This document shows positions 1-64,000 of a DNA stretch of 64,000 bases, piece after piece. Below the pieces are notes generated by a model. The model was given only the letters and a program-made list of their open reading frames with translations. It had not been told where the DNA came from and made no database searches. The DNA is from Brevundimonas sp. UBA7506. Lineage in GTDB: Bacteria > Pseudomonadota > Alphaproteobacteria > Caulobacterales > Caulobacteraceae. A program made the position numbers and the translations under genes. Each line of letters begins with the position of its first letter. Position 1 is the stretch's first letter. The DNA is taken from positions 199,476-263,475 of the forward strand of contig NZ_DLNQ01000015.1 of NCBI RefSeq assembly GCF_002479495.1, written 5' to 3'.

Positions 1-218
1 TCGTCGACCGCTATCTGGACGAGGCCTCGGGCGAGCTGGACAAGAACGAGGCGGGCAAGTCCTATCTGGCCCGCGTGGCCCTCAAGCCCGTCACGACCTT
101 TACCGGCCGTCAGCCCGATCAGGCTGAACTGGACGCCCTGCACCACGCCGCGCACGAGCACTGCGACATGGCCCATTCGGTGCGGTCCGAGATCACCGTC
201 ACGGCCCGCATCGGCTGA
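1..218 (+). CDS. OsmC family peroxiredoxin, C-terminal part
   Basis: The reading frame is open from the left edge of the window and stops at 216-218, so only the last 71 codons are present. The visible part holds a HAAHEHCDMAHSVRSEI stretch, which matches the second conserved cysteine region of OsmC/Ohr proteins. These are thiol-dependent hydroperoxide reductases of the cytoplasm. The gene converges on the thioredoxin-reductase-like gene with only 4 bp between the stop codons, and no terminator is visible in that gap. Assignment to OsmC rather than Ohr cannot be settled without the missing N-terminus. Confidence 0.8.
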   Translation, partial: VDRYLDEASGELDKNEAGKSYLARVALKPVTTFTGRQPDQAELDALHHAAHEHCDMAHSVRSEITVTARIG

Positions 219-222
219 AAGC

Positions 223-1146
223 TCAGGCCGTCTCCTCCTCGATCAGGGAGCGGAAGGCGGCGTGGGCGGCGGTCATGCCGTCCGTCGTCGCCAGGGTGAT
301 ATTGCCCGCCGGCCGCGCCAGATCGCCGGCGGCGAAGACGCCCGGCTGACTGGTCTGCTGCTGGGCGTCGACCTTGACGATGCGGCCCATGGGGCTGTCC
401 GTCATCTCGCAGCCCAGGCTTTCGGCGAAGCCGTTGGCCTGACGCACATGGGCGCCGACGAAGATGGCCTTCAGGGGGATGAAACGGCCGTCCGTCAGCC
501 GCGCGCCGGTCAGGGTGGGGGCCTCGCCCTCCAGCCGCTCGAGGGGCGTGGGCTCGACCGAGACGCCGCGGCGGGCCAGCAGGCGGGCGTCGTCTTCACC
601 CAGCCGCGTCGGGTCGATGAACAGAACCGCCTGGCCCCATTCGGCGACGATCATCGCATACTGGACCGCATGGTCGCCGCGCCCGAGGACGCCGATCGGT
701 CCGCCGCCGATCTCATAGCCGTGGCACCAGGGGCAGTGCAGGGCGGTTCGGCCCCAGCGTTCCTTCACGCCCGGAAGGTCGGGCAGGACGTCCTCGACCC
801 CGTGGGCCAGGATCAGGCGGCGGCCCCTAGTGCGCGTGCCGTCCGCGAAGGCGACCGCGAAGCCGCCGTCGATGCGTTCGACATCCACCGCCTCGGCCAT
901 GCGGAAGGCGGCGGTGGGATAGGCCGCGACCTGGGCGCGGGCGGCGGCGGCGATCTCGGTCCCCGGACGGCCGTCGTTGCTCAGGACGCCGTGGGCGCGG
1001 GCGGCGAACCGGTTTCTCGGCCGGGCGTCGTCGATGACCAGAACCCGGCGGCGCGCCCGCACCAGTTGCAGGGCGGCGGACAGGCCGGCGTAGGAGCCGC
1101 CGATGACGACGGCGTCATGGGGCATCGGATTTTCGCTGGTGCGCAT
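223..1146 (-). CDS. NAD(P)/FAD-dependent thioredoxin-reductase-like oxidoreductase
   Basis: This 307-residue flavoprotein has an N-terminal FAD dinucleotide fold (VVIGGSYAGLSAAL, about residues 13-26). A CPWC redox motif lies near residues 138-141, and a C-terminal GVFAAGDLARP segment is typical of the thioredoxin reductase superfamily. The protein probably passes electrons from NAD(P)H through FAD to the cysteine pair; the physiological partner is unknown. The start overlaps the end of the Rrf2 gene by 32 bp. An in-frame ATG at 1125 would reduce the overlap to 11 bp and still keep the whole FAD fold. The tight overlap suggests co-transcription with, and control by, the Rrf2 regulator. Confidence 0.88.
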   Translation of the reverse strand: MRTSENPMPHDAVVIGGSYAGLSAALQLVRARRRVLVIDDARPRNRFAARAHGVLSNDGRPGTEIAAAARAQVAAYPTAAFRMAEAVDVERIDGGFAVAFADGTRTRGRRLILAHGVEDVLPDLPGVKERWGRTALHCPWCHGYEIGGGPIGVLGRGDHAVQYAMIVAEWGQAVLFIDPTRLGEDDARLLARRGVSVEPTPLERLEGEAPTLTGARLTDGRFIPLKAIFVGAHVRQANGFAESLGCEMTDSPMGRIVKVDAQQQTSQPGVFAAGDLARPAGNITLATTDGMTAAHAAFRSLIEEETA

Positions 1147-1603
1147 GGAGAAGGTCTCTCTTGGGGTGGGCGGCCAGCCGGCGCGAAAAGTCCGCCGCCA
1201 GATCGGCCAGGGTGATGGAGTCCAGCCGGGCGGCCAGCAGGGCGCGCGCGGCCGCGTAGGTGTCGGACAGGGCCTCGTTGACGGCGGCCTCGATCAGGCA
1301 GCCCTCGGCCTCGACCGGCGGGGTTTCGGGCAGCAGGCCGGGTTCGCCGAGCGCGGCGTGGACCTGACCCAGGGTGACGCCGTCCAGCGGGCGGGCCAGC
1401 CGCCAGCCGCCGCCATGTCCCTTTTCCGAGACGACCAGCCCCTGGTCGCGCAGGCCCGCCATGGTGCGGCGGACGACGACGGGATTGGTCGACAGGCAGG
1501 CGGCCAGCATGTCCGAGGTCATGGGTTGGCCATGACGCTGCTCATGCTCGGCCATGTGCAGCAGGGCGTGGAGGATGTTGGACAGGCGGGAGTCGCGTTT
1601 CAT
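1115..1603 (-). CDS. Rrf2 family transcriptional regulator
   Basis: This is a 162-residue Rrf2-type winged-helix regulator with a helix-turn-helix at about residues 20-70, including a KGHGGGWRLAR wing. Iron-sulfur Rrf2 proteins such as IscR carry three clustered cysteines. Here only isolated cysteines are visible (AACLS and GCLIE), so an Fe-S cluster is unlikely and a thiol switch is more plausible; that is inference. It is the first gene of a two-gene unit with the downstream, overlapping thioredoxin-reductase-like gene. An inverted repeat abuts its start codon and suggests autoregulation. Confidence 0.9.
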   Translation of the reverse strand: MKRDSRLSNILHALLHMAEHEQRHGQPMTSDMLAACLSTNPVVVRRTMAGLRDQGLVVSEKGHGGGWRLARPLDGVTLGQVHAALGEPGLLPETPPVEAEGCLIEAAVNEALSDTYAAARALLAARLDSITLADLAADFSRRLAAHPKRDLLHAHQRKSDAP

Positions 1604-1620
1604 GTAACTTCAATTGTTAC
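1604..1620 (-). promoter_or_regulatory. Putative Rrf2 operator (GTAAC-N7-GTTAC)
   Basis: A perfect inverted repeat with 5-bp arms GTAAC and GTTAC separated by 7 bp lies immediately upstream of the Rrf2 start codon. The centre contains the palindrome CAATTG. The region is AT-rich against a very GC-rich background. Its position fits an autoregulatory operator for the Rrf2/oxidoreductase pair; binding is inferred. Confidence 0.5.
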
Positions 1621-1660
1621 GTGATACGTCCGGCGTCAAGACAGGCGGCGGAATTTGTTT

Positions 1661-2410
1661 TCAAGCGTCGGGCGCCACGTCCTTGAGGAAGGCGGTGAAG
1701 CGGCGCAGGGCCTCCAGCGTCAGCTCGGGGTGGTGGCGCATCGGGCCGTTGCTGGTCGGCTCGTCGAAGGCGTGGGTGCCGTCGGCGACCCAGCTTTCGA
1801 CCTCGGAGCCGCAGTCGCGGATCATGGCGTTGACCCGTTCGGCGTTAGAGACCGTGGTCAGGTGGTCGCGTTTGGCCGTCATGGCCAAAACGCGCGGACA
1901 GTGCCGCCACGGCTTCATCCGGTTGAAGGCCCAGAAGCCGACATAGGGGTAGGCCAGCCAGACGGCCTTGACCCCCGACAGGTCGCAGTCGCCGGGATCG
2001 GCCACGCCGAGGCGGCCCGGTTGCGGGTCTTCGCTCATCATCTCCATGATCGACCAGCCGCCGTGGCTCCAGCCCGCCAGCGACAGCATGGCGGGATCGA
2101 CGTCGGGCCGTTGTGAAATCCCCTTGATGGCGGCCAGCAGATCGCCCGCCCGCTCATAGCCGCGCAGCACCAGGCCGGTGCAGACCGTGGTCAGGGTGAA
2201 GGCCCGGTTCCAGCCCCTCGGCCCGTAGGAATCGACGATGAAGGCGCGCCAGCCCGCCGCCTTGGCCGCCTCGGCGTAGCGGGGCAGGTGGTCGCGCAGG
2301 CCGCCGCAGCCGTGGAACAGCAACACCGCCGGGCGCGGCCGGTCGTCATCGGGCCCGACCACGGTCGTGTGCGGTTCCAGCAGGGCCCAGCGGGCGTCGA
2401 GCGTATCCAT
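1661..2410 (-). CDS. Dienelactone hydrolase family alpha/beta hydrolase
   Basis: This 249-residue cytoplasmic alpha/beta hydrolase has an oxyanion-hole segment LLFHGCGG near residue 30 and a nucleophile elbow LAGWSHGG near residue 115. The likely catalytic Asp lies in TAKRDHLT and the His in GTHAFDEP. Members of this family cleave ester or lactone bonds; the substrate is not predictable here. It is divergent from the padR gene, with 110 bp between the start codons that hold the GATATATC operator cluster, so shared control is possible. Confidence 0.8.
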   Translation of the reverse strand: MDTLDARWALLEPHTTVVGPDDDRPRPAVLLFHGCGGLRDHLPRYAEAAKAAGWRAFIVDSYGPRGWNRAFTLTTVCTGLVLRGYERAGDLLAAIKGISQRPDVDPAMLSLAGWSHGGWSIMEMMSEDPQPGRLGVADPGDCDLSGVKAVWLAYPYVGFWAFNRMKPWRHCPRVLAMTAKRDHLTTVSNAERVNAMIRDCGSEVESWVADGTHAFDEPTSNGPMRHHPELTLEALRRFTAFLKDVAPDA

Positions 2411-2460
2411 CAGCCCAGCTTAGAGGTTCGCGATTTTGAAGAAAGGGGTCTTGCGGTTTC

Positions 2461-2497
2461 GATATATCGATATATCTCTGCTTCAGTTCGATATATC
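2461..2497 (+). promoter_or_regulatory. Triple GATATATC palindrome, probable PadR/YqjI-type operator
   Basis: Three copies of the palindromic octamer GATATATC start at 2461, 2469 and 2490. The first two abut and form part of the 12-bp palindrome TCGATATATCGA. The third starts 21 bp after the second, two helical turns, so it faces the same side of the DNA. The cluster lies between the divergent hydrolase and padR genes, 24 bp before the padR start. PadR-family proteins are known to bind AT-rich dyads, and regulation of padR-SIP here is inferred. Confidence 0.7.
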
Positions 2498-2520
2498 TAA
2501 GTGAAAGACGAGAGAGCGAT

Positions 2521-3168
2521 ATGAGAGGATCCAAGGGGATCGAAAATACGGGCCAAGGCTTCGGGCGCGGCCGTCATGGCGCCCACGGAATGCACTTCGG
2601 CCACGGCTTTGGACGGGGCGGCCACGGCCGTCATATGCGGCCGGAAGGCGGGCGCGGCTCGAGGGCGGAGGGCGAAGGCCGGATGCGCGGCGAGCGCCAC
2701 GGGCGACGCGGCGGCGGACGCATGTTCGAGCACGGCGCCCTGCGCTGGGTGCTGCTGTCGATGATCGCCGACAAGCCGAGCCACGGCTATGAGCTGATCA
2801 AGGGCATCGAGAGCCGCATGGGCGGCACCTATGCGCCCAGCCCCGGCGTCATCTACCCCAGCCTGTCGCTGCTCGAAGACATGGGGGCGGTCAGCGTCGC
2901 CGCCGAGGGCGGCAAGAAGCGCTATGCCATCACCGACGAAGGCCGTCGCCTGCTGACGGAAAACGCCGAAGCCCTGGCCCACATCGAGATGAAGATGAAG
3001 GCCCTGCGCGGGCGACCCGATCGGCCCGCCCGCATCGCTCAGGCCATCGAGGCCCTGCGCAACGCCACGCATCTGCGCCTGACCCAGGAGCCGCCGCTGA
3101 GCGAGGCCGAGGTCGAGGCCATCGCCGACCTGCTGGAGGCGGCGGCCGAGAAGGTGCGTCAGGCATGA
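2521..3168 (+). CDS. PadR family regulator with His/Gly-rich N-terminus (YqjI-like)
   Basis: The 215-residue protein has a PadR winged-helix domain from about residue 70 (ALRWVLLSMIADKPSHGYELIK). It is preceded by roughly 70 residues rich in Gly, Arg and His (RHGAHGMHFGHGFG). E. coli YqjI has the same plan: its His-rich N-terminus senses nickel, and it represses the ferric reductase gene yqjH. The next gene here overlaps by 4 bp (ATGA) and encodes a YqjH-like siderophore-interacting protein, which supports the parallel. Unlike in E. coli, where the two genes are divergent, they are co-directional here. Metal sensing is inference from the His-rich region. Confidence 0.88.
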   Translation: MRGSKGIENTGQGFGRGRHGAHGMHFGHGFGRGGHGRHMRPEGGRGSRAEGEGRMRGERHGRRGGGRMFEHGALRWVLLSMIADKPSHGYELIKGIESRMGGTYAPSPGVIYPSLSLLEDMGAVSVAAEGGKKRYAITDEGRRLLTENAEALAHIEMKMKALRGRPDRPARIAQAIEALRNATHLRLTQEPPLSEAEVEAIADLLEAAAEKVRQA

Positions 3169-3980
3169 GCGAGACCCATCTGCGCCAGCCGCGCCGGGTG
3201 CGGCACGAGCTGAAGTTCCGCCGCGCCCGCGTCGAGGCGGTCGAGCAACTGACGCCGGTGCTGAAGCGCATTGTCCTGACCGGCGATGAGCTGGAGGGCT
3301 TCTTCAGCCCGGGCTTCGACGACCACGTGAAGATCTTTCCGACGCCGCGCGGTCAGGCGGTGGTCCTGCCGACTGTGGGGCCGGACGGACCGGTCTTCGC
3401 CGAGCCCAGGCCGACAGCGCGCGACTACACCCCGCGCGCCTTTGACGCCGCGAACCGGCGGTTGACCATCGACTTCGCGGTCGGTCACGGCGGCCCGGCC
3501 ACGGCCTGGGCCGAGGACGCCCGGGTCGGGGATGAACTGGGTCTGGGCGGGCCGCGTGGCTCCTTCCTGATTCCGACCAGTTTTTCGCAGCACCTGCTGG
3601 TCGGCGACGAGGCGGCCATTCCGGCCATCGCCCGGCGGCTGGAGGAACTGCCCGCCGGGGCCAGGGCCGTCGCCTGCATCGAGGTCAATGATGCGGCGGG
3701 CGAACTGGATCTGCCCAGCGCCGCCGACGTCGAGATCGTCTGGGTGCACCGCAAGGGCGGGCCGCGCGGTCGGGCCGAGGCCCTGACGGCGGCGGCGGTC
3801 GCGGCGGCGCGGCGCATCGATCCGGCTGACGCCTATGTCTGGGTCGCCTGCGAGTCCACGGTGGCGCGGTCGATGCGTTCGGCGCTGCTGGCCGCTCGGC
3901 CGTTCAATCCGAAGTGGATGAAGGTGGCCGGTTACTGGCGTCTGGGCCGTGCGGGGTCGCATGAAGTGATCGAGGACTGA
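3165..3980 (+). CDS. Siderophore-interacting protein / NADPH ferric reductase (YqjH-like)
   Basis: The 271-residue protein has an N-terminal FAD-binding barrel with RDYTPR, the conserved R-x-Y-T flavin motif near residue 87. A C-terminal NAD(P)-binding SIP domain follows (LLVGDEAAIPAIARRLEELP) and ends in VAGYWRLG. The family releases iron from ferric siderophores in the cytoplasm by reducing it. The gene overlaps padR by 4 bp, so translational coupling and control by the upstream operator are likely. A strong hairpin follows 26 bp after the stop. Confidence 0.9.
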   Translation: MSETHLRQPRRVRHELKFRRARVEAVEQLTPVLKRIVLTGDELEGFFSPGFDDHVKIFPTPRGQAVVLPTVGPDGPVFAEPRPTARDYTPRAFDAANRRLTIDFAVGHGGPATAWAEDARVGDELGLGGPRGSFLIPTSFSQHLLVGDEAAIPAIARRLEELPAGARAVACIEVNDAAGELDLPSAADVEIVWVHRKGGPRGRAEALTAAAVAAARRIDPADAYVWVACESTVARSMRSALLAARPFNPKWMKVAGYWRLGRAGSHEVIED

Positions 3981-4006
3981 GGCCCGACCGGGCCTTGGCC
4001 AAAGAA

Positions 4007-4043
4007 AAGGGCGCTGCCGACGACCGGCAGCGCCCTTCTTCTT
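4007..4043. terminator. Bidirectional terminator between SIP gene and purH
   Basis: A perfect 13-bp stem, AAGGGCGCTGCCG paired with CGGCAGCGCCCTT, encloses a 5-nt loop. Each arm is flanked by a pyrimidine or A-rich tract, CTTCTT on the plus strand and TTTTCTTT when read on the minus strand. It lies between two convergent genes and can serve both. Confidence 0.8.
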
Positions 4044-4085
4044 GCGCTCATGTAGCGAGCCGCCGCGCGGCTCGCGCTAGCGCCC
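4044..4085 (-). repeat. Dispersed GCG-loop hairpin repeat, copy A
   Basis: Read on the minus strand this copy starts GGGCGCTA, 7 bp beyond the purH stop codon, in sense orientation to purH. It has an inner 9-bp perfect stem (GCGAGCCGC with GCGGCTCGC) around a GCG loop, and outer arms GCGCT and AGCGC. It belongs to the same family as the copies at 19051, 35382, 40458 and 47926. Confidence 0.8.
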
Positions 4086-4092
4086 TTCCAAC

Positions 4093-5697
4093 CTAGTGCC
4101 GGAAGACGCGCACGCCGGTGAAGGCCATGGCGATGCCGCGTTCGTCGGCGGCGGCGATGACCTCCTCGTCGCGGATCGAGCCGCCCGGCTGGATCACCGC
4201 CGTGGCCCCGGCGGCGACGGCTTCCAGCAGGCCGTCGGCGAAGGGGAAGAAGGCTTCCGAAGCGCAGGCCGAACCCTCGGCCAGGGAGTGGGCCAGACCC
4301 TTGGCCTCGCCGGCTTCCTTGGCGCGGATGGCGGCGATGCGGGCGCTGTCGCGGCGGTTCATCTGACCGGCCCCGATGCCCGCCGTCTGGCCGTCCTTGG
4401 CATAGACGATGGCGTTGGACTTGACGTGCTTGGCCACGGTGAAGGCGAACAGCATGTCCTGGATCTCGGTCGGCGTCGGCTGGCGGCGCGTGACGATCTT
4501 CAGGTCTTCCGGCTTGATCAGCGAGCGGTCGCGCGACTGGACCAGGAAGCCGCCAGCGACCGAGCGGAAGACCTCGCCGGCGCCGTGCGGGTCGGGCAGG
4601 CCGTCGGTGATCAGCAGGCGCAGGTTCTTCTTGGCGGCGAAGACGGCCTTGGCTTCGTCGTCGGCGCCGGGGGCGATGACCACCTCGGTGAAGATGCCGG
4701 TGATGGCGCGGGCGTCCTCGCCGTTCAGCGGGCGATTGACGGCGATGACGCCACCGAAGGCCGAGACGGCGTCGCATTCCAGCGCGCGGGCGTAGGCTTC
4801 CGACAGGGTGTGGCCCACGGCCACGCCGCAGGGGTTGGCGTGCTTGACGATGACGCAGGCCGGGGCCTCGAACTCGGCCACCAGTTCATAGGCGGCGTCG
4901 GCGTCGGCGATGTTGTTGTAGCCCAACTCCTTGCCCTGAACCTGTTCGGCATAGGCCACGCCCGGACGCTTCTCGCCGGTGCGGTAGAAGGCGCCGGTCT
5001 GATGCGGGTTCTCGCCGTAGCGCAGGGTCTGGGCCAAGGAGCCGGCGATCGACTTGCGGGCCGGGGCGGCGTCGTTCAGCTGAGCGGCGAACCAGCCGGA
5101 CACAGCGGCGTCATAGGCGGCGGTGCGGGCGAAGGCGCGGGCGGCCAGCTGCTTGCGCAGGGTCAGCGAGGTCCAGCCGTCGGCCTTCAGGGCCTCGAGG
5201 ATCAGGCCGATGCTCTCGCCGTCGACGGCGACGGCGACGTGGCCGTGGTTCTTGCTGCCCGAGCGGATCATGGCCGGACCGCCGATGTCGATGTTCTCGA
5301 TGGCCGCTTCAAAGCCGCCGCCGGATTCCACCGTCTTCTCGAACGGATAGAGGTCGATCCAGACGATATCGATGGCGCCGATATTGTGCTCGGTCATGGC
5401 CTGAGCGTGGGTCGGGGCGTTGCGGACGCCCAGCAGGCCGCCGTGCACCACGGGGTGCAGGGTCTTGACCCGGCCGTCCATCATTTCCGGGAAGCCGGTC
5501 AGATCGGCCACGTCCTTGACCGGCAGGCCGAAGCCCGCGATCGCCGCCTTGGTGCCGCCGGTCGAGACCAGCTCGACGCCGAGACCGGCGAGCGTGCGCG
5601 CTGCGTCTTCCAGCCCCGCCTTGTCCGACAATGAAATCAGGGCGCGGACAGGTTTGATCGCGTCCGGGGCGGGCGGAAAGTCGGGAGCGGCGGGCAT
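4093..5697 (-). CDS. purH: Bifunctional AICAR formyltransferase / IMP cyclohydrolase
   Basis: This 534-residue protein catalyses the last two steps of de novo IMP synthesis. The N-terminal MGS-like cyclohydrolase domain begins at [19 protein letters not shown] and contains STGGT and GRVKTLHP. The AICAR formyltransferase domain covers the C-terminal two thirds, with [19 protein letters not shown] and the terminal [10 protein letters not shown]. Length is normal for the family. On the minus strand it lies downstream of rpe and the heparinase-like gene, separated from them by the oppositely oriented GIY-YIG gene. A bidirectional terminator and a hairpin repeat follow the stop. Confidence 0.98.
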
Positions 5698-5797
5698 GGG
5701 CGGCGTCCGTTAACAGCTGGGGCGGGGAGATGGCGCGGCCTCTAGCACCATCGACCGTCCGCGTCAGCCCTTGGGACACCAGCAGGTCTCCTCCTCT

Positions 5798-5826
5798 CCG
5801 TCATCCTCGGGCTTGACCCGAGGATC
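5798..5826 (-). repeat. Palindromic repeat (DPRVKPEDD type), left copy
   Basis: A 9-bp stem, ATCCTCGGG with CCCGAGGAT, encloses a 5-nt loop and is flanked by GAC. This is the alphaproteobacterial palindrome that reads as DPRVKPEDD when it falls inside genes. It ends 24 bp before the GIY-YIG start codon. It is the reverse complement of the copy at 6160-6188, with a single mismatch over 29 bp. Confidence 0.85.
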
Positions 5827-5850
5827 GAGTTGTCCGCCACTCGACGTTCC

Positions 5851-6234
5851 ATGATCGAGCGCCGCCCTTTCATCGCCACCTACATCCTGGCCAGCCGCCC
5901 GCTCGGCGTCCTCTACATCGGCATGACGGCGAACCTCTACGAGCGCATCCGCCGGCATCGTGAAGATCAGGTCGAAGGCTTCGCCCAGCGCTACGGCTGC
6001 AAGACCCTCGTCTGGTATGAGACGCACGGCTTCGTCACCGAGGCGATCCGGCGCGAGAAGGCCCTGAAGCGTTGGAACCGCACGTGGAAGCTGGAGCTGG
6101 TCGAGAAGACCAACCCGCAGTGGCAAGACCTCTATCCCAGCCTGTTCGGACTGGCGCCCGATCCTCGGGTCAAACCCGAGGATGACGGAGTGGGAGATGT
6201 CGAGGCCTTCCTGAAGGGCCTCGACGAAATCTAG
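5851..6234 (+). CDS. GIY-YIG nuclease family protein (UPF0213-like)
   Basis: A 127-residue single-domain GIY-YIG protein. The signature is YILASRPLGVLYIGMT, with the conserved Arg in YERIRRH and the metal-binding Glu in VTEAIRREKALKRWNR. The ATG at 5851 was chosen over an in-frame TTG at 5830, because it starts directly before the domain. About residues 104-112 are DPRVKPEDD and are encoded by the palindromic repeat at 6160-6188; an inverted copy precedes the gene. The stop codon overlaps the stop of the convergent heparinase-like gene in a shared CTAG. Function is unknown; the family includes DNA-cleaving enzymes, and the repeat bracket suggests a mobile or repeat-linked unit. Confidence 0.88.
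   Translation: MIERRPFIATYILASRPLGVLYIGMTANLYERIRRHREDQVEGFAQRYGCKTLVWYETHGFVTEAIRREKALKRWNRTWKLELVEKTNPQWQDLYPSLFGLAPDPRVKPEDDGVGDVEAFLKGLDEI
6160..6188 (+). repeat. Palindromic repeat (DPRVKPEDD type), right copy inside a CDS
   Basis: The stem ATCCTCGGG / CCCGAGGAT has loop TCAAA and is followed by GACGG. It lies within the 3' end of the GIY-YIG gene, where it encodes DPRVKPEDDG. It is inverted relative to the copy at 5798-5826, and the similarity continues for several bases past the palindrome (GACGGAG). Confidence 0.85.
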
Positions 6235-8041
6235 TGCGGATCGCCCGCCGCGCCCGCCGGGCTCAGCTTCCAGCGGATCTTGGTGTCGGCGTCGGTGCGG
6301 GCGGAGCCGCGGACGACGATCTGCAGGGAGCGCCGCGTCAGGCCCTCGTCGACGTGGACGGCGGGTTCGATGGCGACGTCGGGGCCGTCGCTGCGGAACC
6401 ACCAGCCGCGTCCCGAATGGCCGCGCAGCAGGATGGAGCGGCGGTCGCGGGCCAATGACGCCTGAACGCCCGGCTCCAGCTGGAAGCGCAGGGCGTAGGG
6501 AGCGGCGATGGCGCGGGTCACTTCGGGGCGGCCTTCCGGCGGATGCAGCCGCTCCTCGGCGCGCAGTTCGTCGAGGCGCTGATCCAGATAGAGGCGGCGC
6601 TGATGCATCAGGCCGTACTGAGCCATCCAGCCGTCGTGCTCGACCTCCAGCCAGACGGCGCCGTCGCCTTCGCGGTGGTCGCGGGTGACGTGCAGGGCCG
6701 GGCCGATCAGGCGGGGGCCGAGCAGTTCGGCCTTCCAGCCTGACAGGGGCTCGCCCAGAGGCTGTTCGCCCAGCGTCAGCGTCGAGGCGCCCGGCGTCAG
6801 GCGCAGGGCCTGACGGTCCAGGGCGCGCGGGGTCCAGCCGGCCGAGGTGAACAGGCGGTCGCGGCCGCAGACGACTTCCAGCGCGGCCGGTTGACCGCAG
6901 GCGGCGGCCGACCAGGCGCCGCGCGCCGGGGCCTCGACATCGACCATGACGGTCAGCAGGGGGCTGGAGATGCGGACCAGGCCGCCGACGGCGCCGCTGG
7001 CGGGCGGGGCGGGCGTGTCGTCATGGGCGCGGGCGGCGGCGACGCGTTCGGGCGTGGACGGACCGCCGCCCTGGAAGGCGGCCAGGCGGCCGTCGGGCAG
7101 GGCCAGGACGCGAAGACTGGTGGTCAGGCGCGAGATGGCGGCGGTGACCGGCTCGGGCGTCGGCTCGGACAGCTGGGCGAGGGCGTCGTCCAGGGTCAGC
7201 AGGTCGAGCAGCAGCTCCAGACCCATCTCCGGGGCGCGGGCGGCGTGATGGCCGTCGGCGGCGACGGCGGCCTCCAGCGCGGCGGGCAGACGCTTCAGGG
7301 CGGTGCGGCGGATGCCGGCGCCGGCCTTGCCGGCCAGGGCGCAGCCGGCCACGGCGGCGGCGGTCAGGCGCTCGGCCCGGCCCATCAGGCCGCCGGGCGG
7401 ACGGAGCAACTGACGCGCCTGACGCGCCAGAATGTCGGTCAGACGCAGACGCTCAGGCTCGGTAGCCACCCCGGCCAGACGCCGTCCGGCGCAGGCCAGG
7501 TGATAGGCGCGCCGCGCCAGAATGTCGGGGTCCCAGGAGAAGGGCGACCAGCGGTTGAACAGGTCGTCCCAGGCCAGGGTCAGCGCCAGGGCCTCGCGCG
7601 CGCCGCGATCGCCGTGGGCCATCATCTCCGGCATCCAGACGAAGGCGTGCAGTTCGACGGCGAAGGCGCGGCTGGGGGTGGGGCGGTTCCACAGGTCGGC
7701 GGGCCCCTCGGCGTCGAGGCTGAGCCCGGCCAGGGTGAAGCGGCCCGACAGCAGGGGGCGCGGGGCCTCTTCGCGCAGGGGGCGGAAGTCGCGCGGGCTG
7801 ACGGCGAAACCGTCGGCGCGGGCGCCTTTCAGCGTCATGGTGTAGCCGGGCAGGCCGTAGAGCTCGATCCACAGCTGGCGCGCGGCCAGCTGTCCGGCGA
7901 CGGCGGCCCACAGGGCGGGGTCGGCCTTGGGCCCCCCGGCGGCGCGCACCGGGGTGCGGATCGGCGCGCCCTTGAGGCCGGGGATGTGGCCCTCGGTCAG
8001 GCCGCCTTCTGTTTCGCGCGGGGCGAAGGGGCCGAGGGGGC

Positions 8042-8045
<4 letters not shown>
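6231..8045 (-). CDS. Heparinase II/III family protein
   Basis: The gene starts with GTG at 8043-8045, overlapping the rpe stop in GTGA, and encodes 604 residues. Longer ORF calls that extend upstream run through rpe in another frame and are wrong. An alpha-helical N-terminal half (WIELYGLPGYTMTLKG, RAYHLACAGRRLAG, DGHHAARAPEMGLELLLDLL) is followed by a beta-rich C-terminal half (HDGWMAQYGLMHQRRLYLD, GRGWWFRSDG, IRWKLSP). This matches the heparinase II/III-like toroid plus beta-sandwich layout. The substrate, probably an acidic polysaccharide, is not predictable. No clear signal peptide is seen. Translation is likely coupled to rpe. Confidence 0.82.
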
Positions 8046-8725
<680 letters not shown>

Positions 8726-8802
8726 GGTTCTGCGACTTACGGCCATGAGGCGCGGGGGGCAAGCCGGGCCGCTGACGCAGGCCGACCTGGCGCGCGTCAG
8801 CA

Positions 8803-8847
8803 GGTGGTCATTGGCGCTTCGCGAACGGTCGGCGGTGGTCGTTGGCG
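8803..8847. promoter_or_regulatory. Direct repeat GGTGGTC(A/G)TTGGCG in the rpe/DUF2141 divergent region
   Basis: Two 14-bp copies, at 8803-8816 and 8834-8847, differ at one base and are spaced 31 bp start to start, about three helical turns. They sit in the 219-bp gap between two divergent genes. This spacing suits a regulator binding one face of the DNA, but no regulator is identified. Confidence 0.35.
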
Positions 8848-8944
8848 AAGACGCGGCGGTTGAGGACGCAAGGCCGCTGGCGGGGTGCGGCGGGGCGAGG
8901 GAGGAAGGCGGCGACTTCTTCAGCCGTCCCCGAAAGGACCCGCC

Positions 8945-9361
8945 ATGATCCGCATCCTCGCCGTCGCCGCCGTTCTGGCCTTCGCCGCTCCGGCCTATGC
9001 CCAATCCGCCGACAACCGTCTGACCCTGACCTTCGAGACGGGCGCGGAGACCGGCGCGGTTCTGGTCGCCCTCTACGACAGCGAGGCCGCCTATGAGGGC
9101 GGACAGCCGGCGCGCGTGGCCCAGGTCGATGTGGCGGCGGGCCAGCGCGAGGCCGTGTTCGACCTGCCCGCCGGAACCTACGGCATGAAGGCCGTCCACG
9201 ACGTCAACGGCAACGGCAAGATGGACGTCAATCCGTTCGGCATGCCGAGCGAGCCCTTCGCCTTCTCCAACAATGCTGTCGGCAATATGGGGCCGGCCAA
9301 GTGGGACCGCGCCCGCTTCGAGGTGTCGGGCGTCACGGCCCAGACCATCCGCATCCGCTAA
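8945..9361 (+). CDS. DUF2141 domain secreted protein
   Basis: The 138-residue protein starts with a cleavable Sec signal peptide (MIRILAVAAVLAFAAPAYAQ, cleavage probably after AYA). A compact beta-rich DUF2141 domain follows, with GTYGMKAVHDVNGNGKMD and NPFGMPSEPFAFSNNA, the most conserved part of the family. It is predicted to be periplasmic; the molecular function is unknown. The DVNGNGKMD segment resembles an Asp/Asn-rich calcium loop, which is inference. It lies 24 bp before the carotenoid oxygenase gene, and DUF2141 genes often neighbour carotenoid genes, so a functional link is plausible. Confidence 0.85.
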   Translation: MIRILAVAAVLAFAAPAYAQSADNRLTLTFETGAETGAVLVALYDSEAAYEGGQPARVAQVDVAAGQREAVFDLPAGTYGMKAVHDVNGNGKMDVNPFGMPSEPFAFSNNAVGNMGPAKWDRARFEVSGVTAQTIRIR

Positions 9362-9385
9362 GTCTTGATGTTCGGAGAGACCGCC

Positions 9386-10861
9386 ATGACCCCGACCCGT
9401 CGCACCCTGTTCATGGGCGCCGCCGCGCTTTCCGGCGCCCTGGCCGCCGCCCGCGTCCTGACCCCCGACCGGGCCTATGCCGCGCAGGCGATGAGCGCGA
9501 CCGCCGACTGGTCGCTGGCCACCGCCGACGTCGAGGGCGACGTGGCGCCGCGCGCCCTGCGTCTGGTGCATGGCCGGGCGCCCGCCGGCCTGTCGGGCAG
9601 CCTTTATCGCAACGGCCCGGCCAAGTTCCGGCGGCCCGGCGGCTCGTCCCAGCACTGGTTCGACGGCGACGGCCTGATCCGCCGCTGGCGGGTGCAGGAC
9701 GGGCAGGCGACCTTGGCCGCCCGCTTCGCCGACACGCCCAAGCGGCGTCAGGAGGCCGAGGTCGGGGCCATGCTGATGCCGGGCTTCGGCACGGTGGCCG
9801 ATCCGCGCGCCCGCATCGGCTCGGCCGACGACGCCAGCCCGGCCAACACCTCGGTGCACAAGGTCGGCGGCAAGCTGTGGGCCCTGTGGGAGGCGGGCTC
9901 GCCGCTGGCCATGGACCCCGAGACCCTGGCGACCGAGGACTTCGTGACCCTGCGCCCGGACCTGAAGAACATGCCCTTCCTGGCCCACCCGCGCATCGAG
10001 CCGGACGGGCGTATCTGGAACCTGGGGGTGAGCGGACGCCAGGCCATGGTCTGGCGACTGGCGGCGAACGGCGCCCTGGAGGCGGCCGAGCTCATCGCCC
10101 TTCCGCGCGCCAGCTATATCCACGACTTCAGCGCCACGGCCAGGCATCTGGTCATCGTCCTGCAGCCCTGGGTCCATTCGCGCAACGTCATGCCCGTCTC
10201 GGCCGCCTTCGAGTGGACGCCGCAGGCCGGCACCCAGATTCTGGTGATCGACAAGGCCGACCTGACGCAGCGTCGGATCTATGAGCTGCCGCCCTTCGGC
10301 TTCTTCCACGCGGGCGACGCCTGGGAGGAGGCGGACGGCACGATCCGCCTCGATCTGTGCGCCCACAAGGACATGGATTTCGCCGCGCGCGGCGCCCATG
10401 AGGTGCTGAACGGCGTGCCCCTGGGTCACGACCCCGCCGAACTGGCCATGGTGGTGCTGGAACCGAACGGGCGCGGTCGTCTGGAGCGGACCGGCGTGGT
10501 GGGGGAGTTCCCGCGCAGCGACCCGCGCCGGGCCGGTCTGGCCCGCCGTTTCAGCCTGCACACCACGGGCGAACGCGCCGACCGGCCCCTGGCCTCGGCC
10601 GTGGCCGTCACCGACTGGCGCTCGGGCCGCACGCGGTCGTTCGACTTCGGCCCCGGCCATGTCACCGACGAGATGGTCTATGTGCCCAAGCCCGGCGGCG
10701 TGCACGAGGCCGAGGCCTGGCTGGTCGGCCCGACCATCAATCTGAAGGCGGGGGTCAGCGAACTGCACGTCCTGGACCTGATGCACGTCGAGGACGGCCC
10801 CGTCGCCACCTGGCGCGCCGACGTGGCCCTGCCGGCGGCGTTCCACGGGAACTGGGTGTGA
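9386..10861 (+). CDS. Carotenoid oxygenase family protein with Tat-like signal
   Basis: The ATG at 9386 is preceded by GGAGAG at good spacing and gives 491 residues. The N-terminus TRRTLFMGAAALSGA with AYAAQA reads as a twin-arginine or Sec export signal. The rest is a carotenoid-cleavage-oxygenase propeller: GSLYRNGP, HWFDGDGLI, a TSVHKVGGKLWALWE segment, YIHDFSAT, FFHAGDAWEE and the terminal HGNWV, which carry His residues in the usual iron-ligand regions. Such enzymes oxidatively cleave carotenoids or stilbenoids. Export to the periplasm is unusual for the family. The substrate is unknown, but the DUF2141 neighbour and nearby TonB receptor may supply it. Confidence 0.87.
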   Translation: MTPTRRTLFMGAAALSGALAAARVLTPDRAYAAQAMSATADWSLATADVEGDVAPRALRLVHGRAPAGLSGSLYRNGPAKFRRPGGSSQHWFDGDGLIRRWRVQDGQATLAARFADTPKRRQEAEVGAMLMPGFGTVADPRARIGSADDASPANTSVHKVGGKLWALWEAGSPLAMDPETLATEDFVTLRPDLKNMPFLAHPRIEPDGRIWNLGVSGRQAMVWRLAANGALEAAELIALPRASYIHDFSATARHLVIVLQPWVHSRNVMPVSAAFEWTPQAGTQILVIDKADLTQRRIYELPPFGFFHAGDAWEEADGTIRLDLCAHKDMDFAARGAHEVLNGVPLGHDPAELAMVVLEPNGRGRLERTGVVGEFPRSDPRRAGLARRFSLHTTGERADRPLASAVAVTDWRSGRTRSFDFGPGHVTDEMVYVPKPGGVHEAEAWLVGPTINLKAGVSELHVLDLMHVEDGPVATWRADVALPAAFHGNWV

Positions 10862-10922
10862 GGGGGAGGGATGAACCTGAGGTCGTTGCAATGTTAGTCG
10901 CCTCATCGCAACGTGCGCGCCG

Positions 10923-11344
10923 ATGGGCGCGCTTCTTCTCTTCCTCTCGTTTCTGACTTTCGCTGCTGGCTTGCTGTGGCGGCTTGGGAGCGAGATCGGC
11001 CGTCTACGACACGTTGGCATTGGTGGTGTCGAGGAAGACCTAGACGCTGCACGGCGGTCCTTGCGCGCGACTATCGTCGCGGCGCTGATCTTGGCGGCAA
11101 CTATAATTGCCATTGTCTTCGTTGGAGAACGGTGGGCGGCGCAGTGGAGGGATACGCTTCCCGGCGCCTGGGCATTGACCCTCTTGTCGGTGGCAGCGGG
11201 TGTCGGCTGTATCTTGGCCGCAGGTCACACTCTTTTCCATCAGTGGTCCCGACGCGGGACCACGGCAGGGCTCGTACGCGGGGGCTCTATAGTTTCGCCA
11301 CGGCGGCCATCTTTATGCTCACCATTCACTGGCGCTGGGGTTGA
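10923..11344 (+). pseudogene. Small multi-pass membrane protein, probably frameshifted
   Basis: From the ATG at 10923 the frame encodes three hydrophobic segments: MGALLLFLSFLTFAAGLLW, ATIVAALILAATIIAIVFV and WALTLLSVAAGVGCILAAG. The frame then runs on antisense to the LytTR gene without making sense. At the run of five G at 11280-11284 one extra G would switch to LYSFATAAIFMLTIHW, a fourth membrane segment, followed at once by a stop at 11342-11344. I read this as a four-helix inner membrane protein of about 140 residues with a single-base deletion, or a sequencing error. The stretch is less GC-rich than its neighbours. No family is recognised. Confidence 0.45.
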
Positions 11345-11369
11345 TGTCGATCGGGAAGGGCAAGCGCCC

Positions 11370-12128
11370 CTACCACCACCCCGCCTCGCGCAGGGCCTTG
11401 GCGTAGCGGCGGCTGACGGGGGCGGTGAGGTCGCCGTCCAGGGTCAGGGCGGCGCGGCCGTCGCCGCGAGCGACGGAGGCGACGGCGTCCCTGGCCACCC
11501 ACCAGCTGCGGTGGGTCTGGGCGCCTTCCAGACCTTCCAGTTCGGTCAAGGCATCAGACAGGCGCATCAGGATCAGGTCAGACCCCCGGTCGGTGTGCAG
11601 GCGCAGGTAGTGGTCCTCGGCCTGGACCGCGATCAGACGGGCGCCGCGCAGTTTTGGCGGCAGGCGCTCGAGAAAGCGGGCGGGCGCGGCGCCGGGCGCC
11701 GAGGCGTGGGTCTCGACCGGGCGCTCACGGCCCAGAAAGACGTTCAGGGCGCTGAGCACAGCGGTGATCAGCAGCACCGCCGGCAGGAAGTTGATCAGCA
11801 CTTCGATCGACAGCAGGCGCTGATAGAAGAAGAGGCCGGTCGCGGCCCAGACGCCGAGGGTCAGCGGACCGGTGATGACCGCCGTGAGGATCGCCGCCGT
11901 CGTCCACGGCCGGGCGTCGGCGTCAATGTAACGCGTAACCAGGGCGCCGCAGACGTGGCCCCAGAGACCGCCCAACACCAGCATGGATATCCAGTAGATC
12001 AGCCTCTGGCCCAGGGGCGTCCCGCCCGAGCCGAAGGCCCCGCTGAAGGCCAGGAAGGCGCCTGCGACGACCGCGACGATCAGGCCGCGCGCGATGTCGC
12101 GCGCCTTGCCCTGAAGCAGGCTGGGCAT
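11370..12128 (-). CDS. Membrane-anchored LytTR DNA-binding regulator
   Basis: The 252-residue protein has about four membrane helices in residues 12-130 (GLIVAVVAGAFLAFSG, LIYWISMLVLGGLWG, AILTAVITGPLTLGVWAA, VLINFLPAVLLITAVL). A cytoplasmic LytTR DNA-binding domain follows from about residue 160 (LIAVQAEDHYLRLHT, HRSWWVARDAV, VSRRYAKALREAGWW). It resembles the membrane-coupled LytTR regulators common in Alphaproteobacteria. The ATG at 12126-12128 shares one base with the TGA of the TetR gene (TGATG), so its translation is coupled. Target genes are unknown. Confidence 0.87.
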   Translation of the reverse strand: MPSLLQGKARDIARGLIVAVVAGAFLAFSGAFGSGGTPLGQRLIYWISMLVLGGLWGHVCGALVTRYIDADARPWTTAAILTAVITGPLTLGVWAATGLFFYQRLLSIEVLINFLPAVLLITAVLSALNVFLGRERPVETHASAPGAAPARFLERLPPKLRGARLIAVQAEDHYLRLHTDRGSDLILMRLSDALTELEGLEGAQTHRSWWVARDAVASVARGDGRAALTLDGDLTAPVSRRYAKALREAGWW

Positions 12129-12859
12129 CAGCCGCTCGTTTTCGAACCGCAGACGGCGCGGAAGCCGGCGGCGGCGAAGCGCACCATGTAGTCGCAGGCG
12201 CTGTCCAGGTCGCCGGACTTGCACAGGCCGCCCGACAGGCGGTCCAGACGCCCGGTCTCGCCCAGCGTTAGCGTCAGGGCGCCCGACAGGTTGTGCCAGG
12301 CCCAGTAGAGGTCCTCGTCGCGGGCTTCGGGATGGATGCGCTTGACCAGTTCCAGCAGGCGGCGAATGGCCGGGTCGAAATAGCGGGCCATGGTCTCGCC
12401 GCCGAAGGCCGGGTTGGCGTTGGTCTGGGCCACCAGGGCGGCGTAGTGTTTCCACCCCGGCCCGCCCTTGAGCGACCACTGGAACGGCGGGCGCAGGAAG
12501 GCCTCGAACAGGCCCTCCAGGGTCATGGCCTCGCCCGCGGCCTCGGCGTAGCGGTCGACGGCGGCGACCCGCTCGTTGTTCCAGACCTCGGCGCGACGGA
12601 TGAAGACGGCGTCGAACAGCTCTTTCTTGGCCCCGAAGTAGTAGTGGACCAGGGCCGTATCCACGCCCGCCTCGCGCGCCACCTCGCGGATGGTGACGCC
12701 ATAGAAGCCGTGCTTGGAGAACAGATCCTCGGCGGCGTTCAGGATGGCGTCGCGGGTCTCGCCCGCCGCGGCGGTCTTCGTCTTCTTGGGGCGACCGCGT
12801 CGCGCCGGGGCGGCGGTGACGGGCGGAAGGGCCGGGGCGAGGTCGTCGTCGGATTTCAT
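12128..12859 (-). CDS. TetR/AcrR family transcriptional regulator
   Basis: The 243-residue regulator has a basic, Lys/Arg-rich lead (RRGRPKKTKTA) and a TetR helix-turn-helix at about residues 35-80 (ILNAAEDLFSKHGFYGVTIREVAREAGVDTALVHYYFGAK). An all-helical ligand domain follows. The C-terminal half contains an unusual number of cysteines (GLCKSGDLDSACDYM, AVCGSK). It is divergent from the TonB-dependent receptor gene across 177 bp and co-translated with the LytTR gene. It probably controls the receptor and the transport genes that follow. Confidence 0.92.
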   Translation of the reverse strand: MKSDDDLAPALPPVTAAPARRGRPKKTKTAAAGETRDAILNAAEDLFSKHGFYGVTIREVAREAGVDTALVHYYFGAKKELFDAVFIRRAEVWNNERVAAVDRYAEAAGEAMTLEGLFEAFLRPPFQWSLKGGPGWKHYAALVAQTNANPAFGGETMARYFDPAIRRLLELVKRIHPEARDEDLYWAWHNLSGALTLTLGETGRLDRLSGGLCKSGDLDSACDYMVRFAAAGFRAVCGSKTSG

Positions 12860-13036
12860 GCGCGCAAGCTAGTCGTGCTTCGACCCTCAGTGCAACGGCG
12901 CCACAGGGGCGGCGGATTTGCGGCGGCCTTCAGCGTGGCCGTTTGACAGACCGGTGAAAGATCGGCACCTTCCGTGAAAATCATTGAACGCTGAATAAAA
13001 GCGTCGATTGGGCTGGAAATCAGGATTGGGATCCAA

Positions 13037-15244
13037 ATGAACAGACTCGTGAAGACCGTCTTGCTGGCGGGCGCCGCCTGGGGCGCGCTCTCGGCCTCGG
13101 CCGTGGCGCAGGAAGCCTCGACCGAGACCCAGGTCTCCAGCATCGACGACGTCGTCGTCACCGCGCGCCGTCGCGAGGAAACCCTGAAGGACGTGCCGGT
13201 CTCGGTCTCGGCCCTGGGCGCCGAGCGTCTGGAAGAAACCGGCGCGACCGACATCACCGCCCTGCAGCAGCAGACCCCGAACGCCACGGTTCAGGTCGCG
13301 CGCGGTTCGAACTCGACCCTGATCTCCTTCATCCGCGGCATCGGCCAGCAGGACCCGCTGTGGGGCTTCGAGCCCGGCGTCGGCCTCTATGTGGACGACG
13401 TCTATGTGGCCCGTCCCCAGGGCGCGGTGCTGGACATCTTCGACATCCAGCGCATCGAGGTGCTGCGCGGCCCGCAAGGTTCGCTGTACGGGCGCAACAC
13501 CGTCGGCGGCGCCATCAAGTATGTCACCTCGCGTCTGGACCCGGATTCGCCGGAACTGACCCTGCGCGGCGCCTACGGCAGCTACAACCAGGTTGACCTT
13601 CTGGCCCAGGGCTCGATGCCCGTCACCGACAAGCTGCGCATCGGCGGCGCTATCGCCAGCTACAACCGCGACGGCTACGGCGAGAACCTGAACACGGGCG
13701 CCGAGCACTACAACAAGGACGTTCTGGCCGGTCGCGTCAGCGTCGAATTCCAGCCCTACGACAACGCCTTCTTCCGCCTGGCCTACGACCGGGTCGAGGA
13801 CAAGTCGAACCCGCGTCACGGCCACCGCGAACTGGCCGGCGTCGGCCCGGGCGCCGGCGTTCCCGGCAGCGTCTATGACACCTACGCCGGCCTCGGCGAC
13901 AAGAACAAGGTGACGACCGAGGGCGTGTCGCTGACCGCCCAGGTCGATCTCAACGACGTCTGGTCGTTCAAGTCGATCACCGCCTATCGCACCGGCGACA
14001 CCGACACCCTGATCGATTTCGACAATACGCCCGCCCCGACGCTGGACGTGCCGGCCGTCTACGGCGACCGCCAGTTCACCCAGGAATTCCAGGCCCTGTT
14101 CAGCACGGACCGGATCCAGGGCGTCGCCGGCCTCTTCTATCTGGACGGCACGGCCTCGGGCGCCTTCGACACCATCGCCCAGAACTTCGGCATCGTCATC
14201 GGCACCGCCGGCTATGTCGAGACCACCAGCATCGCCCTGTTCACCGATGTGAACCTGGACCTGACGGATCGCCTGCACCTGGGTCTGGGCGCCCGCTACA
14301 CGATGGACGACAAGACCGGTCACGTCTTCCGCGCCAACTATCTGGGCGCGACCCGCAGCCCGCTGCTGGGCGGCACGGCGCGCAACCCCATCCTGCTGCG
14401 CACCGACTACACGCGCTCGAACACCTTCGACCAGTTCACGCCCAAGGCCTCGCTGTCCTATGACTTCTCGGACCGCCTGACCGGCTACGCCTCCTATTCG
14501 AAGGGCTTCAAGTCGGGCGGCTTCGACATGCGCGGCGACGCCATCCTGACGCCGAACACGGTCAACGGCTATCAGCCGGAGACGGTCGACTCCTATGAAA
14601 TCGGCCTGAAGGGTTCGGCCTTCGACCGTCGCCTGAGCTTCGCCTCGGCCATCTTCTACAACGAGTATCAGGACCAGCAGGTCACCACCCAGGTTCCGGC
14701 CGTGGGCGGCATCGCCAGCTTCGTCGACAACGTCGGCTCGTCCAAGTTCTTCGGCGCCGAAGTGGAGGGCGCTCTGGTTCTGACCGACAGCCTGACGGCC
14801 AACTTCGCCGTGGGCTACCTTGACTCCAAGTTCGAGGAGTTCCTGCGCTACAATCTGACGACGCAGAAGTACGAGGACATCTCGAGCCTGGTGGTGCTGC
14901 AGAACGCGCCGAAGTGGACGGGCTACCTCGGCCTGACCTGGCGCGGCGACGTGGCCGGCGGTTCGCTGGCGGTGACGCCGTCGGTCAGCTACCGCGACGA
15001 CTACAGCCAGTTCGAGTTCCCCAACCCCGTGCTGGATCAGGACGCCTTCGCCCTGGTCGACCTGTCGGTGGTCTGGACGGATCCGAGCCGCACCTGGACT
15101 GTCGGCGTCTATGGCAAGAACCTGACGGACGAGGAATATCGCGTCGGCGGCTACAACTTCGCCGGCGCCGCCTACAACAACTCGCTGATCGGCTACTACG
15201 GCCCGCCGCGCACGGTCACGGCCTCGCTGCAGTACAAGTTCTGA
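13037..15244 (+). CDS. TonB-dependent outer membrane receptor
   Basis: The 735-residue precursor has a Sec signal peptide (LVKTVLLAGAAWGALSASAVAQ). A TonB box and plug domain follow (IDDVVVTARRREETLKDVPVSVSAL, PGVGLYVDDVYVARPQG, RIEVLRGPQGSLYGRNTVGGAI). The 22-strand barrel ends in an aromatic strand (VTASLQYKF). It belongs to the large caulobacterial class without an N-terminal signaling extension. The ligand is unknown; regulator and MFS neighbours suggest an organic compound rather than a siderophore. A strong terminator follows the stop. Confidence 0.96.
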   Translation: MNRLVKTVLLAGAAWGALSASAVAQEASTETQVSSIDDVVVTARRREETLKDVPVSVSALGAERLEETGATDITALQQQTPNATVQVARGSNSTLISFIRGIGQQDPLWGFEPGVGLYVDDVYVARPQGAVLDIFDIQRIEVLRGPQGSLYGRNTVGGAIKYVTSRLDPDSPELTLRGAYGSYNQVDLLAQGSMPVTDKLRIGGAIASYNRDGYGENLNTGAEHYNKDVLAGRVSVEFQPYDNAFFRLAYDRVEDKSNPRHGHRELAGVGPGAGVPGSVYDTYAGLGDKNKVTTEGVSLTAQVDLNDVWSFKSITAYRTGDTDTLIDFDNTPAPTLDVPAVYGDRQFTQEFQALFSTDRIQGVAGLFYLDGTASGAFDTIAQNFGIVIGTAGYVETTSIALFTDVNLDLTDRLHLGLGARYTMDDKTGHVFRANYLGATRSPLLGGTARNPILLRTDYTRSNTFDQFTPKASLSYDFSDRLTGYASYSKGFKSGGFDMRGDAILTPNTVNGYQPETVDSYEIGLKGSAFDRRLSFASAIFYNEYQDQQVTTQVPAVGGIASFVDNVGSSKFFGAEVEGALVLTDSLTANFAVGYLDSKFEEFLRYNLTTQKYEDISSLVVLQNAPKWTGYLGLTWRGDVAGGSLAVTPSVSYRDDYSQFEFPNPVLDQDAFALVDLSVVWTDPSRTWTVGVYGKNLTDEEYRVGGYNFAGAAYNNSLIGYYGPPRTVTASLQYKF

Positions 15245-15282
15245 TCGGGACTTCTCTCCTGAGCGCCTGATCATCTGATCGC

Positions 15283-15322
15283 GGGCGGCGGTTCCGACGA
15301 GAGCCGCCGCCCTTTTTCTTTT
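15283..15322 (+). terminator. Rho-independent terminator after the TonB receptor gene
   Basis: A 12-bp stem with one G-T wobble (GGGCGGCGGTTC with GAGCCGCCGCCC) has a 6-nt loop and is followed by TTTTTCTTTT. It separates the receptor transcript from the MFS gene, which must therefore have its own promoter or depend on readthrough. Confidence 0.88.
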
Positions 15323-15384
15323 GGCGTCCTCGCACGACGCCGCTACCGTCCGTTCAAACAGAACAAGCCCGAGGGGGGCACGCC

Positions 15385-16752
15385 ATGACCACGTCCGAGG
15401 CTGCAGCGCCCGAGGAGGCCGGCGAGAAGGCCGTCTCCCCCGGCTATCGCTATTATGTGCTGGGGATCCTGATCCTCATCTACATGCTGAACTTCCTGGA
15501 CCGGCAGATCATCGGCATCCTGGCGGCGCCGCTGAAGGCCGAGTTCGGGCTGTCCGACAGCCAGTTCGGCCTGCTGGGCGGTCTGGCTTTCGCCCTGCTC
15601 TATTCGACCCTGGCCATCCCGATCGCCTGGCTGGCGGACCGGGTCAGCCGGGTGTGGATCATGACCGCCGCCCTGACCATCTGGTCGGGCTTCACCGCTC
15701 TGTGCGGTGTGGCGGGCAGCTTCGGCCAGCTGTTCCTGTGCCGGATGGGGGTGGGCATCGGCGAGGCGGGGGGCGTGGCCCCGGCCTATTCGCTGATCGC
15801 CGACTACTTCCCCAAGTCGCAGCGCGCGCGGGCGCTCGCCGCCTATGCCTTCGGCATTCCGCTCGGCATGGCCGCGGGCACCCTGGTCGGGGGTCTGCTG
15901 GCGGCGACCTATGGCTGGCGTACGGCCTTCATCGTCGTGGGCGTTCTGGGCGTCCTGGTCGCGCCGATCCTGCGCCTGACGGTCAAGGACCCCAAGCGCG
16001 GTGGTCTGGACGCCCCGGTCGCCCTCGCGCCCGCTGCCGCGCCGGTCGTGCAGAAGGCCCCGCCGTTCGGCGAGGTGGTGCGCACCCTGGCGCCCAAGCC
16101 GAGCTTCTGGCTGCTGGCCTTCGGCGCCGCATCGTCCTCGGTGTGCGGTTACGGCGTCGCCGCCTGGCTGCCCAGCTTCTTCATGCGCAGCTTCGGCCTG
16201 ACCCTGTCGCAGACCGCCTGGTACTATTCGGCCATCGTCATGGTCGGCGGCGTGGCCGGCATCTGGCTGGGCGGGGTCATGGCCGACCGCCTGGGCAAGA
16301 AGTCCAAGGGCGCCTATCCGCTGACGCCCGCGATCGCCTTCCTGATTTCGGTGCCCTGCTTCCTGCTGGCGATGAACTCCGGCGCCCTGGTCGGGGCGGT
16401 GATGCCGGACGCCAATCCGAACGGGGCGGCGGCGCTGACCCTGGCCTTCCTGATCTTCCTGATCCCGACCGGGCTGAACCTGACCTGGCTGGGACCGATC
16501 ACGGCGGCGGTGCAGCATCTGGGGACCCCGGCCATGCGCACCACGGCCTCGGCCCTCTTCCTGCTGATCAACAACCTGCTGGGGATCGCCGTCGGCATCT
16601 ACTACTTCGGCTGGATGTCGGATCTGCTGCGCCCGACCTTCGGCGAGGAGAGCCTGCGCTGGGCCATCTATACGGGGATGGGCTTCTACCTGCTGTCCTC
16701 GGCCCTGCTGTTCGGCGCCTCGCGCACCCTAAAGAAGGACTGGGTCGACTGA
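15385..16752 (+). CDS. MFS transporter (spinster-like)
   Basis: The 455-residue protein has twelve predicted membrane helices in two halves. The first helix segment is YYVLGILILIYMLNFLDRQIIGILAAPLK, whose NFLDRQ motif typifies the spinster-like MFS group. The loop 2-3 motif appears as WLADRVSRVW, with a related VMADRLGKKSKG in the second half. It acts in the inner membrane as a proton- or gradient-driven transporter. It lies 140 bp after the TonB receptor and its terminator; the pair could move one substrate across both membranes. The substrate is not predictable. Confidence 0.93.
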   Translation: MTTSEAAAPEEAGEKAVSPGYRYYVLGILILIYMLNFLDRQIIGILAAPLKAEFGLSDSQFGLLGGLAFALLYSTLAIPIAWLADRVSRVWIMTAALTIWSGFTALCGVAGSFGQLFLCRMGVGIGEAGGVAPAYSLIADYFPKSQRARALAAYAFGIPLGMAAGTLVGGLLAATYGWRTAFIVVGVLGVLVAPILRLTVKDPKRGGLDAPVALAPAAAPVVQKAPPFGEVVRTLAPKPSFWLLAFGAASSSVCGYGVAAWLPSFFMRSFGLTLSQTAWYYSAIVMVGGVAGIWLGGVMADRLGKKSKGAYPLTPAIAFLISVPCFLLAMNSGALVGAVMPDANPNGAAALTLAFLIFLIPTGLNLTWLGPITAAVQHLGTPAMRTTASALFLLINNLLGIAVGIYYFGWMSDLLRPTFGEESLRWAIYTGMGFYLLSSALLFGASRTLKKDWVD

Positions 16753-16807
16753 TCCAGCCCAGCTTGGGCCATAGGAAAAGGCTCTGACGGCCATAAGGAG
16801 GGGGGCG

Positions 16808-16843
16808 GTTGCGCAGGCGAAGGCGCGACGCCTATAAGCGCGA
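16808..16843 (+). promoter_or_regulatory. Candidate promoter for sucCD
   Basis: TTGCGC at 16808 and TATAAG near 16833 are separated by about 18 bp, some 45 bp upstream of sucC. The match to a housekeeping promoter is partial; the assignment rests on position between the MFS gene and sucC. Confidence 0.3.
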
Positions 16844-16885
16844 CCAAAGTTTCCACAACCCTCCTCCCAACGGCGCGGATCAGAC

Positions 16886-18076
<1,191 letters not shown>

Positions 18077-18134
18077 GGCTTAGAGCCTTACTCGCCACCG
18101 CCCAGCTGACACACAGAATTCAGAGCACAGACAC

Positions 18135-19037
18135 ATGTCCATTCTCGTCGACAAGAACACCAAGATCATCGTGCAAGGCCTGACCGGCAAGACCGGCGGC
18201 TTCCACACTGAACAGGCCCTGGCCTATCACGGCACCCAGATGGTCGCCGGCGTGCACCCGACCAAGGGCGGCACCAACTGGACCGGCTCGCACGGCGAAA
18301 CCCTGCCGATCTACGCCTCGGTCGCCGAAGCCAAGGAGCGCACCGGCGCTGACGCCTCGGTCATCTACGTCCCGCCGGCAGGCGCCGCCGACGCCATCAT
18401 CGAAGCCATCGAGGCCGAGATCCCCTTCATTACCTGCATCACCGAGGGCATCCCGGTGCTGGACATGGTGCGCGTCAAGGCTCGCCTGGAGAAGTCCAAG
18501 TCGCGCCTGCTGGGCCCGAACTGCCCCGGCATCCTGACCCCGGAACAGTGCAAGATCGGCATCATGCCGGGCAGCATCTTCTCCAAGGGCTCGGTCGGCG
18601 TCGTCTCGCGCTCGGGCACCCTGACCTATGAAGCCGTGTTCCAGACCACCAACGCGGGCCTGGGCCAGACCACGGCCGTCGGCATCGGCGGCGACCCGGT
18701 CAAGGGCACCGAGTTCATCGACGTCCTGGAAATGTTCCTGGCCGACGACGCCACCGAGTCGATCATCATGATCGGTGAAATCGGCGGCGGCGCCGAAGAA
18801 GACGCCGCCCAGTTCCTGATCGACGAAGCCAAGAAGGGCCGCAAGAAGCCGATGGCCGGCTTCATCGCTGGTCGTACGGCTCCGGCCGGCCGCACCATGG
18901 GCCACGCCGGCGCCATCGTCTCGGGCGGCAAGGGCGACGCGGAATCCAAGATCGCCGCCATGGAGGCCGCGGGCATCCGCGTCTCGCCGTCGCCGGCGCG
19001 CCTGGGTCACACGCTTCTCGAAGTGCTGAAGGGCTAA
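18135..19037 (+). CDS. sucD: Succinyl-CoA synthetase, alpha subunit
   Basis: The 300-residue subunit has the CoA-binding Rossmann domain ([20 protein letters not shown]) and the phosphohistidine loop [14 protein letters not shown] near residue 255. Other family segments are [12 protein letters not shown] and [13 protein letters not shown]. Length is typical. Its stop codon lies in the loop of a perfect 11-bp inverted repeat. The dispersed hairpin repeat and then a strong terminator about 160 bp downstream follow, so sucCD probably makes its own transcript with a long 3' end. Confidence 0.98.
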
Positions 19038-19048
19038 AGCCCTTCAGC
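19025..19048 (+). repeat. Inverted repeat around the sucD stop codon
   Basis: The 11-bp arms GCTGAAGGGCT and AGCCCTTCAGC are separated by 2 bp, with the TAA stop at 19035-19037 in the turn. No T tract follows, so it is not a classic terminator. It may protect the mRNA 3' end or slow ribosomes at the stop. Confidence 0.6.
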
Positions 19049-19050
19049 AA

Positions 19051-19091
19051 GGTCGCTAACGCTCGCCGCGCGGCGGCTCGCTGCTTGAGCG
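19051..19091 (+). repeat. Dispersed GCG-loop hairpin repeat, copy B
   Basis: This copy begins 13 bp after the sucD stop, in sense orientation. It has a CGCTAACGCTC left part, inner stem GCCGC/GCGGC with loop GCG, and a right part CTCGCTGCTTGAGCG. The central portion is identical to copies C1 and D. Confidence 0.8.
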
Positions 19092-19193
19092 AGTTCGCCG
19101 CGCCTCCGCTCCAGTCGATGTCGGGGGTTCGGGGGCAGGGAGCGCGACCGAACGATGTTCCGGGGCGAAATTTCGCGCCCTGTGACCCTTTGA

Positions 19194-19226
19194 AACGCCC
19201 TCGGAATCGTCCGGGGGCGTTTTTTC
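19194..19226 (+). terminator. Rho-independent terminator of sucCD
   Basis: A 12-bp stem with one wobble pair (AACGCCCTCGGA with TCCGGGGGCGTT) closes on the tetraloop ATCG and is followed by TTTTC. It lies about 155 bp after the sucD stop. Confidence 0.88.
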
Positions 19227-19361
19227 TTGCGGATTCGACCAATTTCCACCCGCATCGCCTCCCTTCGGTCATGACCAGTAAGGAAACACGGCCTATATGA
19301 GCGGCGCCGCTCACCGCGCAGGCGTGCGCGCGCGGCTGGAATGTAGGACGACGAGAGCAAA

Positions 19362-22300
19362 ATGGCGGACGATGCAGGTCAGCTGAACCAGGTCTTTGCC
19401 GAGACCAGTTTCCTCTATGGCGCGAACGCCGCCTTCATTGAGGACCTGCACGAAAAATGGGCTGCGGACCCCGGCTCGGTGCCGGGGGAATGGCGCGCCT
19501 TCTTCGACCAGCTGAAGGACAACGCCGACCTGGTGAAGCAGTCGGCCGCCGCCGGTTCGTGGGGCCGTTCGGGTCCGGCCGAGCCGACCGAGGACACCGC
19601 TGTCTTCGACGGTCGCTGGCCCGCCCCCAAGGTCGATCCCAAGGCCGCCGGCAAGCCCGGTCCGCGTCCCGCCGCTCCGGCTGCCGACGCCTCGGGCGCG
19701 CTGACCGCCGCCGACGTGCGCGCCGCCGCCCATGACTCGATCCGCGCCCTGATGCTTATCCGCAGCTACCGCGTGCGCGGCCACCTGCAGGCCAAGCTGG
19801 ACCCGCTGGGCATCGAGCAGCCGGTCGAGAACGCCGAGCTGACCCCCGAATTCTACGGCTTCACCGCCGCCGACATGGACCGCCCGATCTTCCTGGACGG
19901 CGTCCTGGGCCTGCAGACGGGTTCGATCCGTCAGGTGCTGGACATCCTCAAGCGCACCTACTGCGGCAACATCGGCGTGCAGTTCATGCACATCGCCGAG
20001 CCGGAAGAGAAGTCCTGGCTGCAGCAGCGCTTTGAAGGCGCCGACAAGTTCGAGCAGAACGCCTTCACCAAGGAAGGCAAGCTGGCCATCCTGAACAAGC
20101 TGATCGAGGCCGAGGGCTTCGAGCGCTTCCTGCACAAGCGCTTCCCCGGCACCAAGCGCTTCGGCCTGGACGGCGGCGAGGCCATGGTCCCGGCCCTGGA
20201 GCAGGTGATCAAGCGCGGCGGCGCCCTGGGCGTGGACGAGATCGTTCTGGGCATGGCCCACCGCGGCCGCCTGAACGTGCTCGCCGCCGTCATGGGCAAG
20301 CCCTACAAGACCATCTTCCACGAGTTCCAGGGCGGTTCGTCGGTGCCGTCGGACATCGAGGGCTCGGGCGACGTCAAGTATCACATGGGCGCCTCGTCGG
20401 ACCGCGAGTTCGACGGCAAGAAGGTCCACCTGTCGCTGACGGCCAACCCGTCGCACCTTGAAATCGTCAACCCGGTCGTCCTGGGCAAGTCGCGCGCCAA
20501 GCAGGCCTTCGATATCCGCGAGGCCGAGGTCAACCAGGGCAAGTCGGACGCCGAATGGGTGCTGGACCGCTCCAAGGTCGCCCCCCTGTTGATCCACGGC
20601 GACGCCGCCTTCGCCGGCCAGGGCGTGGTGGCCGAATGCTTCGCCCTGATGGGGCTGAAGGGCTACCGCACCGGCGGCACCCTGCACTTCGTCATCAACA
20701 ACCAGATCGGCTTCACCACGGCGCCGCGCAACTCGCGCTCGTCGCCCTATCCGTCGGACGTGGCGCTGATGGTTCAGGCGCCGATCTTCCACGTCAACGG
20801 CGATGATCCCGAAGCGGTCGTCTTCGCCGCCAAGGTGGCGACGGAATACCGCCAGAAGTTCCACAAGGACGTGGTGGTGGACATGTTCTGCTACCGCCGC
20901 TTCGGTCACAACGAAGGCGACGACCCGACCTTCACCCAGCCGTTGATGTACGCCAAGATCAAGAACCAGCCGTCGACGCGCGAGATCTACTCCAAGCGTC
21001 TGGTGGCCGAGGGCGTGATCACCCAGGCCGAGGTCGACGCCGAGCTGGCGCGCTTCGAAGCCTTCCTCGACGCCGAGTTTGAAGCGGGCAAGACCTTCAA
21101 GGCCGACAAGGCCGACTGGCTGGACGGCCAGTGGCAGGGCCTGGGCGCCGAGAAGACCGACGACGCCGCCCAGCGCGGCGACACGGCCGTCTCCACGGAC
21201 AAGCTCAAGGGCTACGGCCACCGCCTGACCCAGATCCCCAACAGCGTCGACGTGCACAAGACGCTGAAGCGGGTCATCGACGGTCGTCGTGAGGCCGTCG
21301 ACAGCGGCCAGAACATCGACTGGGCCACCGCCGAAAGCCTGGCCTTCGCCTCGCTGCTGGACGAGGGCTACAACATCCGCCTGTCCGGTCAGGACTCGGT
21401 GCGCGGCACCTTCTCGCAGCGTCACTCGGGCATCACCGACCAGACGACCGAGAAGCGCTACTTCCCGCTGAACCACCTGCGCGACGGCCAGGCCCACTTC
21501 GAGGTCATCGACTCGGCCCTGTCGGAAGAGGCGGTGCTGGGCTTCGAGTACGGCTACTCGCTGGCCGACCCCAATACCCTGACCCTGTGGGAGGGCCAGT
21601 TCGGCGACTTCGTCAACGGCGCCCAGGTGGTCATCGACCAGTTCATCTCCTCGGGTGAACGCAAGTGGCTGCGCATGAGCGGCCTGACCATGCTGCTGCC
21701 GCACGGCTATGAAGGCCAGGGTCCCGAGCACTCCTCGGCCCGCCTCGAGCGCTTCCTGCAGCAGTGCGCCGAGAACAACATGCAGGTCGCCAACTGCACG
21801 ACCCCGGCCAACTACTTCCACATCCTGCGTCGCCAGCTGCACCGTTCTTACCGCAAGCCGCTGATCCTGATGACGCCCAAGTCGCTGCTGCGTCACAAGA
21901 AGGCGGTGTCGACCCTGGCCGACATGGCGGAGGGCTCGTCCTTCCACCGCGTTCTGCGCGACGACGCCCAGCTGCGTCCGGACGTGGCCGGCGTCTCGCT
22001 CAAGGCCGACAAGGACATCCGCAAGGTCATCGTCTGCTCGGGCAAGGTCTATTACGACCTGCTGGACGCGCGCGAGAAGGCGGGGGTCAACGACATCTAC
22101 ATCCTGCGCCTGGAACAGTTCTATCCGTGGCCGATCAAGTCGATCTCGGCCGAACTGGCCCGCTTCCCCAACGCCGACCTGGTCTGGTGTCAGGAAGAGC
22201 CCAAGAACATGGGCGGCTGGACCTTCGTCGATCCGTGGATCGAACTGACCCTCGAGAAGATGGATATCAAGGCCAAGCGCGCGCGTTACGTCGGGCGTCC

Positions 22301-22382
22301 GGCCTCCGCCTCCACGGCGGCCGGCCTGATGAGCCGCCACCTGAAGGAACTCGAGACCTTCCTCGCCGAGGCCATGGCCTGA
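19362..22382 (+). CDS. sucA: 2-oxoglutarate dehydrogenase E1 component
   Basis: The 1006-residue thiamine-diphosphate enzyme decarboxylates 2-oxoglutarate and succinylates the E2 lipoyl arm. The N-terminal arm that docks E2 is visible (SFLYGANAAFIEDLHEKW, WRAFFDQL). It is followed by MAHRGRLNVLAAVMGKP, the ThDP-binding GDAAFAGQGVVAECF with NNQIGFTT, and the transketolase pyrimidine domain (DSVRGTFSQRH, PHGYEGQGPEHSSARLERFLQ). The C-terminal half ends in RYVGRPASASTAAG. Length is normal for alphaproteobacterial enzymes. The gene has its own upstream region after the sucCD terminator and is followed 56 bp later by the E2 gene. Confidence 0.98.
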   Translation: MADDAGQLNQVFAETSFLYGANAAFIEDLHEKWAADPGSVPGEWRAFFDQLKDNADLVKQSAAAGSWGRSGPAEPTEDTAVFDGRWPAPKVDPKAAGKPGPRPAAPAADASGALTAADVRAAAHDSIRALMLIRSYRVRGHLQAKLDPLGIEQPVENAELTPEFYGFTAADMDRPIFLDGVLGLQTGSIRQVLDILKRTYCGNIGVQFMHIAEPEEKSWLQQRFEGADKFEQNAFTKEGKLAILNKLIEAEGFERFLHKRFPGTKRFGLDGGEAMVPALEQVIKRGGALGVDEIVLGMAHRGRLNVLAAVMGKPYKTIFHEFQGGSSVPSDIEGSGDVKYHMGASSDREFDGKKVHLSLTANPSHLEIVNPVVLGKSRAKQAFDIREAEVNQGKSDAEWVLDRSKVAPLLIHGDAAFAGQGVVAECFALMGLKGYRTGGTLHFVINNQIGFTTAPRNSRSSPYPSDVALMVQAPIFHVNGDDPEAVVFAAKVATEYRQKFHKDVVVDMFCYRRFGHNEGDDPTFTQPLMYAKIKNQPSTREIYSKRLVAEGVITQAEVDAELARFEAFLDAEFEAGKTFKADKADWLDGQWQGLGAEKTDDAAQRGDTAVSTDKLKGYGHRLTQIPNSVDVHKTLKRVIDGRREAVDSGQNIDWATAESLAFASLLDEGYNIRLSGQDSVRGTFSQRHSGITDQTTEKRYFPLNHLRDGQAHFEVIDSALSEEAVLGFEYGYSLADPNTLTLWEGQFGDFVNGAQVVIDQFISSGERKWLRMSGLTMLLPHGYEGQGPEHSSARLERFLQQCAENNMQVANCTTPANYFHILRRQLHRSYRKPLILMTPKSLLRHKKAVSTLADMAEGSSFHRVLRDDAQLRPDVAGVSLKADKDIRKVIVCSGKVYYDLLDAREKAGVNDIYILRLEQFYPWPIKSISAELARFPNADLVWCQEEPKNMGGWTFVDPWIELTLEKMDIKAKRARYVGRPASASTAAGLMSRHLKELETFLAEAMA

Positions 22383-22438
22383 TCGGCCTCGCCTGACCTA
22401 TAGATACGCCAAGACACGAAAAGACACTGGACCGAACC

Positions 22439-23926
22439 ATGGCCGATATCCTCACCCCCGCCCTCGGTGAATCCGTCAGCGAAGCCTCCATCGCCAAGTG
22501 GATCAAGAAGGTCGGCGACTCCGTCCGTAAGGACGAAGTCCTGGTCGAGCTGGAAACCGACAAGGTTTCGCTGGAAGTCGTGGCCCCGGCCGACGGCGTC
22601 CTGGCGGCGATCAACGCCGCCGAGGGCGACACGGTCGTTCCCGGCACGGTCCTGGGTTCGGTGAGCGAAGGCGCGTCGGCTCCGGCCGCTGCCCCTGCCG
22701 CCGCTGCAGCCCCCGCCGCCGCTCCGGCCGCTTCGGGCGGCGCCTCGGTCGAGATCGCCGTCCCGACCATGGGCGAAAGCGTCGCTGAAGGCTCGATCGG
22801 AACCTGGCTGAAGAAGTCGGGCGACACCGTCGCCAAGGACGAGCTTCTGGTCGAGATCGAGACGGACAAGGTCGCGGTGGAGGTCTCGGCCCCGGCCGCC
22901 GGCGTCCTGACCATCGCCGCCGACAACGGCGCGACCGTGACCCCCGGTCAGGTCATCGGCTCCATCTCGGCCTCGGGCGCCGCTGCGGCCCCGGCGGCTG
23001 CGCCTGCCGCCGCTGCTCCGGCCAACAGCGGCTCAGCCCAGGTTCCGGCCTCGGCTCACCTGTCGCCCGCCGTCCAGCGCGTTGTGTCGGAAAACAACCT
23101 GAACCCGGCCTCGCTGTCGGCCACGGGTCCGAAGGGCAACATCACCAAGGCTGACGCCATCGCCGCCATCGGCGCCGCCGCTCCGGCTCCGGTCGTCGCT
23201 GCTCCGGCCGCGCCGCGCGCCGACCAGCCGCGCGAGGAGCGGGTGAAGATGACGCGCCTGCGTCAGACCATCGCTCGTCGCCTGAAGGAATCCCAGAACA
23301 CGGCCGCCCAGCTGACCACCTTCAACGAGGTGGACATGACCAACGTCATGGCCCTGCGCGCCCAGTACAAGGAAGTCTTCGAGAAGCGCCACGGCGTGAA
23401 GCTGGGCTTCATGTCCTTCTTCACCAAGGCCGTGGTCCAGGCCCTGCACGAAATCCCGGCCGTCAACGCCGAGATCGACGGCACGGACATCATCTACAAG
23501 AACCACTACGACATCGGCGTGGCCGTCGGCACCGACAAGGGTCTGGTGGTTCCGGTCCTGCGCGACGCCGACACCCTGAGCCTCGCCGGCATAGAAAAGG
23601 GCATCGGCGCCCTGGGCAAGGCCGCCCGTGACGGCGCCCTGACCATGGATCAGATGCAGGGCGGCACCTTCACCATCACCAACGGCGGCACCTATGGCTC
23701 GCTGATGTCGACGCCGATCCTGAACGCGCCGCAGTCGGGCATCCTGGGCATGCACAACATCGTGCAGCGCCCGATGGCCATCAACGGCGAGGTCAAGATC
23801 CGCCCGATGATGTACCTGGCCCTCAGCTATGATCACCGCATCGTCGACGGCAAGGAAGCCGTGACCTTCCTGGTCCGCATCAAGGAACTGCTGGAAGATC
23901 CGGCCCGCGCCCTGCTGGACCTGTAA
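22439..23926 (+). CDS. sucB: 2-oxoglutarate dehydrogenase E2, dihydrolipoyl succinyltransferase, two lipoyl domains
   Basis: The 495-residue E2 forms the catalytic core of the complex. Two complete lipoyl domains are present. The first is about residues 1-76 with ETDKVSLEV; the second is about 102-178 with ETDKVAVEV. Ala/Pro-rich linkers separate them. A peripheral E3-binding domain follows ([20 protein letters not shown]), then the acyltransferase domain with the active-site [11 protein letters not shown]. The E. coli protein and most alphaproteobacterial versions have one lipoyl domain and about 405-420 residues, so the extra domain is notable. No lpd gene follows in this window. Confidence 0.97.
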
Positions 23927-23950
23927 GGTCTTCGCGAGCAACAACTGACG

Positions 23951-23983
23951 ACGGCGGGACTCGAAAGGGGCCCGCCGTTTTCA
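23951..23983 (+). terminator. Terminator after sucB
   Basis: Stem ACGGCGGG with CCCGCCGT, 12-nt loop, followed by TTTTC. It lies 24 bp after the sucB stop and ends the sucAB transcript before the DUF2007 gene. Confidence 0.75.
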
Positions 23984-24039
23984 ATTGGGAGATCCGTGTT
24001 AGCTTCGCCGTATGGGCGGACTGAGGGCTTGAGGACAAG

Positions 24040-24447
24040 ATGGATCGACTGGAAGTGGCGCGGTTCACGAACTTGCCCGAAGCGGAGCTGGCGGCAGCTT
24101 TTCTGAAGCGACACGGGATCGACGCCCGCGTGCCTGACCGGGACGCCGCGACCAACATGGCGCATTTGCAGGTAGCGTTTGGCGGGCTCCGGGTGACCGC
24201 GCCTGACTTTCAGATCGTCCAGGCGCGGGATCTGATCGCCCGCGCCCGGCGCGGCGAGTTCGGCGATCTCGGCGGCGCAGAGTCCGAAGAATGGCGACTG
24301 GACGCGACGCCGGGCATGATTGGCGAACTTCGCGAAGACGAGGTCTATGGGGCGATCGGTTCGATGAAAACCGTCGTCCGCTATGTGGCGATCACGATCC
24401 TTGGCCTGTGCGGGATCGGCTGGCTGTGGCAGGTCCTGACCTTCTAG
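24040..24447 (+). CDS. DUF2007-like protein with C-terminal membrane helix
   Basis: The 135-residue protein starts with a small ferredoxin-like domain (LEVARFTNLPEAELAAAFLKRHGIDARV, LQVAFGGLRVTAPDFQIVQARDLIARA) that resembles DUF2007, a putative signal-transducing domain. It ends with one hydrophobic segment, YVAITILGLCGIGWLWQVLTF, that would anchor it in the membrane with the domain in the cytoplasm. Function is unknown. It converges on the CoA-transferase gene 15 bp away. Confidence 0.7.
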   Translation: MDRLEVARFTNLPEAELAAAFLKRHGIDARVPDRDAATNMAHLQVAFGGLRVTAPDFQIVQARDLIARARRGEFGDLGGAESEEWRLDATPGMIGELREDEVYGAIGSMKTVVRYVAITILGLCGIGWLWQVLTF

Positions 24448-24462
24448 GCTCCCGCCGCGAGG

Positions 24463-25656
24463 TCAGTCGCCTCGAGTGATCGAAGCCAGAACCGCCTCCG
24501 TGTCCTGCCCCAGCTTCGGTGGCGGGGCCTCGTACCGGACGGGGGTCTTCGACAGGCGGATGGGCGAGGCGACGGTGCGGATCGGCGTGGCCAGGTCGGG
24601 GCGCGACTGTTCAATCGTCAGGCCGCGATGGATCGCTTGCGGCTCCTCGAAGACCTGGTCGATGGTGTTGACCGGGCCGCAGGGCACGCCCGCTGCCTCC
24701 AGCGCCGCCATCAGCCCCTTCATGGTGAAACACGCCGTCAGGGTCGACAGGGTCGGCGACAGCTCGGCGCGGTGCTGGACCCGCAGGGCGTTGGTGGAGA
24801 AGCGCGGGTCGGCGCCCATGGGCTCGACGCCCAGCGCCTTGGCCAGCGCCCGAAACTGGCCGTCGTTGCCGACGGCGATGACCACCATGCCGTCCGAGCA
24901 GGGGAAGGGCTGATAGGGGGCCAGGTTGGGGTGGGCATTGCCCATCCGCGTCGGCGCTGTCCCCGAGACGAACCAGTTGGTCGCCTGATTGGCCAGCATG
25001 GCCGCCTGGACGTCGAACAGGGCGACGTCCACGTGCTGACCCTCGCCTGTCGCTCGCGCATGCCACAGGGCGGCCAGGATGGCGTTGGAGGCGTAGAGGC
25101 CGGTGAACAGGTCCACGACCGCCACCCCCACCTTCATCGGCTCGGCGCCGGGCGCCCCGTCCGGCTGGCCGGTGATCGACATCAGCCCGCCCATGGCCTG
25201 GATCATGTAGTCGTAGCCGGCCCGGTGCGCGTCCGGCCCGTCCTGACCGAAGCCGGTGATCGAGCAATAGACCAGCTTCGGATTGACCGCTGACAGACCA
25301 GCGTAGTCGAGGCCGTACTTGGCTAATCCGCCGGTCTTGAAATTCTCGACCACCACGTCGCAGGTGGCGGCCAGTCGACGCACGGCCTCGGCGCCTTCAG
25401 AGCTGGCGATGTCCAGTTCGACCGACTTCTTGCCCCGGTTGGCGCACAGGAAATAGGCGGCGTCGCCCTTTGATCCGTCAGTCGCGGTGGTGAAGGGCGG
25501 CCCCCAGTGGCGGGTGTCGTCGCCCTCGCCGGGACGCTCGATCTTGATGACCTCGGCGCCGAGGTCGGCCAGGGTCTGCGTCGCCCAGGGGCCGGCCAAA
25601 ACGCGGGACAGATCGAGGACGCGAACGCCAGCGAGGGGGCCTTGAGCTTGGGTCAT
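24463..25656 (-). CDS. CaiB/BaiF class III CoA-transferase, probable succinate/glutarate CoA-transferase
   Basis: The 397-residue enzyme has the class III fold: GVRVLDLSRVLAGPWATQTLADLGAEVIKIE at the N-terminus, RGKKSVELD, VVENFKTGGLAKYGLDY with the likely nucleophile region, GYDYMIQAMGGLMSITG and the C-terminal PPPKLGQDTEAVL. The ATG at 25656 follows a repeat element that longer ORF calls wrongly include. The nearby glutaryl-CoA dehydrogenase suggests it activates glutarate using succinyl-CoA, as in Pseudomonas gcdG next to gcdH. The substrate assignment is inference from context. Confidence 0.88.
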   Translation of the reverse strand: MTQAQGPLAGVRVLDLSRVLAGPWATQTLADLGAEVIKIERPGEGDDTRHWGPPFTTATDGSKGDAAYFLCANRGKKSVELDIASSEGAEAVRRLAATCDVVVENFKTGGLAKYGLDYAGLSAVNPKLVYCSITGFGQDGPDAHRAGYDYMIQAMGGLMSITGQPDGAPGAEPMKVGVAVVDLFTGLYASNAILAALWHARATGEGQHVDVALFDVQAAMLANQATNWFVSGTAPTRMGNAHPNLAPYQPFPCSDGMVVIAVGNDGQFRALAKALGVEPMGADPRFSTNALRVQHRAELSPTLSTLTACFTMKGLMAALEAAGVPCGPVNTIDQVFEEPQAIHRGLTIEQSRPDLATPIRTVASPIRLSKTPVRYEAPPPKLGQDTEAVLASITRGD

Positions 25657-25669
25657 CACGTTTCTTACC

Positions 25670-25812
25670 TCTCCCTCCCCTTCATGGGGAGGGTGGTCGC
25701 GAAGCGACCGGGTGGGAGGGCGCGGCGACCGTGCGGTGCGCTTGAAACAGCCCAGCGCCCCCACCCGTCTGACGCTACGAGCCAGCCACCCTCCCCATGC
25801 AGGGGAGGAGAA
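25670..25812. repeat. MITE-like element with CTCCCC..GGGGAG terminal hairpins
   Basis: The element is about 143 bp. Both ends carry a small hairpin (CTCCCC, short loop, GGGGAG) followed by GGTGG on the inner side, in inverted orientation, giving terminal inverted repeats of about 22 bp. An inner hairpin GGTCGC-gaa-GCGACC is at 25694-25708. It fills the space between the CoA-transferase and DUF6356 genes. A related element is at 37866-37988. No ORF is supported inside. Confidence 0.75.
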
Positions 25813-25820
25813 TTCCTGTC

Positions 25821-26087
25821 CTAGAGCCCCACGTCCCAGACCCCGGCGTCGCGCATCCGGCATTCGCGAGCTTCCTCGGCGCGGCCGCCCATGTCGCGGG
25901 CCATGCCGCGAATGGCGTCGGACACCGTGCTCTTGTGCACGCCCGGCACGACCGCATGGGTGAAGGCGCAGGCGGCCAGGCGCATCAGCTTGAAGCCGAA
26001 ACGCGATGAGGCGGCCATGTGCTCCAGATAGGTCTCGCTGACCTCACGCGGGTGATCGCGGAACAGACGTGAAAACGTGCTCGACAT
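25821..26087 (-). CDS. DUF6356 family small protein
   Basis: The 88-residue protein contains LFRDHPREVSETYLEHMAASSRFGFKLMRLAACAFTHAVVPGV, which matches the DUF6356 pattern of small alphaproteobacterial proteins with a conserved His-Pro and a hydrophobic helix. A C-terminal helix with two Cys (ARECRMRDAG) follows. Function is unknown. It sits between the CoA-transferase and the divergent glutaryl-CoA dehydrogenase, and its stop lies 8 bp from the repeat element. Confidence 0.72.
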   Translation of the reverse strand: MSSTFSRLFRDHPREVSETYLEHMAASSRFGFKLMRLAACAFTHAVVPGVHKSTVSDAIRGMARDMGGRAEEARECRMRDAGVWDVGL

Positions 26088-26242
26088 GATCCCAGCCTAA
26101 CGCGGTTCCCCACCTCCCTCTACCCGGCCCCTTCATTATCGCCTAAACCGGCCCTCGGAACAGGGGTCGCATCGTCACGCTCTGATGACCCGCGCGTGAC
26201 GGCCCAGAGAACCCCGCACACTGAACTGCTCAGGAAACATCC

Positions 26243-27433
26243 ATGGCCGACGGCTCGCACGCTTCGCAACAGACCTTCCGTTGGGACGATCCCTTCGACC
26301 TGCGCGGCCGCCTGACGGACGACGAGCGGATGATCCAGGACGCGGCGCGCGCCTATGCCCGCGAGGCCCTGCTGCCGCGCGTGGTCGAGGCCTTCCGCGA
26401 CGAGGCCTTTGATCGCGCCATCATGACCGAGATGGGCGAGATGGGCTTCCTCGGCGCCATGCTGCCGGAACAATACGGCGGCTCGGAAGCCAGCCACGTG
26501 GCCTATGGCCTGATCGCGCGCGAGGTCGAGGCGGTCGACAGCGGCTATCGCTCGGCCATGAGCGTCCAGTCGTCGCTGGCCATGTACCCGATCTACGCCT
26601 TCGGTTCGGAAGAACAGAAACTTAAATTCCTTCCTAAAATGGCGGCGGGTGAACTGGTCGGCTGCTTCGGTCTGACCGAGGCCGACGGCGGGTCGGACCC
26701 GGCCTCGATGAAGACCAAGGCGGTCAAGGTCGAGGGCGGCTATCGCCTGAACGGCGCCAAATACTGGATCACCAACAGCCCGATCAGCGACCTGGCGATT
26801 GTCTGGGCCAAGCTCGACGACAAGATCCGCGGCTTCATCGTCGAGCGCGACTTCGACGGCTTCACCACGGACAAGATCGGCGACAAGCTCAGCTTGCGCG
26901 CCTCGATCACCGGGGACATCGGCCTGAACGACGTCTTCGTGCCGGAAGCTAACATCCTGCCGGGCGTGCAGGGCCTGCGCGGTCCGTTCAGTTGCCTGAA
27001 CAAGGCGCGCTTCGGCATCGCCTGGGGGGCCATGGGCGCCGCCGAGTTCTGCTTCCACGCCAGCCGCGACTATGTGGCTGAGCGCATGCTGTTCGGCCGC
27101 CCCCTGTCGTCGCGCCAGCTGGTGCAGAAGAAGCTGGCCGACATGCAGACCGAGATCTTCCTCGGCTTCGAGGGCGCCTATGCCCTGGGTCGTCTGCTGG
27201 ATACCGGCGCCTGGGTGCCGGAGGCCATCAGCCTGATGAAGCGCAACAACTGCGGCAAGGCCCTGGCCGTGGCCCGTGAAGCCCGCGACATGCACGGCGG
27301 CGCCGGCATCACGGGCGAACTGCACGTCATGCGCCACGCCATGAACCTGGAAACCGTCAACACCTATGAAGGCGCCCACGACGTCCATGCCCTCATCCTG
27401 GGCCGGGCCATCACGGGCGAAAGCGCCTTCTAG
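26243..27433 (+). CDS. gcdH: Glutaryl-CoA dehydrogenase
   Basis: The 396-residue acyl-CoA dehydrogenase oxidatively decarboxylates glutaryl-CoA to crotonyl-CoA in lysine, tryptophan and glutarate breakdown. The N-terminal [28 protein letters not shown], the [21 protein letters not shown] segment and [15 protein letters not shown] are those of the GcdH clade. The catalytic Glu is in [21 protein letters not shown]. The CoA-transferase two genes upstream on the other strand would supply its substrate. Its TAG stop overlaps the stop of the convergent DUF3313 gene in CTAG. Confidence 0.94.
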
Positions 27434-28236
27434 GGGCGGTCGGCGTCGGCCGGCGCCGTTTCTTCCTGTCTCCTGCCCCCGCTGACCTCGGGTTGATACA
27501 GGCCCGTGACGGCGCGCACGACGAAGCCCTCGGGCCGGACGCGCGGGCCGAAGCGTGAGCAGGGGTCGGGCTGGGCGATTGGGCGCGGCTTGCGGTCGGC
27601 GGGGGCGAAGGCGTCGCCGACCATGTCGCCAAAGACCTCGGCCAACTGATGAGCGTCGCCGACGCGCGACAGGGACGGGTCGTCCGTGCCGACGACGGTG
27701 GCGTTGCGGGCCCAGACGATGGCCGCGACCTGACGGCCATCGGGGTCCAGCAGCTCGGCTTCGGCGGCCAGGCCGCCGGTGGTGCCCGGCGCCCGCAGTC
27801 CGATCGGGCCGGGGATGAAGTAGCTGGCGACGGCCGAGGCGGCCGATCCCGCCTGACCGGTGGGGCTGATGCGCGTCGCGGCCAGACGAACCCTGGCGGC
27901 ATCCGGCGCAGGGGCGTCCAGGACCGTGAAGCGTTCGCTCAATTCATAGCAGACCTGACGATCCATCTCGCCCAGCACCAGGCTCCAGTCTTCGGCGCGC
28001 AGGGCCGGGGCCGCGTCCGACGTCAGCACGGCGCGTTCGATATGAACCTTTTCCACGGCGCGGGCGGCCTGCTCGTCCCGCCGCTGTCGCACAGAGGCGC
28101 GCACCGTGTCCGAGCGGGCTGCAAGTCCTTCATAGCTGGAGAGGAAACCGGATGTCGGCTCCGGGGCGGTGGCGCAAGCGGCGGTGCACAGGGCCAGGCA
28201 GGCTGTCGAGACCGCGCTTGGGAACGTTCTGCTCAT
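27430..28236 (-). CDS. DUF3313 family lipoprotein
   Basis: The ATG at 28236 has GGAGG seven to eight bases upstream and gives a 268-residue lipoprotein precursor. Its signal [21 protein letters not shown] contains a lipobox ending in Cys. The mature part fits DUF3313: [11 protein letters not shown] near the start, [15 protein letters not shown] and [18 protein letters not shown]. An outer-membrane or periplasmic lipoprotein of unknown function is predicted. It converges on and overlaps gcdH by 4 bp and is divergent from the HtrA-type protease gene across 124 bp, where an envelope-stress promoter could serve both. Confidence 0.8.
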
Positions 28237-28360
28237 AGGATCCCTCCATCGTCGAGAACCGACGATTTTTCTGAGTACGCTCCAGCATCGGCTTTGGTTC
28301 ATAGGCGGTCGTCACGACCGACTTCCCGCGCTAGGCTGTGGGTCTGCGAAGGGACCGACC

Positions 28361-29704
28361 ATGATGCGACACACCCTGCTGGCCTCGACCGGCGCCGCCT
28401 TTGTCCTGACCCTGAGCGCTGCGCCGGTTGCGGCGACGGCGGCTCCGGCGGCTGCCTCGGCCCAGACGCCTGCGGTCCAGGGTTTGCCTTATGATGCGCG
28501 GCGCGGGGTTTTCACCTTCGCCTCGGGCCTCGACGCCTCCTTGCCTGCCGTGGTCCAGGTGACCACCCTGGGCCAGTCGCGCGGCCCGCGTTCGGAAGGC
28601 GATCCCAAGCCCTCGCAGGGCGGATCGGGCGTTATCATCGACGCCGCGAACGGCATCATCGTCACCAACCACCACGTCATCGAGAACGGCCAGAAGTTCA
28701 CCGTCGACATGATCGACGGCCGCCTGTTCGACGCGACCCTGATCGGGGCGGACAAGGCCACCGACATCGCCGTGCTGAAGATCGAGGCGTCGGGCCTGTC
28801 GCAGGTCCAGACGGTCGATTCCGACACCCTGCGCACCGGCGACCTGGCCTTCGCCGTCGGCTATCCTTTGGGCCTCGACCAGACCCTGACCATGGGGGTC
28901 ATTTCGGGCCTGAATCGCTCAGGCATGGGCGACGCCATCGAGGACTATATCCAGACCGACGCGGCGGTGAACTCGGGCAATTCGGGCGGGCCGCTGCTGG
29001 ACAGCCGGGGGCGGCTGATCGGCATCAACACGGCCATCCTGTCCGGCGGCATGGGCGGCGGCAACGACGGCATCGCCTTCGCCGTGCCGACCCGCATCAT
29101 GATGTTCGTGGTCGACCAGTTGCGCGCCACCGGCGAGGTCAAGCGCGGCCAGATCGGCGTGGCCCTGGGCTCGCTGACGGCCGAACGGGCGCGCGAGATG
29201 GGCCTGAACATTGTGCGCGGGGCTGTGGTCTATGACGCGGCGCCCGGCTCGGCGGCAGAGCAGGCGGGCCTGCGTCCCGGCGACGTCATCACGCGTCTGC
29301 AGAACCGTCCCGTGGCCAACGCGGGTTCGGTCCAGGCCACCGTCGGCATCGCCCGGCCCGGCGCGACCCTGCCGGTGGTCTATCTACGGGACGGGCGCGA
29401 GGCCACGGCGAGCCTGACGGTGCAGTCCGCTGACCTGCCCGCCGTGCGCCTTGGGCGCAGCGCGGCGATGGCGCGCGGCCTGACTTTCCGCAATTCGGGA
29501 GAGGGCGCAGGGGCGCAGGTCACCGTGGTCGAGGGCGGTTCGGTCGCAGCAGCGGCGGGGGTTCAGGCGGGCGACGTGGTGGTCGAGGTCGGCGGCGCGC
29601 GCGTGGCCGACATGGCCGCCCTGGCAGGGGCTCTGCAAGACGGCGCGGTCGAGCTGACGGTGATGCGCGACGGCGAGCGGACAACGATCAGCCTGCCCGG
29701 CTGA
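28361..29704 (+). CDS. DegP/HtrA-type periplasmic serine protease with two PDZ domains
   Basis: The 447-residue precursor has a signal peptide (HTLLASTGAAFVLTLSAAPVA). An S1C protease domain with His in TNHHVIENG, Asp in ATDIAVLKI and Ser in NSGNSGGPLL follows. Two PDZ domains come next, one near GQIGVALGSL to LPVVYLRDG and one near RGLTFRNSGEGAGAQ to the end. The layout fits periplasmic HtrA proteases that degrade or refold damaged envelope proteins. The ATG at 28361 was chosen because the longer ORF precedes any signal peptide. It is divergent from the DUF3313 lipoprotein gene. Confidence 0.93.
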   Translation: MMRHTLLASTGAAFVLTLSAAPVAATAAPAAASAQTPAVQGLPYDARRGVFTFASGLDASLPAVVQVTTLGQSRGPRSEGDPKPSQGGSGVIIDAANGIIVTNHHVIENGQKFTVDMIDGRLFDATLIGADKATDIAVLKIEASGLSQVQTVDSDTLRTGDLAFAVGYPLGLDQTLTMGVISGLNRSGMGDAIEDYIQTDAAVNSGNSGGPLLDSRGRLIGINTAILSGGMGGGNDGIAFAVPTRIMMFVVDQLRATGEVKRGQIGVALGSLTAERAREMGLNIVRGAVVYDAAPGSAAEQAGLRPGDVITRLQNRPVANAGSVQATVGIARPGATLPVVYLRDGREATASLTVQSADLPAVRLGRSAAMARGLTFRNSGEGAGAQVTVVEGGSVAAAAGVQAGDVVVEVGGARVADMAALAGALQDGAVELTVMRDGERTTISLPG

Positions 29705-29732
29705 TCCGTCTCACTGAGGTCCAGACAGCAAA

Positions 29733-29775
29733 ACGCCCGCGTCGCCAGGAGGGGGAGGAGGGCGGTCGCGGGCGT
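29733..29775 (+). terminator. Hairpin downstream of the HtrA-type gene
   Basis: Stem ACGCCCGCG with CGCGGGCGT, plus an inner CGCC/GGCG, encloses a purine-rich loop. It is followed by CTCTG rather than a T run, so it may be an inefficient or Rho-assisted terminator. The rest of the 272-bp gap up to the fabB stop shows nothing I can assign. Confidence 0.5.
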
Positions 29776-29976
29776 CTCTGCTTGGAGGAAGCATCGGCCC
29801 GTCGAAGCCCTTTAGCGGAAAAATCCTGGGGGGCTGGGGGGGCTGTTCAGGATCCGGGACTTTTCCGAACTCCGACAGGCCGATGGTGCCTTTTTGAACG
29901 TCCATCCGGGCGGACGAAGGGCCGAATGGCGTTATTTTCGTGTCCGAGGCGACAATTTTCGCCGGTTGGACGGTTT

Positions 29977-31206
29977 CTAGACCTTGGACAGGATCAGGGT
30001 GCCGTTGGTGCCGCCGAAGCCGAAGCTGTTGGACATGACGTGCTTCAGTTCGCCGTCGTGGCGTTCGCGCAGGATCGGCATGCCCTCGAACTCGGGGTCC
30101 AGGTTTTCGATGTGGGCGCTTTCGGCGGCGAAGCCGTGCTTCATCATCAGCAGGCAGTAGATGGCTTCCTGCGCGCCCGCCGCGCCGAGCGAGTGGCCCG
30201 TCAGCGACTTGGTCGAGGAGATCATCGGCAGGTCGTCGCCGAAGACGTTGCGCACCGCGCCCATCTCCTTGGCGTCGCCGACCGGCGTCGAGGTGCCGTG
30301 CGGGTTCAGGTAGTCGATCTTCGGATCGCCCGCCATCTTCAGGGCCAGCTTCATGCAGCGCTCGGCGCCCTCGCCCGAGGGGGCGACCATGTCGTAGCCG
30401 TCCGAGTTGGCGGCGTAGCCGGTGACTTCAGCGTAGATGGTCGCGCCGCGCGCCACGGCGCGTTCGTATTCCTCAAGCACCACGATGCCGGCGCCGCCGG
30501 CGATGACGAAGCCGTCGCGGTCCTTGTCATAGGCGCGCGAGGCGACCGAGGGCGTCTCGTTGAAGTTGGAGGACATGGCGCCCATGGCGTCGAACATGTT
30601 CGACATGGACCAGTCGATGTCTTCGCAGCCGCCCGCGAAGACCACGTCCTGCTTGCCCCACGCGATCTGCTCGGCGGCGGCGCCGATGCAGTGAGCCGAG
30701 GTCGCGCAGGCCGAGGAGATCGAATAGTTGATTCCCTTGAGTTCGAACCAGGTGGCCAGGACGGCCGATGGGCCGCTGGCCATGGCCTTGGGCACGGCGA
30801 AGGGGCCGACGCGCTTGGGCGAGCCCTTTTCGACGGTCGTCTGGGCCGCCTGCAGGATGACCTGGGTCGAGGGGCCGCCTTCGCCGACGATCAGGCCGAT
30901 CCGCTCGTCCTTGATTTCGTCGGCGCTCAGACCGCTGTCCTTCAGGGCCTCTTCAAAGGCGATATGGGCCCAGGCCGTGCCGTTGGCCAGGAAGCGGGCG
31001 GCGCGGCGGTCCACCAGGGGCGCCCAGTCCTCGGCGGTGACGCCCAGGGCCGGCGGCGCCCAGACCTGCGAGCGGAAACCGTACTTGGCGTGGTCGGCGG
31101 CGTGCTGGACGCCCGACTTGGCTTCGCGCAGGGAGGCCGCGACCTCGTCCTGGCCGGTGCCGATGGAGGAGACGATGCCCAATCCGGTGACGACGACACG
31201 CCGCAT
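29977..31206 (-). CDS. fabB: Beta-ketoacyl-ACP synthase I
   Basis: The 409-residue condensing enzyme elongates unsaturated fatty acyl-ACP. The active-site Cys is in [14 protein letters not shown], the first His in [12 protein letters not shown], and the second in [16 protein letters not shown]. The C-terminus [17 protein letters not shown] is typical. The ATG at 31206 was preferred over an upstream ATG (MLGNT) because AGGA is well placed before it. It lies 60 bp downstream of fabA in the classic fabA-fabB operon for anaerobic-type unsaturated fatty acid synthesis. Confidence 0.97.
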
Positions 31207-31266
31207 GGTGTTTCCTAACATTCAGTCTTCAGGCGCCGCGTTGACCGCGGTCTGCATCAAATGGGG

Positions 31267-31806
31267 TCAGGCGTCCGTCGACGCCACCGTGGCCGCGCCG
31301 CCGAACAGGCCGACGCGCATGTCGGCGCAGGTGTAGATGACCTCGCCGTCGGCCTCGAGCACGCCGTCGGCGATGCCCATGACCAGCTTGCGGTTGATGA
31401 CGCGCTTCAGGTGGACCTTATAGACCACCTTCTTGACGTCCGGGGTCACCTGGCCGGTGAACTTGACCTCGCCGACCCCCAGGGCGCGGCCCTTGCCGGG
31501 GCCGCCGATCCAGCCGAGATAGAAGCCGACCAGCTGCCACATGGCGTCCAGGCCGAGGCAGCCGGGCATGACCGGGTCGCCGATGAAGTGGCACTGGAAG
31601 AACCAGAGGTCCGGGTTGATGTCGAGTTCAGCCTCGACATAGCCCTTGCCGTAGTCGCCGCCGTCGGCGGTGATGGTCTTGATGCGGTCGAACATCAGCA
31701 TCGGCGGGGCCGGCAGCTGGGCGTTGCCCGGACCGAACAGCTCGCCACGGCCTGAGGCCAGCAGGCCTTCATGATCGAACGACGACGGATATTGGGACTG
31801 GCTCAA
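31267..31806 (-). CDS. fabA: 3-hydroxydecanoyl-ACP dehydratase/isomerase
   Basis: This 179-residue bifunctional enzyme introduces the cis double bond at the C10 stage. The active-site region [22 protein letters not shown] contains the catalytic His and Asp of the FabA hot-dog fold. Together with fabB it gives the cell the FabA/FabB route to unsaturated fatty acids. It follows the SH3 protein gene by 68 bp on the same strand. Confidence 0.97.
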
Positions 31807-31874
31807 GGATGACGCTCCGGAAGTGTTGCGGGCGGGTTACACGACCCTGCGCGCCCGCTCAACTGTTGTGAAGT

Positions 31875-32444
31875 CTAGCTGCGACCGGCGCCGGCGGGCC
31901 GGGCGGCGTTGCACAGGGCGCGTTCCTGGGTTCCGAAGACCGCCCGTTCGGGCACCCAGCCCCGGATCTTGCGCACGCGCACCCGGCACCAGCCGTCTTC
32001 GCATTCGTCCAGGGAGACGATGGAGCGCGGCGACAGGCGGGCCCGCACCGACGAGGTGGCGGATCGGCCCGAGTGGATCATGATCTCTTCGGCCGAGCGG
32101 TTGAAGACGCTGCGACGGCCCGAGGCGACGGTGCGGTGGATCCACGCAACCGAACCGTCCGGATCGCAGATCTTGCGCCACTCCTTGGTCTCGGCGATCA
32201 CCTGCACGGGCAGGCCCGCAGCGCGATATTCCCACAGGATCTGGTAATCGAGGCCCGGCCCCTGACGGGCGCGGACCTGAGAGGATTTCAGCGTGACCCA
32301 GCGCGGCACTTCCAGACCTGTCGGGGTCGGCCGGCCGTCAGGCATGCGGGCGCTGGCGCCCGCGAAGACGCCCGATCCGAGGACGGCGGCGATGACGGCG
32401 ATACGCCGGAAACTTTTGAACCTGACCACAGCTTTGCTAGACAC
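31875..32444 (-). CDS. Exported SH3-like domain protein
   Basis: The 189-residue protein has an N-terminal signal or anchor (FRRIAVIAAVLGSGVFAGASA). Two bacterial SH3-like repeats follow: WVTLKSSQVRARQGPGLDYQILWEY to KICDPDGSVAWIHRTVASGRRS, and SSVRARLSPRSIVSLDECEDGWCRVRVRKIRGWVPERAVFG. Such domains bind peptidoglycan or act in the periplasm. The cysteines in ICDPDG and CEDGWC could form a disulfide. Its start lies 69 bp from a perfect CtrA-type box that sits in the divergent dehydrogenase gene, which suggests cell-cycle control; that is inference. Confidence 0.85.
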   Translation of the reverse strand: MSSKAVVRFKSFRRIAVIAAVLGSGVFAGASARMPDGRPTPTGLEVPRWVTLKSSQVRARQGPGLDYQILWEYRAAGLPVQVIAETKEWRKICDPDGSVAWIHRTVASGRRSVFNRSAEEIMIHSGRSATSSVRARLSPRSIVSLDECEDGWCRVRVRKIRGWVPERAVFGTQERALCNAARPAGAGRS

Positions 32445-32497
32445 CGGATCGACACGTCCCGTTCGGGCGTTACCGCCCGTCGAAACCCAGGCTTCCT

Positions 32498-33484
32498 ATG
32501 TCCGCTCGCAAGCTTAAGGTCGTATTAACCAGACGCCTGCCCGATACGGTGGAAACGCGCCTGCGCGAGCTGTTCGACGCCGAACTGAACCTGACCGACC
32601 GTCCGATGTCGCGCGACGACCTGGCCGCCGCCCTGCAGCGCGCCGAGGTCCTGATCCCGACCATCACCGACCATCTGGACGCCGAGCTGATCGCGGGGGC
32701 TGGCGAGCAGTTGAAGATGATCGCCAACTTCGGCGCGGGCGTGGACCATATCGACATCGACGCCGCCGTGGGCCGCGGAATCATCGTCACCAACACCCCT
32801 GGCGTCCTGACCGAGGACACCGCCGACCTGACCATGAGCCTGATCATGGCCGTCAGCCGCCGCATCGTCGAAGGCGCCAATGTCGTCGCGGCGGGCCAGT
32901 TCCAGGGCTGGAGCCCGACCTGGATGTGCGGCCGCAAGCTGTGGGGCAAGCGCCTGGGCATCGTCGGCATGGGCCGCATCGGCCAGGCCCTGGCGCGCCG
33001 GGCCAAGGCTTTCGGCATGCAGGTCCACTATCACAACCGCAAACCCGTCTCGGACATGATCGCCGAGGAACTGGGCGCGACCTGGTGGGATGATCTGGAT
33101 CAGATGCTGGCGCGGATGGACGTCATCTCGCTGAACTGTCCGGCCACCAAAGACACCCGCTACATCCTGTCTGCCGAGCGCATCGCGCGGCTGCAGCCCC
33201 ACGCCATTCTGGTCAACACCGCGCGCGGCGAACTGATCGACGAGGCGGCGCTGGTCGAGGCTCTGGATCGTCGCGCCCTGTTCGGCGTGGGTCTGGACGT
33301 GTTCGAGCACGAACCGGCGGTGCATCCGGGCCTGATGGGCCGCGCCAACGTGGTCCTGCTGCCCCATCTCGGGTCGGCCACGATCGAGGCGCGTCAGGAC
33401 ATGGGGGACCGCGTCATCGCCAACATCATGACCTATCAGAACGGCCACCGGCCGCCCGACCGGGTCATCCCGGCCATGCTCTAG
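32498..33484 (+). CDS. D-isomer-specific 2-hydroxyacid dehydrogenase (glyoxylate/hydroxypyruvate reductase-like)
   Basis: The 328-residue NAD(P)-dependent enzyme has the Rossmann motif GIVGMGRIGQALARRAK and the catalytic Arg in NTARGELIDE. The Glu is in VFEHEPAVHP and the His in LLPHLGSATIEAR. The family reduces glyoxylate or hydroxypyruvate, or oxidises D-glycerate; the exact substrate is open. It is divergent from the SH3 gene (53-bp gap), and codons 6-11 overlap a perfect CtrA box. Its TAG stop overlaps the MoeB-like gene's stop in CTAG. Confidence 0.9.
   Translation: MSARKLKVVLTRRLPDTVETRLRELFDAELNLTDRPMSRDDLAAALQRAEVLIPTITDHLDAELIAGAGEQLKMIANFGAGVDHIDIDAAVGRGIIVTNTPGVLTEDTADLTMSLIMAVSRRIVEGANVVAAGQFQGWSPTWMCGRKLWGKRLGIVGMGRIGQALARRAKAFGMQVHYHNRKPVSDMIAEELGATWWDDLDQMLARMDVISLNCPATKDTRYILSAERIARLQPHAILVNTARGELIDEAALVEALDRRALFGVGLDVFEHEPAVHPGLMGRANVVLLPHLGSATIEARQDMGDRVIANIMTYQNGHRPPDRVIPAML
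32514..32528. promoter_or_regulatory. Perfect CtrA-type box TTAA-N7-TTAA
   Basis: TTAA at 32514-32517 and TTAA at 32525-32528 are separated by exactly 7 bp, and the second is followed by CC. This matches the Caulobacter CtrA consensus TTAA-N7-TTAAC. In DNA this GC-rich a chance match is unlikely. It lies within the start of the dehydrogenase gene and 69 bp upstream of the divergent SH3 gene. Confidence 0.6.
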
Positions 33485-34254
33485 GCGTGGGCTGATCCGC
33501 AGACCGGGCAGGCCGGGTCGGCGGCGATCTTCACCACCCGGCTGCTTCCGCCCAGGCCGTCGTAGAGCATCAGGCGACCGGTCAGAGGGGCGCCCGCGCC
33601 TGTGATCAGCTTGATCGCCTCCAGGGCCGTCATGGCGCCGATGACGCCGGCAAGGGCGCCGACCACGCCGACCCGGGCGCAGGTCTCGGCGTCGGGCGGG
33701 GTTTCGGGCACCAGGCATTGATAGCAGGGCTCGCCGGTGAAGACGCTGACCTGACCGTTCCAGCGCCCCAGAGCGCCTGAAACCAAAGGCGTTCCCGTCG
33801 CCACGCAGGCGGCGTTGACGGCGAAGCGGGTGTCGAAATCATCCGTGCCGTCCAGCACCAGATCGAAGCGCTCGATGATGTCGCGGGCGTTGTCGGGCGT
33901 CAGCCGCTCGATGAAGGGCTCCACGGCGACATGCGGATTGAGGGCGGCCAGATGCGCGGCGCCCGCCTCGACCTTGGGACGTCCGGCGTCGGCGGTGGCG
34001 AAGATGATCTGCCGCTGCAGGTTGGACAGGGCGACCGCGTCATGGTCGATCAGACCCAGGGTCCCGACCCCGGCGGCGGCCAGGTAGAGGGCGGCGGGCG
34101 CCCCGACCCCGCCCAGGCCGACGATCAGCATCCGCGCGCGCTTCAGGGCCTGCTGGCCGGGGCCGCCGATCTCGGACAGCACCAGCTGACGCGCGTAACG
34201 GTCGACTTCCTCGTCGGAAAAACGGACAGGGGCGGGGGCGGCAGGCTGGATCAC
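33481..34254 (-). CDS. moeB: HesA/MoeB/ThiF family adenylyltransferase
   Basis: The 257-residue E1-like enzyme has ARQLVLSEIGGPGQQALKRARMLIVGLGGVGAPAALYLAAAGVG for ATP binding. SNLQRQIIF follows, and the two CxxC zinc motifs are in EPCYQCLVPE and PACPVCGSA. It would adenylate the C-terminal Gly of a ubiquitin-like sulfur carrier such as MoaD or ThiS. No rhodanese domain is attached, which is usual for alphaproteobacterial MoeB-like proteins. The stop overlaps the convergent dehydrogenase stop. MoeB versus ThiF identity is not settled by sequence alone. Confidence 0.88.
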   Translation of the reverse strand: MIQPAAPAPVRFSDEEVDRYARQLVLSEIGGPGQQALKRARMLIVGLGGVGAPAALYLAAAGVGTLGLIDHDAVALSNLQRQIIFATADAGRPKVEAGAAHLAALNPHVAVEPFIERLTPDNARDIIERFDLVLDGTDDFDTRFAVNAACVATGTPLVSGALGRWNGQVSVFTGEPCYQCLVPETPPDAETCARVGVVGALAGVIGAMTALEAIKLITGAGAPLTGRLMLYDGLGGSSRVVKIAADPACPVCGSAHA

Positions 34255-34285
34255 GCGCCCTGTCTAGCGCAGTCGCGGCGGCCCG

Positions 34286-34747
34286 TCAGGCCGGAACAGT
34301 CAGGGCCTGCGTCGCCGTGCTCAGCAAGGTTTCGGCGCGATCAGGGCTCAACTGGTCCAACCCGGCGCCGTTCAGCACGCGCGCGGCGGCGGGCGTCATC
34401 TGGGCCAGGGTCATCGGCCACTCGGGAAAGAGGCGGCCGGCGACGTCCTGGTCGGACAGCAGGCGGATGTTCTGGTGACGGGGATCGGCGCGCAGTCGGT
34501 CCATCAGCCGATCCACGTCGGCGCGGCGCCCCTCGATGGCCTGCATGAAGCGGCCGCCGTGGCGCATCAGAGCCCCGGTCAGGCCGTCGCGACGATTGTT
34601 GCGTTCCGAGGCGCCGAGGATTTCGGCGAGAACCAGCAGGCTGGTCGCAGCCTCGCCGACGGCGTCGCTGACATAGATGGCGCGGTGCAGAGGCAAGGCG
34701 GGTACTCGAACGCTAGGCGAGGCGACTGGGGAAGGCTCCCCTGTCAT
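34286..34747 (-). CDS. BLUF blue-light photosensor
   Basis: The ATG at 34747 gives a 153-residue stand-alone BLUF protein. After about 20 extra residues the flavin domain begins: HRAIYVSDAV with the key Tyr25, SERNNRRDGLTGALM with Asn50/51, and FMQAIEGRRADVDRLM with the hydrogen-bonding Gln69. DPRHQNIRLL and RLFPEWPMTL follow. Such proteins sense blue light through FAD and signal by protein contacts. No output domain is attached. It is divergent from hslV across 79 bp, so light-dependent influence on hslV is possible but unproven. Confidence 0.88.
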   Translation of the reverse strand: MTGEPSPVASPSVRVPALPLHRAIYVSDAVGEAATSLLVLAEILGASERNNRRDGLTGALMRHGGRFMQAIEGRRADVDRLMDRLRADPRHQNIRLLSDQDVAGRLFPEWPMTLAQMTPAAARVLNGAGLDQLSPDRAETLLSTATQALTVPA

Positions 34748-34826
34748 GGCAGGGTTAACAAAACGGAAGTCCCTGCGGCGCGGCGGCGTCTTGCGAGCGC
34801 GATCTTTCCTCGCCATCTGAGCGACC

Positions 34827-35381
34827 ATGACCCAGACCTCGAGCTTTCCCGACTGGCACGGCACCACCATTCTGGCGGTGCGCAAGAACGGCCGCACCGT
34901 CATCGCCGGCGACGGCCAGGTCTCTATGGGGCCGACCATCGTCAAGGGCGCGGCGCGCAAGGTGCGCACCCTGGCGGGCGGCAAGGTGCTGGCCGGTTTC
35001 GCCGGAGCCACGGCCGATGCCCTGACCCTGATCGAGCGGCTGGAGGCCAAGCTGGAGCAATACCCCGACCAGTTGGCCCGCGCCTGCGTCGAACTGGCCA
35101 AGGACTGGCGCACCGACCGCTATCTGCGTCGGCTGGAGGCCATGCTGCTGGTCGCCGACAAGGACACCATTCTGACGGTCACCGGCGTAGGCGACGTGCT
35201 GGAGCCGGAGTACGGCGTGGCCGCCGTCGGATCGGGCGGCAACTACGCCCTGGCCGCCGCCCGCGCCCTGATCGACGAAAGCAGCGAACAGGATGCCGAG
35301 CAGATCGCCCGCAAGGCCATGAAGATCGCCGCCGAAATCTGCGTCTACACCAACGGCAATCTGACCATCGAGAGTCTTTAA
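34827..35381 (+). CDS. hslV: ATP-dependent protease peptidase subunit HslV (ClpQ)
   Basis: The 184-residue proteasome-related peptidase pairs with HslU in the cytoplasm. The propeptide [12 protein letters not shown] ends in HG, before the catalytic Thr13 of [36 protein letters not shown] and ICVYTNGN mark the rest of the fold. hslV and hslU are usually adjacent; here a third, now broken gene lies between them. Three tandem hairpin repeats begin immediately after the hslV stop codon. Confidence 0.97.
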
Positions 35382-35421
35382 GGGCGCTACGCTCGCCGCG
35401 CGGCGGCTCGCTGCTTGAGCG
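35382..35421 (+). repeat. Dispersed GCG-loop hairpin repeat, copy C1
   Basis: This copy starts at the first base after the hslV stop, in sense orientation. It begins GGGCGCTA and ends GCTGCTTGAGCGG. The inner stem is GCCGC/GCGGC with loop GCG. It is the first of three tandem copies spaced about 47 bp. Confidence 0.8.
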
Positions 35422-35427
35422 GTCGTA

Positions 35428-35468
35428 GGGCGCTATCGCCCGGCTCGCGGAGCCGCGCTGCTTGAGCA
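35428..35468 (+). repeat. Dispersed GCG-loop hairpin repeat, copy C2
   Basis: This is the second tandem copy. It starts GGGCGCTATC and ends CTGCTTGAGC. The inner stem is CGGCTC with GAGCCG around loop GCG, so the stem sequence differs from C1 while pairing is kept. Confidence 0.78.
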
Positions 35469-35475
35469 GCTTATA

Positions 35476-35517
35476 GGGCGCTAACGCACGCGACGCGGTC
35501 GCGCGCTTCTTGAGCGC
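35476..35517 (+). repeat. Dispersed GCG-loop hairpin repeat, copy C3
   Basis: This is the third tandem copy. It starts GGGCGCTAACGC and ends CTTCTTGAGCGC. The inner stem is CGCGAC with GTCGCG around loop GCG, again a compensated change. About 100 bp without recognisable content follow before the next gene. Confidence 0.78.
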
Positions 35518-35623
35518 GTCCCCGCTGGGTTTCAGGCGGTTGGTCGCCTGAGCGTCGGCTTTCAGCGAATTAACGCGACAGGACGCGCTTCCGGGCGATC
35601 AATGGTCGGCGGAGGTAATCGCC

Positions 35624-36555
35624 ATGCCGCTCACCGCCCTGATGGTCGCCGCCGCCTTGCTCGCCATGGACAGGCCGTCGTGTCCCGCGTCTTCGCCCGC
35701 GCCGGTGGTGGCCGCCGAGCGGGCCTTCGCCGCCGATGCGCCCGGCCTGGGCGTCGGCGGCAGCTTCAACAAATGGGCCCTGCCCGACGCCGTGGTCATC
35801 GCCGAGGGACGCGCCCAGACGGTGCGCGAGGTCTACTCACCCGATGCAGCGCGTCCAGTTGATGAGCCGCGTCTGGAATGGTGGCCGAACTGGGCGGGTC
35901 TCGCCCGGTCGGGCGACCTGGGCTTCACCACCGGCGGGGTGGCGGTCAACGGCGCGCGCACGGGGCACTACTTCACCCTCTGGGCCTGCCAGCCGGACGG
36001 CCGATGGCGCTGGGTCTATGACGGCGGTTCCGGCGCCACGGCGGCCGAGGTTCCCGGCCCTGACAGCGAGCCGGACCTGATGGCGACGGGCGAGGGCGTC
36101 TCCGCCTCGCCCGAGGCGGCGATGAGCGAGGTGCGGGGCGCCGAGGCGAAGCTGGCCGGGGCCGCGCGCACGGATCAGAAGGCGGCCCATCTGGCGGTGC
36201 TGGCCGAGGACGGGCGGCTCTATGTCGCGCCGCGCCCGCCGGCCATCGGTCGGGCGGCCATGGCGGCGGCGCTGGACGGCTGGCCCTCCAGCTTCGATTT
36301 CGGCCCGACCGAGGGCGGCGGCGCCTCGCGCGCGGGCGACCTGGCCTGGACCTGGCCTGGACCTGGGGCTCGGCGCGCTGGACGCGGGACGAGGCCGAGC
36401 GGCGCGGCCACTATGTGCGGCTCTGGCGCAAGGGGACGGACGGATGGGCCCTGATGTTCGCCCAGCTGATCCCGGCCCCGCCCGTTTCCGCCGCGCCTGT
36501 CGTCGCCCCCCCCCCCTCCCGCCGGCGGCTGAGACCCCCTATCTGGCGATCATGA
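35624..36555 (+). pseudogene. Two-domain DUF4440/NTF2-like protein gene, frameshifted by an 11-bp tandem duplication
   Basis: The frame from 35624 encodes a signal-like start and a domain with GDLGFTTGGVAV and GHYFTLWACQPDGRWRWVYDGG. A second similar domain starts with GDLAWTW at 36335-36355. There an exact duplication of CTGGCCTGGAC (36341-36351 and 36352-36362) shifts the frame. Removing one copy restores [31 protein letters not shown], which mirrors the first domain. The restored frame ends in a TGA overlapping the hslU ATG (ATGA). The uncorrected frame stops at 36454 after a nonsense tail. The sequence is DUF4440/SnoaL-like; function is unknown. A run of 11 C is at 36506-36516. Confidence 0.8.
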
Positions 36556-37856
36556 CCGACCTATCCCCCCGTGAAATCGTCTCCGAACTGGATCGCTTCA
36601 TCGTCGGCCAGGACGACGCCAAGCGCGCCGTGGCCGTGGCCCTGAGGAACCGCTGGCGCCGCAAGCGCGTGCCCGAGGATCTGCGCGACGAAGTCACGCC
36701 CAAGAACATCCTGATGATCGGCCCCACGGGCGTGGGCAAGACCGAGATCGCCCGCCGCCTGGCCAGGCTGGCCGGTTCGCCCTTCCTCAAGGTCGAGGCG
36801 ACCAAGTTCACCGAGGTCGGCTATGTTGGTCGCGACGTGGATCAGATCATGCGCGATCTGGTCGAGAGCGCCCTGGTCATGGTGCGCGAGAAGCGCCGGG
36901 CGGGCGTGAAGGCCCGCGCCGAGGGGCAGGCCGAGGAGCGCATTCTGGACGCCCTGGTGGGGCCGGGCTCGCAGCCCGCCACCCGCGACGCCTTCCGCAA
37001 GAAGCTGCGCGCGGGCGAACTGGACGACAAGGAGATCGAGATCGCCCTGGCCGACACGACCTCGCCGCTGCAGGGCCTGGACATGCCGGGCGGCGGCGGC
37101 AACGTCGGCCTGCTGAACCTGTCGGACCTGCTGGGCAAGATGGGCGGCGGCCGCACCAAGACGGTCAAGCTGACTGTGGCCGAAGCTGTTCCCCCGCTCG
37201 TCACCGAGGAAAGCGACAAGCTGCTGGATCAGGAAAGCCTGACCAAGGAGGCCCTGCTGCTGGCCGAAAACGAGGGCATCGTCTTCCTCGACGAGATCGA
37301 CAAGGTGGCGGCGCGACAGGGGGCGTCCGGGGCCGATGTTTCACGCGAAGGCGTGCAGCGCGATCTTCTCCCCCTCATCGAGGGCACGACGGTGTCGACC
37401 AAGTACGGGCCGGTGAAGACCGACCATGTCCTGTTCATCGCCTCGGGCGCCTTCCATGTGGCCAAGCCCTCGGACCTGCTGCCCGAATTGCAGGGCCGCC
37501 TGCCGATCCGGGTTGAGCTGAAGGCCCTGACCCGCGACGACTTCAAGCGCATCCTGACCGAGCCCGAGGCCAATCTGATCCGTCAGAACCAGGCCCTGCT
37601 GGAGACCGAAGGCGTGACCCTGGTCTTCACCGATGATGCGGTCGAGGCCATGGCCGACGCCGCCGTGGCGGCCAACTCCACCGTCGAGAACATCGGCGCG
37701 CGCCGGCTTCAGACCGTGCTGGAGCGGGTGCTGGAAGAGACCAGCTTCAAGGCCTCGGACCTGTCGGGCCAGACCCTGACCTTCGACGGCGACAAGGTGC
37801 GCGAAAAGGTCGGCGATCTGGCCAGGAACATCGACCTGAGCCGGTTCATCCTGTGA
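36552..37856 (+). CDS. hslU: ATP-dependent protease ATPase subunit HslU (ClpY)
   Basis: The 434-residue AAA+ unfoldase delivers substrates to HslV. It begins [37 protein letters not shown] and has Walker [10 protein letters not shown] and Walker [12 protein letters not shown]. The I domain lies between about residues 110 and 240, and the C-terminal tail DLSRFIL docks into HslV. The ATG at 36552 matches the family start. A longer in-frame ORF from 36222 runs through the broken upstream gene and is not real. The start overlaps the restored upstream stop in ATGA. Confidence 0.97.
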
Positions 37857-37865
37857 TGGCTTGAG

Positions 37866-37988
37866 CCTTTCCTCCCCATTCCATGGGGAGGTGGCGCGGC
37901 GCGATAGCGCCGTGACGGAGGGGCCGTTCCCGCCGAGCAGGCCCCTCCACCGCTACGCGGTCCCCCTCCCCACAGAGTGGGGAGGAAA
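37866..37988. repeat. MITE-like element, second copy
   Basis: This element of about 123 bp has ends CTTTCCTCCCC-A and its inverse TGGGGAGGAAAG. Terminal hairpins are CTCCCC/GGGGAG, with inner hairpins near GGCGC-gata-GCGCC and CCGC-tac-GCGG. It has the same architecture as the element at 25670-25812, and it fills the gap between the convergent hslU and hydrolase genes. Confidence 0.75.
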
Positions 37989-37997
37989 GACGCGGCG

Positions 37998-38738
37998 CTA
38001 AGCCCGCATAGCCTCCACCGCCTCCACCAACCGCGCCAGATCGGCGGGGTTCGACAGGCGGTGGTCGCCGCCCTCGATCAGGTCCAGACGCAGGTCGCCG
38101 CCGGTCAGGCGCTCGGCCAGCTCGACCTGATGGCGCCACGGCACCACGTCGTCGGCTCGGCCTTGCAGGACGTGAACGGGCGCGGTGATCTCGATGACGC
38201 CGTCCAGCAGCAGCCAGTCGCGCGCCTCCTCGAACATGCGCCGGGTCAGGACATAGGACCCCAAGCCTTCCTCGGTGATGACGGTTTCGCCCTCGCGCAG
38301 GATGGCCTGGCGCTCGTGGTCGGCCAGGCCGGGCCACATCAGCTTTTCGGTGAAGTCCTGGGCCGGATTGACCAAGACCAGACCCTTGATCCGCTCCGGT
38401 CGCGCCAGGGTCGCCAGCAGGGCCACCCAGCCGCCCATCGAGGACCCCACCGGGATCACCGGTCCTTCAAGACTGTCGATCAGGGCGATCGCGTCCTCGC
38501 GCCAGCGGCCGATGGTGGCCTGTTTCCAGTCGCCGGACGATTGGCCATGGGCGAAATGGTCGTAGCGCACATAGTTCCAGCCGCGCTCGCGGGCCGCCGC
38601 TTCCAGCGCCAGGGCCTTGGTTCCCTCCATGTCCGAGCGGAAGCCGCCGATCCAGATGACCGTGGGGCCGACGCCCCGCACCGTCTTGAAGGCCAGGGTC
38701 TCGCCGTCGGGGCGCTTCAGCGATTGGATGTCGGACAT
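37998..38738 (-). CDS. Alpha/beta hydrolase (ABHD10-like)
   Basis: The ATG at 38738 has GAGGAG seven bases upstream and gives 246 residues. Family features are VIWIGGFRSDMEGTKA as the oxyanion region, RYDHFAHGQSSGDW, the nucleophile elbow VIPVGSSMGGWVALL, the Asp in LQGRADDVVP and the His in EGGDHRLS. Such serine hydrolases act on acyl esters or thioesters; the substrate is unknown. It is divergent from the glycosyltransferase gene, with about 30 bp between starts. Confidence 0.85.
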   Translation of the reverse strand: MSDIQSLKRPDGETLAFKTVRGVGPTVIWIGGFRSDMEGTKALALEAAARERGWNYVRYDHFAHGQSSGDWKQATIGRWREDAIALIDSLEGPVIPVGSSMGGWVALLATLARPERIKGLVLVNPAQDFTEKLMWPGLADHERQAILREGETVITEEGLGSYVLTRRMFEEARDWLLLDGVIEITAPVHVLQGRADDVVPWRHQVELAERLTGGDLRLDLIEGGDHRLSNPADLARLVEAVEAMRA

Positions 38739-38769
38739 GGAAACTCCTCGGACTGTCATTCGGCGCGGA

Positions 38770-39780
38770 ATGGCTTTAGCAGAGACGGCGTTTCTTCACA
38801 GGCCGCGAGAGCCCCGCTTGTCCGCACCCAAAGCCCTCTTTGTCAGTTCGAACCGGATCGGCGATTGCGTCATCTCCTCGGGGGTGATCCGCGAGATCGC
38901 GCGCCAGCTGCCGGGGGTTCAGATCACCGTGGCCTGCGGGCGTCCGCCTGCGCCCTTCTTCCGCTCGGCGCCCAATGTCGAGCGGGTCATCATCCTCGAC
39001 AAGAAGAAGGCCGCCGGACACTGGGTCGATCTGTGGAAGCAGGTGCGCGCCACGAAATGGGATCTTGTCGTGGACATTCGCGGCTCAGCGCTCGCGTATC
39101 TGATCCCGGCCAGACGGCGCATCGTCTACAACCGCCGCTGGGAGACGGGCCTGCGCAAGGTCGAGATGGTGTCGCGCCTGATGGGGTCGGCCGCGCCGCT
39201 GGATCCGGAGATCTTCCTCGACGCCCAGGCCCGCGCCGAGGCCGCCGCCGTCATCGATCCTCAGCTTCAGGCAGGGTCGGGCGAAGGCCCGATCATCGCC
39301 CTGGCGCCCATCGCCCACCAGCCGGGCAAGTCCTGGCCCGCCGATCGCTGGGGCCAACTGGTCGAGAAGCTGAAGGCCGAGCCGCGCTTCGACGGCTGGC
39401 GCTTCATGCCCGTCGGCGGACCCGGCGACCGCCCGCCCGCGACCCCGGCGCTGGAGGCTGCGGGCGACCGCGCCATCGACTGCGTGGGCAAGGGCGACAT
39501 CCTGTGCTCGGCCGCCGCCATTGATCGCGCGGCGCTGTTCGTCGGCAACGACAGCGGTTTGATGCATGTCTCGGCCGCGCTGGGCCGTCCGACGCTGGGC
39601 CTGTTCGGACCGACCGAGTGGTGGCTTTACGGGCCGTGGGGTCCGAAGACCCGCACCGTCGCCTCCAACGAGACGCGTGGTCAGTTCGCGCCGATCGAGG
39701 ATCTGACGGTCGACCATGTATTCGAGGGCGTGTTGGCGCTGCACGACGCCTACATCGGCGCAAACCCTGACCAGCCTTGA
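38770..39780 (+). CDS. Glycosyltransferase family 9 (heptosyltransferase-like)
   Basis: The 336-residue protein begins its GT9 fold at PKALFVSSNRIGDCVISSGVIREIARQLPGVQITV. It contains WDLVVDIRGSALAYLIPARRR and the signature FVGNDSGLMHVSAALGRPTLGLFGPTEWWLYGPWG. Members transfer heptose or other sugars to the LPS core at the inner membrane. The ATG at 38770 is used here; a TTG at 38818 (LSAPKALFV) lies closer to the fold and may be the true start. The acceptor is unknown. Confidence 0.88.
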   Translation: MALAETAFLHRPREPRLSAPKALFVSSNRIGDCVISSGVIREIARQLPGVQITVACGRPPAPFFRSAPNVERVIILDKKKAAGHWVDLWKQVRATKWDLVVDIRGSALAYLIPARRRIVYNRRWETGLRKVEMVSRLMGSAAPLDPEIFLDAQARAEAAAVIDPQLQAGSGEGPIIALAPIAHQPGKSWPADRWGQLVEKLKAEPRFDGWRFMPVGGPGDRPPATPALEAAGDRAIDCVGKGDILCSAAAIDRAALFVGNDSGLMHVSAALGRPTLGLFGPTEWWLYGPWGPKTRTVASNETRGQFAPIEDLTVDHVFEGVLALHDAYIGANPDQP

Positions 39781-39894
39781 ATTTCAGGGCTTCTGTCGTC
39801 ATATTCCGCCCGCCGGGAACGCGCCGCCCTGTCGCGCGCTGATCCTCGCGAGAGATTACAGCCTGTCTTCTGACCACATAAGGAAACGACGCCC

Positions 39895-40428
39895 ATTCGC
39901 CGTCCCATGCAAGCGCCGCCCGTCAAGGACGGGCCGCCCATCAACCAGGAAATCCGCGCCACCCGCGTTCTGCTGATCGATCAGAACGGCGAGAAACAGG
40001 GCGTCATGCCGCTGTCCGCCGCCCTGGAAGCCGCCGAAGAGGCTGGCCTGGATCTGGTCCAGATCGTCGGCAACGCCGAGACGCCGGTCTGCAAGATCCT
40101 GGATTACGGCAAGCATCGTTTCCAGGAGCAGAAGAAGAAGGCCGAGGCGCGCAAGCGTCAGAAGATCGTCGAGCTCAAGGAAATCAAGCTTCGTCCGAAC
40201 ATCGACACCCATGACTATGAGGTCAAGGCCAAGTCGATGCACCGCTTCTTCGAGGAGGGCGACAAGGTCAAGGTGACCCTGCGCTTCCGCGGCCGTGAAA
40301 TGGCGCACCCGGAACTGGGCATGAAACTGCTCAACAAGGTGCAGGCCGACTTCGATGAAGTCGCCAAGGTCGAATACGCCCCGCGTATGGAAGGCCGCCA
40401 GATGATCATGATCCTGGCGCCTCGCTAA
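39895..40428 (+). CDS. infC: Translation initiation factor IF-3 with ATT start codon
   Basis: The 177-residue factor binds the 30S subunit and checks start codons. IF-3 motifs are [50 protein letters not shown] and the C-terminal [21 protein letters not shown]. An ATG exists at 39907, but ATT at 39895 lies in frame four codons earlier and gives the start MRRPMQAP, similar to other alphaproteobacterial IF-3 proteins. AGGA lies ten bases before the ATT. ATT is the rare start codon that E. coli infC uses to autoregulate. The gene heads the infC-rpmI-rplT cluster. Confidence 0.93.
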
Positions 40429-40457
40429 GAGGCTGCCGCCTCCTGGCGAGGCTTTTC

Positions 40458-40498
40458 GGGTCGCTATGCTCGCCGCGCGGCGGCTCGCGACTTGAGTG
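40458..40498 (+). repeat. Dispersed GCG-loop hairpin repeat, copy D
   Basis: This copy starts 29 bp after the infC stop in sense orientation. It has GGGTCGCTATGC at the left, inner stem GCCGC/GCGGC with loop GCG, and GACTTGAGTGA at the right. Confidence 0.78.
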
Positions 40499-40519
40499 AG
40501 GATCTCGGATCCGGTTCAA

Positions 40520-40567
40520 ACGCCCGGCCCAGACGCTCTGTTCTGGCGCCGGGCGTCTTGCTTTTGG
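40520..40567 (+). terminator. Terminator or attenuator between infC and rpmI
   Basis: Stem ACGCCCGGC-CCAGA pairs with TCTGG-c-GCCGGGCGT, with one bulge, and is followed by CTTGCTTTT. A second hairpin, GGGGCGGC/GCCGCCCC, lies at 40569-40593. Together they make the infC-rpmI gap a likely site of premature termination or of a separate rpmI transcript start. Confidence 0.7.
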
Positions 40568-40656
40568 GGGGGCGGCGCCGTAAAAGCCGCCCCTTCGCGT
40601 ACCGAACAGCCGGGCTAACAGGCATGCCTGGGCCGTTCGTTTCAGCTCCGCACTAC

Positions 40657-40686
40657 GGGCTCATGTAGCTCGCAGAGCGGTAGCCC
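40657..40686 (-). repeat. Short variant of the hairpin repeat, copy E, before rpmI
   Basis: Outer arms GGGCT and AGCCC and inner stem GCTC/GAGC enclose a 3-nt loop. On the minus strand the GGGCTACCGCTC start and ACATGAGCCC end resemble copy A. The same bases could instead form a pseudoknot with CTAC pairing to GTAG. It lies 23 bp upstream of rpmI. Confidence 0.5.
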
Positions 40687-40708
40687 ACTAAAATCAGAGA
40701 GAGTGAAA

Positions 40709-40906
40709 ATGCCGAAACTGAAGACGAAGTCTGGCGCCAAGAAGCGCTTCAAATTCACGGCCACGGGCAAGGTGAAAGCTGGCGTCGCCGGCAAGCGCCA
40801 CCGTCTGATCAGCCACAACTCGAAGTACATCCGCCAAAACCGCGGCACTTCGGTCATGGCCGACGCCGACGCCAAGAAGATCAAGTCCTACATGCCGTAC
40901 GCCTGA
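40709..40906 (+). CDS. rpmI: 50S ribosomal protein L35
   Basis: The 65-residue basic protein has the L35 signature [21 protein letters not shown] and ends [10 protein letters not shown]. The ATG at 40709 is chosen over the in-frame GTG two codons earlier because family members begin MPK(L/M)KT. It lies between infC and rplT as in most bacteria. The upstream region is rich in hairpins that could mediate feedback by L20, which is inference from E. coli. Confidence 0.97.
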
Positions 40907-40954
40907 TCGGCGCGCTGCATACCTGATCATCCTGTCACACTGAATTTGAACGAC

Positions 40955-40998
40955 AGTCCCTCAAGCAGCGAGACCCCGCGGGTCGAGCGCTAGGGACT
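40955..40998 (-). repeat. Variant hairpin repeat, copy F, between rpmI and rplT
   Basis: Outer arms AGTCCCT and AGGGACT enclose an inner stem GACCC/GGGTC with loop GCG (minus-strand reading). The minus strand carries TAGCGCTCG and CTCGCTGCTTGAGG as in other copies. The outer stem has changed on both sides, preserving pairing. It ends 19 bp before the rplT start and covers part of the leader. Confidence 0.68.
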
Positions 40999-41017
40999 TC
41001 CCGAAGGGAATAAAAAC

Positions 41018-41374
41018 ATGGCACGCGTCAAACGGGGCGTTACGTCCCACGCCAAGCACAAGAAGGTTCTGAAGCAGGCCAAGGGCTTCTACGGCCGCCG
41101 CAAGAATACGATCCGTACGGCCAAGGCCGCCGTCGACCGCGCCGGCCAGTACGCCTACCGCGACCGTCGCAACAAGAAGCGTTCGTTCCGCGCCCTGTGG
41201 ATCCAGCGCATCAACGCCGCCGCCCGTCTGGAAGGCTTCACCTACTCGCAGTTCATCCACGGCCTGGACAAGGCCGGCATCGTGCTGGACCGCAAGGTTC
41301 TGTCGACGATCGCCGCCGACGAGGCCGGCTTCAAGGCCATCGCCGACAAGGTCCGCGCCGCTCTGGCCGCCTAA
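41018..41374 (+). CDS. rplT: 50S ribosomal protein L20
   Basis: The 118-residue rRNA-binding assembly protein begins [36 protein letters not shown] and contains [23 protein letters not shown], both diagnostic. Length is normal. It follows rpmI by 111 bp and precedes a strong terminator. In other bacteria L20 represses its own operon through an mRNA site; the hairpin repeat directly upstream overlaps where such a site would be. Confidence 0.98.
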
Positions 41375-41396
41375 GCGATACCGCATCACTGATGCT

Positions 41397-41434
41397 GAAA
41401 ACGCCCGTCCCGGTTTCCGGGGCGGGCGTTTTTC
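41397..41434 (+). terminator. Rho-independent terminator after rplT
   Basis: AAACGCCCGTCCC and GGGGCGGGCGTTTTT form a long, nearly perfect GC-rich stem with a short loop around GGTTTCC. The 3' arm runs into five T. It ends the infC-rpmI-rplT unit 22 bp after the rplT stop. Confidence 0.92.
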
Positions 41435-41522
41435 ATGGCCAAGTCGGACTTTTTGGGCGGATCGGGCGTTGGGTTCGGCAGCCGGTTCGACAGGCGAGCC
41501 GGCGGTTGAGGAGGCTTCGCCC

Positions 41523-41726
41523 ATGTCCGTCGCCCGCGTCACCGAGATCACCGCATCGTCCACCGTCAGCTTCGACGACGCCGTCGCCCAGGGGATCGCC
41601 CGGGCCGACAAGACCCTGCGTCACGTCGAAGGGGCCTGGATTCAGGACCAGAAGGTGGTGGTCCGAAACGGCGAGATCGCCGAATACCGCGTCAACATGA
41701 AGGTCACATTCGTTCTCGCGGACTGA
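41523..41726 (+). CDS. Dodecin family flavin-binding protein
   Basis: The 67-residue protein matches dodecin: VARVTEITASSTVSFDDAVAQGIARADKTLRHVEGAWIQDQKVVVRNGEIAEYRVNMKVTF. Dodecins assemble into hollow dodecamers that store flavin or CoA-related cofactors in the cytoplasm. The Trp in GAWIQDQ is the residue that stacks on flavin in the family. GAGGAGG lies eight bases before the ATG. It has its own transcript, lying between the rplT terminator and pheS. Confidence 0.92.
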   Translation: MSVARVTEITASSTVSFDDAVAQGIARADKTLRHVEGAWIQDQKVVVRNGEIAEYRVNMKVTFVLAD

Positions 41727-41784
41727 GCCCGATCGACGCTGAAGGCTTTGCGTGACGGCCGTGTCGGGCTAGACGCTGCGGACC

Positions 41785-42861
41785 ATGACCGATCTCGCCC
41801 AGCTAGAACTCGACCTGATCAACGCCATCGGAGCGGCCGAAAGCGTCGCTGCGATCGAGGAGGTGCGCGTCGCCGCCCTCGGCAAGACGGGGACCATCTC
41901 GGCCCTGCTGAAAGGGATGGGCGCGCTCAGCCCCGATGAACGCCGCGAACAGGGGCCGATCATCAATGGCCTGCGCGACCGCGTCAGCGCCGGCATCGCC
42001 GCGAGGAAGGCCGAGCTGGAGGCCGCCGAGCTGGACGCTCGTCTGCTGGCCGAGCGCGTCGACCTGACCCTGCCCAGCCGCCCGCGCCGCAAGGGCGGGG
42101 TGCACCCGACCATGCAGGTGATGGACGAGATGATCGCCCTCTTCGCGGAGATGGGCTTCGCCGTGGCCGAAGGCCCGGACATCGAGGACGACTTCCACAA
42201 CTTCACCGCCCTGAACTTCCCGCCCAAGCATCCGGCGCGGGAAATGCACGACACCTTCTTCCTCAAGCCCGACCCGGAAACGGGCGAGCGCAAGGTCCTG
42301 CGCACCCACACCAGCCCGGTGCAGGTGCGGACCATGATGTCGCAGAAGCCGCCGATCCGCATCATCGCGCCCGGTCGCACCTTCCGTAAGGATTCCGACG
42401 CGACGCACACGCCGATGTTCCATCAGATCGAGGGTCTGGTGATCGACCGCGACATCCACATGGGTCATCTGAAGACGACGCTGGAGACCTTCATCGCCCG
42501 CTTCTTCGAGCTGGACGACGTCAACGCCCGTTTCCGCCCGCACCACTTCCCTTTCACCGAGCCCTCGGCCGAGATGGACATCCGCTGCGACCGCTCGGGC
42601 GGCAAGCTGACCCTGAACGAGGGCGAGGACTGGCTGGAGATCCTGGGTTGCGGGATGGTGCATCCGAACGTGCTGCGTAACGCTGGCATCGACCCGGACG
42701 AGTGTCAGGGCTTCGCCTTCGGCATGGGCGTCGACCGCCTGGCCATGCTGAAATACGGCGTCTCCGACCTGCGCCCCATGTTCGAGGCCGACACGCGCTG
42801 GCTGGCCCACTACGGCTTCTCGGCCTTTGCCGCGCCGAACCCCGCCAGCGGACTGTCCTGA
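41785..42861 (+). CDS. pheS: Phenylalanyl-tRNA synthetase alpha subunit
   Basis: The 358-residue catalytic subunit has an N-terminal coiled coil that binds tRNA (residues about 1-85) and the class II core. The core shows [69 protein letters not shown], and motif 3 in [18 protein letters not shown]. It works with PheT as an alpha2-beta2 enzyme. pheT is not adjacent: three small paralogous genes lie between, all on the same strand with overlaps of a few bases. Confidence 0.98.
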
Positions 42862-42862
42862 C

Positions 42863-43252
42863 ATGAGCCTGCTGCCGATCAACCGCCCCGTCGCCCTGGT
42901 CGAGGACTTCGGCGCCGCGGTTTTCGAGAATGTCGATCTGACCCTCTTTGAGGTTTTCGCCCATGCTGCGAGGAACGGGCCTGGCCTGATCCAGGGCCGC
43001 ACCTTCAAGGGCTGCCGCATCCAGGGGCCCGCGATTATCCTTGTCTCCAACGGCGTGACGTTCGACGAAACCAATTTCGGCGACAGCCGCGGCGACATCC
43101 GCAACCTGGTGCTCAAGCCCGTCGGGGACAAGGCGATCGGGACCATCCCGATGCGTGACTGCGCTTTCATCGGCTGCGAATTCTACGGCGTAGGCTTTAC
43201 CGGGACCGATGAGTTCGTCGCCCAGATCGTCGCCCTGCCGAACTCTCTCTAG
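42863..43252 (+). CDS. Unrecognised pheS-pheT cassette protein 1
   Basis: The 129-residue protein starts one base after the pheS stop. I do not recognise the family. The core reads FKGCRIQGPAIILVSNGVTFDETNFGDSRGDIRNL, then IGTIPMRDCAFIGCEFYGVGFTGTDEFVAQIV. The recurring F-x-x-C and G-x-x-F-D pattern suggests a short right-handed beta-helix like pentapeptide repeats, without a signal peptide or membrane segment. It shares the whole core with the next two genes, so all three arose by duplication. Position inside the pheST operon suggests co-expression with Phe-tRNA synthetase. Confidence 0.85.
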   Translation: MSLLPINRPVALVEDFGAAVFENVDLTLFEVFAHAARNGPGLIQGRTFKGCRIQGPAIILVSNGVTFDETNFGDSRGDIRNLVLKPVGDKAIGTIPMRDCAFIGCEFYGVGFTGTDEFVAQIVALPNSL

Positions 43253-43264
43253 ATCGAAACAGAC

Positions 43265-43684
43265 ATGACCGACACGACACAGACCCCGATGTCCGCAGAA
43301 GAAAAGTTCGGCCGCGAACTGGTGGCGCGCACCGCCTTCGAGAAGGAAGCCGTCTGGCTCCCCTCTCTGGCGGTTCATCACATGAATGCCGGCCAGACCT
43401 TCATCGAGGGCAAGACCTTCACCGAGTGTCTGATTGAAGGCCCGGCGGTGATCGCCGTCATGAACGGCACCACCTTCGACACCTGCCACATGGGCGTGGC
43501 CCAAAATCCGCGCACTCTGCTTATGGACCCTCGCGGCGACATGATCGCTGGCGCCGTTGGCATGTCGAACTGCCGGTTTGTTCGCTGCCGCTTCGTGCAG
43601 GTGGCCTTCACGGGGGCGCGTGAGATGCTGGATGAGATGGAGAAGGATCTCGCGAGCGCATGGGGAACGGCGGTTCAGGCATGA
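43265..43684 (+). CDS. Unrecognised pheS-pheT cassette protein 2
   Basis: The 139-residue paralogue of the preceding protein has core FTECLIEGPAVIAVMNGTTFDTCHMGVAQNPRTLLMDP, then MSNCRFVRCRFVQVAFTGAREMLDEM. Its first 45 residues differ from paralogue 1 and resemble paralogue 3 in a VWLPSLAVHHMNAG segment. It is 12 bp after paralogue 1, and its stop overlaps the start of paralogue 3 (ATGA). It is cytoplasmic by sequence, with function unknown. Confidence 0.85.
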   Translation: MTDTTQTPMSAEEKFGRELVARTAFEKEAVWLPSLAVHHMNAGQTFIEGKTFTECLIEGPAVIAVMNGTTFDTCHMGVAQNPRTLLMDPRGDMIAGAVGMSNCRFVRCRFVQVAFTGAREMLDEMEKDLASAWGTAVQA

Positions 43685-44079
43685 CCGAAGTCGCCAACGC
43701 TCCCCTTACGCTTGAACCGATCGGCCCAGGGCCGACCTACACCCGCATCAGCATCTGGTTGCCGCAACTTCTCCTTGAGGTCATGCGGGCTGGCGCGCCG
43801 GCGATCGAGAACCGTCGTTTCGAGGGCTGCCTGTTCGAGGGGCCCGCAGTGGTCCTGCCGATCGAGGGGTGCGAGTTCGACGGCTGTGACCTGGGAGAGA
43901 CCAAGGGCGATCCGCGCAGCCTGATGCTGGCGCCGCAGAGCCTGAGCCGTGTCGTCGGCCCGATCCCGTTCCGGAACTGCCAGTTCATCAATTGCCGCTT
44001 CGTCGGCGTCGGCTTCACCGGCACGCCGGCCTTCCTCGATTCCATGGCCGAGGCGATCAGCGGCGGAGCCGCCCAATGA
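43681..44079 (+). CDS. Unrecognised pheS-pheT cassette protein 3
   Basis: The 132-residue third paralogue has core [39 protein letters not shown], then [31 protein letters not shown]. The [16 protein letters not shown] segment matches the equivalent part of paralogue 2. Its start overlaps paralogue 2 and its stop overlaps the pheT start, both as ATGA, so translation is chained from paralogue 2 to pheT. No known domain is recognised beyond a pentapeptide-like rhythm. Confidence 0.85.
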
Positions 44080-46499
44080 AGTTCACGCTTTCCTGGCTGA
44101 AGGACCACCTCGAGACCGAGGCCGACGCCCACCAGATCGCCGAGGCCATGACGATGGCCGGGCTGGAGGTCGAGGACGTTCACGACCCCGTCGCCGCCCT
44201 GGCCCCCTTCACCGTGGCCAAGATCATCTCGACCGCGCGGCATCCCGATGCCGATCGCCTGCAGGTCTGCCAGGTCGACACCGTCGACGGCATGAAGGAA
44301 ATCGTCTGCGGCGCGCCCAATGCGCGTCCGGGCCTGACCACCATCTACGCGCCCATCGGCGCCTATGTGCCCGGCCTGGGCGTGTCCCTGGTCGAGAAGC
44401 CGGTGCGCGGCGTCGTCTCGCACGGCATGCTGTGCTCGGCCTCGGAACTGCAACTGGCCGACGAGAGCGACGGCATTCAGGAGCTGCCGCCGGAAATCCC
44501 GGTTGGCGCCCCGGTCGCCGGTCTGTTCGGCGCCGAGCCGGTCATCGACTTCGAAGTGACCCCTAACCGCCCCGACTGGCTGGGCGTCGCCGGCATCGCT
44601 CGCGACCTGGCCGCCGCCAGCGTCGGCAAGCTGAAGCATTTCGACATCGCCGTGGTGCGCGGCGCCTTCCCCTCGCCGATCTCGGTGCGGCTGGATGCGC
44701 CCGAGATGTGTCCGGTCTTCGCCGGTCGCGTCATTCGCGGCGTCAAGAACGGCCCGTCGCCGGCCTGGCTGCAGAAACGCCTGACCGCCATCGGCCTGCG
44801 CCCGATCAACCGTCTGGTCGACGTCACTAACCTGATCGCCTATGACCGCGCTCGGCCCTTGCATGTCTATGACATGGCCAAGCTGTCGGGGACCGAGATC
44901 GTCGTGCGCGGGGGGCTGACCTCGGCCGAGACGGGCGAGCCCGAGCACCTGATCGCCCTGGACGGCAAGACCTACGCCGCCTCGTCGGCCGACTGCGTCA
45001 TCGCCGACGCCGCGGGCGAGCGCCCCATCGGCCTGGGCGGCGTCATGGGCGGCGAGAGCACCGGTTGCAGCGACGACACCACCGACGTCTTCCTGGAAAG
45101 CGCCTGGTTCGAGCCCATCGTCATCGCCCAGACGGGCCGCACCCTGGGCATTCACTCCGACGCCCAGTACCGCTTCGCGCGCGGCGTCGATCCGGTCTCC
45201 GTCACGCCGGGTCTGGAGCTGGCCACGCGTCTGATCCTCGACCTGTGCGGCGGCGAGCCGTCCGAGATCGTCTTTGTCGGCGAGCCGCCGGCCAGCCCGG
45301 CGCCCTTCGCCTTCGACCCGGCCTATGTGCAGCGCCTGACGGGCATGGAGCTGGCCGACGACCGCATCGGCACCATCCTGGGCCAGCTCGGCTTCCTGGT
45401 CACCGCGGGCGGTTCCGATCAGGCCGAACCCTGGACCGTGACGCCGCCGTCGTGGCGTCGCGACGTTGAGGGCCGTGCCGACCTGGTCGAGGAGGTGGCG
45501 CGCATCGAAGGCTTCGCCGCCCTGCCGAACACGCCCCTGCCCGAGGTCGCCCGCGCCCCCGGCGGCGTGCTCAGCCCGCGTCAGGCCCGCGTCCGCACGG
45601 CGCGTCGCGCCCTGGCCAGCCTGGGCTACGCCGAGGCCGTGACCTGGTCCTTCACCAAGCAGTCGACGGCCGCCCTGTTCGGCGGCGGCGACGAGCGTCT
45701 GGTGCTGGAAAACCCCATCGCGGCGGACCTCGACTGCATGCGCCCGTCGATCCTGCCCAACCTGATTCAGGCGGCGGCGCGCAATGCCGCGCGCGGCCAC
45801 GCCGACGCGGCCCTGTTCGAGATCGGTCCGATCTATCTGAACGACCAGCCGACCGGTCAGCGCACGGCCATTGCAGGCCTGATCGCGCCCCATCCCGATC
45901 GGCACTGGGGCGGTGCGGGCGAGGACGCCCTGTTCGGCCTGAAGGGCGACCTGCTCGCCCTGCTGGAAGAGATCGGCGCGCCGGTCGCCTCGCTGCAGCT
46001 GGCGCAGGGCTCGAACCAGAACTGGTGGCACCCTGGCCGTTCGGCCCGCCTGCAACTGGGACCCAAGAACGTCATCGTCGAGTTCGGCGCCCTGCATCCC
46101 CGCGTTCTCAAGGCCCTGGACGCCGACGGCCCCATGCTGGCCTTCGAGATCATCCTCGATTCCGTGCCGGAACCGCGTGGAAAAGGCGGCAAGGCCCGGG
46201 GCGCGGCGGATCTGCCGAACCTGATGCCGCTGTCGCGCGACTTCGCCTTCCTGATGGACGAGGCCAAGGCCGTGGGCGACCTGACCCGCGCCGTCGTCGG
46301 CGCCGACAAGAGCTTGATCGCCGAGGTGCGCGTCTTTGACGTCTATCGCGGCCAGGGCGTGCCGGAAGGCCAGAAGTCGGTGGCGATCGAGGTCGAGATC
46401 CAGCCGCGCGCCGCGACCCTGACCGAAGCGGAGATCGAGGCCCTGACGGCCAAGATCGTCGCGGCTGCCGGCAAGGCCGGCGGCACGCTGCGGAGCTGA
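44076..46499 (+). CDS. pheT: Phenylalanyl-tRNA synthetase beta subunit
   Basis: The 807-residue subunit begins [35 protein letters not shown]. It contains the tRNA-binding EMAP/OB domain ([28 protein letters not shown]), the B3/B4 editing region with [13 protein letters not shown], the B5 domain, and the ferredoxin-fold anticodon-binding domain ([17 protein letters not shown]). The ATG at 44076 overlaps the preceding stop in ATGA. Length is standard, so the intervening cassette did not damage pheT. Confidence 0.98.
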
Positions 46500-46501
46500 G
46501 C

Positions 46502-47053
46502 ATGGCGGACAAGAAACCCTGGGCGGAGACCACCTTCGAGCGCAACCTGTTCCGTGCCCGCTGGCTGATGGCGCCCTTTTATCTAGGCCTGGTGGCGGCC
46601 CTGGTGATGCTGCTCGTCGTCTTCGTGCGCGAGCTGATCTACTACGTGCCGCAGGCCTTCATCGTCGGCGAAGGTCATATGGGGTCGGACGGCGCCATCC
46701 TGGCCATCCTCAGCCTCGTGGACCTGTCGCTGGCGGGCAATCTGCTGCTGATTGTTCTTTATTCGGGCTATGAGAACTTCGTGTCCAAGCTGGACCTGGA
46801 CGAGAACCATGTCGACCGGCCGCCGTGGATGGGCTCGGTCGACTTCTCGGGTCTGAAGATGAAGCTGATCGCCTCCATCGTGGCGATCTCGGCCATCTAC
46901 CTGCTCAAGAGCTTCATGAACATCGGCAAGCCGGGCCATCCCCTGGACGAGGCCGGGCTGATGTGGGCGGTGATCATCCACCTGACCTTCGTGGCCTCGG
47001 GCGTCCTGCTCGCGGTCATGGACTGGGTCGCCGCCAAGACTGACAAGCACTAG
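46502..47053 (+). CDS. YqhA family (UPF0114) inner membrane protein
   Basis: The 183-residue protein starts FERNLFRARWLMAPFYLGLVAALVMLLVVFVREL, typical of UPF0114, and has about four membrane helices (LSLVDLSLAGNLLLIVLY, LIASIVAISAIYLLKSFM, WAVIIHLTFVASGVLLAVMDWV). The conserved YSGYENFVSK and MNIGKP segments are present. The role is unknown. It starts 2 bp after pheT, so it is probably on the same transcript, and its TAG stop lies within the stem of a terminator. Confidence 0.9.
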   Translation: MADKKPWAETTFERNLFRARWLMAPFYLGLVAALVMLLVVFVRELIYYVPQAFIVGEGHMGSDGAILAILSLVDLSLAGNLLLIVLYSGYENFVSKLDLDENHVDRPPWMGSVDFSGLKMKLIASIVAISAIYLLKSFMNIGKPGHPLDEAGLMWAVIIHLTFVASGVLLAVMDWVAAKTDKH

Positions 47054-47079
47054 GGCTTCGCCCTAGTGTTTTCTTTTTG
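47047..47079 (+). terminator. Terminator overlapping the yqhA-like stop codon
   Basis: Stem CACTAGGGC with GCCCTAGTG and a TTC loop is followed by TTTTCTTTTT. The TAG stop codon is part of the left arm. It probably terminates the pheS-to-yqhA transcript. Confidence 0.92.
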
Positions 47080-47112
47080 GGGCCTATCGCGCTTACGCGC
47101 TACTTGAGGCCC
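47080..47112 (+). repeat. Dispersed hairpin repeat, variant copy G
   Basis: Outer arms GGGCCT and AGGCCC and inner stem GCGC/GCGC enclose a TTAC loop, with CTACTTGAGG at the right as in the family. It lies 26 bp after the yqhA-like stop, in sense orientation, directly behind the terminator. The outer stem is changed on both sides relative to GCGCT/AGCGC. Confidence 0.68.
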
Positions 47113-47294
47113 GCGATATTGGGGCTTCTAGCGGCGTCCGGGGGCTGCTGACAAAGGCTTGATCGGGTCAGGCGGCGTCGAATACGGTCAAGCAAGGTTC
47201 GGTTAACCTTAAAGCCCCAAGGCTGCCGCAAAAGACACGGACGGTGGGCCAAGCCCGCGACGATGGGCGACCCGTCCCTGTCAGGAGCCTCGAC

Positions 47295-47918
47295 ATGCAT
47301 CGCCGCCAACTGATCCGCACCAGCCTTGGTCTCGCCGCCGCCGGCGCCCTGCCAGCCGGCCTCGGCGCCTGCGCCTCGACGCGCCAGCCGACCGACCCCA
47401 ACTATCCGATCGCCTCGGATCAGACGGCTCAGGCCTATACCTTTGAGGAACTGGTCGCCGCCGGCTCGCGTGAAATGGGCATCGCCGCCGAGGCCATGGG
47501 CTCGGCCATCGAGCGCATCTTCGCCGAACAGGGCGACCGCCCGACCGCCTATATCGCCGGCGAGGAAGCCGCCGGGGCCGCCGTGGTGGGCGTGCGCTAC
47601 GGCCGCGGCGCCCTGCACATGAAGGACCTGTCCGCCTCGCAGGAGGTCTTCTGGCAGGGCGCCTCGGTCGGCTGGGACGTCGGCGGCAACGCCAGCCGGG
47701 TCTTCACCCTGGTCTACGGTCTCTATCACCCCGACATGCTCTATCGCCGCTACCCGGGCGTCGAGGGTTCGGCCTATCTGGTCGCGGGTCTGGGCGTGAA
47801 CTATCAGCGCGCCGACGGCATCGTTCTGGCCCCGATCCGCACCGGCGTCGGCCTGCGCCTGGGCGCTAATGTCGGCACCATGAGCTACAGCCGTCAGCGG
47901 AACATTCTTCCTTTCTAA
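47295..47918 (+). CDS. EipA/DUF1134 family envelope protein, probable Tat-exported lipoprotein
   Basis: The ATG at 47295 gives 207 residues. The N-terminus HRRQLIRTSLGLAAAGALPAGLGACAS combines a twin-arginine pair with a lipobox ending in Cys. The mature part matches DUF1134, with YTFEELVAAGSREMGIAAEAMGSAIERIF, GAAVVGVRYGRGALH, WQGASVGWDVGGNASRVFTLVYGLYH and VGTMSYSRQRNILPF. The Brucella member EipA is a periplasmic protein needed for envelope integrity. The stop codon lies in the turn of a hairpin. Confidence 0.85.
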   Translation: MHRRQLIRTSLGLAAAGALPAGLGACASTRQPTDPNYPIASDQTAQAYTFEELVAAGSREMGIAAEAMGSAIERIFAEQGDRPTAYIAGEEAAGAAVVGVRYGRGALHMKDLSASQEVFWQGASVGWDVGGNASRVFTLVYGLYHPDMLYRRYPGVEGSAYLVAGLGVNYQRADGIVLAPIRTGVGLRLGANVGTMSYSRQRNILPF

Positions 47919-47925
47919 GGAAGAA
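47905..47925 (+). repeat. Inverted repeat around the eipA-like stop codon
   Basis: Arms TTCTTCCTT and AAGGAAGAA are separated by TCT, and the TAA stop spans the junction. No T tract follows. It resembles the sucD case in placement but not in sequence. Confidence 0.6.
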
Positions 47926-47968
47926 GGGGCGCTAACGCTCGCGACGCGGTCGCTCGCTGCTTGAGCGG
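47926..47968 (+). repeat. Dispersed GCG-loop hairpin repeat, copy H1
   Basis: This copy starts 8 bp after the eipA-like stop in sense orientation. It has GGGGCGCTAACGCTC at the left, inner stem GCGAC/GTCGC with loop GCG, and CTCGCTGCTTGAGCGG at the right. It is the first of two tandem copies spaced about 50 bp. Confidence 0.8.
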
Positions 47969-47975
47969 CATTTTA

Positions 47976-48018
47976 GAGCGCTAGCGTCCGCCGCGCGGCG
48001 GCGGACTGTTTGAGCGCC
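47976..48018 (+). repeat. Dispersed GCG-loop hairpin repeat, copy H2, overlapping a CDS end
   Basis: The inner 9-bp stem is GTCCGCCGC with GCGGCGGAC around loop GCG, with outer arms GCGCT and AGCGC. It overlaps the 3' end of the convergent epimerase gene and encodes that protein's last residues on the opposite strand. Confidence 0.8.
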
Positions 48019-48919
48019 TTGAGGGGTGCGCTTGCGGCGAAGGCGCCGTGAGGATGCTTTCTAGCCCCTCGCGCCAGGTCGGGTATTGGGGCCGCCAGCC
48101 CAGCTCGGCCTTGGCGCGGGCGTTCGAGAGGCGCTTGGAGTCGTTGTAGAAGCGGCGCATGGCGTCCGACACCGACGGGTCGTCCAGCGACACCTCGGGC
48201 GGCAGGGGCAGGCCCAGCCGCGCCGCCGCCCCCGCCATCACCACGTCCGCCGGGGCCGGTTCGTCGTCGGACAGGGTGTAGGCGCGGCCTGGATGGGGAC
48301 GGGCCATGGAGGCGAAGAAGCCGGCCACGGCGTCCTCGACATGGATGCGGTTGAAGACCTGACCAGGCTTCTTCACCAGCCGCGCCGTCCCGTCGCGCAG
48401 GCGGTCGATCGGCGAGCGGCCTGGTCCGTAGATGGCGGGCAGGCGGAAGATTTGCACCGTCAGCCCCATGCCGCGCCCGGCGTCCAGCCAGTCCTGCTCG
48501 GCCCGCACGCGACGTGCCCCCTCCAGGCTGGCGGCGTTCAACTCGTCGTCCTCGAAGGCCCAGCCGCCCGCCCGGTCGCCATAGACGGCGGTCGATGAGA
48601 CATAGCCGATCCAGTCGGGATAGGCCTGGACGGCGCTGATGGCCGGGATCAGGGTCTTCAGGCCCGGGCAGCCGGCGCCGTCGGGCGCAGCGGTGATCAG
48701 GATGGCCGAGGCCTCGGCGACGGCGGCCTGCAAGGCGTGGACGTCAGTGGGATCGACCGCGACGACGCCGGCGTCTGTCAGCTCTTTGCGCCGCGCCGGA
48801 TCGCGCGAGGTGGCGAGGGCGCGGTTACCCCTGCGGATCGCCTCGCGCGCCGCCTCAAGCCCCAGATAGCCGCCGCCGAAGACCAGAAGCGAAGGGGCGG
48901 CGGGGGCAGGCTGGGTCAT
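47981..48919 (-). CDS. NAD(P)-binding SDR/epimerase-like protein (YeeZ-like)
   Basis: The 312-residue extended-SDR-like protein has the nucleotide motif LLVFGGGYLGLEAAREAIRRG and WIGYVSSTAVYGDRAGGW. FRLPAIYGPGRSPIDRL and FNRIHVEDAV follow. The usual YxxxK lysine is not evident, so catalysis by the classical mechanism is uncertain. The last dozen or so residues (SRRSNSPPPRGGR) come from hairpin repeat copy H2 and look like an accidental tail. It is 18 bp downstream of sqdB on the same strand, so a two-gene unit is likely. Confidence 0.8.
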   Translation of the reverse strand: MTQPAPAAPSLLVFGGGYLGLEAAREAIRRGNRALATSRDPARRKELTDAGVVAVDPTDVHALQAAVAEASAILITAAPDGAGCPGLKTLIPAISAVQAYPDWIGYVSSTAVYGDRAGGWAFEDDELNAASLEGARRVRAEQDWLDAGRGMGLTVQIFRLPAIYGPGRSPIDRLRDGTARLVKKPGQVFNRIHVEDAVAGFFASMARPHPGRAYTLSDDEPAPADVVMAGAAARLGLPLPPEVSLDDPSVSDAMRRFYNDSKRLSNARAKAELGWRPQYPTWREGLESILTAPSPQAHPSRRSNSPPPRGGR

Positions 48920-48937
48920 GGCGGTCCGGTCAGGCGA

Positions 48938-50173
48938 TCAGGCGGTCTTGCCGACGACGGGGGCGGCGGCGGGGGCTGTGTCCGCCCCCTGAGACTGCAG
49001 CGCTTCGGCGCGCTTGTCGTTCCAGGCCGAGACGCAGGCGATCTTGGATCGGTCGGCGCGGTCGGCGTAGCGGCGGGCGATGTCGGTCACGTCGGCCATC
49101 AGGCCCTCGGCCAGGGTGATGGGCTTCAGGCCCAGGTCGCGGAACTGGTCATTGGCGACGACCAGTTCGTTCTCGTCGGCTTCCTGACGCGGGTTGGCGA
49201 CGTTGTGGACTTCGGCGCCGGTCATGTCGGCCACCATCCGGGCCAGATCGCGTACGCGGCGGCTCTCGGTCATCTGGTTGAGGATCTTGACCCGGTCGCC
49301 GGACTTCGGCGGGTTGTTCAGCGCCAGCTCGACGCAGCGCACCGTGTCCTGGATATGGATGAAGGCGCGGGTCTGACCGCCCGAGCCGTGGACCGTCAGC
49401 GGATAGCCGACCGCCGCCTGCATCAGGAAACGGTTCAGCACCGTGCCGTAGTCGCCGTCATAGTCGAAGCGGTTGATCAGGCGTTCGTCCTGCTTCGTCT
49501 CCTCGGTCTGGGCGCCCCAGACGATGCCCTGGTGCAGGTCGGTGATCCGCAGCCCGTCGTTCTTGGCGTAGAACTGGAACAGCAGGGCGTCCTGGGTCTT
49601 GGTCATGTGATAGATGGAGCCGGGGTTCGGCGGGAACAGGATCTCCTGCTCGCTCGGACCGTGGTCGGTGTCGACCGTGACCTTCAGATAGCCCTCGGGG
49701 ATACGCAGGCCGGCGGTGGTGTAGCCATAGACCCCCATGGTCCCGAGGTGGGCCAGGTGGACGTCCCGGCCGCTCTCGACGATGGCCGCCAGCAGATGGT
49801 TGGTGGCGTTCAGATTGTTGTCGACGGTGTAGAGCTTGTGCCGCGCCGACTTCATCGAATAGGGGGCAGCCCGCTGTTCGGCGAAGTGGACGACGCTGTC
49901 GGGCGCCCAGTCCTTGATCTGGGCGACCAGTCGGTCGAACTCCTTGCCGACCGTCATGTTGACGAAGTCGATGGTGCGGCCGCTGACCTCATTCCACGCC
50001 TTGATGCGTTCGCCCATGGTGCGGATGGGGGTCAGGGACTGGACCTCCAGCTCATTGTCGATGTTGCGACGGCTGAGGTTATCGACGATCAGCACCTCCC
50101 AGCCGCGCGCCGAGAGGTGCAGGGCCGTCGGCCAGCCGCAGAAACCGTCGCCGCCGAGGATCATCACGCGCAT
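48938..50173 (-). CDS. sqdB: UDP-sulfoquinovose synthase
   Basis: The 411-residue SDR enzyme adds sulfite to UDP-glucose to make the head-group donor of sulfoquinovosyl diacylglycerol. Diagnostic segments are MRVMILGGDGFCGWPTALHLSARGWEV, SVVHFAEQRAAPYSM and HLGTMGVYG with the catalytic Thr. SIYHMTKTQD carries the Tyr/Lys pair, followed by LHQGIVWG and GDYGTVLNRFLMQAAVGYPLTVHGSGGQTRAFIHIQDTV. The galU product nearby makes UDP-glucose. No SqdX/SqdD-type sulfolipid transferase is visible in this window. The final 30 residues are Ala-rich and probably disordered. Confidence 0.92.
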   Translation of the reverse strand: MRVMILGGDGFCGWPTALHLSARGWEVLIVDNLSRRNIDNELEVQSLTPIRTMGERIKAWNEVSGRTIDFVNMTVGKEFDRLVAQIKDWAPDSVVHFAEQRAAPYSMKSARHKLYTVDNNLNATNHLLAAIVESGRDVHLAHLGTMGVYGYTTAGLRIPEGYLKVTVDTDHGPSEQEILFPPNPGSIYHMTKTQDALLFQFYAKNDGLRITDLHQGIVWGAQTEETKQDERLINRFDYDGDYGTVLNRFLMQAAVGYPLTVHGSGGQTRAFIHIQDTVRCVELALNNPPKSGDRVKILNQMTESRRVRDLARMVADMTGAEVHNVANPRQEADENELVVANDQFRDLGLKPITLAEGLMADVTDIARRYADRADRSKIACVSAWNDKRAEALQSQGADTAPAAAPVVGKTA

Positions 50174-50304
50174 CGGTAGAACCCTGTGTCGTCCATCACT
50201 CCCTCCTGCCTAGCCGATGGCGCGGGCAGGCGAAAGCGGCGGCGATGCAGGACCCCTGCGGCGGAACCGCGCCGGCTGCTGGGGCCTCGGGAACCCGCGC
50301 GGCG

Positions 50305-50664
50305 TTATCGGCTAGGGTGGGTTCTCAGCGCCGCGAGGATCACCGTGGGCTTGGCGGCGTAGCCGTCCGCGCGATGGGCGGCGACCTGGGCCCAGCCGTC
50401 CGCCACGGCGTCCCTGATGCACCAGTGGCGGACCAGATAATGGTCCATCGGCAGCTTGGCCGTGTCGCAGGTCCGCCGTGCCGCCGCCTTGAGCCGGCGG
50501 TCAAGAATTCCAGCCTGTGTCGGCTGGTTCAGGTCGAGGTCGGCATAGGAAACCATGACGGCTTCGGCGCCTTCGATGGGGCGAGTGGTTTGGATTTGGC
50601 TCTGAGCGCCGTTCGGTGCGGTTGCAGCCAGAAGCAGGACTGCTCCAATGATCGTCGATTGCAT
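50305..50664 (-). CDS. UrcA family secreted protein
   Basis: The 119-residue protein has a signal peptide (STIIGAVLLLAATAPNGAQSQ). A UrcA-type mature part follows: VMVSYADLDLNQPTQAGILDRRLKAAARRTCD, with two to three cysteines likely forming disulfides (RTCDTA, RHWCIRDAV). UrcA proteins are small exported proteins common in Caulobacterales and sphingomonads; their function is unknown. It stands alone between sqdB and galU. Confidence 0.85.
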   Translation of the reverse strand: MQSTIIGAVLLLAATAPNGAQSQIQTTRPIEGAEAVMVSYADLDLNQPTQAGILDRRLKAAARRTCDTAKLPMDHYLVRHWCIRDAVADGWAQVAAHRADGYAAKPTVILAALRTHPSR

Positions 50665-50821
50665 CTTGCGATCTCCTGATCGCCCTTCCGCTGCGCTTGT
50701 CCCTCCTCAAGACCAGCGACCGACTGATGTCTGACAACAGGTCGGCGCGCCTTTTGTTCTCATTGAAACGCGTCGTTCCGCCCGGCGAACGTCAAAAGCG
50801 CGTTCTCGGGGACGGACAAGT

Positions 50822-51700
50822 TCAGAGCAGGGCGGTGATCGCCGCCCGCGCCGCCTCGCCCAGGTCGGGACGCTTCAGGGCCAGGGCGACGTTGGCGCGC
50901 AGCAGGCCGATCTTGTCGCCGCAGTCGTGGGTCACGCCCTCGTACTCGTAGGCGGTGAAGGTCTGGGTCTTCATCAGCCGGTCCATGGCGTCGGTCAGCT
51001 GGATCTCGCCGCCGGCCCCGCTTTCCTGGGTTTCCAGCAGGTCGAAGATTTCCGGCTGCAGGATGTAACGGCCCGAGATCGACATATTGGACGGGGCGGT
51101 GCCCTGCTTGGGCTTCTCGACCATGCCCTTCATGGCGAAGCGGCGGCCGTCGCGGCTCGACGGATCGACGATGCCGTACTTGTGGGTTTCGGATTCCGGC
51201 ACGGCTTCGACGCCGATGACATTGCCGCCGACCTCGGCGTAGAGGTCCGCCAGCTGCTTCAGGGCGCCGGGCTGCGAATCGACGATGACGTCGGGCAGGA
51301 TGACGGCGAAGGGCTCATGGCCGATGATGTCACGGGCGCACCAGACCGCGTGGCCCAGGCCCTTGGGCTGCATCTGGCGGGTGAAGCTCATCTCGCCGGC
51401 GGTGGCCAGTTCGGCGTTCATGGCCGCCAGGATCTCGGTCTTGCCCTTGGCCGCCAGCTGGGCCTCAAGCTCGATCTGGTGGTCGAAATAGTCCTCGATG
51501 GCCTGTTTGGCGCGGCCAGTCACGAAGACGATGTGCTCGATCCCCGCCTCGCGCGCCTCTTCGACGATGTAGGACAGGATCGGCCGGTCGACGACGTTCA
51601 GCAGCTCCTTCGGCGTGGTCTTGGTGCCGGGCAGGACGCGGGTGCCCAGGCCGGCCACGGGGAGAACCGCCTTGCGAAGGCGCGCGGGGGAAGTCGTCAT
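50822..51700 (-). CDS. galU: UTP-glucose-1-phosphate uridylyltransferase
   Basis: The 292-residue enzyme makes UDP-glucose from UTP and glucose 1-phosphate. It starts KAVLPVAGLGTRVLPGTKTTPKELLNVVDRPILSYIVEEAREAG and contains GLGHAVWCARDIIG, FAVILPDVIV, MVEKPKQGTAPSN and the C-terminal YEYEGVTHDCGDKIGLL. UDP-glucose feeds the nearby sqdB product and cell-envelope polysaccharides. It is 85 bp downstream of glmS on the same strand. Confidence 0.97.
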   Translation of the reverse strand: MTTSPARLRKAVLPVAGLGTRVLPGTKTTPKELLNVVDRPILSYIVEEAREAGIEHIVFVTGRAKQAIEDYFDHQIELEAQLAAKGKTEILAAMNAELATAGEMSFTRQMQPKGLGHAVWCARDIIGHEPFAVILPDVIVDSQPGALKQLADLYAEVGGNVIGVEAVPESETHKYGIVDPSSRDGRRFAMKGMVEKPKQGTAPSNMSISGRYILQPEIFDLLETQESGAGGEIQLTDAMDRLMKTQTFTAYEYEGVTHDCGDKIGLLRANVALALKRPDLGEAARAAITALL

Positions 51701-51785
51701 CAGTCGTCCTGAAACAGCCGTTAGGCGCCTGTCATAGGCGCAAACCGTGACCGTTCCAAACGGCGCCTGAGGGTTCAGGTTCCCC

Positions 51786-53600
<1,815 letters not shown>

Positions 53601-53791
53601 GAGGTCTGCTCCGGTGAAGGGGCCGGGCGGTCACGCTTTGCGCGAGGCCGCCATAGGAGGTAAGCGAGAGGGTTCAGCCCGTCTCGCCCTTTGATTTTCG
53701 TCTAGGGGAAGCCAAGGCCGGCGACATCAAAAAATGGGTTTCGGAAGGTTTCTTTGCAAACCGTCCGGGCCGCCAGCGAAGGACGACGCCC

Positions 53792-55144
53792 TTGGGCGAG
53801 AGAAAATACTTCGGCACCGACGGCATTCGCGGTCGCGCCAACACCCATCCCATGACGGCCGAGGTCGCGCTGCGGGTGGGTCTGGCGGCGGGCAAGCTGT
53901 TCCGCACCGACGACGACCGTCGCCACCTGGTGGTGATCGGCAAGGACACGCGTCTGTCCGGCTACATGATCGAGCCGGCCCTGGTGGCGGGCCTGGCCAG
54001 CGTCGGCATGGACGTGCGCACCTTCGGTCCCTTGCCGACGCCGGGCGTGGCCATGATGACGCGCTCGATGCGCGCCGATCTGGGCATCATGATCTCGGCC
54101 TCGCACAACGACTACGCCGACAACGGCATCAAGCTGTTCGGCCCGGACGGCTACAAGCTGTCGGACGAGATCGAACTGAAGATCGAGGCCATGATGGACG
54201 AGGGGCTGGATCAGGATCTGGCCCCGGCCAACAAGCTGGGCCGGGTCAAGCGCATCGACGACGCCCCGCCGCGCTATATCGAGATCGCCAAGTCGGCCTT
54301 CCCCAAGCGGCTCAGCCTCAAGGGTCTGCGCATCGCCATCGACTGCGCCAACGGCGCCGGCTACCGCGTGGCGCCGACCACCCTCTATGAGCTGGGGGCC
54401 GAGGTCTTCCCCGTCGGCGTCGAGCCGAACGGCCTGAACATCAACGCCGAGTGCGGCTCCACCCATCCCGAGGCCGTGTCCGAGGCGGTGAAGCGTTATC
54501 GCTGCGACATCGGCATCGCCCTGGACGGCGACGCCGACCGGGTCATCGTCTGCGACGAAAAGGGCCATGTGGTCGACGGCGACCAGATCATGGCCCTGAT
54601 CGGTCTGGACTGGGCCAAACGCGGGCGACTGAACGGCAAGGGGGTGGTCGCCACCGTCATGTCCAACCTGGGGCTGGAGCGGAAACTGCAAGCCGAGGGC
54701 CTGACGCTGGAGCGGACCAAGGTCGGCGACCGCTACGTCATGGAGCGGATGCGCGCCGGCGGCTTCAACATCGGCGGGGAGCAGTCGGGCCACATCATCC
54801 TGAAGGACCACGCCACGACCGGCGACGGCCTGATGGCGGCGCTGCAGGTGCTGGCGGTTCTGGTCGAGACCGGCGTGCCGATGAGCGATCTGGCGCGCCA
54901 GTTCGAGCCGGTGCCGCAACTGCTGCAGAACGTGCGCTACAGCGCCGGCAAGCCGCTGGAGGACGCCAAGGTCAAGGCCGCCATGGCCGAGGCGGAGGCC
55001 GCCCTGAACGGCTCGGGCCGCCTGCTGGTGCGTCCGTCCGGCACCGAAAAGCTGATCCGCGTCATGGCCGAGGGCGACGACGAGGCCCTGGTCAAGCGGG
55101 TCGTCGCCGAGGTCTCGGCGGCGGTGAAGGCGGCGGGTCAGTAA
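53792..55144 (+). CDS. glmM: Phosphoglucosamine mutase, TTG start
   Basis: The 450-residue enzyme converts glucosamine 6-phosphate to glucosamine 1-phosphate. It begins [21 protein letters not shown], has the phosphoserine loop [17 protein letters not shown], the metal loop [17 protein letters not shown] and the C-terminal [15 protein letters not shown]. The start codon is TTG at 53792, with AAGGA eight bases upstream; no ATG or GTG fits the family N-terminus. It is divergent from glmS, so the two could share regulation. Confidence 0.97.
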
Positions 55145-55149
55145 GGGTT

Positions 55150-55180
55150 CGGCGGGCGCCGCGAACGGCGCCCGCCTGCC
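55150..55180. terminator. GC-rich hairpin between glmM and the PLP enzyme gene
   Basis: Stem GGCGGGCGCCG with CGGCGCCCGCC and a CGAA tetraloop lies between two convergent stop codons. It lacks a T tract on either side, so it may act as a Rho-dependent or transcript-end barrier. Confidence 0.55.
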
Positions 55181-55183
55181 GCC

Positions 55184-56470
55184 TCAGATCGCGGCCAGGG
55201 CCTGTTGCAGGTCGGCCCAAAGGTCCTCGACGTTCTCGATCCCGACCGACAGCCGCACCAGGTTGTCGCCGATGCCGCTGCGTTGCTTGGCCTCGGGCGT
55301 ATAGTCCGAGTGGGTCATGCTGGACGGGTGCGAGGCCAGGCTCTCGGCGCCGCCCAGGCTGACGGCCAGCTTGAACAGCCGCAGGGCGTTCAGCATGCGG
55401 AAGGCCTCGGCCTCGCCGCCGGGCAGCTCCAGCGAGAAGGTCGATCCCGAACCCTTGCACTGGGCCGCGAAGATGGCCTGCTGGTCCGGTGAGGCGTCCG
55501 GCCCGCCGGCGGTCAGGACGGCGCTGACGCGCGGATCGGCGCGCAGGCGCTCGGCCAGGATCAGGGCGTTCTCCTGGGCCCGTTCCATGCGGATATGCAA
55601 GGTCTCCAGACTGCGCAGCAGCAGCCAGGCCGTGTGCGGATCGGTGTTGGTGCCGCAGATGGTGCGCATCTCGCCCACCCGCGCCATCAGGTCGGCTGCG
55701 CCCATGCAGCCGCCGGCGATCAGGTCGGAGTGGCCGCCGACATACTTGGTCAGGGAATAGAGGACGAGGTCCGCCCCCAGCTCCAGCGGGCTCTGCCACA
55801 GGGGCCCGAGGAAGGTGTTGTCCACCGCCACGATCGGGCGCTCGATCTGATCCACGGCCTTGGCGCCGGCCACGGCGCGGGCGATGTCGACCAGTTGGTT
55901 GGTCGGGTTGGCGGGGGTCTCCAGATAGACGGCGGCGAGCCGTCCGCCGGTCGTCTTGGCCTCGGCGGCGGCGGCTGTCATGGCCGCATCGAGGGCGTCG
56001 GCGCCCTCGGCGGCGGGGACGCTGATCGCCTTGACGCCGTAGCGGGGCAGGATGCGGTCGAACAGGTATTCGGTGCCGCCATAGGCCGGGGCCGTATAGA
56101 GGATGACGTCGCCGGGGCGCACCATCGCCAGCATGGCGGTCGAGATGGCGGCCATGCCGGTCGAGAAGACCAGGGCCTTGTCGGCCTTGTCCCAGACCGC
56201 GAGGCGGTCCTCGAGGATTTCCAGGTTGGGGTTGTTGATGCGCGAATAGATCAGGCCCAGCGCCTCGTCCGGGTCGCGCTGACGCAGGCCATAGGCGACC
56301 TCGAAGAAGCGCTTGCCGTCCTCGGCCGACTTGAAGACGAAGGTGGACGACTGGAACAGGGGCGCCTTGATGGCCCCCTCCGACAGGGCGGGGTCATAGC
56401 CATAGCCCATCATCAGGGTTTCAGGCGCGAGGGTGCGAGCCCCAAGAACGCGGGTGCGGTGACGGTTCAT
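55184..56470 (-). CDS. Cys/Met metabolism PLP enzyme (cystathionine gamma-synthase/lyase type)
   Basis: The 428-residue fold-type I enzyme has YSRINNPNLEILEDRLA and FSTGMAAISTAMLAMVRPGDVILYTAPAYGGTEYLF for PLP binding. The Asp is in PIVAVDNTFLGPL, the Schiff-base Lys in YSLTKYVGGHSDLIAGG, and FKLAVSLGGAESLASHPSSMTH lies near the end. The family includes cystathionine synthases, lyases and methionine gamma-lyase; sequence alone does not decide. The start has an AT-rich lead and AGAGGAAAC upstream. I looked for a SAM-II riboswitch there and did not see one. Confidence 0.9.
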   Translation of the reverse strand: MNRHRTRVLGARTLAPETLMMGYGYDPALSEGAIKAPLFQSSTFVFKSAEDGKRFFEVAYGLRQRDPDEALGLIYSRINNPNLEILEDRLAVWDKADKALVFSTGMAAISTAMLAMVRPGDVILYTAPAYGGTEYLFDRILPRYGVKAISVPAAEGADALDAAMTAAAAEAKTTGGRLAAVYLETPANPTNQLVDIARAVAGAKAVDQIERPIVAVDNTFLGPLWQSPLELGADLVLYSLTKYVGGHSDLIAGGCMGAADLMARVGEMRTICGTNTDPHTAWLLLRSLETLHIRMERAQENALILAERLRADPRVSAVLTAGGPDASPDQQAIFAAQCKGSGSTFSLELPGGEAEAFRMLNALRLFKLAVSLGGAESLASHPSSMTHSDYTPEAKQRSGIGDNLVRLSVGIENVEDLWADLQQALAAI

Positions 56471-56590
56471 TTTTTATGTTTCCTCTCCTGAGCGGGTGAT
56501 AGCCGACCCAGGAAGGGGCCGCCAGCCGCCATGGACTTGAGAGGAAGCTGCAGTTTGTTGGACGTTTCGACCAGCGCTCCGCAAGCGGGG

Positions 56591-57898
56591 TCAGGTCGTC
56601 AGCGCCTGGCTCAACTGCTCGATCCTCTGGCGGAGGTCCGGCACGGCTATGGTCTCCCACAGGGCGGCGCGGGCGGGCGGGCCGAGGACGTAGAGGTCGG
56701 GGTCGACTGTCCCGTCGGCGTGCAGGATGCGGCCCGTCTCGTCCAGGTCGAGGCCCAGTTTCAGCGGGTCCAGACGGGCGCGTCCTTCGGCGATCAGGGC
56801 GGCGGTCAGGGGCGTCGTGGCCGCGCTATGGCCGGGGCCGGTGCAGTCGATCAGCCATTGGGCCGTTAAGGTCTGAACCGCGCCGCCGGGAGCGTTGACG
56901 GTCAGGGTTGCGGCGTCGCCGGAGACTTCGGTGGCGCGGACACGGCCGGCGCGAACGCTCAACCGGCCCTCTGCAATCAGGGCCTCCAGCGCCGCGGCGA
57001 TCTCGGGCGCGATGCGGTGGCGATGAACATCCCACCAGGGCCGCAGATGGCGCAGGAATCGGGCGCGTTCGGCGGTCGTCGCGGCGCGCCACAGATCGGC
57101 GGTGATCGGACGATAACCCTCCATGACCCGGCGCCAGCCGTGTTCGCGCGTCAGCCGCCGGGCCGAAGCCAGCCTTTGCGACAGGGCGCCGGTCAGGGCC
57201 TCGGGCGGCAGGGCGACCGGCGCGTCATGATGCGCGCCGTGGGCGCGGGGCAGAAGACCGCGCCGTGACACCGCCGTCGCCCGGCCGCGCCAGCCCTGGG
57301 CCTGCAGCGCCAGAACCACGTCGACCATGGTCAGGCCCGAGCCGAGGATCAGGACGGCGTCATCGGGCTGGATGCGCTCCAGAACGCCCGGCGCCCAGGG
57401 ATCAGACAGGACGCGCGGGCTCTGCCCCGTCGGCGTATTGCGCGGCGCGGGATTGCCGGTGGCCAGCACCACGGCCCGGCCTTCAATGCGGCGACCGTCC
57501 GACAGGGCCACGGTCTGGCCGTCGATGGCGACGGCCTCGCCCTTCACCTGTTGGATCAGGTCAGGGCGAAGTGCGGCCAGAGTCGTCAGCCGGTCGCGGA
57601 TGTACTGGCCGTAAAACAGACGCGGTGCGAAGCCTTCTGGATCGGCGCAGGATGAAGCGCATTCCTCCAGCCAGTCGACGAAGTCCCGCGGGCGGTCGAC
57701 GACGGCGCTCATCCGTTCGGAGCGGACGTTCAACCGGTGCTCGGGCAGGGTCGTGGAATAGGCCACGCCGGGGCCGAAAGCCTCGCCGCGCTCGATCAGG
57801 ACCGAGGCCTGGCCGCGCTCGGCCAGCCGCGCGGCCAGCATGGCGCCCGAGAAGCCGCCGCCGACGATGACCACGGGCAGGGAGGAGGCGTCGTTCAT
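56591..57898 (-). CDS. FAD/NAD(P)-binding protein, FAD-NAD(P)-binding family
   Basis: The 435-residue flavoprotein has VVIVGGGFSGAMLAARLAERG, then EAFGPGVAYSTTLPEHRLNVRSERMSAVVDRPRDFVDWL, a segment of the stand-alone FAD_NAD-binding family. It has GRAVVLATGNPAP and a second Rossmann motif AVLILGSGLTMVDVVLALQAQG. The family contains uncharacterised oxidoreductases, some annotated as hydroxyacylglutathione-related. The substrate is unknown. It lies 42 bp downstream of the phosphomannomutase gene on the same strand. Confidence 0.85.
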   Translation of the reverse strand: MNDASSLPVVIVGGGFSGAMLAARLAERGQASVLIERGEAFGPGVAYSTTLPEHRLNVRSERMSAVVDRPRDFVDWLEECASSCADPEGFAPRLFYGQYIRDRLTTLAALRPDLIQQVKGEAVAIDGQTVALSDGRRIEGRAVVLATGNPAPRNTPTGQSPRVLSDPWAPGVLERIQPDDAVLILGSGLTMVDVVLALQAQGWRGRATAVSRRGLLPRAHGAHHDAPVALPPEALTGALSQRLASARRLTREHGWRRVMEGYRPITADLWRAATTAERARFLRHLRPWWDVHRHRIAPEIAAALEALIAEGRLSVRAGRVRATEVSGDAATLTVNAPGGAVQTLTAQWLIDCTGPGHSAATTPLTAALIAEGRARLDPLKLGLDLDETGRILHADGTVDPDLYVLGPPARAALWETIAVPDLRQRIEQLSQALTT

Positions 57899-57939
57899 CG
57901 GGTCACCGCGCCAGAGCCGTCACGTCGCGTCAAAGGGAT

Positions 57940-59439
57940 TCAGATTTCCTGATTGAAGGCGCCGATCTCCGGGTGGGCGGCCAGACGCGGTTTGACCTCT
58001 TTCCTGAACAGGTCGCGCATGTCGTCGGCTGAGCGCATGCTCTCGACCACCACCACCAGTTCCGGCTTGTTGCTGGAGGCGCGGACCAGGACCCAGGAGC
58101 CGTCCTCGAGGTGAACGCGCACGCCGTTGACGGTGATGGCCTCGACGATCTTGCGGCCCAGGATCGAGCCGCCCGACGCCGCCAGATCCTCGTATTCCTT
58201 CACGATCTTCGCCAGGACGTCGTACTTCAGCTCGTCGTCGCAGTGGGGCGACATGGTCAGGCTGGTCCAGGCGTCGGGCAAGGCCGACTTCAGTTCCGAC
58301 AGCGACTTGCCGGGGTTGCGGTCCAGCATGGCCAGGACGGCGCCGGCGGCGACCAGGCCGTCATCATAGCCGTGGCCCAGGTCGCCCGACAGGAAGAAGT
58401 GGCCCGACTTTTCGAACCCGGCCAGGGCGCCCAGTTCGGCGGTCTTGCGCTTGATGTAGGAGTGGCCGGTCTTCCAATACACGGTCTCGGCGCCATTGGC
58501 CTTGAGCACTTCGTCGGTCTTGTAAAGGCCGGTCGACTTCACATCGACGACGAAGGTCGCGTTCGGATGGATGGCCGACAGGTCGCGGGCCAACATCAGG
58601 CCGATCTTGTCGGCGAAGATCTCCTCGCCGGTGTCGTCCACCACGCCGCAGCGGTCGCCGTCGCCGTCGAAGCCCAGGGCCAGGTCGGCGCCCGTCTCCT
58701 TCACCTTCTCGGCCATGGCGACCAGCATGACGTGGTCTTCCGGGTTCGGATTATACTTGGGGAAGGTCCAGTCGAGGTGGGTGTCCATCTCGATCACTTC
58801 ACAGCCCATCAGGCGCAACGCCTCGGGCGCAAAGGCGCCGGCCGTGCCGTTGCCGCAGGCGGCCACGACCTTGAGCGGGCGGGTCAACTTCACCTTGGAG
58901 GCCACGTCCTTGATATACTGCTCGCGGAAGCCCTCGACGCGCTCGACGCGGCCGCCGGGGCGGGCGACGCCCTCGCCGTTCAGGACGATTTCCTTGAGCC
59001 GGGTCATCTCGTCGGGGCCGAAGGTGAGCGGCGCCTGGGCGCCCATCTTGACGCCGGTCCAGCCGTTCTCGTTGTGGCTGGCCGTGACCATGGCCACGCA
59101 GGGGCAGTCCAGGGCGAACTGGGCGTAATAGGCCATGGGCGACAGGGCCAGGCCGATGTCGACCACCTCCATGCCGCCTTCCAGCAGGCCGAGGATCAAG
59201 GCCTGCTTCACCGACAGGGAATAGGAGCGGAAGTCGTGGCCGACGGCGATGCGCGGACGCACGCCGATCTCGTGGACATAGGTGGCCAGGCCGAGACCCA
59301 GGGCCTGAATGCCCAGAAGGTTGATCTCCTTTTCGAGAATCCAGCGCGCGTCGTACTCGCGGAAGCCCGTCGGCTTGACCAGCGGAAGGGTTTCGTACGC
59401 CGCCGTATTGGGGCGGATGTCCTGGCGCGGTTTGAACAT
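57940..59439 (-). CDS. Phosphomannomutase/phosphoglucomutase
   Basis: The 499-residue alpha-D-phosphohexomutase has the phosphoserine loop TASHNENGWTGVKMG and the metal loop GFDGDGDRCGVVDD. KSGHFFLSGDLGHGYDDG and the phosphate-binding RASSNKPELVVVVES follow. The ATG at 59439 has AGGAAG seven bases upstream; longer ORF calls include untranslated DNA. It would interconvert mannose and glucose 6- and 1-phosphates and so feed galU and GDP-mannose synthesis. It is divergent from gpmA across 191 bp. Confidence 0.93.
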   Translation of the reverse strand: MFKPRQDIRPNTAAYETLPLVKPTGFREYDARWILEKEINLLGIQALGLGLATYVHEIGVRPRIAVGHDFRSYSLSVKQALILGLLEGGMEVVDIGLALSPMAYYAQFALDCPCVAMVTASHNENGWTGVKMGAQAPLTFGPDEMTRLKEIVLNGEGVARPGGRVERVEGFREQYIKDVASKVKLTRPLKVVAACGNGTAGAFAPEALRLMGCEVIEMDTHLDWTFPKYNPNPEDHVMLVAMAEKVKETGADLALGFDGDGDRCGVVDDTGEEIFADKIGLMLARDLSAIHPNATFVVDVKSTGLYKTDEVLKANGAETVYWKTGHSYIKRKTAELGALAGFEKSGHFFLSGDLGHGYDDGLVAAGAVLAMLDRNPGKSLSELKSALPDAWTSLTMSPHCDDELKYDVLAKIVKEYEDLAASGGSILGRKIVEAITVNGVRVHLEDGSWVLVRASSNKPELVVVVESMRSADDMRDLFRKEVKPRLAAHPEIGAFNQEI

Positions 59440-59630
59440 GGGTCTTCCTGAGGGTCGGCGAATGGGCGGGGCATGATCCGCCCGCAACCCTAGCGTCGCG
59501 GTATAGCGGTCGTCCCCCGAGAGGCCAACAACGCGCGTCGGCGGTTCCGGCTGCATCCTGTCCCGCATCGTGAAACCTTGACCGCCCCCGCATCCACGGC
59601 CTACGCGAAGGGGAAGTTTTGGAGACGCCC

Positions 59631-60356
59631 ATGCCCCGCCTGATCCTGCTCCGCCACGGCCAGAGCCAGTGGAACCTGGAAAACCGCTTCACCGGCTGGG
59701 TGGACGTCGATCTGACCGCCGAAGGCGAAGCCCAGGCGCGGCGCGGCGGCGAGTTGATCGCCGAGGCCGGCTTCAAGCCCGCCGTCATGTTCACCTCGGT
59801 CCTGACGCGCGCCAAGCGCACCGGCGCTCTGGCGCTGGATTCGGCGGGACTGAAGGACGTGCCGGTCGTCGAGGACTGGCGCCTGAACGAGCGCCACTAT
59901 GGCGGGCTGACCGGTCTGGACAAGGCCGAGACGGCGGCCAAGCACGGCGAGGACCAGGTCAAGATCTGGCGCCGCAGCTATGACGTGCCGCCGCCGCCTC
60001 TGGCGCCGGGCGGCGAGTTCGATTTCGACGCCGACCCTCGCTACGCGGGCAAGGAAATCCCCGACACCGAGAGCCTGAAGACCACCCTGGACCGGGTCCA
60101 GCCCTATTGGGACGCCGAGATCGCCCCGCGCCTGAAGGCGGGCGAGGACGTGTTGATCGCCGCCCACGGCAACTCGCTGCGGGCCATCGTCAAGCTGCTG
60201 TTCGCCGTGCCGGACGACCAGATCGTCGGCGTGGAAATCCCCACCGGCAATCCGCTGGAGATCGACCTGAACGCCGACCTGAAGCCGGTCGCCGCCCGCT
60301 ATCTGGACCAGGGCCGGGCGCAAGCCCTGCCGCCCATTGCGAGCGTGGGCGCGTGA
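59631..60356 (+). CDS. gpmA: 2,3-bisphosphoglycerate-dependent phosphoglycerate mutase
   Basis: The 241-residue glycolytic enzyme has [26 protein letters not shown] with the phosphohistidine, [32 protein letters not shown] and the second catalytic His in [15 protein letters not shown]. The ATG at 59631 has GGAGA at good spacing. Its stop overlaps the GTG start of the RibD-like gene (GTGA), so the two are co-translated. Confidence 0.97.
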
Positions 60357-60985
60357 GCACGTCCTCAAAGGACGACGCCGTCCACATGCGCCGCGCCATT
60401 GATCTGGCGCTGGCGCGGATGGGCGAGACCTGGCCCAACCCGGCGGTCGGCTGCGTTCTGGTCAAGGACGGGGTCGTGCTGGCCGAGGCCGCCACGGCGC
60501 CGGGCGGACGCCCCCACGCCGAGGAACAGGCCGTGCCCACCGCCGGCGAGGCCGTGAAGGGCGCGACCGCCTATGTCACGCTGGAGCCCTGCGGCGCGCG
60601 CTCGTCCGGCCGCAAGTCCTGCGCCCACTTCCTGGCCGAGGCCGGGGTCGAGCGGGTGGTCATCGCCGCGCTTGATCCTTCGCCCTTCGCCTCGGGGCGA
60701 GGCACCGAACGCCTGCGTCAGTCGGGCCTGACGGTGGAGACGGGCCTTCTGGCTGAGGACGCCGCCGTCCTGAGCGAAGGTTTCCTGCATCGGCTGGAGA
60801 CCGGGCGGCCCATGGTCCGTGTCAGCGAGGACGGCAAGGGCTTCGACGGCCGCTTCGTCGCCGCGCCGCGCGCCGATCTGACGACCGAGCTGAACCGGCT
60901 AGGAGAGGCGGGCTACACCCGGCTGTGGACCCATGAGGGCGAGCTGGCCGAGGCCCTGCGCGAACAGGGTCTGCTGACCGACTAG
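60353..60985 (+). CDS. RibD-like pyrimidine deaminase with an eroded reductase domain
   Basis: The GTG start at 60353 gives 210 residues. Residues about 1-145 form a RibD-type deaminase: [14 protein letters not shown], the zinc His in HAEEQAV and the zinc cysteines in [15 protein letters not shown]. The reductase part is reduced to about 65 residues. [18 protein letters not shown] resembles the usual domain start, and [17 protein letters not shown] resembles its C-terminal EGG-x-L segment; the nucleotide-binding core between them is missing. Full RibD is about 360 residues. It may act as a deaminase only, or be a paralogue of a complete ribD elsewhere. Confidence 0.8.
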
Positions 60986-61045
60986 GAAGGCGGAAACGGC
61001 TGTTTCCGCAAAGCTTCCTTAATGGCCGTAAGCCATGTTGGCGCC

Positions 61046-62323
61046 ATGAGCGATGTCGCCGATCCTGTCCGCAAGAAACCGACCCAGGCCGAGGTCGACC
61101 TGATCTGCGCCAAGCATGACCGCCTGTGGCAGGCCAAGCCCGGCGGCGCGCGCGCGGTCTTCGCCTGGATGGACCTGTCGGGGCTGACGCTGCGCGGACG
61201 CAATCTGGCCGACGCCGACTTCGCCGCCGCTCGCCTGCATGGCTGCGATCTGTCCGGGGCAAAGCTGGATAACGCCAACTTCTTCGGCGCGGACATGCAG
61301 GACATCAACCTGACCGACGCCAGCCTGCGCCGGGCCGACCTGCGCGGCGCCTGCCTGCGCGGCGCCGACCTGTCGGGGGCCGACCTGTTCGAGGCCGACC
61401 TGCGCGAAGGCACCATCGCGGCCGCCGACGGCAAGCTGGGCTTTCGCGTCATCGAGGCCCAGAAGCGCGGCGACACCCAGGCCCAGGGCGCCAGCCTGGT
61501 CGGGGCCAACCTGCAGCGCTCGCGCATGACGGGCATGGTGGCCATCGCCGCCGACTTCACCGACGCCGTCATGAAGGACTGCAAGCTGGTCCGCGCCAAC
61601 CTGAAACAGGCCAATTTCACCGGCGCCGATCTGGCCGGGGCCGATCTGTCGGGCGCGGACCTGTCGGGCGCTGACCTGACCGACGCCATCCTGGTGGGCG
61701 TGAAGGCCGCCATGTGGCGCACCGACGGGGCCAATATGGAAGGGGCTCTGACCGACAACCGCCCGGCGGGCGAGTCGGTCAGCCGTATGCCCGCCGCCGA
61801 GATGCTGCGCGACCACGCCCAGTGGTGCGAGACGGGCGGGGCCGAAGGCCAGCCCTCGGTCTTCGACGGGGTCGACCTGCGTCCGCTGGAATCCATCCGA
61901 GGCTTGAACCTGACGGCCCTGTCGGCCAAGGGCGCGGTCTTCTACGGCCTGGACATGGAGGGGGTGCAGCTTCAGGGCGCGCAACTGGAGGGCGCGGACC
62001 TGCGCTCGGCCAATCTGCGTCGGGCCGACCTGCGCGGGGCGCGGTTGGGACGGGCCAAGCTGAACGGATCGGACCTGCGCGAAGCACAGTTGGGGCCGTT
62101 GATGTTGGGAGCCGACCGGTTGCTGCCGGCGGATCTGTCGGGCGCCATCCTGCGCGGAGCGGATCTGTCGGGGGCTGATCTTCGTCGCGCGGTGCTCAAG
62201 GGCGCGGACCTCAGCCGGGCGGTCATGCACGGCGCCCAGACCAAGCAGGCTGATTTCACCGACGCCCAGATCGGTGGCGCACGCGGCCTGGATCCGGCGG
62301 ACACCAAGGCCTTCGCCGCCTAA
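61046..62323 (+). CDS. Pentapeptide repeat protein
   Basis: The 425-residue protein has two long blocks of A(D/N)Lxx pentapeptide repeats: about residues 55-130 (ADLRGACLRGADLSGADLFEADL) with a continuation at 150-225, and 290-410 near the C-terminus. They fold as right-handed quadrilateral beta-helices. A non-repeat insert (MLRDHAQWCETGGAEGQPSVFDGVDLRPL) lies between them. No signal peptide or membrane segment is seen, so it is cytoplasmic. Some relatives mimic DNA and bind gyrase, but nothing here shows that. The ATG at 61046 lies 60 bp after the RibD-like gene. Confidence 0.93.
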   Translation: MSDVADPVRKKPTQAEVDLICAKHDRLWQAKPGGARAVFAWMDLSGLTLRGRNLADADFAAARLHGCDLSGAKLDNANFFGADMQDINLTDASLRRADLRGACLRGADLSGADLFEADLREGTIAAADGKLGFRVIEAQKRGDTQAQGASLVGANLQRSRMTGMVAIAADFTDAVMKDCKLVRANLKQANFTGADLAGADLSGADLSGADLTDAILVGVKAAMWRTDGANMEGALTDNRPAGESVSRMPAAEMLRDHAQWCETGGAEGQPSVFDGVDLRPLESIRGLNLTALSAKGAVFYGLDMEGVQLQGAQLEGADLRSANLRRADLRGARLGRAKLNGSDLREAQLGPLMLGADRLLPADLSGAILRGADLSGADLRRAVLKGADLSRAVMHGAQTKQADFTDAQIGGARGLDPADTKAFAA

Positions 62324-62343
62324 GACGCGCACTGAGACGCTCA

Positions 62344-62372
62344 CGAAAAAGGGCGACGCGAACGCCGCCCCT
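62344..62372 (-). terminator. Rho-independent terminator of the hsp20 gene
   Basis: Read on the minus strand, stem GGGCGGCG with CGTCGCCC (one wobble pair) is followed by TTTTTCG, 28-55 bases after the hsp20 stop. It also separates the convergent pentapeptide gene. Confidence 0.8.
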
Positions 62373-62399
62373 TCCCGGTTCTTCAGGCGATCGCCGCGC

Positions 62400-62876
62400 T
62401 TAGGCGGCCTTCTTCGCCTTGTCGGTCTTGCCCTCGATCAGGGCCTTGCCCGTCGCGATCTCGATGCGGCGCGGCTTCAGGGCCTCGGGCAGCTCGCGCT
62501 GCAGGTCGATGGTCAGCAGGCCGTTCGACAGATCGGCGCCCTTGACCACCACATAGTCGGCCAGTTGGAAGCGGCGCTCGAAGTCGCGCTCGGCCAGGCC
62601 GCGATGCAGATAGGTCTTCTGGGGCGCCGTATCGTCGTTGGCGGCCTTCTTGCCGGTGACGGTCAGCTGGTTTTCCTTCGCCTCGATGTTCAGTTCATCG
62701 GGCGAGAAGCCGGCGACGGCGATCTCGATGCGATAGGCGTTCTCGCCGGTCGTCTCGATATTATAGGGGGGCCAGCCGTTTTCCTGGCTGGAGCGCGCGG
62801 CGCTTTCCAGCTGGCGGGCCAGACGGTCGAAGCCGACGGCGGAACGGTACAGCGGCGAGAAATCATAGGTACGCAT
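62400..62876 (-). CDS. Small heat shock protein, Hsp20/IbpA family
   Basis: The 158-residue chaperone has the N-terminal DFSPLYRSAVGFDRLARQL typical of bacterial class A IbpA-like proteins. The alpha-crystallin domain follows, with NGWPPYNIETTGENAYRIEIAVAGFSPDELNIEAKENQLTVTGKK, HRGLAERDFERRFQLADYVVVKGADLSNGLLTIDLQRELPEALKPRRIEI. The C-terminal tail is Lys-rich. It binds unfolding proteins in the cytoplasm. The 5' leader forms a hairpin that hides the ribosome site, as in ROSE thermometers, and a terminator follows the gene. Confidence 0.95.
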   Translation of the reverse strand: MRTYDFSPLYRSAVGFDRLARQLESAARSSQENGWPPYNIETTGENAYRIEIAVAGFSPDELNIEAKENQLTVTGKKAANDDTAPQKTYLHRGLAERDFERRFQLADYVVVKGADLSNGLLTIDLQRELPEALKPRRIEIATGKALIEGKTDKAKKAA

Positions 62877-62910
62877 GGGTCATCCTTCTGACATTCAGCA
62901 AGGTTGAACC
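62877..62910 (-). promoter_or_regulatory. ROSE-like RNA thermometer hairpin in the hsp20 leader
   Basis: On the minus strand the leader carries CCTTGCTGA, loop ATG, then TCAGAAGG (62884-62903). CCTT pairs with AAGG and CTGA with TCAG, leaving one bulged G. AAGG is part of the Shine-Dalgarno AAGGA, which lies 6 nt before the ATG. ROSE elements share exactly this UUGCU strand opposite the ribosome site with a bulged G. Confidence 0.72.
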
Positions 62911-63143
62911 GCCCGGCGATTTTGCCCCGGACGGCGGAGGGGATTCAGGCCCAACGGTCCGCATTCGGCCCCGCAAGGTCTGGAGAGCCCGGGATCGGCG
63001 CTCTCGAATGAAGAGGTAGGCGGCGTTTTCCATCGCGCAAGGGGCGTGCGAAATCGTCGCTTGGCCCAATCCGCGCCTTGCCGAGACCGCGAAGCGCCGT
63101 AAGGGTTACAGATTGTTTCTTCCAGGACTGACCGGAGCCCCCC

Positions 63144-63944
63144 ATGCGACCCCTCGTCCTCGCCGCCCTTCTGGCGTCCGCCCTCGCCGCGCCGGCCCTG
63201 GCGCAAACCGCTCCGCCCCAGTCTGCGCCTCTGCCGCATCGTCAGGGCCTGTCGATGGAAATGCCGACCATGGGCGAGGACGCCGCCCTTCAGGCCGCCG
63301 TCGCCTCGACGACCCGTCCCGAGGCCGACCGCGCCCGCGACAGCCAGCGCCATCCGTTCGAAACCCTGACCTTCTGGGGCCTTCAACCCGGCCTGACCGT
63401 GGTCGAGATCGAGCCCGGCCGCGCCGGTTGGTGGCGCAACATCCTGGAGCCCTATGCGGCGGCCACCGGCGGGCGCTACGTGCCGGTCAGCAAGCCGACG
63501 GAGAGCATGGGCGTGGCGGATGGTTCCGCGGACATGGTGGTGGTGGCGCGCGCCTTCCACAACTGGTCGCGCGACGGTCGCGCCGAACCATACCTGGCGG
63601 CCTTCTTCAAGGCCTTGAAGCCGGGCGGCGTCCTTGCGGTGGAGCAGCACCGCAGCGTCGACGGTCTGAACGTCGCCGACGTCGCCCCGACGGGCTATGT
63701 GCCCGAGAGCTACGTCATTCATGCGGCCCGCAGCGCCGGCTTCGAGCTGGAAGCCCGCAGCGAACTGAACGCCAACGCCAGGGACGACCGCGATCACCCA
63801 TTCGGCGTCTGGACCCTGCCGCCGACGCGAACCTCTGAGCGCAACGGCCGCACCCTGACCGCCGAGGAACGCGCCGGCTTTGACGCCATCGGAGAGAGCG
63901 ATCGCATGACCCTGCGTTTCCGCAAGCCCGAGGCCGCGAACTGA
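63144..63944 (+). CDS. Methyltransferase-fold protein with signal peptide (COG4798-like)
   Basis: The 266-residue protein begins with a clear Sec signal (MRPLVLAALLASALAAPALAQ), so it should be periplasmic. The rest resembles class I SAM-dependent methyltransferases: RHPFETLTFWGLQPGLTVVEIEPGRAGWW replaces the usual glycine-rich loop, followed by ADMVVVARAFHNW and FFKALKPGGVLAVEQH. SAM is not known to be available in the periplasm, so the fold may have another role. The stop overlaps the next start as TGATG. Confidence 0.85.
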   Translation: MRPLVLAALLASALAAPALAQTAPPQSAPLPHRQGLSMEMPTMGEDAALQAAVASTTRPEADRARDSQRHPFETLTFWGLQPGLTVVEIEPGRAGWWRNILEPYAAATGGRYVPVSKPTESMGVADGSADMVVVARAFHNWSRDGRAEPYLAAFFKALKPGGVLAVEQHRSVDGLNVADVAPTGYVPESYVIHAARSAGFELEARSELNANARDDRDHPFGVWTLPPTRTSERNGRTLTAEERAGFDAIGESDRMTLRFRKPEAAN

Positions 63945-64000
63945 TGCCGTCTGCGGTTTTGACCCCGGCGGAGAAGCGTCTTAAGCCCGAAGTCATGATG
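63944..64000 (+). CDS. Start of an unidentified gene, cut by the window edge
   Basis: An ATG at 63944 shares one base with the preceding TGA and opens 19 codons reading MPSAVLTPAEKRLKPEVMM to the end of the window. The overlap style matches other coupled genes here, so it is probably real. Too little is visible to name it. Confidence 0.45.
   Translation, partial: MPSAVLTPAEKRLKPEVMM

Follow-up and report, generated by a model that had tools for sequence, protein, structure and literature searches.

A REP-like family of two-stem hairpins in Brevundimonas: placement, distribution and possible origin

Directly behind the hslV gene of Brevundimonas sp. UBA7506, three short hairpins follow one another, and similar hairpins lie elsewhere in the same window, by which we mean the whole stretch of 64,000 nucleotides (64 kb) that was analysed. 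A sequence-only reading had regarded them as a selected RNA structure at the 3' ends of mRNAs, which protects or processes these ends. The question is whether the hairpins are kept as parts of transcripts or belong to a DNA element that spreads through genomes. We consider it probable that they form a REP-like family of short interspersed palindromes, which originated once inside the genus and spread by inserting copies, some of which were then kept for a local role. The copies share a sequence and a fold with covarying stems, are restricted to one lineage, occupy sites that are empty in relatives, lie in a few cases inside genes, form arrays and are placed behind stop codons or antisense before start codons.

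The hairpins of the window and their pairing

About 11 copies of a two-stem hairpin had been announced for the window, and all 11 (A to H2) were found, with starts 0 to 2 nt from the positions given earlier. Model R1, a covariance model trained on seven copies (A, B, C2, C3, F, H1 and H2), recovers 11/11 with E-values between 1e-15 and 0.004, while the next best match in the window is partial and has an E-value of 0.017. In the long type, about 42 nt in length, a 5-bp outer stem encloses an inner stem with a 3-nt loop, which is joined to the outer arms by a left linker (AnC, about 3 nt) and by the right linker TGCTTG. The conserved part is the internal loop, carried by both arms as CTAnC...TGCTTGAG, and the stems are variable. 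Throughout the family the outer stem has 5 bp, the inner stem 4 or 9 positions and the loop mostly 3 nt. A short subfamily of 32 nt, to which E and G belong, lacks the 5-bp inner part and has a TTC-like loop. Nine of its copies, including E, served to build a second model, R2. The GCG loop that had been attributed to most copies is absent from E, G and their subfamily. On their reverse strand, some short copies contain d(GCGAAGC), a sequence known to form a very stable DNA mini-hairpin. Rfam covariance models gave no match in the window at gathering score, and the matches obtained by E-value in two sub-regions were all far below gathering.

Six of the copies begin shortly behind the stop codon of a gene on the same strand, as had been noticed before. 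Copy A (4044..4085, minus strand, long type, 63.6 bits with R1) lies in sense orientation 7 nt behind purH, and copy B (19051..19092, plus strand, long, 67.5 bits) in the same way 13 nt behind sucD. Behind hslV (34827-35381), a gene with its best match, at 91%, in Brevundimonas, C1 (35382..35422, plus, long, 57.7 bits) starts 0 nt from the stop (TTTAA); C2 (35428..35469, plus, long, 59.6 bits) and C3 (35476..35517, plus, long, 63.2 bits) follow head-to-tail after spacers of 5 and 6 nt, C3 having an inner stem unlike that of C1 and C2. Copy D (40459..40499, plus, long, 43.3 bits) is found 30 nt behind infC, and copy G (47079..47111, plus, short, 43.9 bits with R2) 25 nt behind a UPF0114 gene, where a terminator-like hairpin with a T tract precedes it. 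H1 (47927..47968, plus, long, 64.6 bits) begins 8 nt behind an EipA gene and is followed head-to-tail, after a 7-nt spacer, by H2 (47976..48017, plus, long, 63.1 bits). Two copies have another position: E (40657..40688, minus, short, 46.3 bits with R2) and F (40957..40998, minus, long, 60.1 bits with R1) lie antisense, 20 and 19 nt upstream of the starts of genes which, from their protein motifs, we take to be rpmI and rplT, respectively. The other gene names were assigned from Pfam domains. The CTA of H2 also constitutes the TAG stop of a minus-strand frame (47981-48919); this frame can be aligned with three relatives only from about 48060 onwards, so the gene may normally end there.

Inner stems that vary while pairing is kept were an essential part of the earlier reading, and this holds well. 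In the alignment of seven copies, 8 of 14 pairs have changed on both sides, the covariation score is 0.408 against 0.109±0.039 in shuffled alignments, and 88.8% of the paired cells can pair, compared to 33-47% when the structure is slid along the sequence; all five measures of covariation exceed those of all 500 shuffles and of all slid structures. For 38 copies from relatives, covariation is above all 500 shuffles and all slid structures on four measures, and the number of pair types was reached by 10 of 500 shuffles.

Placement relative to genes and the case for an RNA at 3' ends

To follow the family outside the window, 151 copies were collected in 2.464 Mb of DNA (the window and segments of the genomes G060, G093, G044, G091, G114, G058 and G021), four weak model matches (L164:3380, L221:6711, L173:2486 and L191:14649) having been excluded by judgement. 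With genes predicted by a simple purpose-made ORF caller, and not by a standard program, 146 copies are intergenic, 4 are intragenic and 1 is at a segment edge. The intergenic copies comprise 47 in convergent gaps, 46 sense and 40 antisense in tandem gaps and 13 in divergent gaps. Placement was tested on four genomes (G093, G114, G058 and G021) by comparison with 500 random placements within the same gaps, and only array heads were used, that is 85 of 98 intergenic copies. Array followers and syntenic segments (G060, G044, G091 and one of G114, together with the window) were set aside because they would be counted repeatedly, as were intragenic and edge copies; the syntenic part of G093 was retained.

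The 5' end is found within 30 nt after a same-strand stop in 42 of the 85 copies, where 5.6±2.3 are expected, a number reached in none of the 500 permutations. The 3' end is near a stop of the opposite strand in just 10 copies, again with an expectation of 5.6±2.3. Furthermore, the 5' end is 10-25 nt before an opposite start in 12 copies (expected 3.6±1.8). The stop-codon rule therefore holds beyond the window, and a second rule, antisense placement upstream of starts, exists alongside it. Convergent gaps are enriched (30 against 16.2 expected) and divergent gaps depleted (11 against 27.2), and in convergent gaps the end nearer to a stop is the 5' end in 32 of all 47 copies. The orientation bias seen in the window is thus real behind stop codons, where position and strand in the four genomes are not random; it does not extend to tandem gaps as a whole, in which 25 sense and 19 antisense copies do not differ and are both near expectation.

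Such a strand-specific position is what would be anticipated from a structure selected in the 3' ends of mRNAs, which would also account for the covariation. As a general account of the family, we nevertheless regard this as unlikely. The similar numbers of sense and antisense copies in tandem gaps, the antisense hot spot before start codons, the intragenic copies and the arrays all speak against it. So does the absence of the family from the sister clade and the outgroup loci, which, like intragenic copies and arrays, is typical of mobile palindromic repeats. The kind of pairing points in the same direction. Among 1,287 pair cells from 115 distinct copies (counted after removal of 32 of the 151 copies with other lengths, of 4 duplicates and of two mid-stem positions of the long type), there are 1,230 Watson-Crick pairs, and the remainder comprises 15 G·T, 20 A·C and 22 of other kinds. 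When copies in tandem gaps are read on the strand of the mRNA, their mismatches are 13 G·U and 12 A·C; these numbers are small, but selection on RNA should tolerate G·U above A·C, so they give no sign of it. Moreover, 140 of the 151 copies lack both an extended stem and a T tract. Covariation and enrichment behind stops are thus supported from the earlier proposal, and its general role at 3' ends is not; judged from sequence, a general RNA function there is unproven. As for intrinsic termination, this was rejected as a function of the family, since only 3/151 copies have a T tract (at least 5 T among the 8 nt that follow the stem), the exception, judged by eye, being purH copies in some other species.

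Conserved sites, empty sites and restriction to one lineage

A few sites have kept their copy in most of the loci compared. Copy E is present before rpmI in 31/31 loci compared, the window included, which is unusual for a purely selfish repeat. Between rpmI and rplT, copy F is found in 29 of these 31 loci: 23 were recognized by pattern and 6 by eye, one of the latter having an enlarged inner arm. Of the two remaining loci, that of G093 has no F and that of G098 a degenerate one. Orthologues were aligned as distinct sequences only, 23 of E and 22 of F, the F copies of G048 and G046 being excluded. In F, 109 of the 110 cells of the five inner pairs are Watson-Crick and none is GU, in spite of several different stem sequences, which suggests changes in blocks and not stepwise passage through wobble pairs. 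We infer that one arm was copied from the other, or that the stem was exchanged with another copy. In the outer stem of F, 4 of 6 pairs have changed on both sides, so pairing was kept at one site through speciation. For F overall, the covariation score is above all 500 shuffles and the number of pair types was reached by 347 of 500; two mid-stem positions never pair. E covaries less: only 2 of 9 pairs have changed in both arms, which at least as many pairs do in 303 of 500 shuffles, although the covariation score is likewise above all 500.

The constancy of E and F, their near-fixed distance from the rpmI and rplT starts and their preserved pairing could suggest that the family began as the ribosomal-protein leader of the L35-L20 operon and was copied from there to other genes. 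This is very improbable. Neither R1 nor R2 matches anything at the two sites in 22 element-free loci, those of four Brevundimonas genomes and 18 others, and most copies of the family are near other genes, in both orientations. An older hairpin around CATGCC (window 40607-40639), different from the elements, is conserved upstream of rpmI in Caulobacteraceae: the motif is found there in 22/22 element-free loci and the same hairpin exists in the window. No Rfam match was obtained for this hairpin, which is possibly the true leader of the operon. Since it is conserved while both sites are empty in the sister clade and in the outgroups, E and F appear to have been inserted late, beside an older leader. 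The distance between infC and rpmI is itself variable, about 2 kb in G060 (G060:C34 80882-83019) and several other species, and about 0.2-0.3 kb in the window, G044 and G091.

The third conserved site, behind purH, is occupied in 20 of 30 Brevundimonas loci (the best 30 of 57 matching genomes), 5 of them with two copies. All 20 are in sense orientation, as would be anticipated for a 3'-end RNA; however, the 10 loci without a copy include those of two element-free genomes, G052 and G062, which have none there. At several purH loci the flank prolongs the outer stem and T-rich DNA follows, so that, by eye, the copy is now part of a terminator-like hairpin. At these places, E, F and the purH copies may have a role in the mRNA, as far as can be seen from their position and conservation.

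Other sites are occupied in some relatives and empty in others. The sucD site of copy B carries a copy in G060 and G091 and none in G093 and G114; the hslV site is occupied in G060, G093 and G091 and empty in seven other Brevundimonas loci, and a regular-expression scan of 80 hslV loci gave scattered matches that were judged by eye to be outside the family. The copies at G021 222575 and G114 20387 have empty counterparts at the stop codon, the former in G114, and two intragenic copies of G093 are missing from the same genes in G021. In G044, copy D is apparently a short form without the inner hairpin (by eye). Clean empty sites are few, since intergenic sequence changes rapidly over the evolutionary distances that could be compared. 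When the copies are considered as possible MITEs, the outer arms indeed pair, and inspection by eye of the few filled and empty pairs revealed no target-site duplication.

At an E-value of 1e-5 or better, R1 matches 117 of 121 genomes drawn from the genus; 53 candidates were scored per genome, so that copy numbers per genome are lower bounds. The family-wide search was made with the short model R2 alone (36 candidates per genome) and gave matches in 34 of 199 Caulobacteraceae genomes, 29 of which were already in the genus draw. The long model R1 found nothing in one genome each of Phenylobacterium, Caulobacter and Asticcacaulis. In a tree of the L35 and L20 genes of 53 genomes, a branch (96/96) separates the 31 element-bearing genomes (the window and its 30 best DNA matches, and thus not a random draw) from all the rest; the four match-free genomes of the genus draw come out as their sister group (92/95), and the 18 others fall outside. 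Absence in the sister clade and at the compared outgroup sites fits a single origin inside the genus, and this origin probably lies in the ancestor that all sampled Brevundimonas share, apart from a basal clade.

Some further observations concern distribution. In the IMG/VR viral collection, 17 contig stretches (L299-L315) match the long or the short consensus pattern exactly. On the 3.3-Mb contig G114:C1, 53 of 67 listed matches are in the contig half nearest to the ends (p 2e-6), and the segments of G093 differ in copy density, which drops from 13 per 100 kb to 1. In G114, with a fork assumed from contig position 1, 41 of the 67 matches are co-oriented with it, which is not significant (p 0.09).

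A possible way of spreading and known palindrome families

Flanks and arrays are informative about how the units may be mobilized. Among 123 non-array copies, positions -7 to -2 before the hairpin contain 38-54% T and position -1 is a purine in 73%; this T-rich flank is present in both gene contexts and orientations. The absence of a T tract that had been stated for the window therefore applies to the 3' side, where no window copy has one, while in the family the 5' side is T-rich. Of 29 neighbour pairs less than 100 bp apart, a few of which are orthologous between relatives, 25 are head-to-tail, 4 have their 3' ends facing and none has its 5' ends facing. Head-to-tail spacers range from 0 to 10 nt, with 6 or 7 nt in 17 of 25. 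Units within an array often differ in their inner stems, as in C1 to C3 or in H1 and H2, so these arrays are not simple recent duplications; G101 has an array of five near-identical units.

Short palindromes that are numerous, intergenic and near 3' ends are also typical of classical REPs and REPINs moved by a RAYT transposase of the Y1 type. For the present family this explanation is scarcely credible: the Y1_Tnp profile (RAYT/IS200), which matched positive controls (E. coli, C. vibrioides and others), is found in 3 of 121 genomes and does not track the elements, the flank profile contains no GTAG tag, and arrays are head-to-tail instead of alternating. Reverse transcriptase was rejected as a present-day driver as well, being found in 20 of the 121 genomes and again not tracking the elements. 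With these two sets of profiles, no mobilizing enzyme was found in the 121 genomes.

In the scenario that we favour, that of a REP-like family spreading by insertion, the unit would move as a hairpin-forming strand. A putative enzyme other than Y1, or a host process, could cut a few nucleotides from the hairpin, beside the T-rich sequence. Copies would survive mainly behind stop codons because reading frames and promoters are undisturbed there. Later, some might have been retained locally, ahead of rpmI and rplT as a 5' hairpin of the mRNA or, in some species, behind purH as part of a terminator-like hairpin. The compensated variation of the stems could reflect maintenance of a DNA hairpin at least as much as selection on RNA, either through repair in which one arm serves as template for the other or through block exchange between copies. 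Caution is needed here, as hairpin repeats may covary without any function in RNA. On the other hand, the strand-specific position of copies behind stops is sharper than random REP insertion needs, and RNA selection may contribute to it. For E. coli, it has been reported that REPs near stop codons lower translation.

It could also be imagined, as a tentative possibility, that the family represents a separate class of mobile palindromes. Such a class would have a T-rich 5' tag, strand-specific recognition through the asymmetric internal loop, a putative non-Y1 enzyme cutting about 6 nt from the hairpin and head-to-tail joining, and one and the same rule would steer insertions to stop codons and to antisense ribosome-binding regions. 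If so, the 3' ends of genes in this genus and two ribosomal-protein leaders would share one set of hairpins.

By the broad definition of REPs, as palindromes of 20-40 bp in many, mostly intergenic copies, the family belongs to them. A search of titles and abstract starts in the non-subscription literature found no published description of a Brevundimonas hairpin family, which is weak evidence, and the main text of PMC3733652 does not contain the name Brevundimonas. The closest likeness is with the CGTC REPs, which prevail in Alphaproteobacteria, apparently without a dedicated transposase (Di Nocera et al. 2013, PMC3733652). Both are short alphaproteobacterial palindromes with the same placement, CGTC REPs being described between unidirectional or convergent genes, often less than 20 bp from 3' ends, and sometimes inside genes (PMC3733652); for our family, neither of the two enzyme families searched tracks the elements. 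However, CGTC REPs have a stem of 8-9 bp and a loop of 4-5 nt, and head-to-tail arrays are negligible among them (PMC3733652), whereas the Brevundimonas family lacks terminal CGTC, TGTC or CCTC, has two stems around a conserved asymmetric internal loop, a mostly 3-nt terminal loop and a T-rich 5' flank, and forms such arrays. The CGTC-REP-like sequence CGTCATCCCGG occurs 7 times in one G093 segment and 1-3 times in some others (among segments of G093, G058, G021 and G091), and a second type of REP may therefore coexist in these genomes.

GTAG REPs and REPINs with their RAYTs are likewise hairpin repeats, thought to spread as mobile units (PMC3116915, PMC8266576); the present family differs by the missing GTAG tag and by the absence of a Y1 match in 118 of 121 genomes. 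With the BIMEs of E. coli it has in common regularly spaced palindromic units in clusters, but BIME units alternate in orientation (PMC2817692), and 25 of our 29 close pairs are head-to-tail, so that a head-to-head or alternating REP dimer arrangement was rejected. By description only, the hairpins can further be likened to the untagged REP-like stem-loops of M. tuberculosis, D. radiodurans, Bordetella, Brucella and Cyanobacteria, palindromes without terminal GTAG or CGTC (PMC3733652). Set beside these systems, the Brevundimonas hairpins constitute a new REP-like family that is RAYT-less, is arranged head-to-tail and shows strand-specific placement at stop codons. Its origin can be assigned to one genus, and this, together with an element-free sister clade, a near-constant spacing and a strand rule, makes the spread of REPs without a transposase testable in cultivable bacteria.
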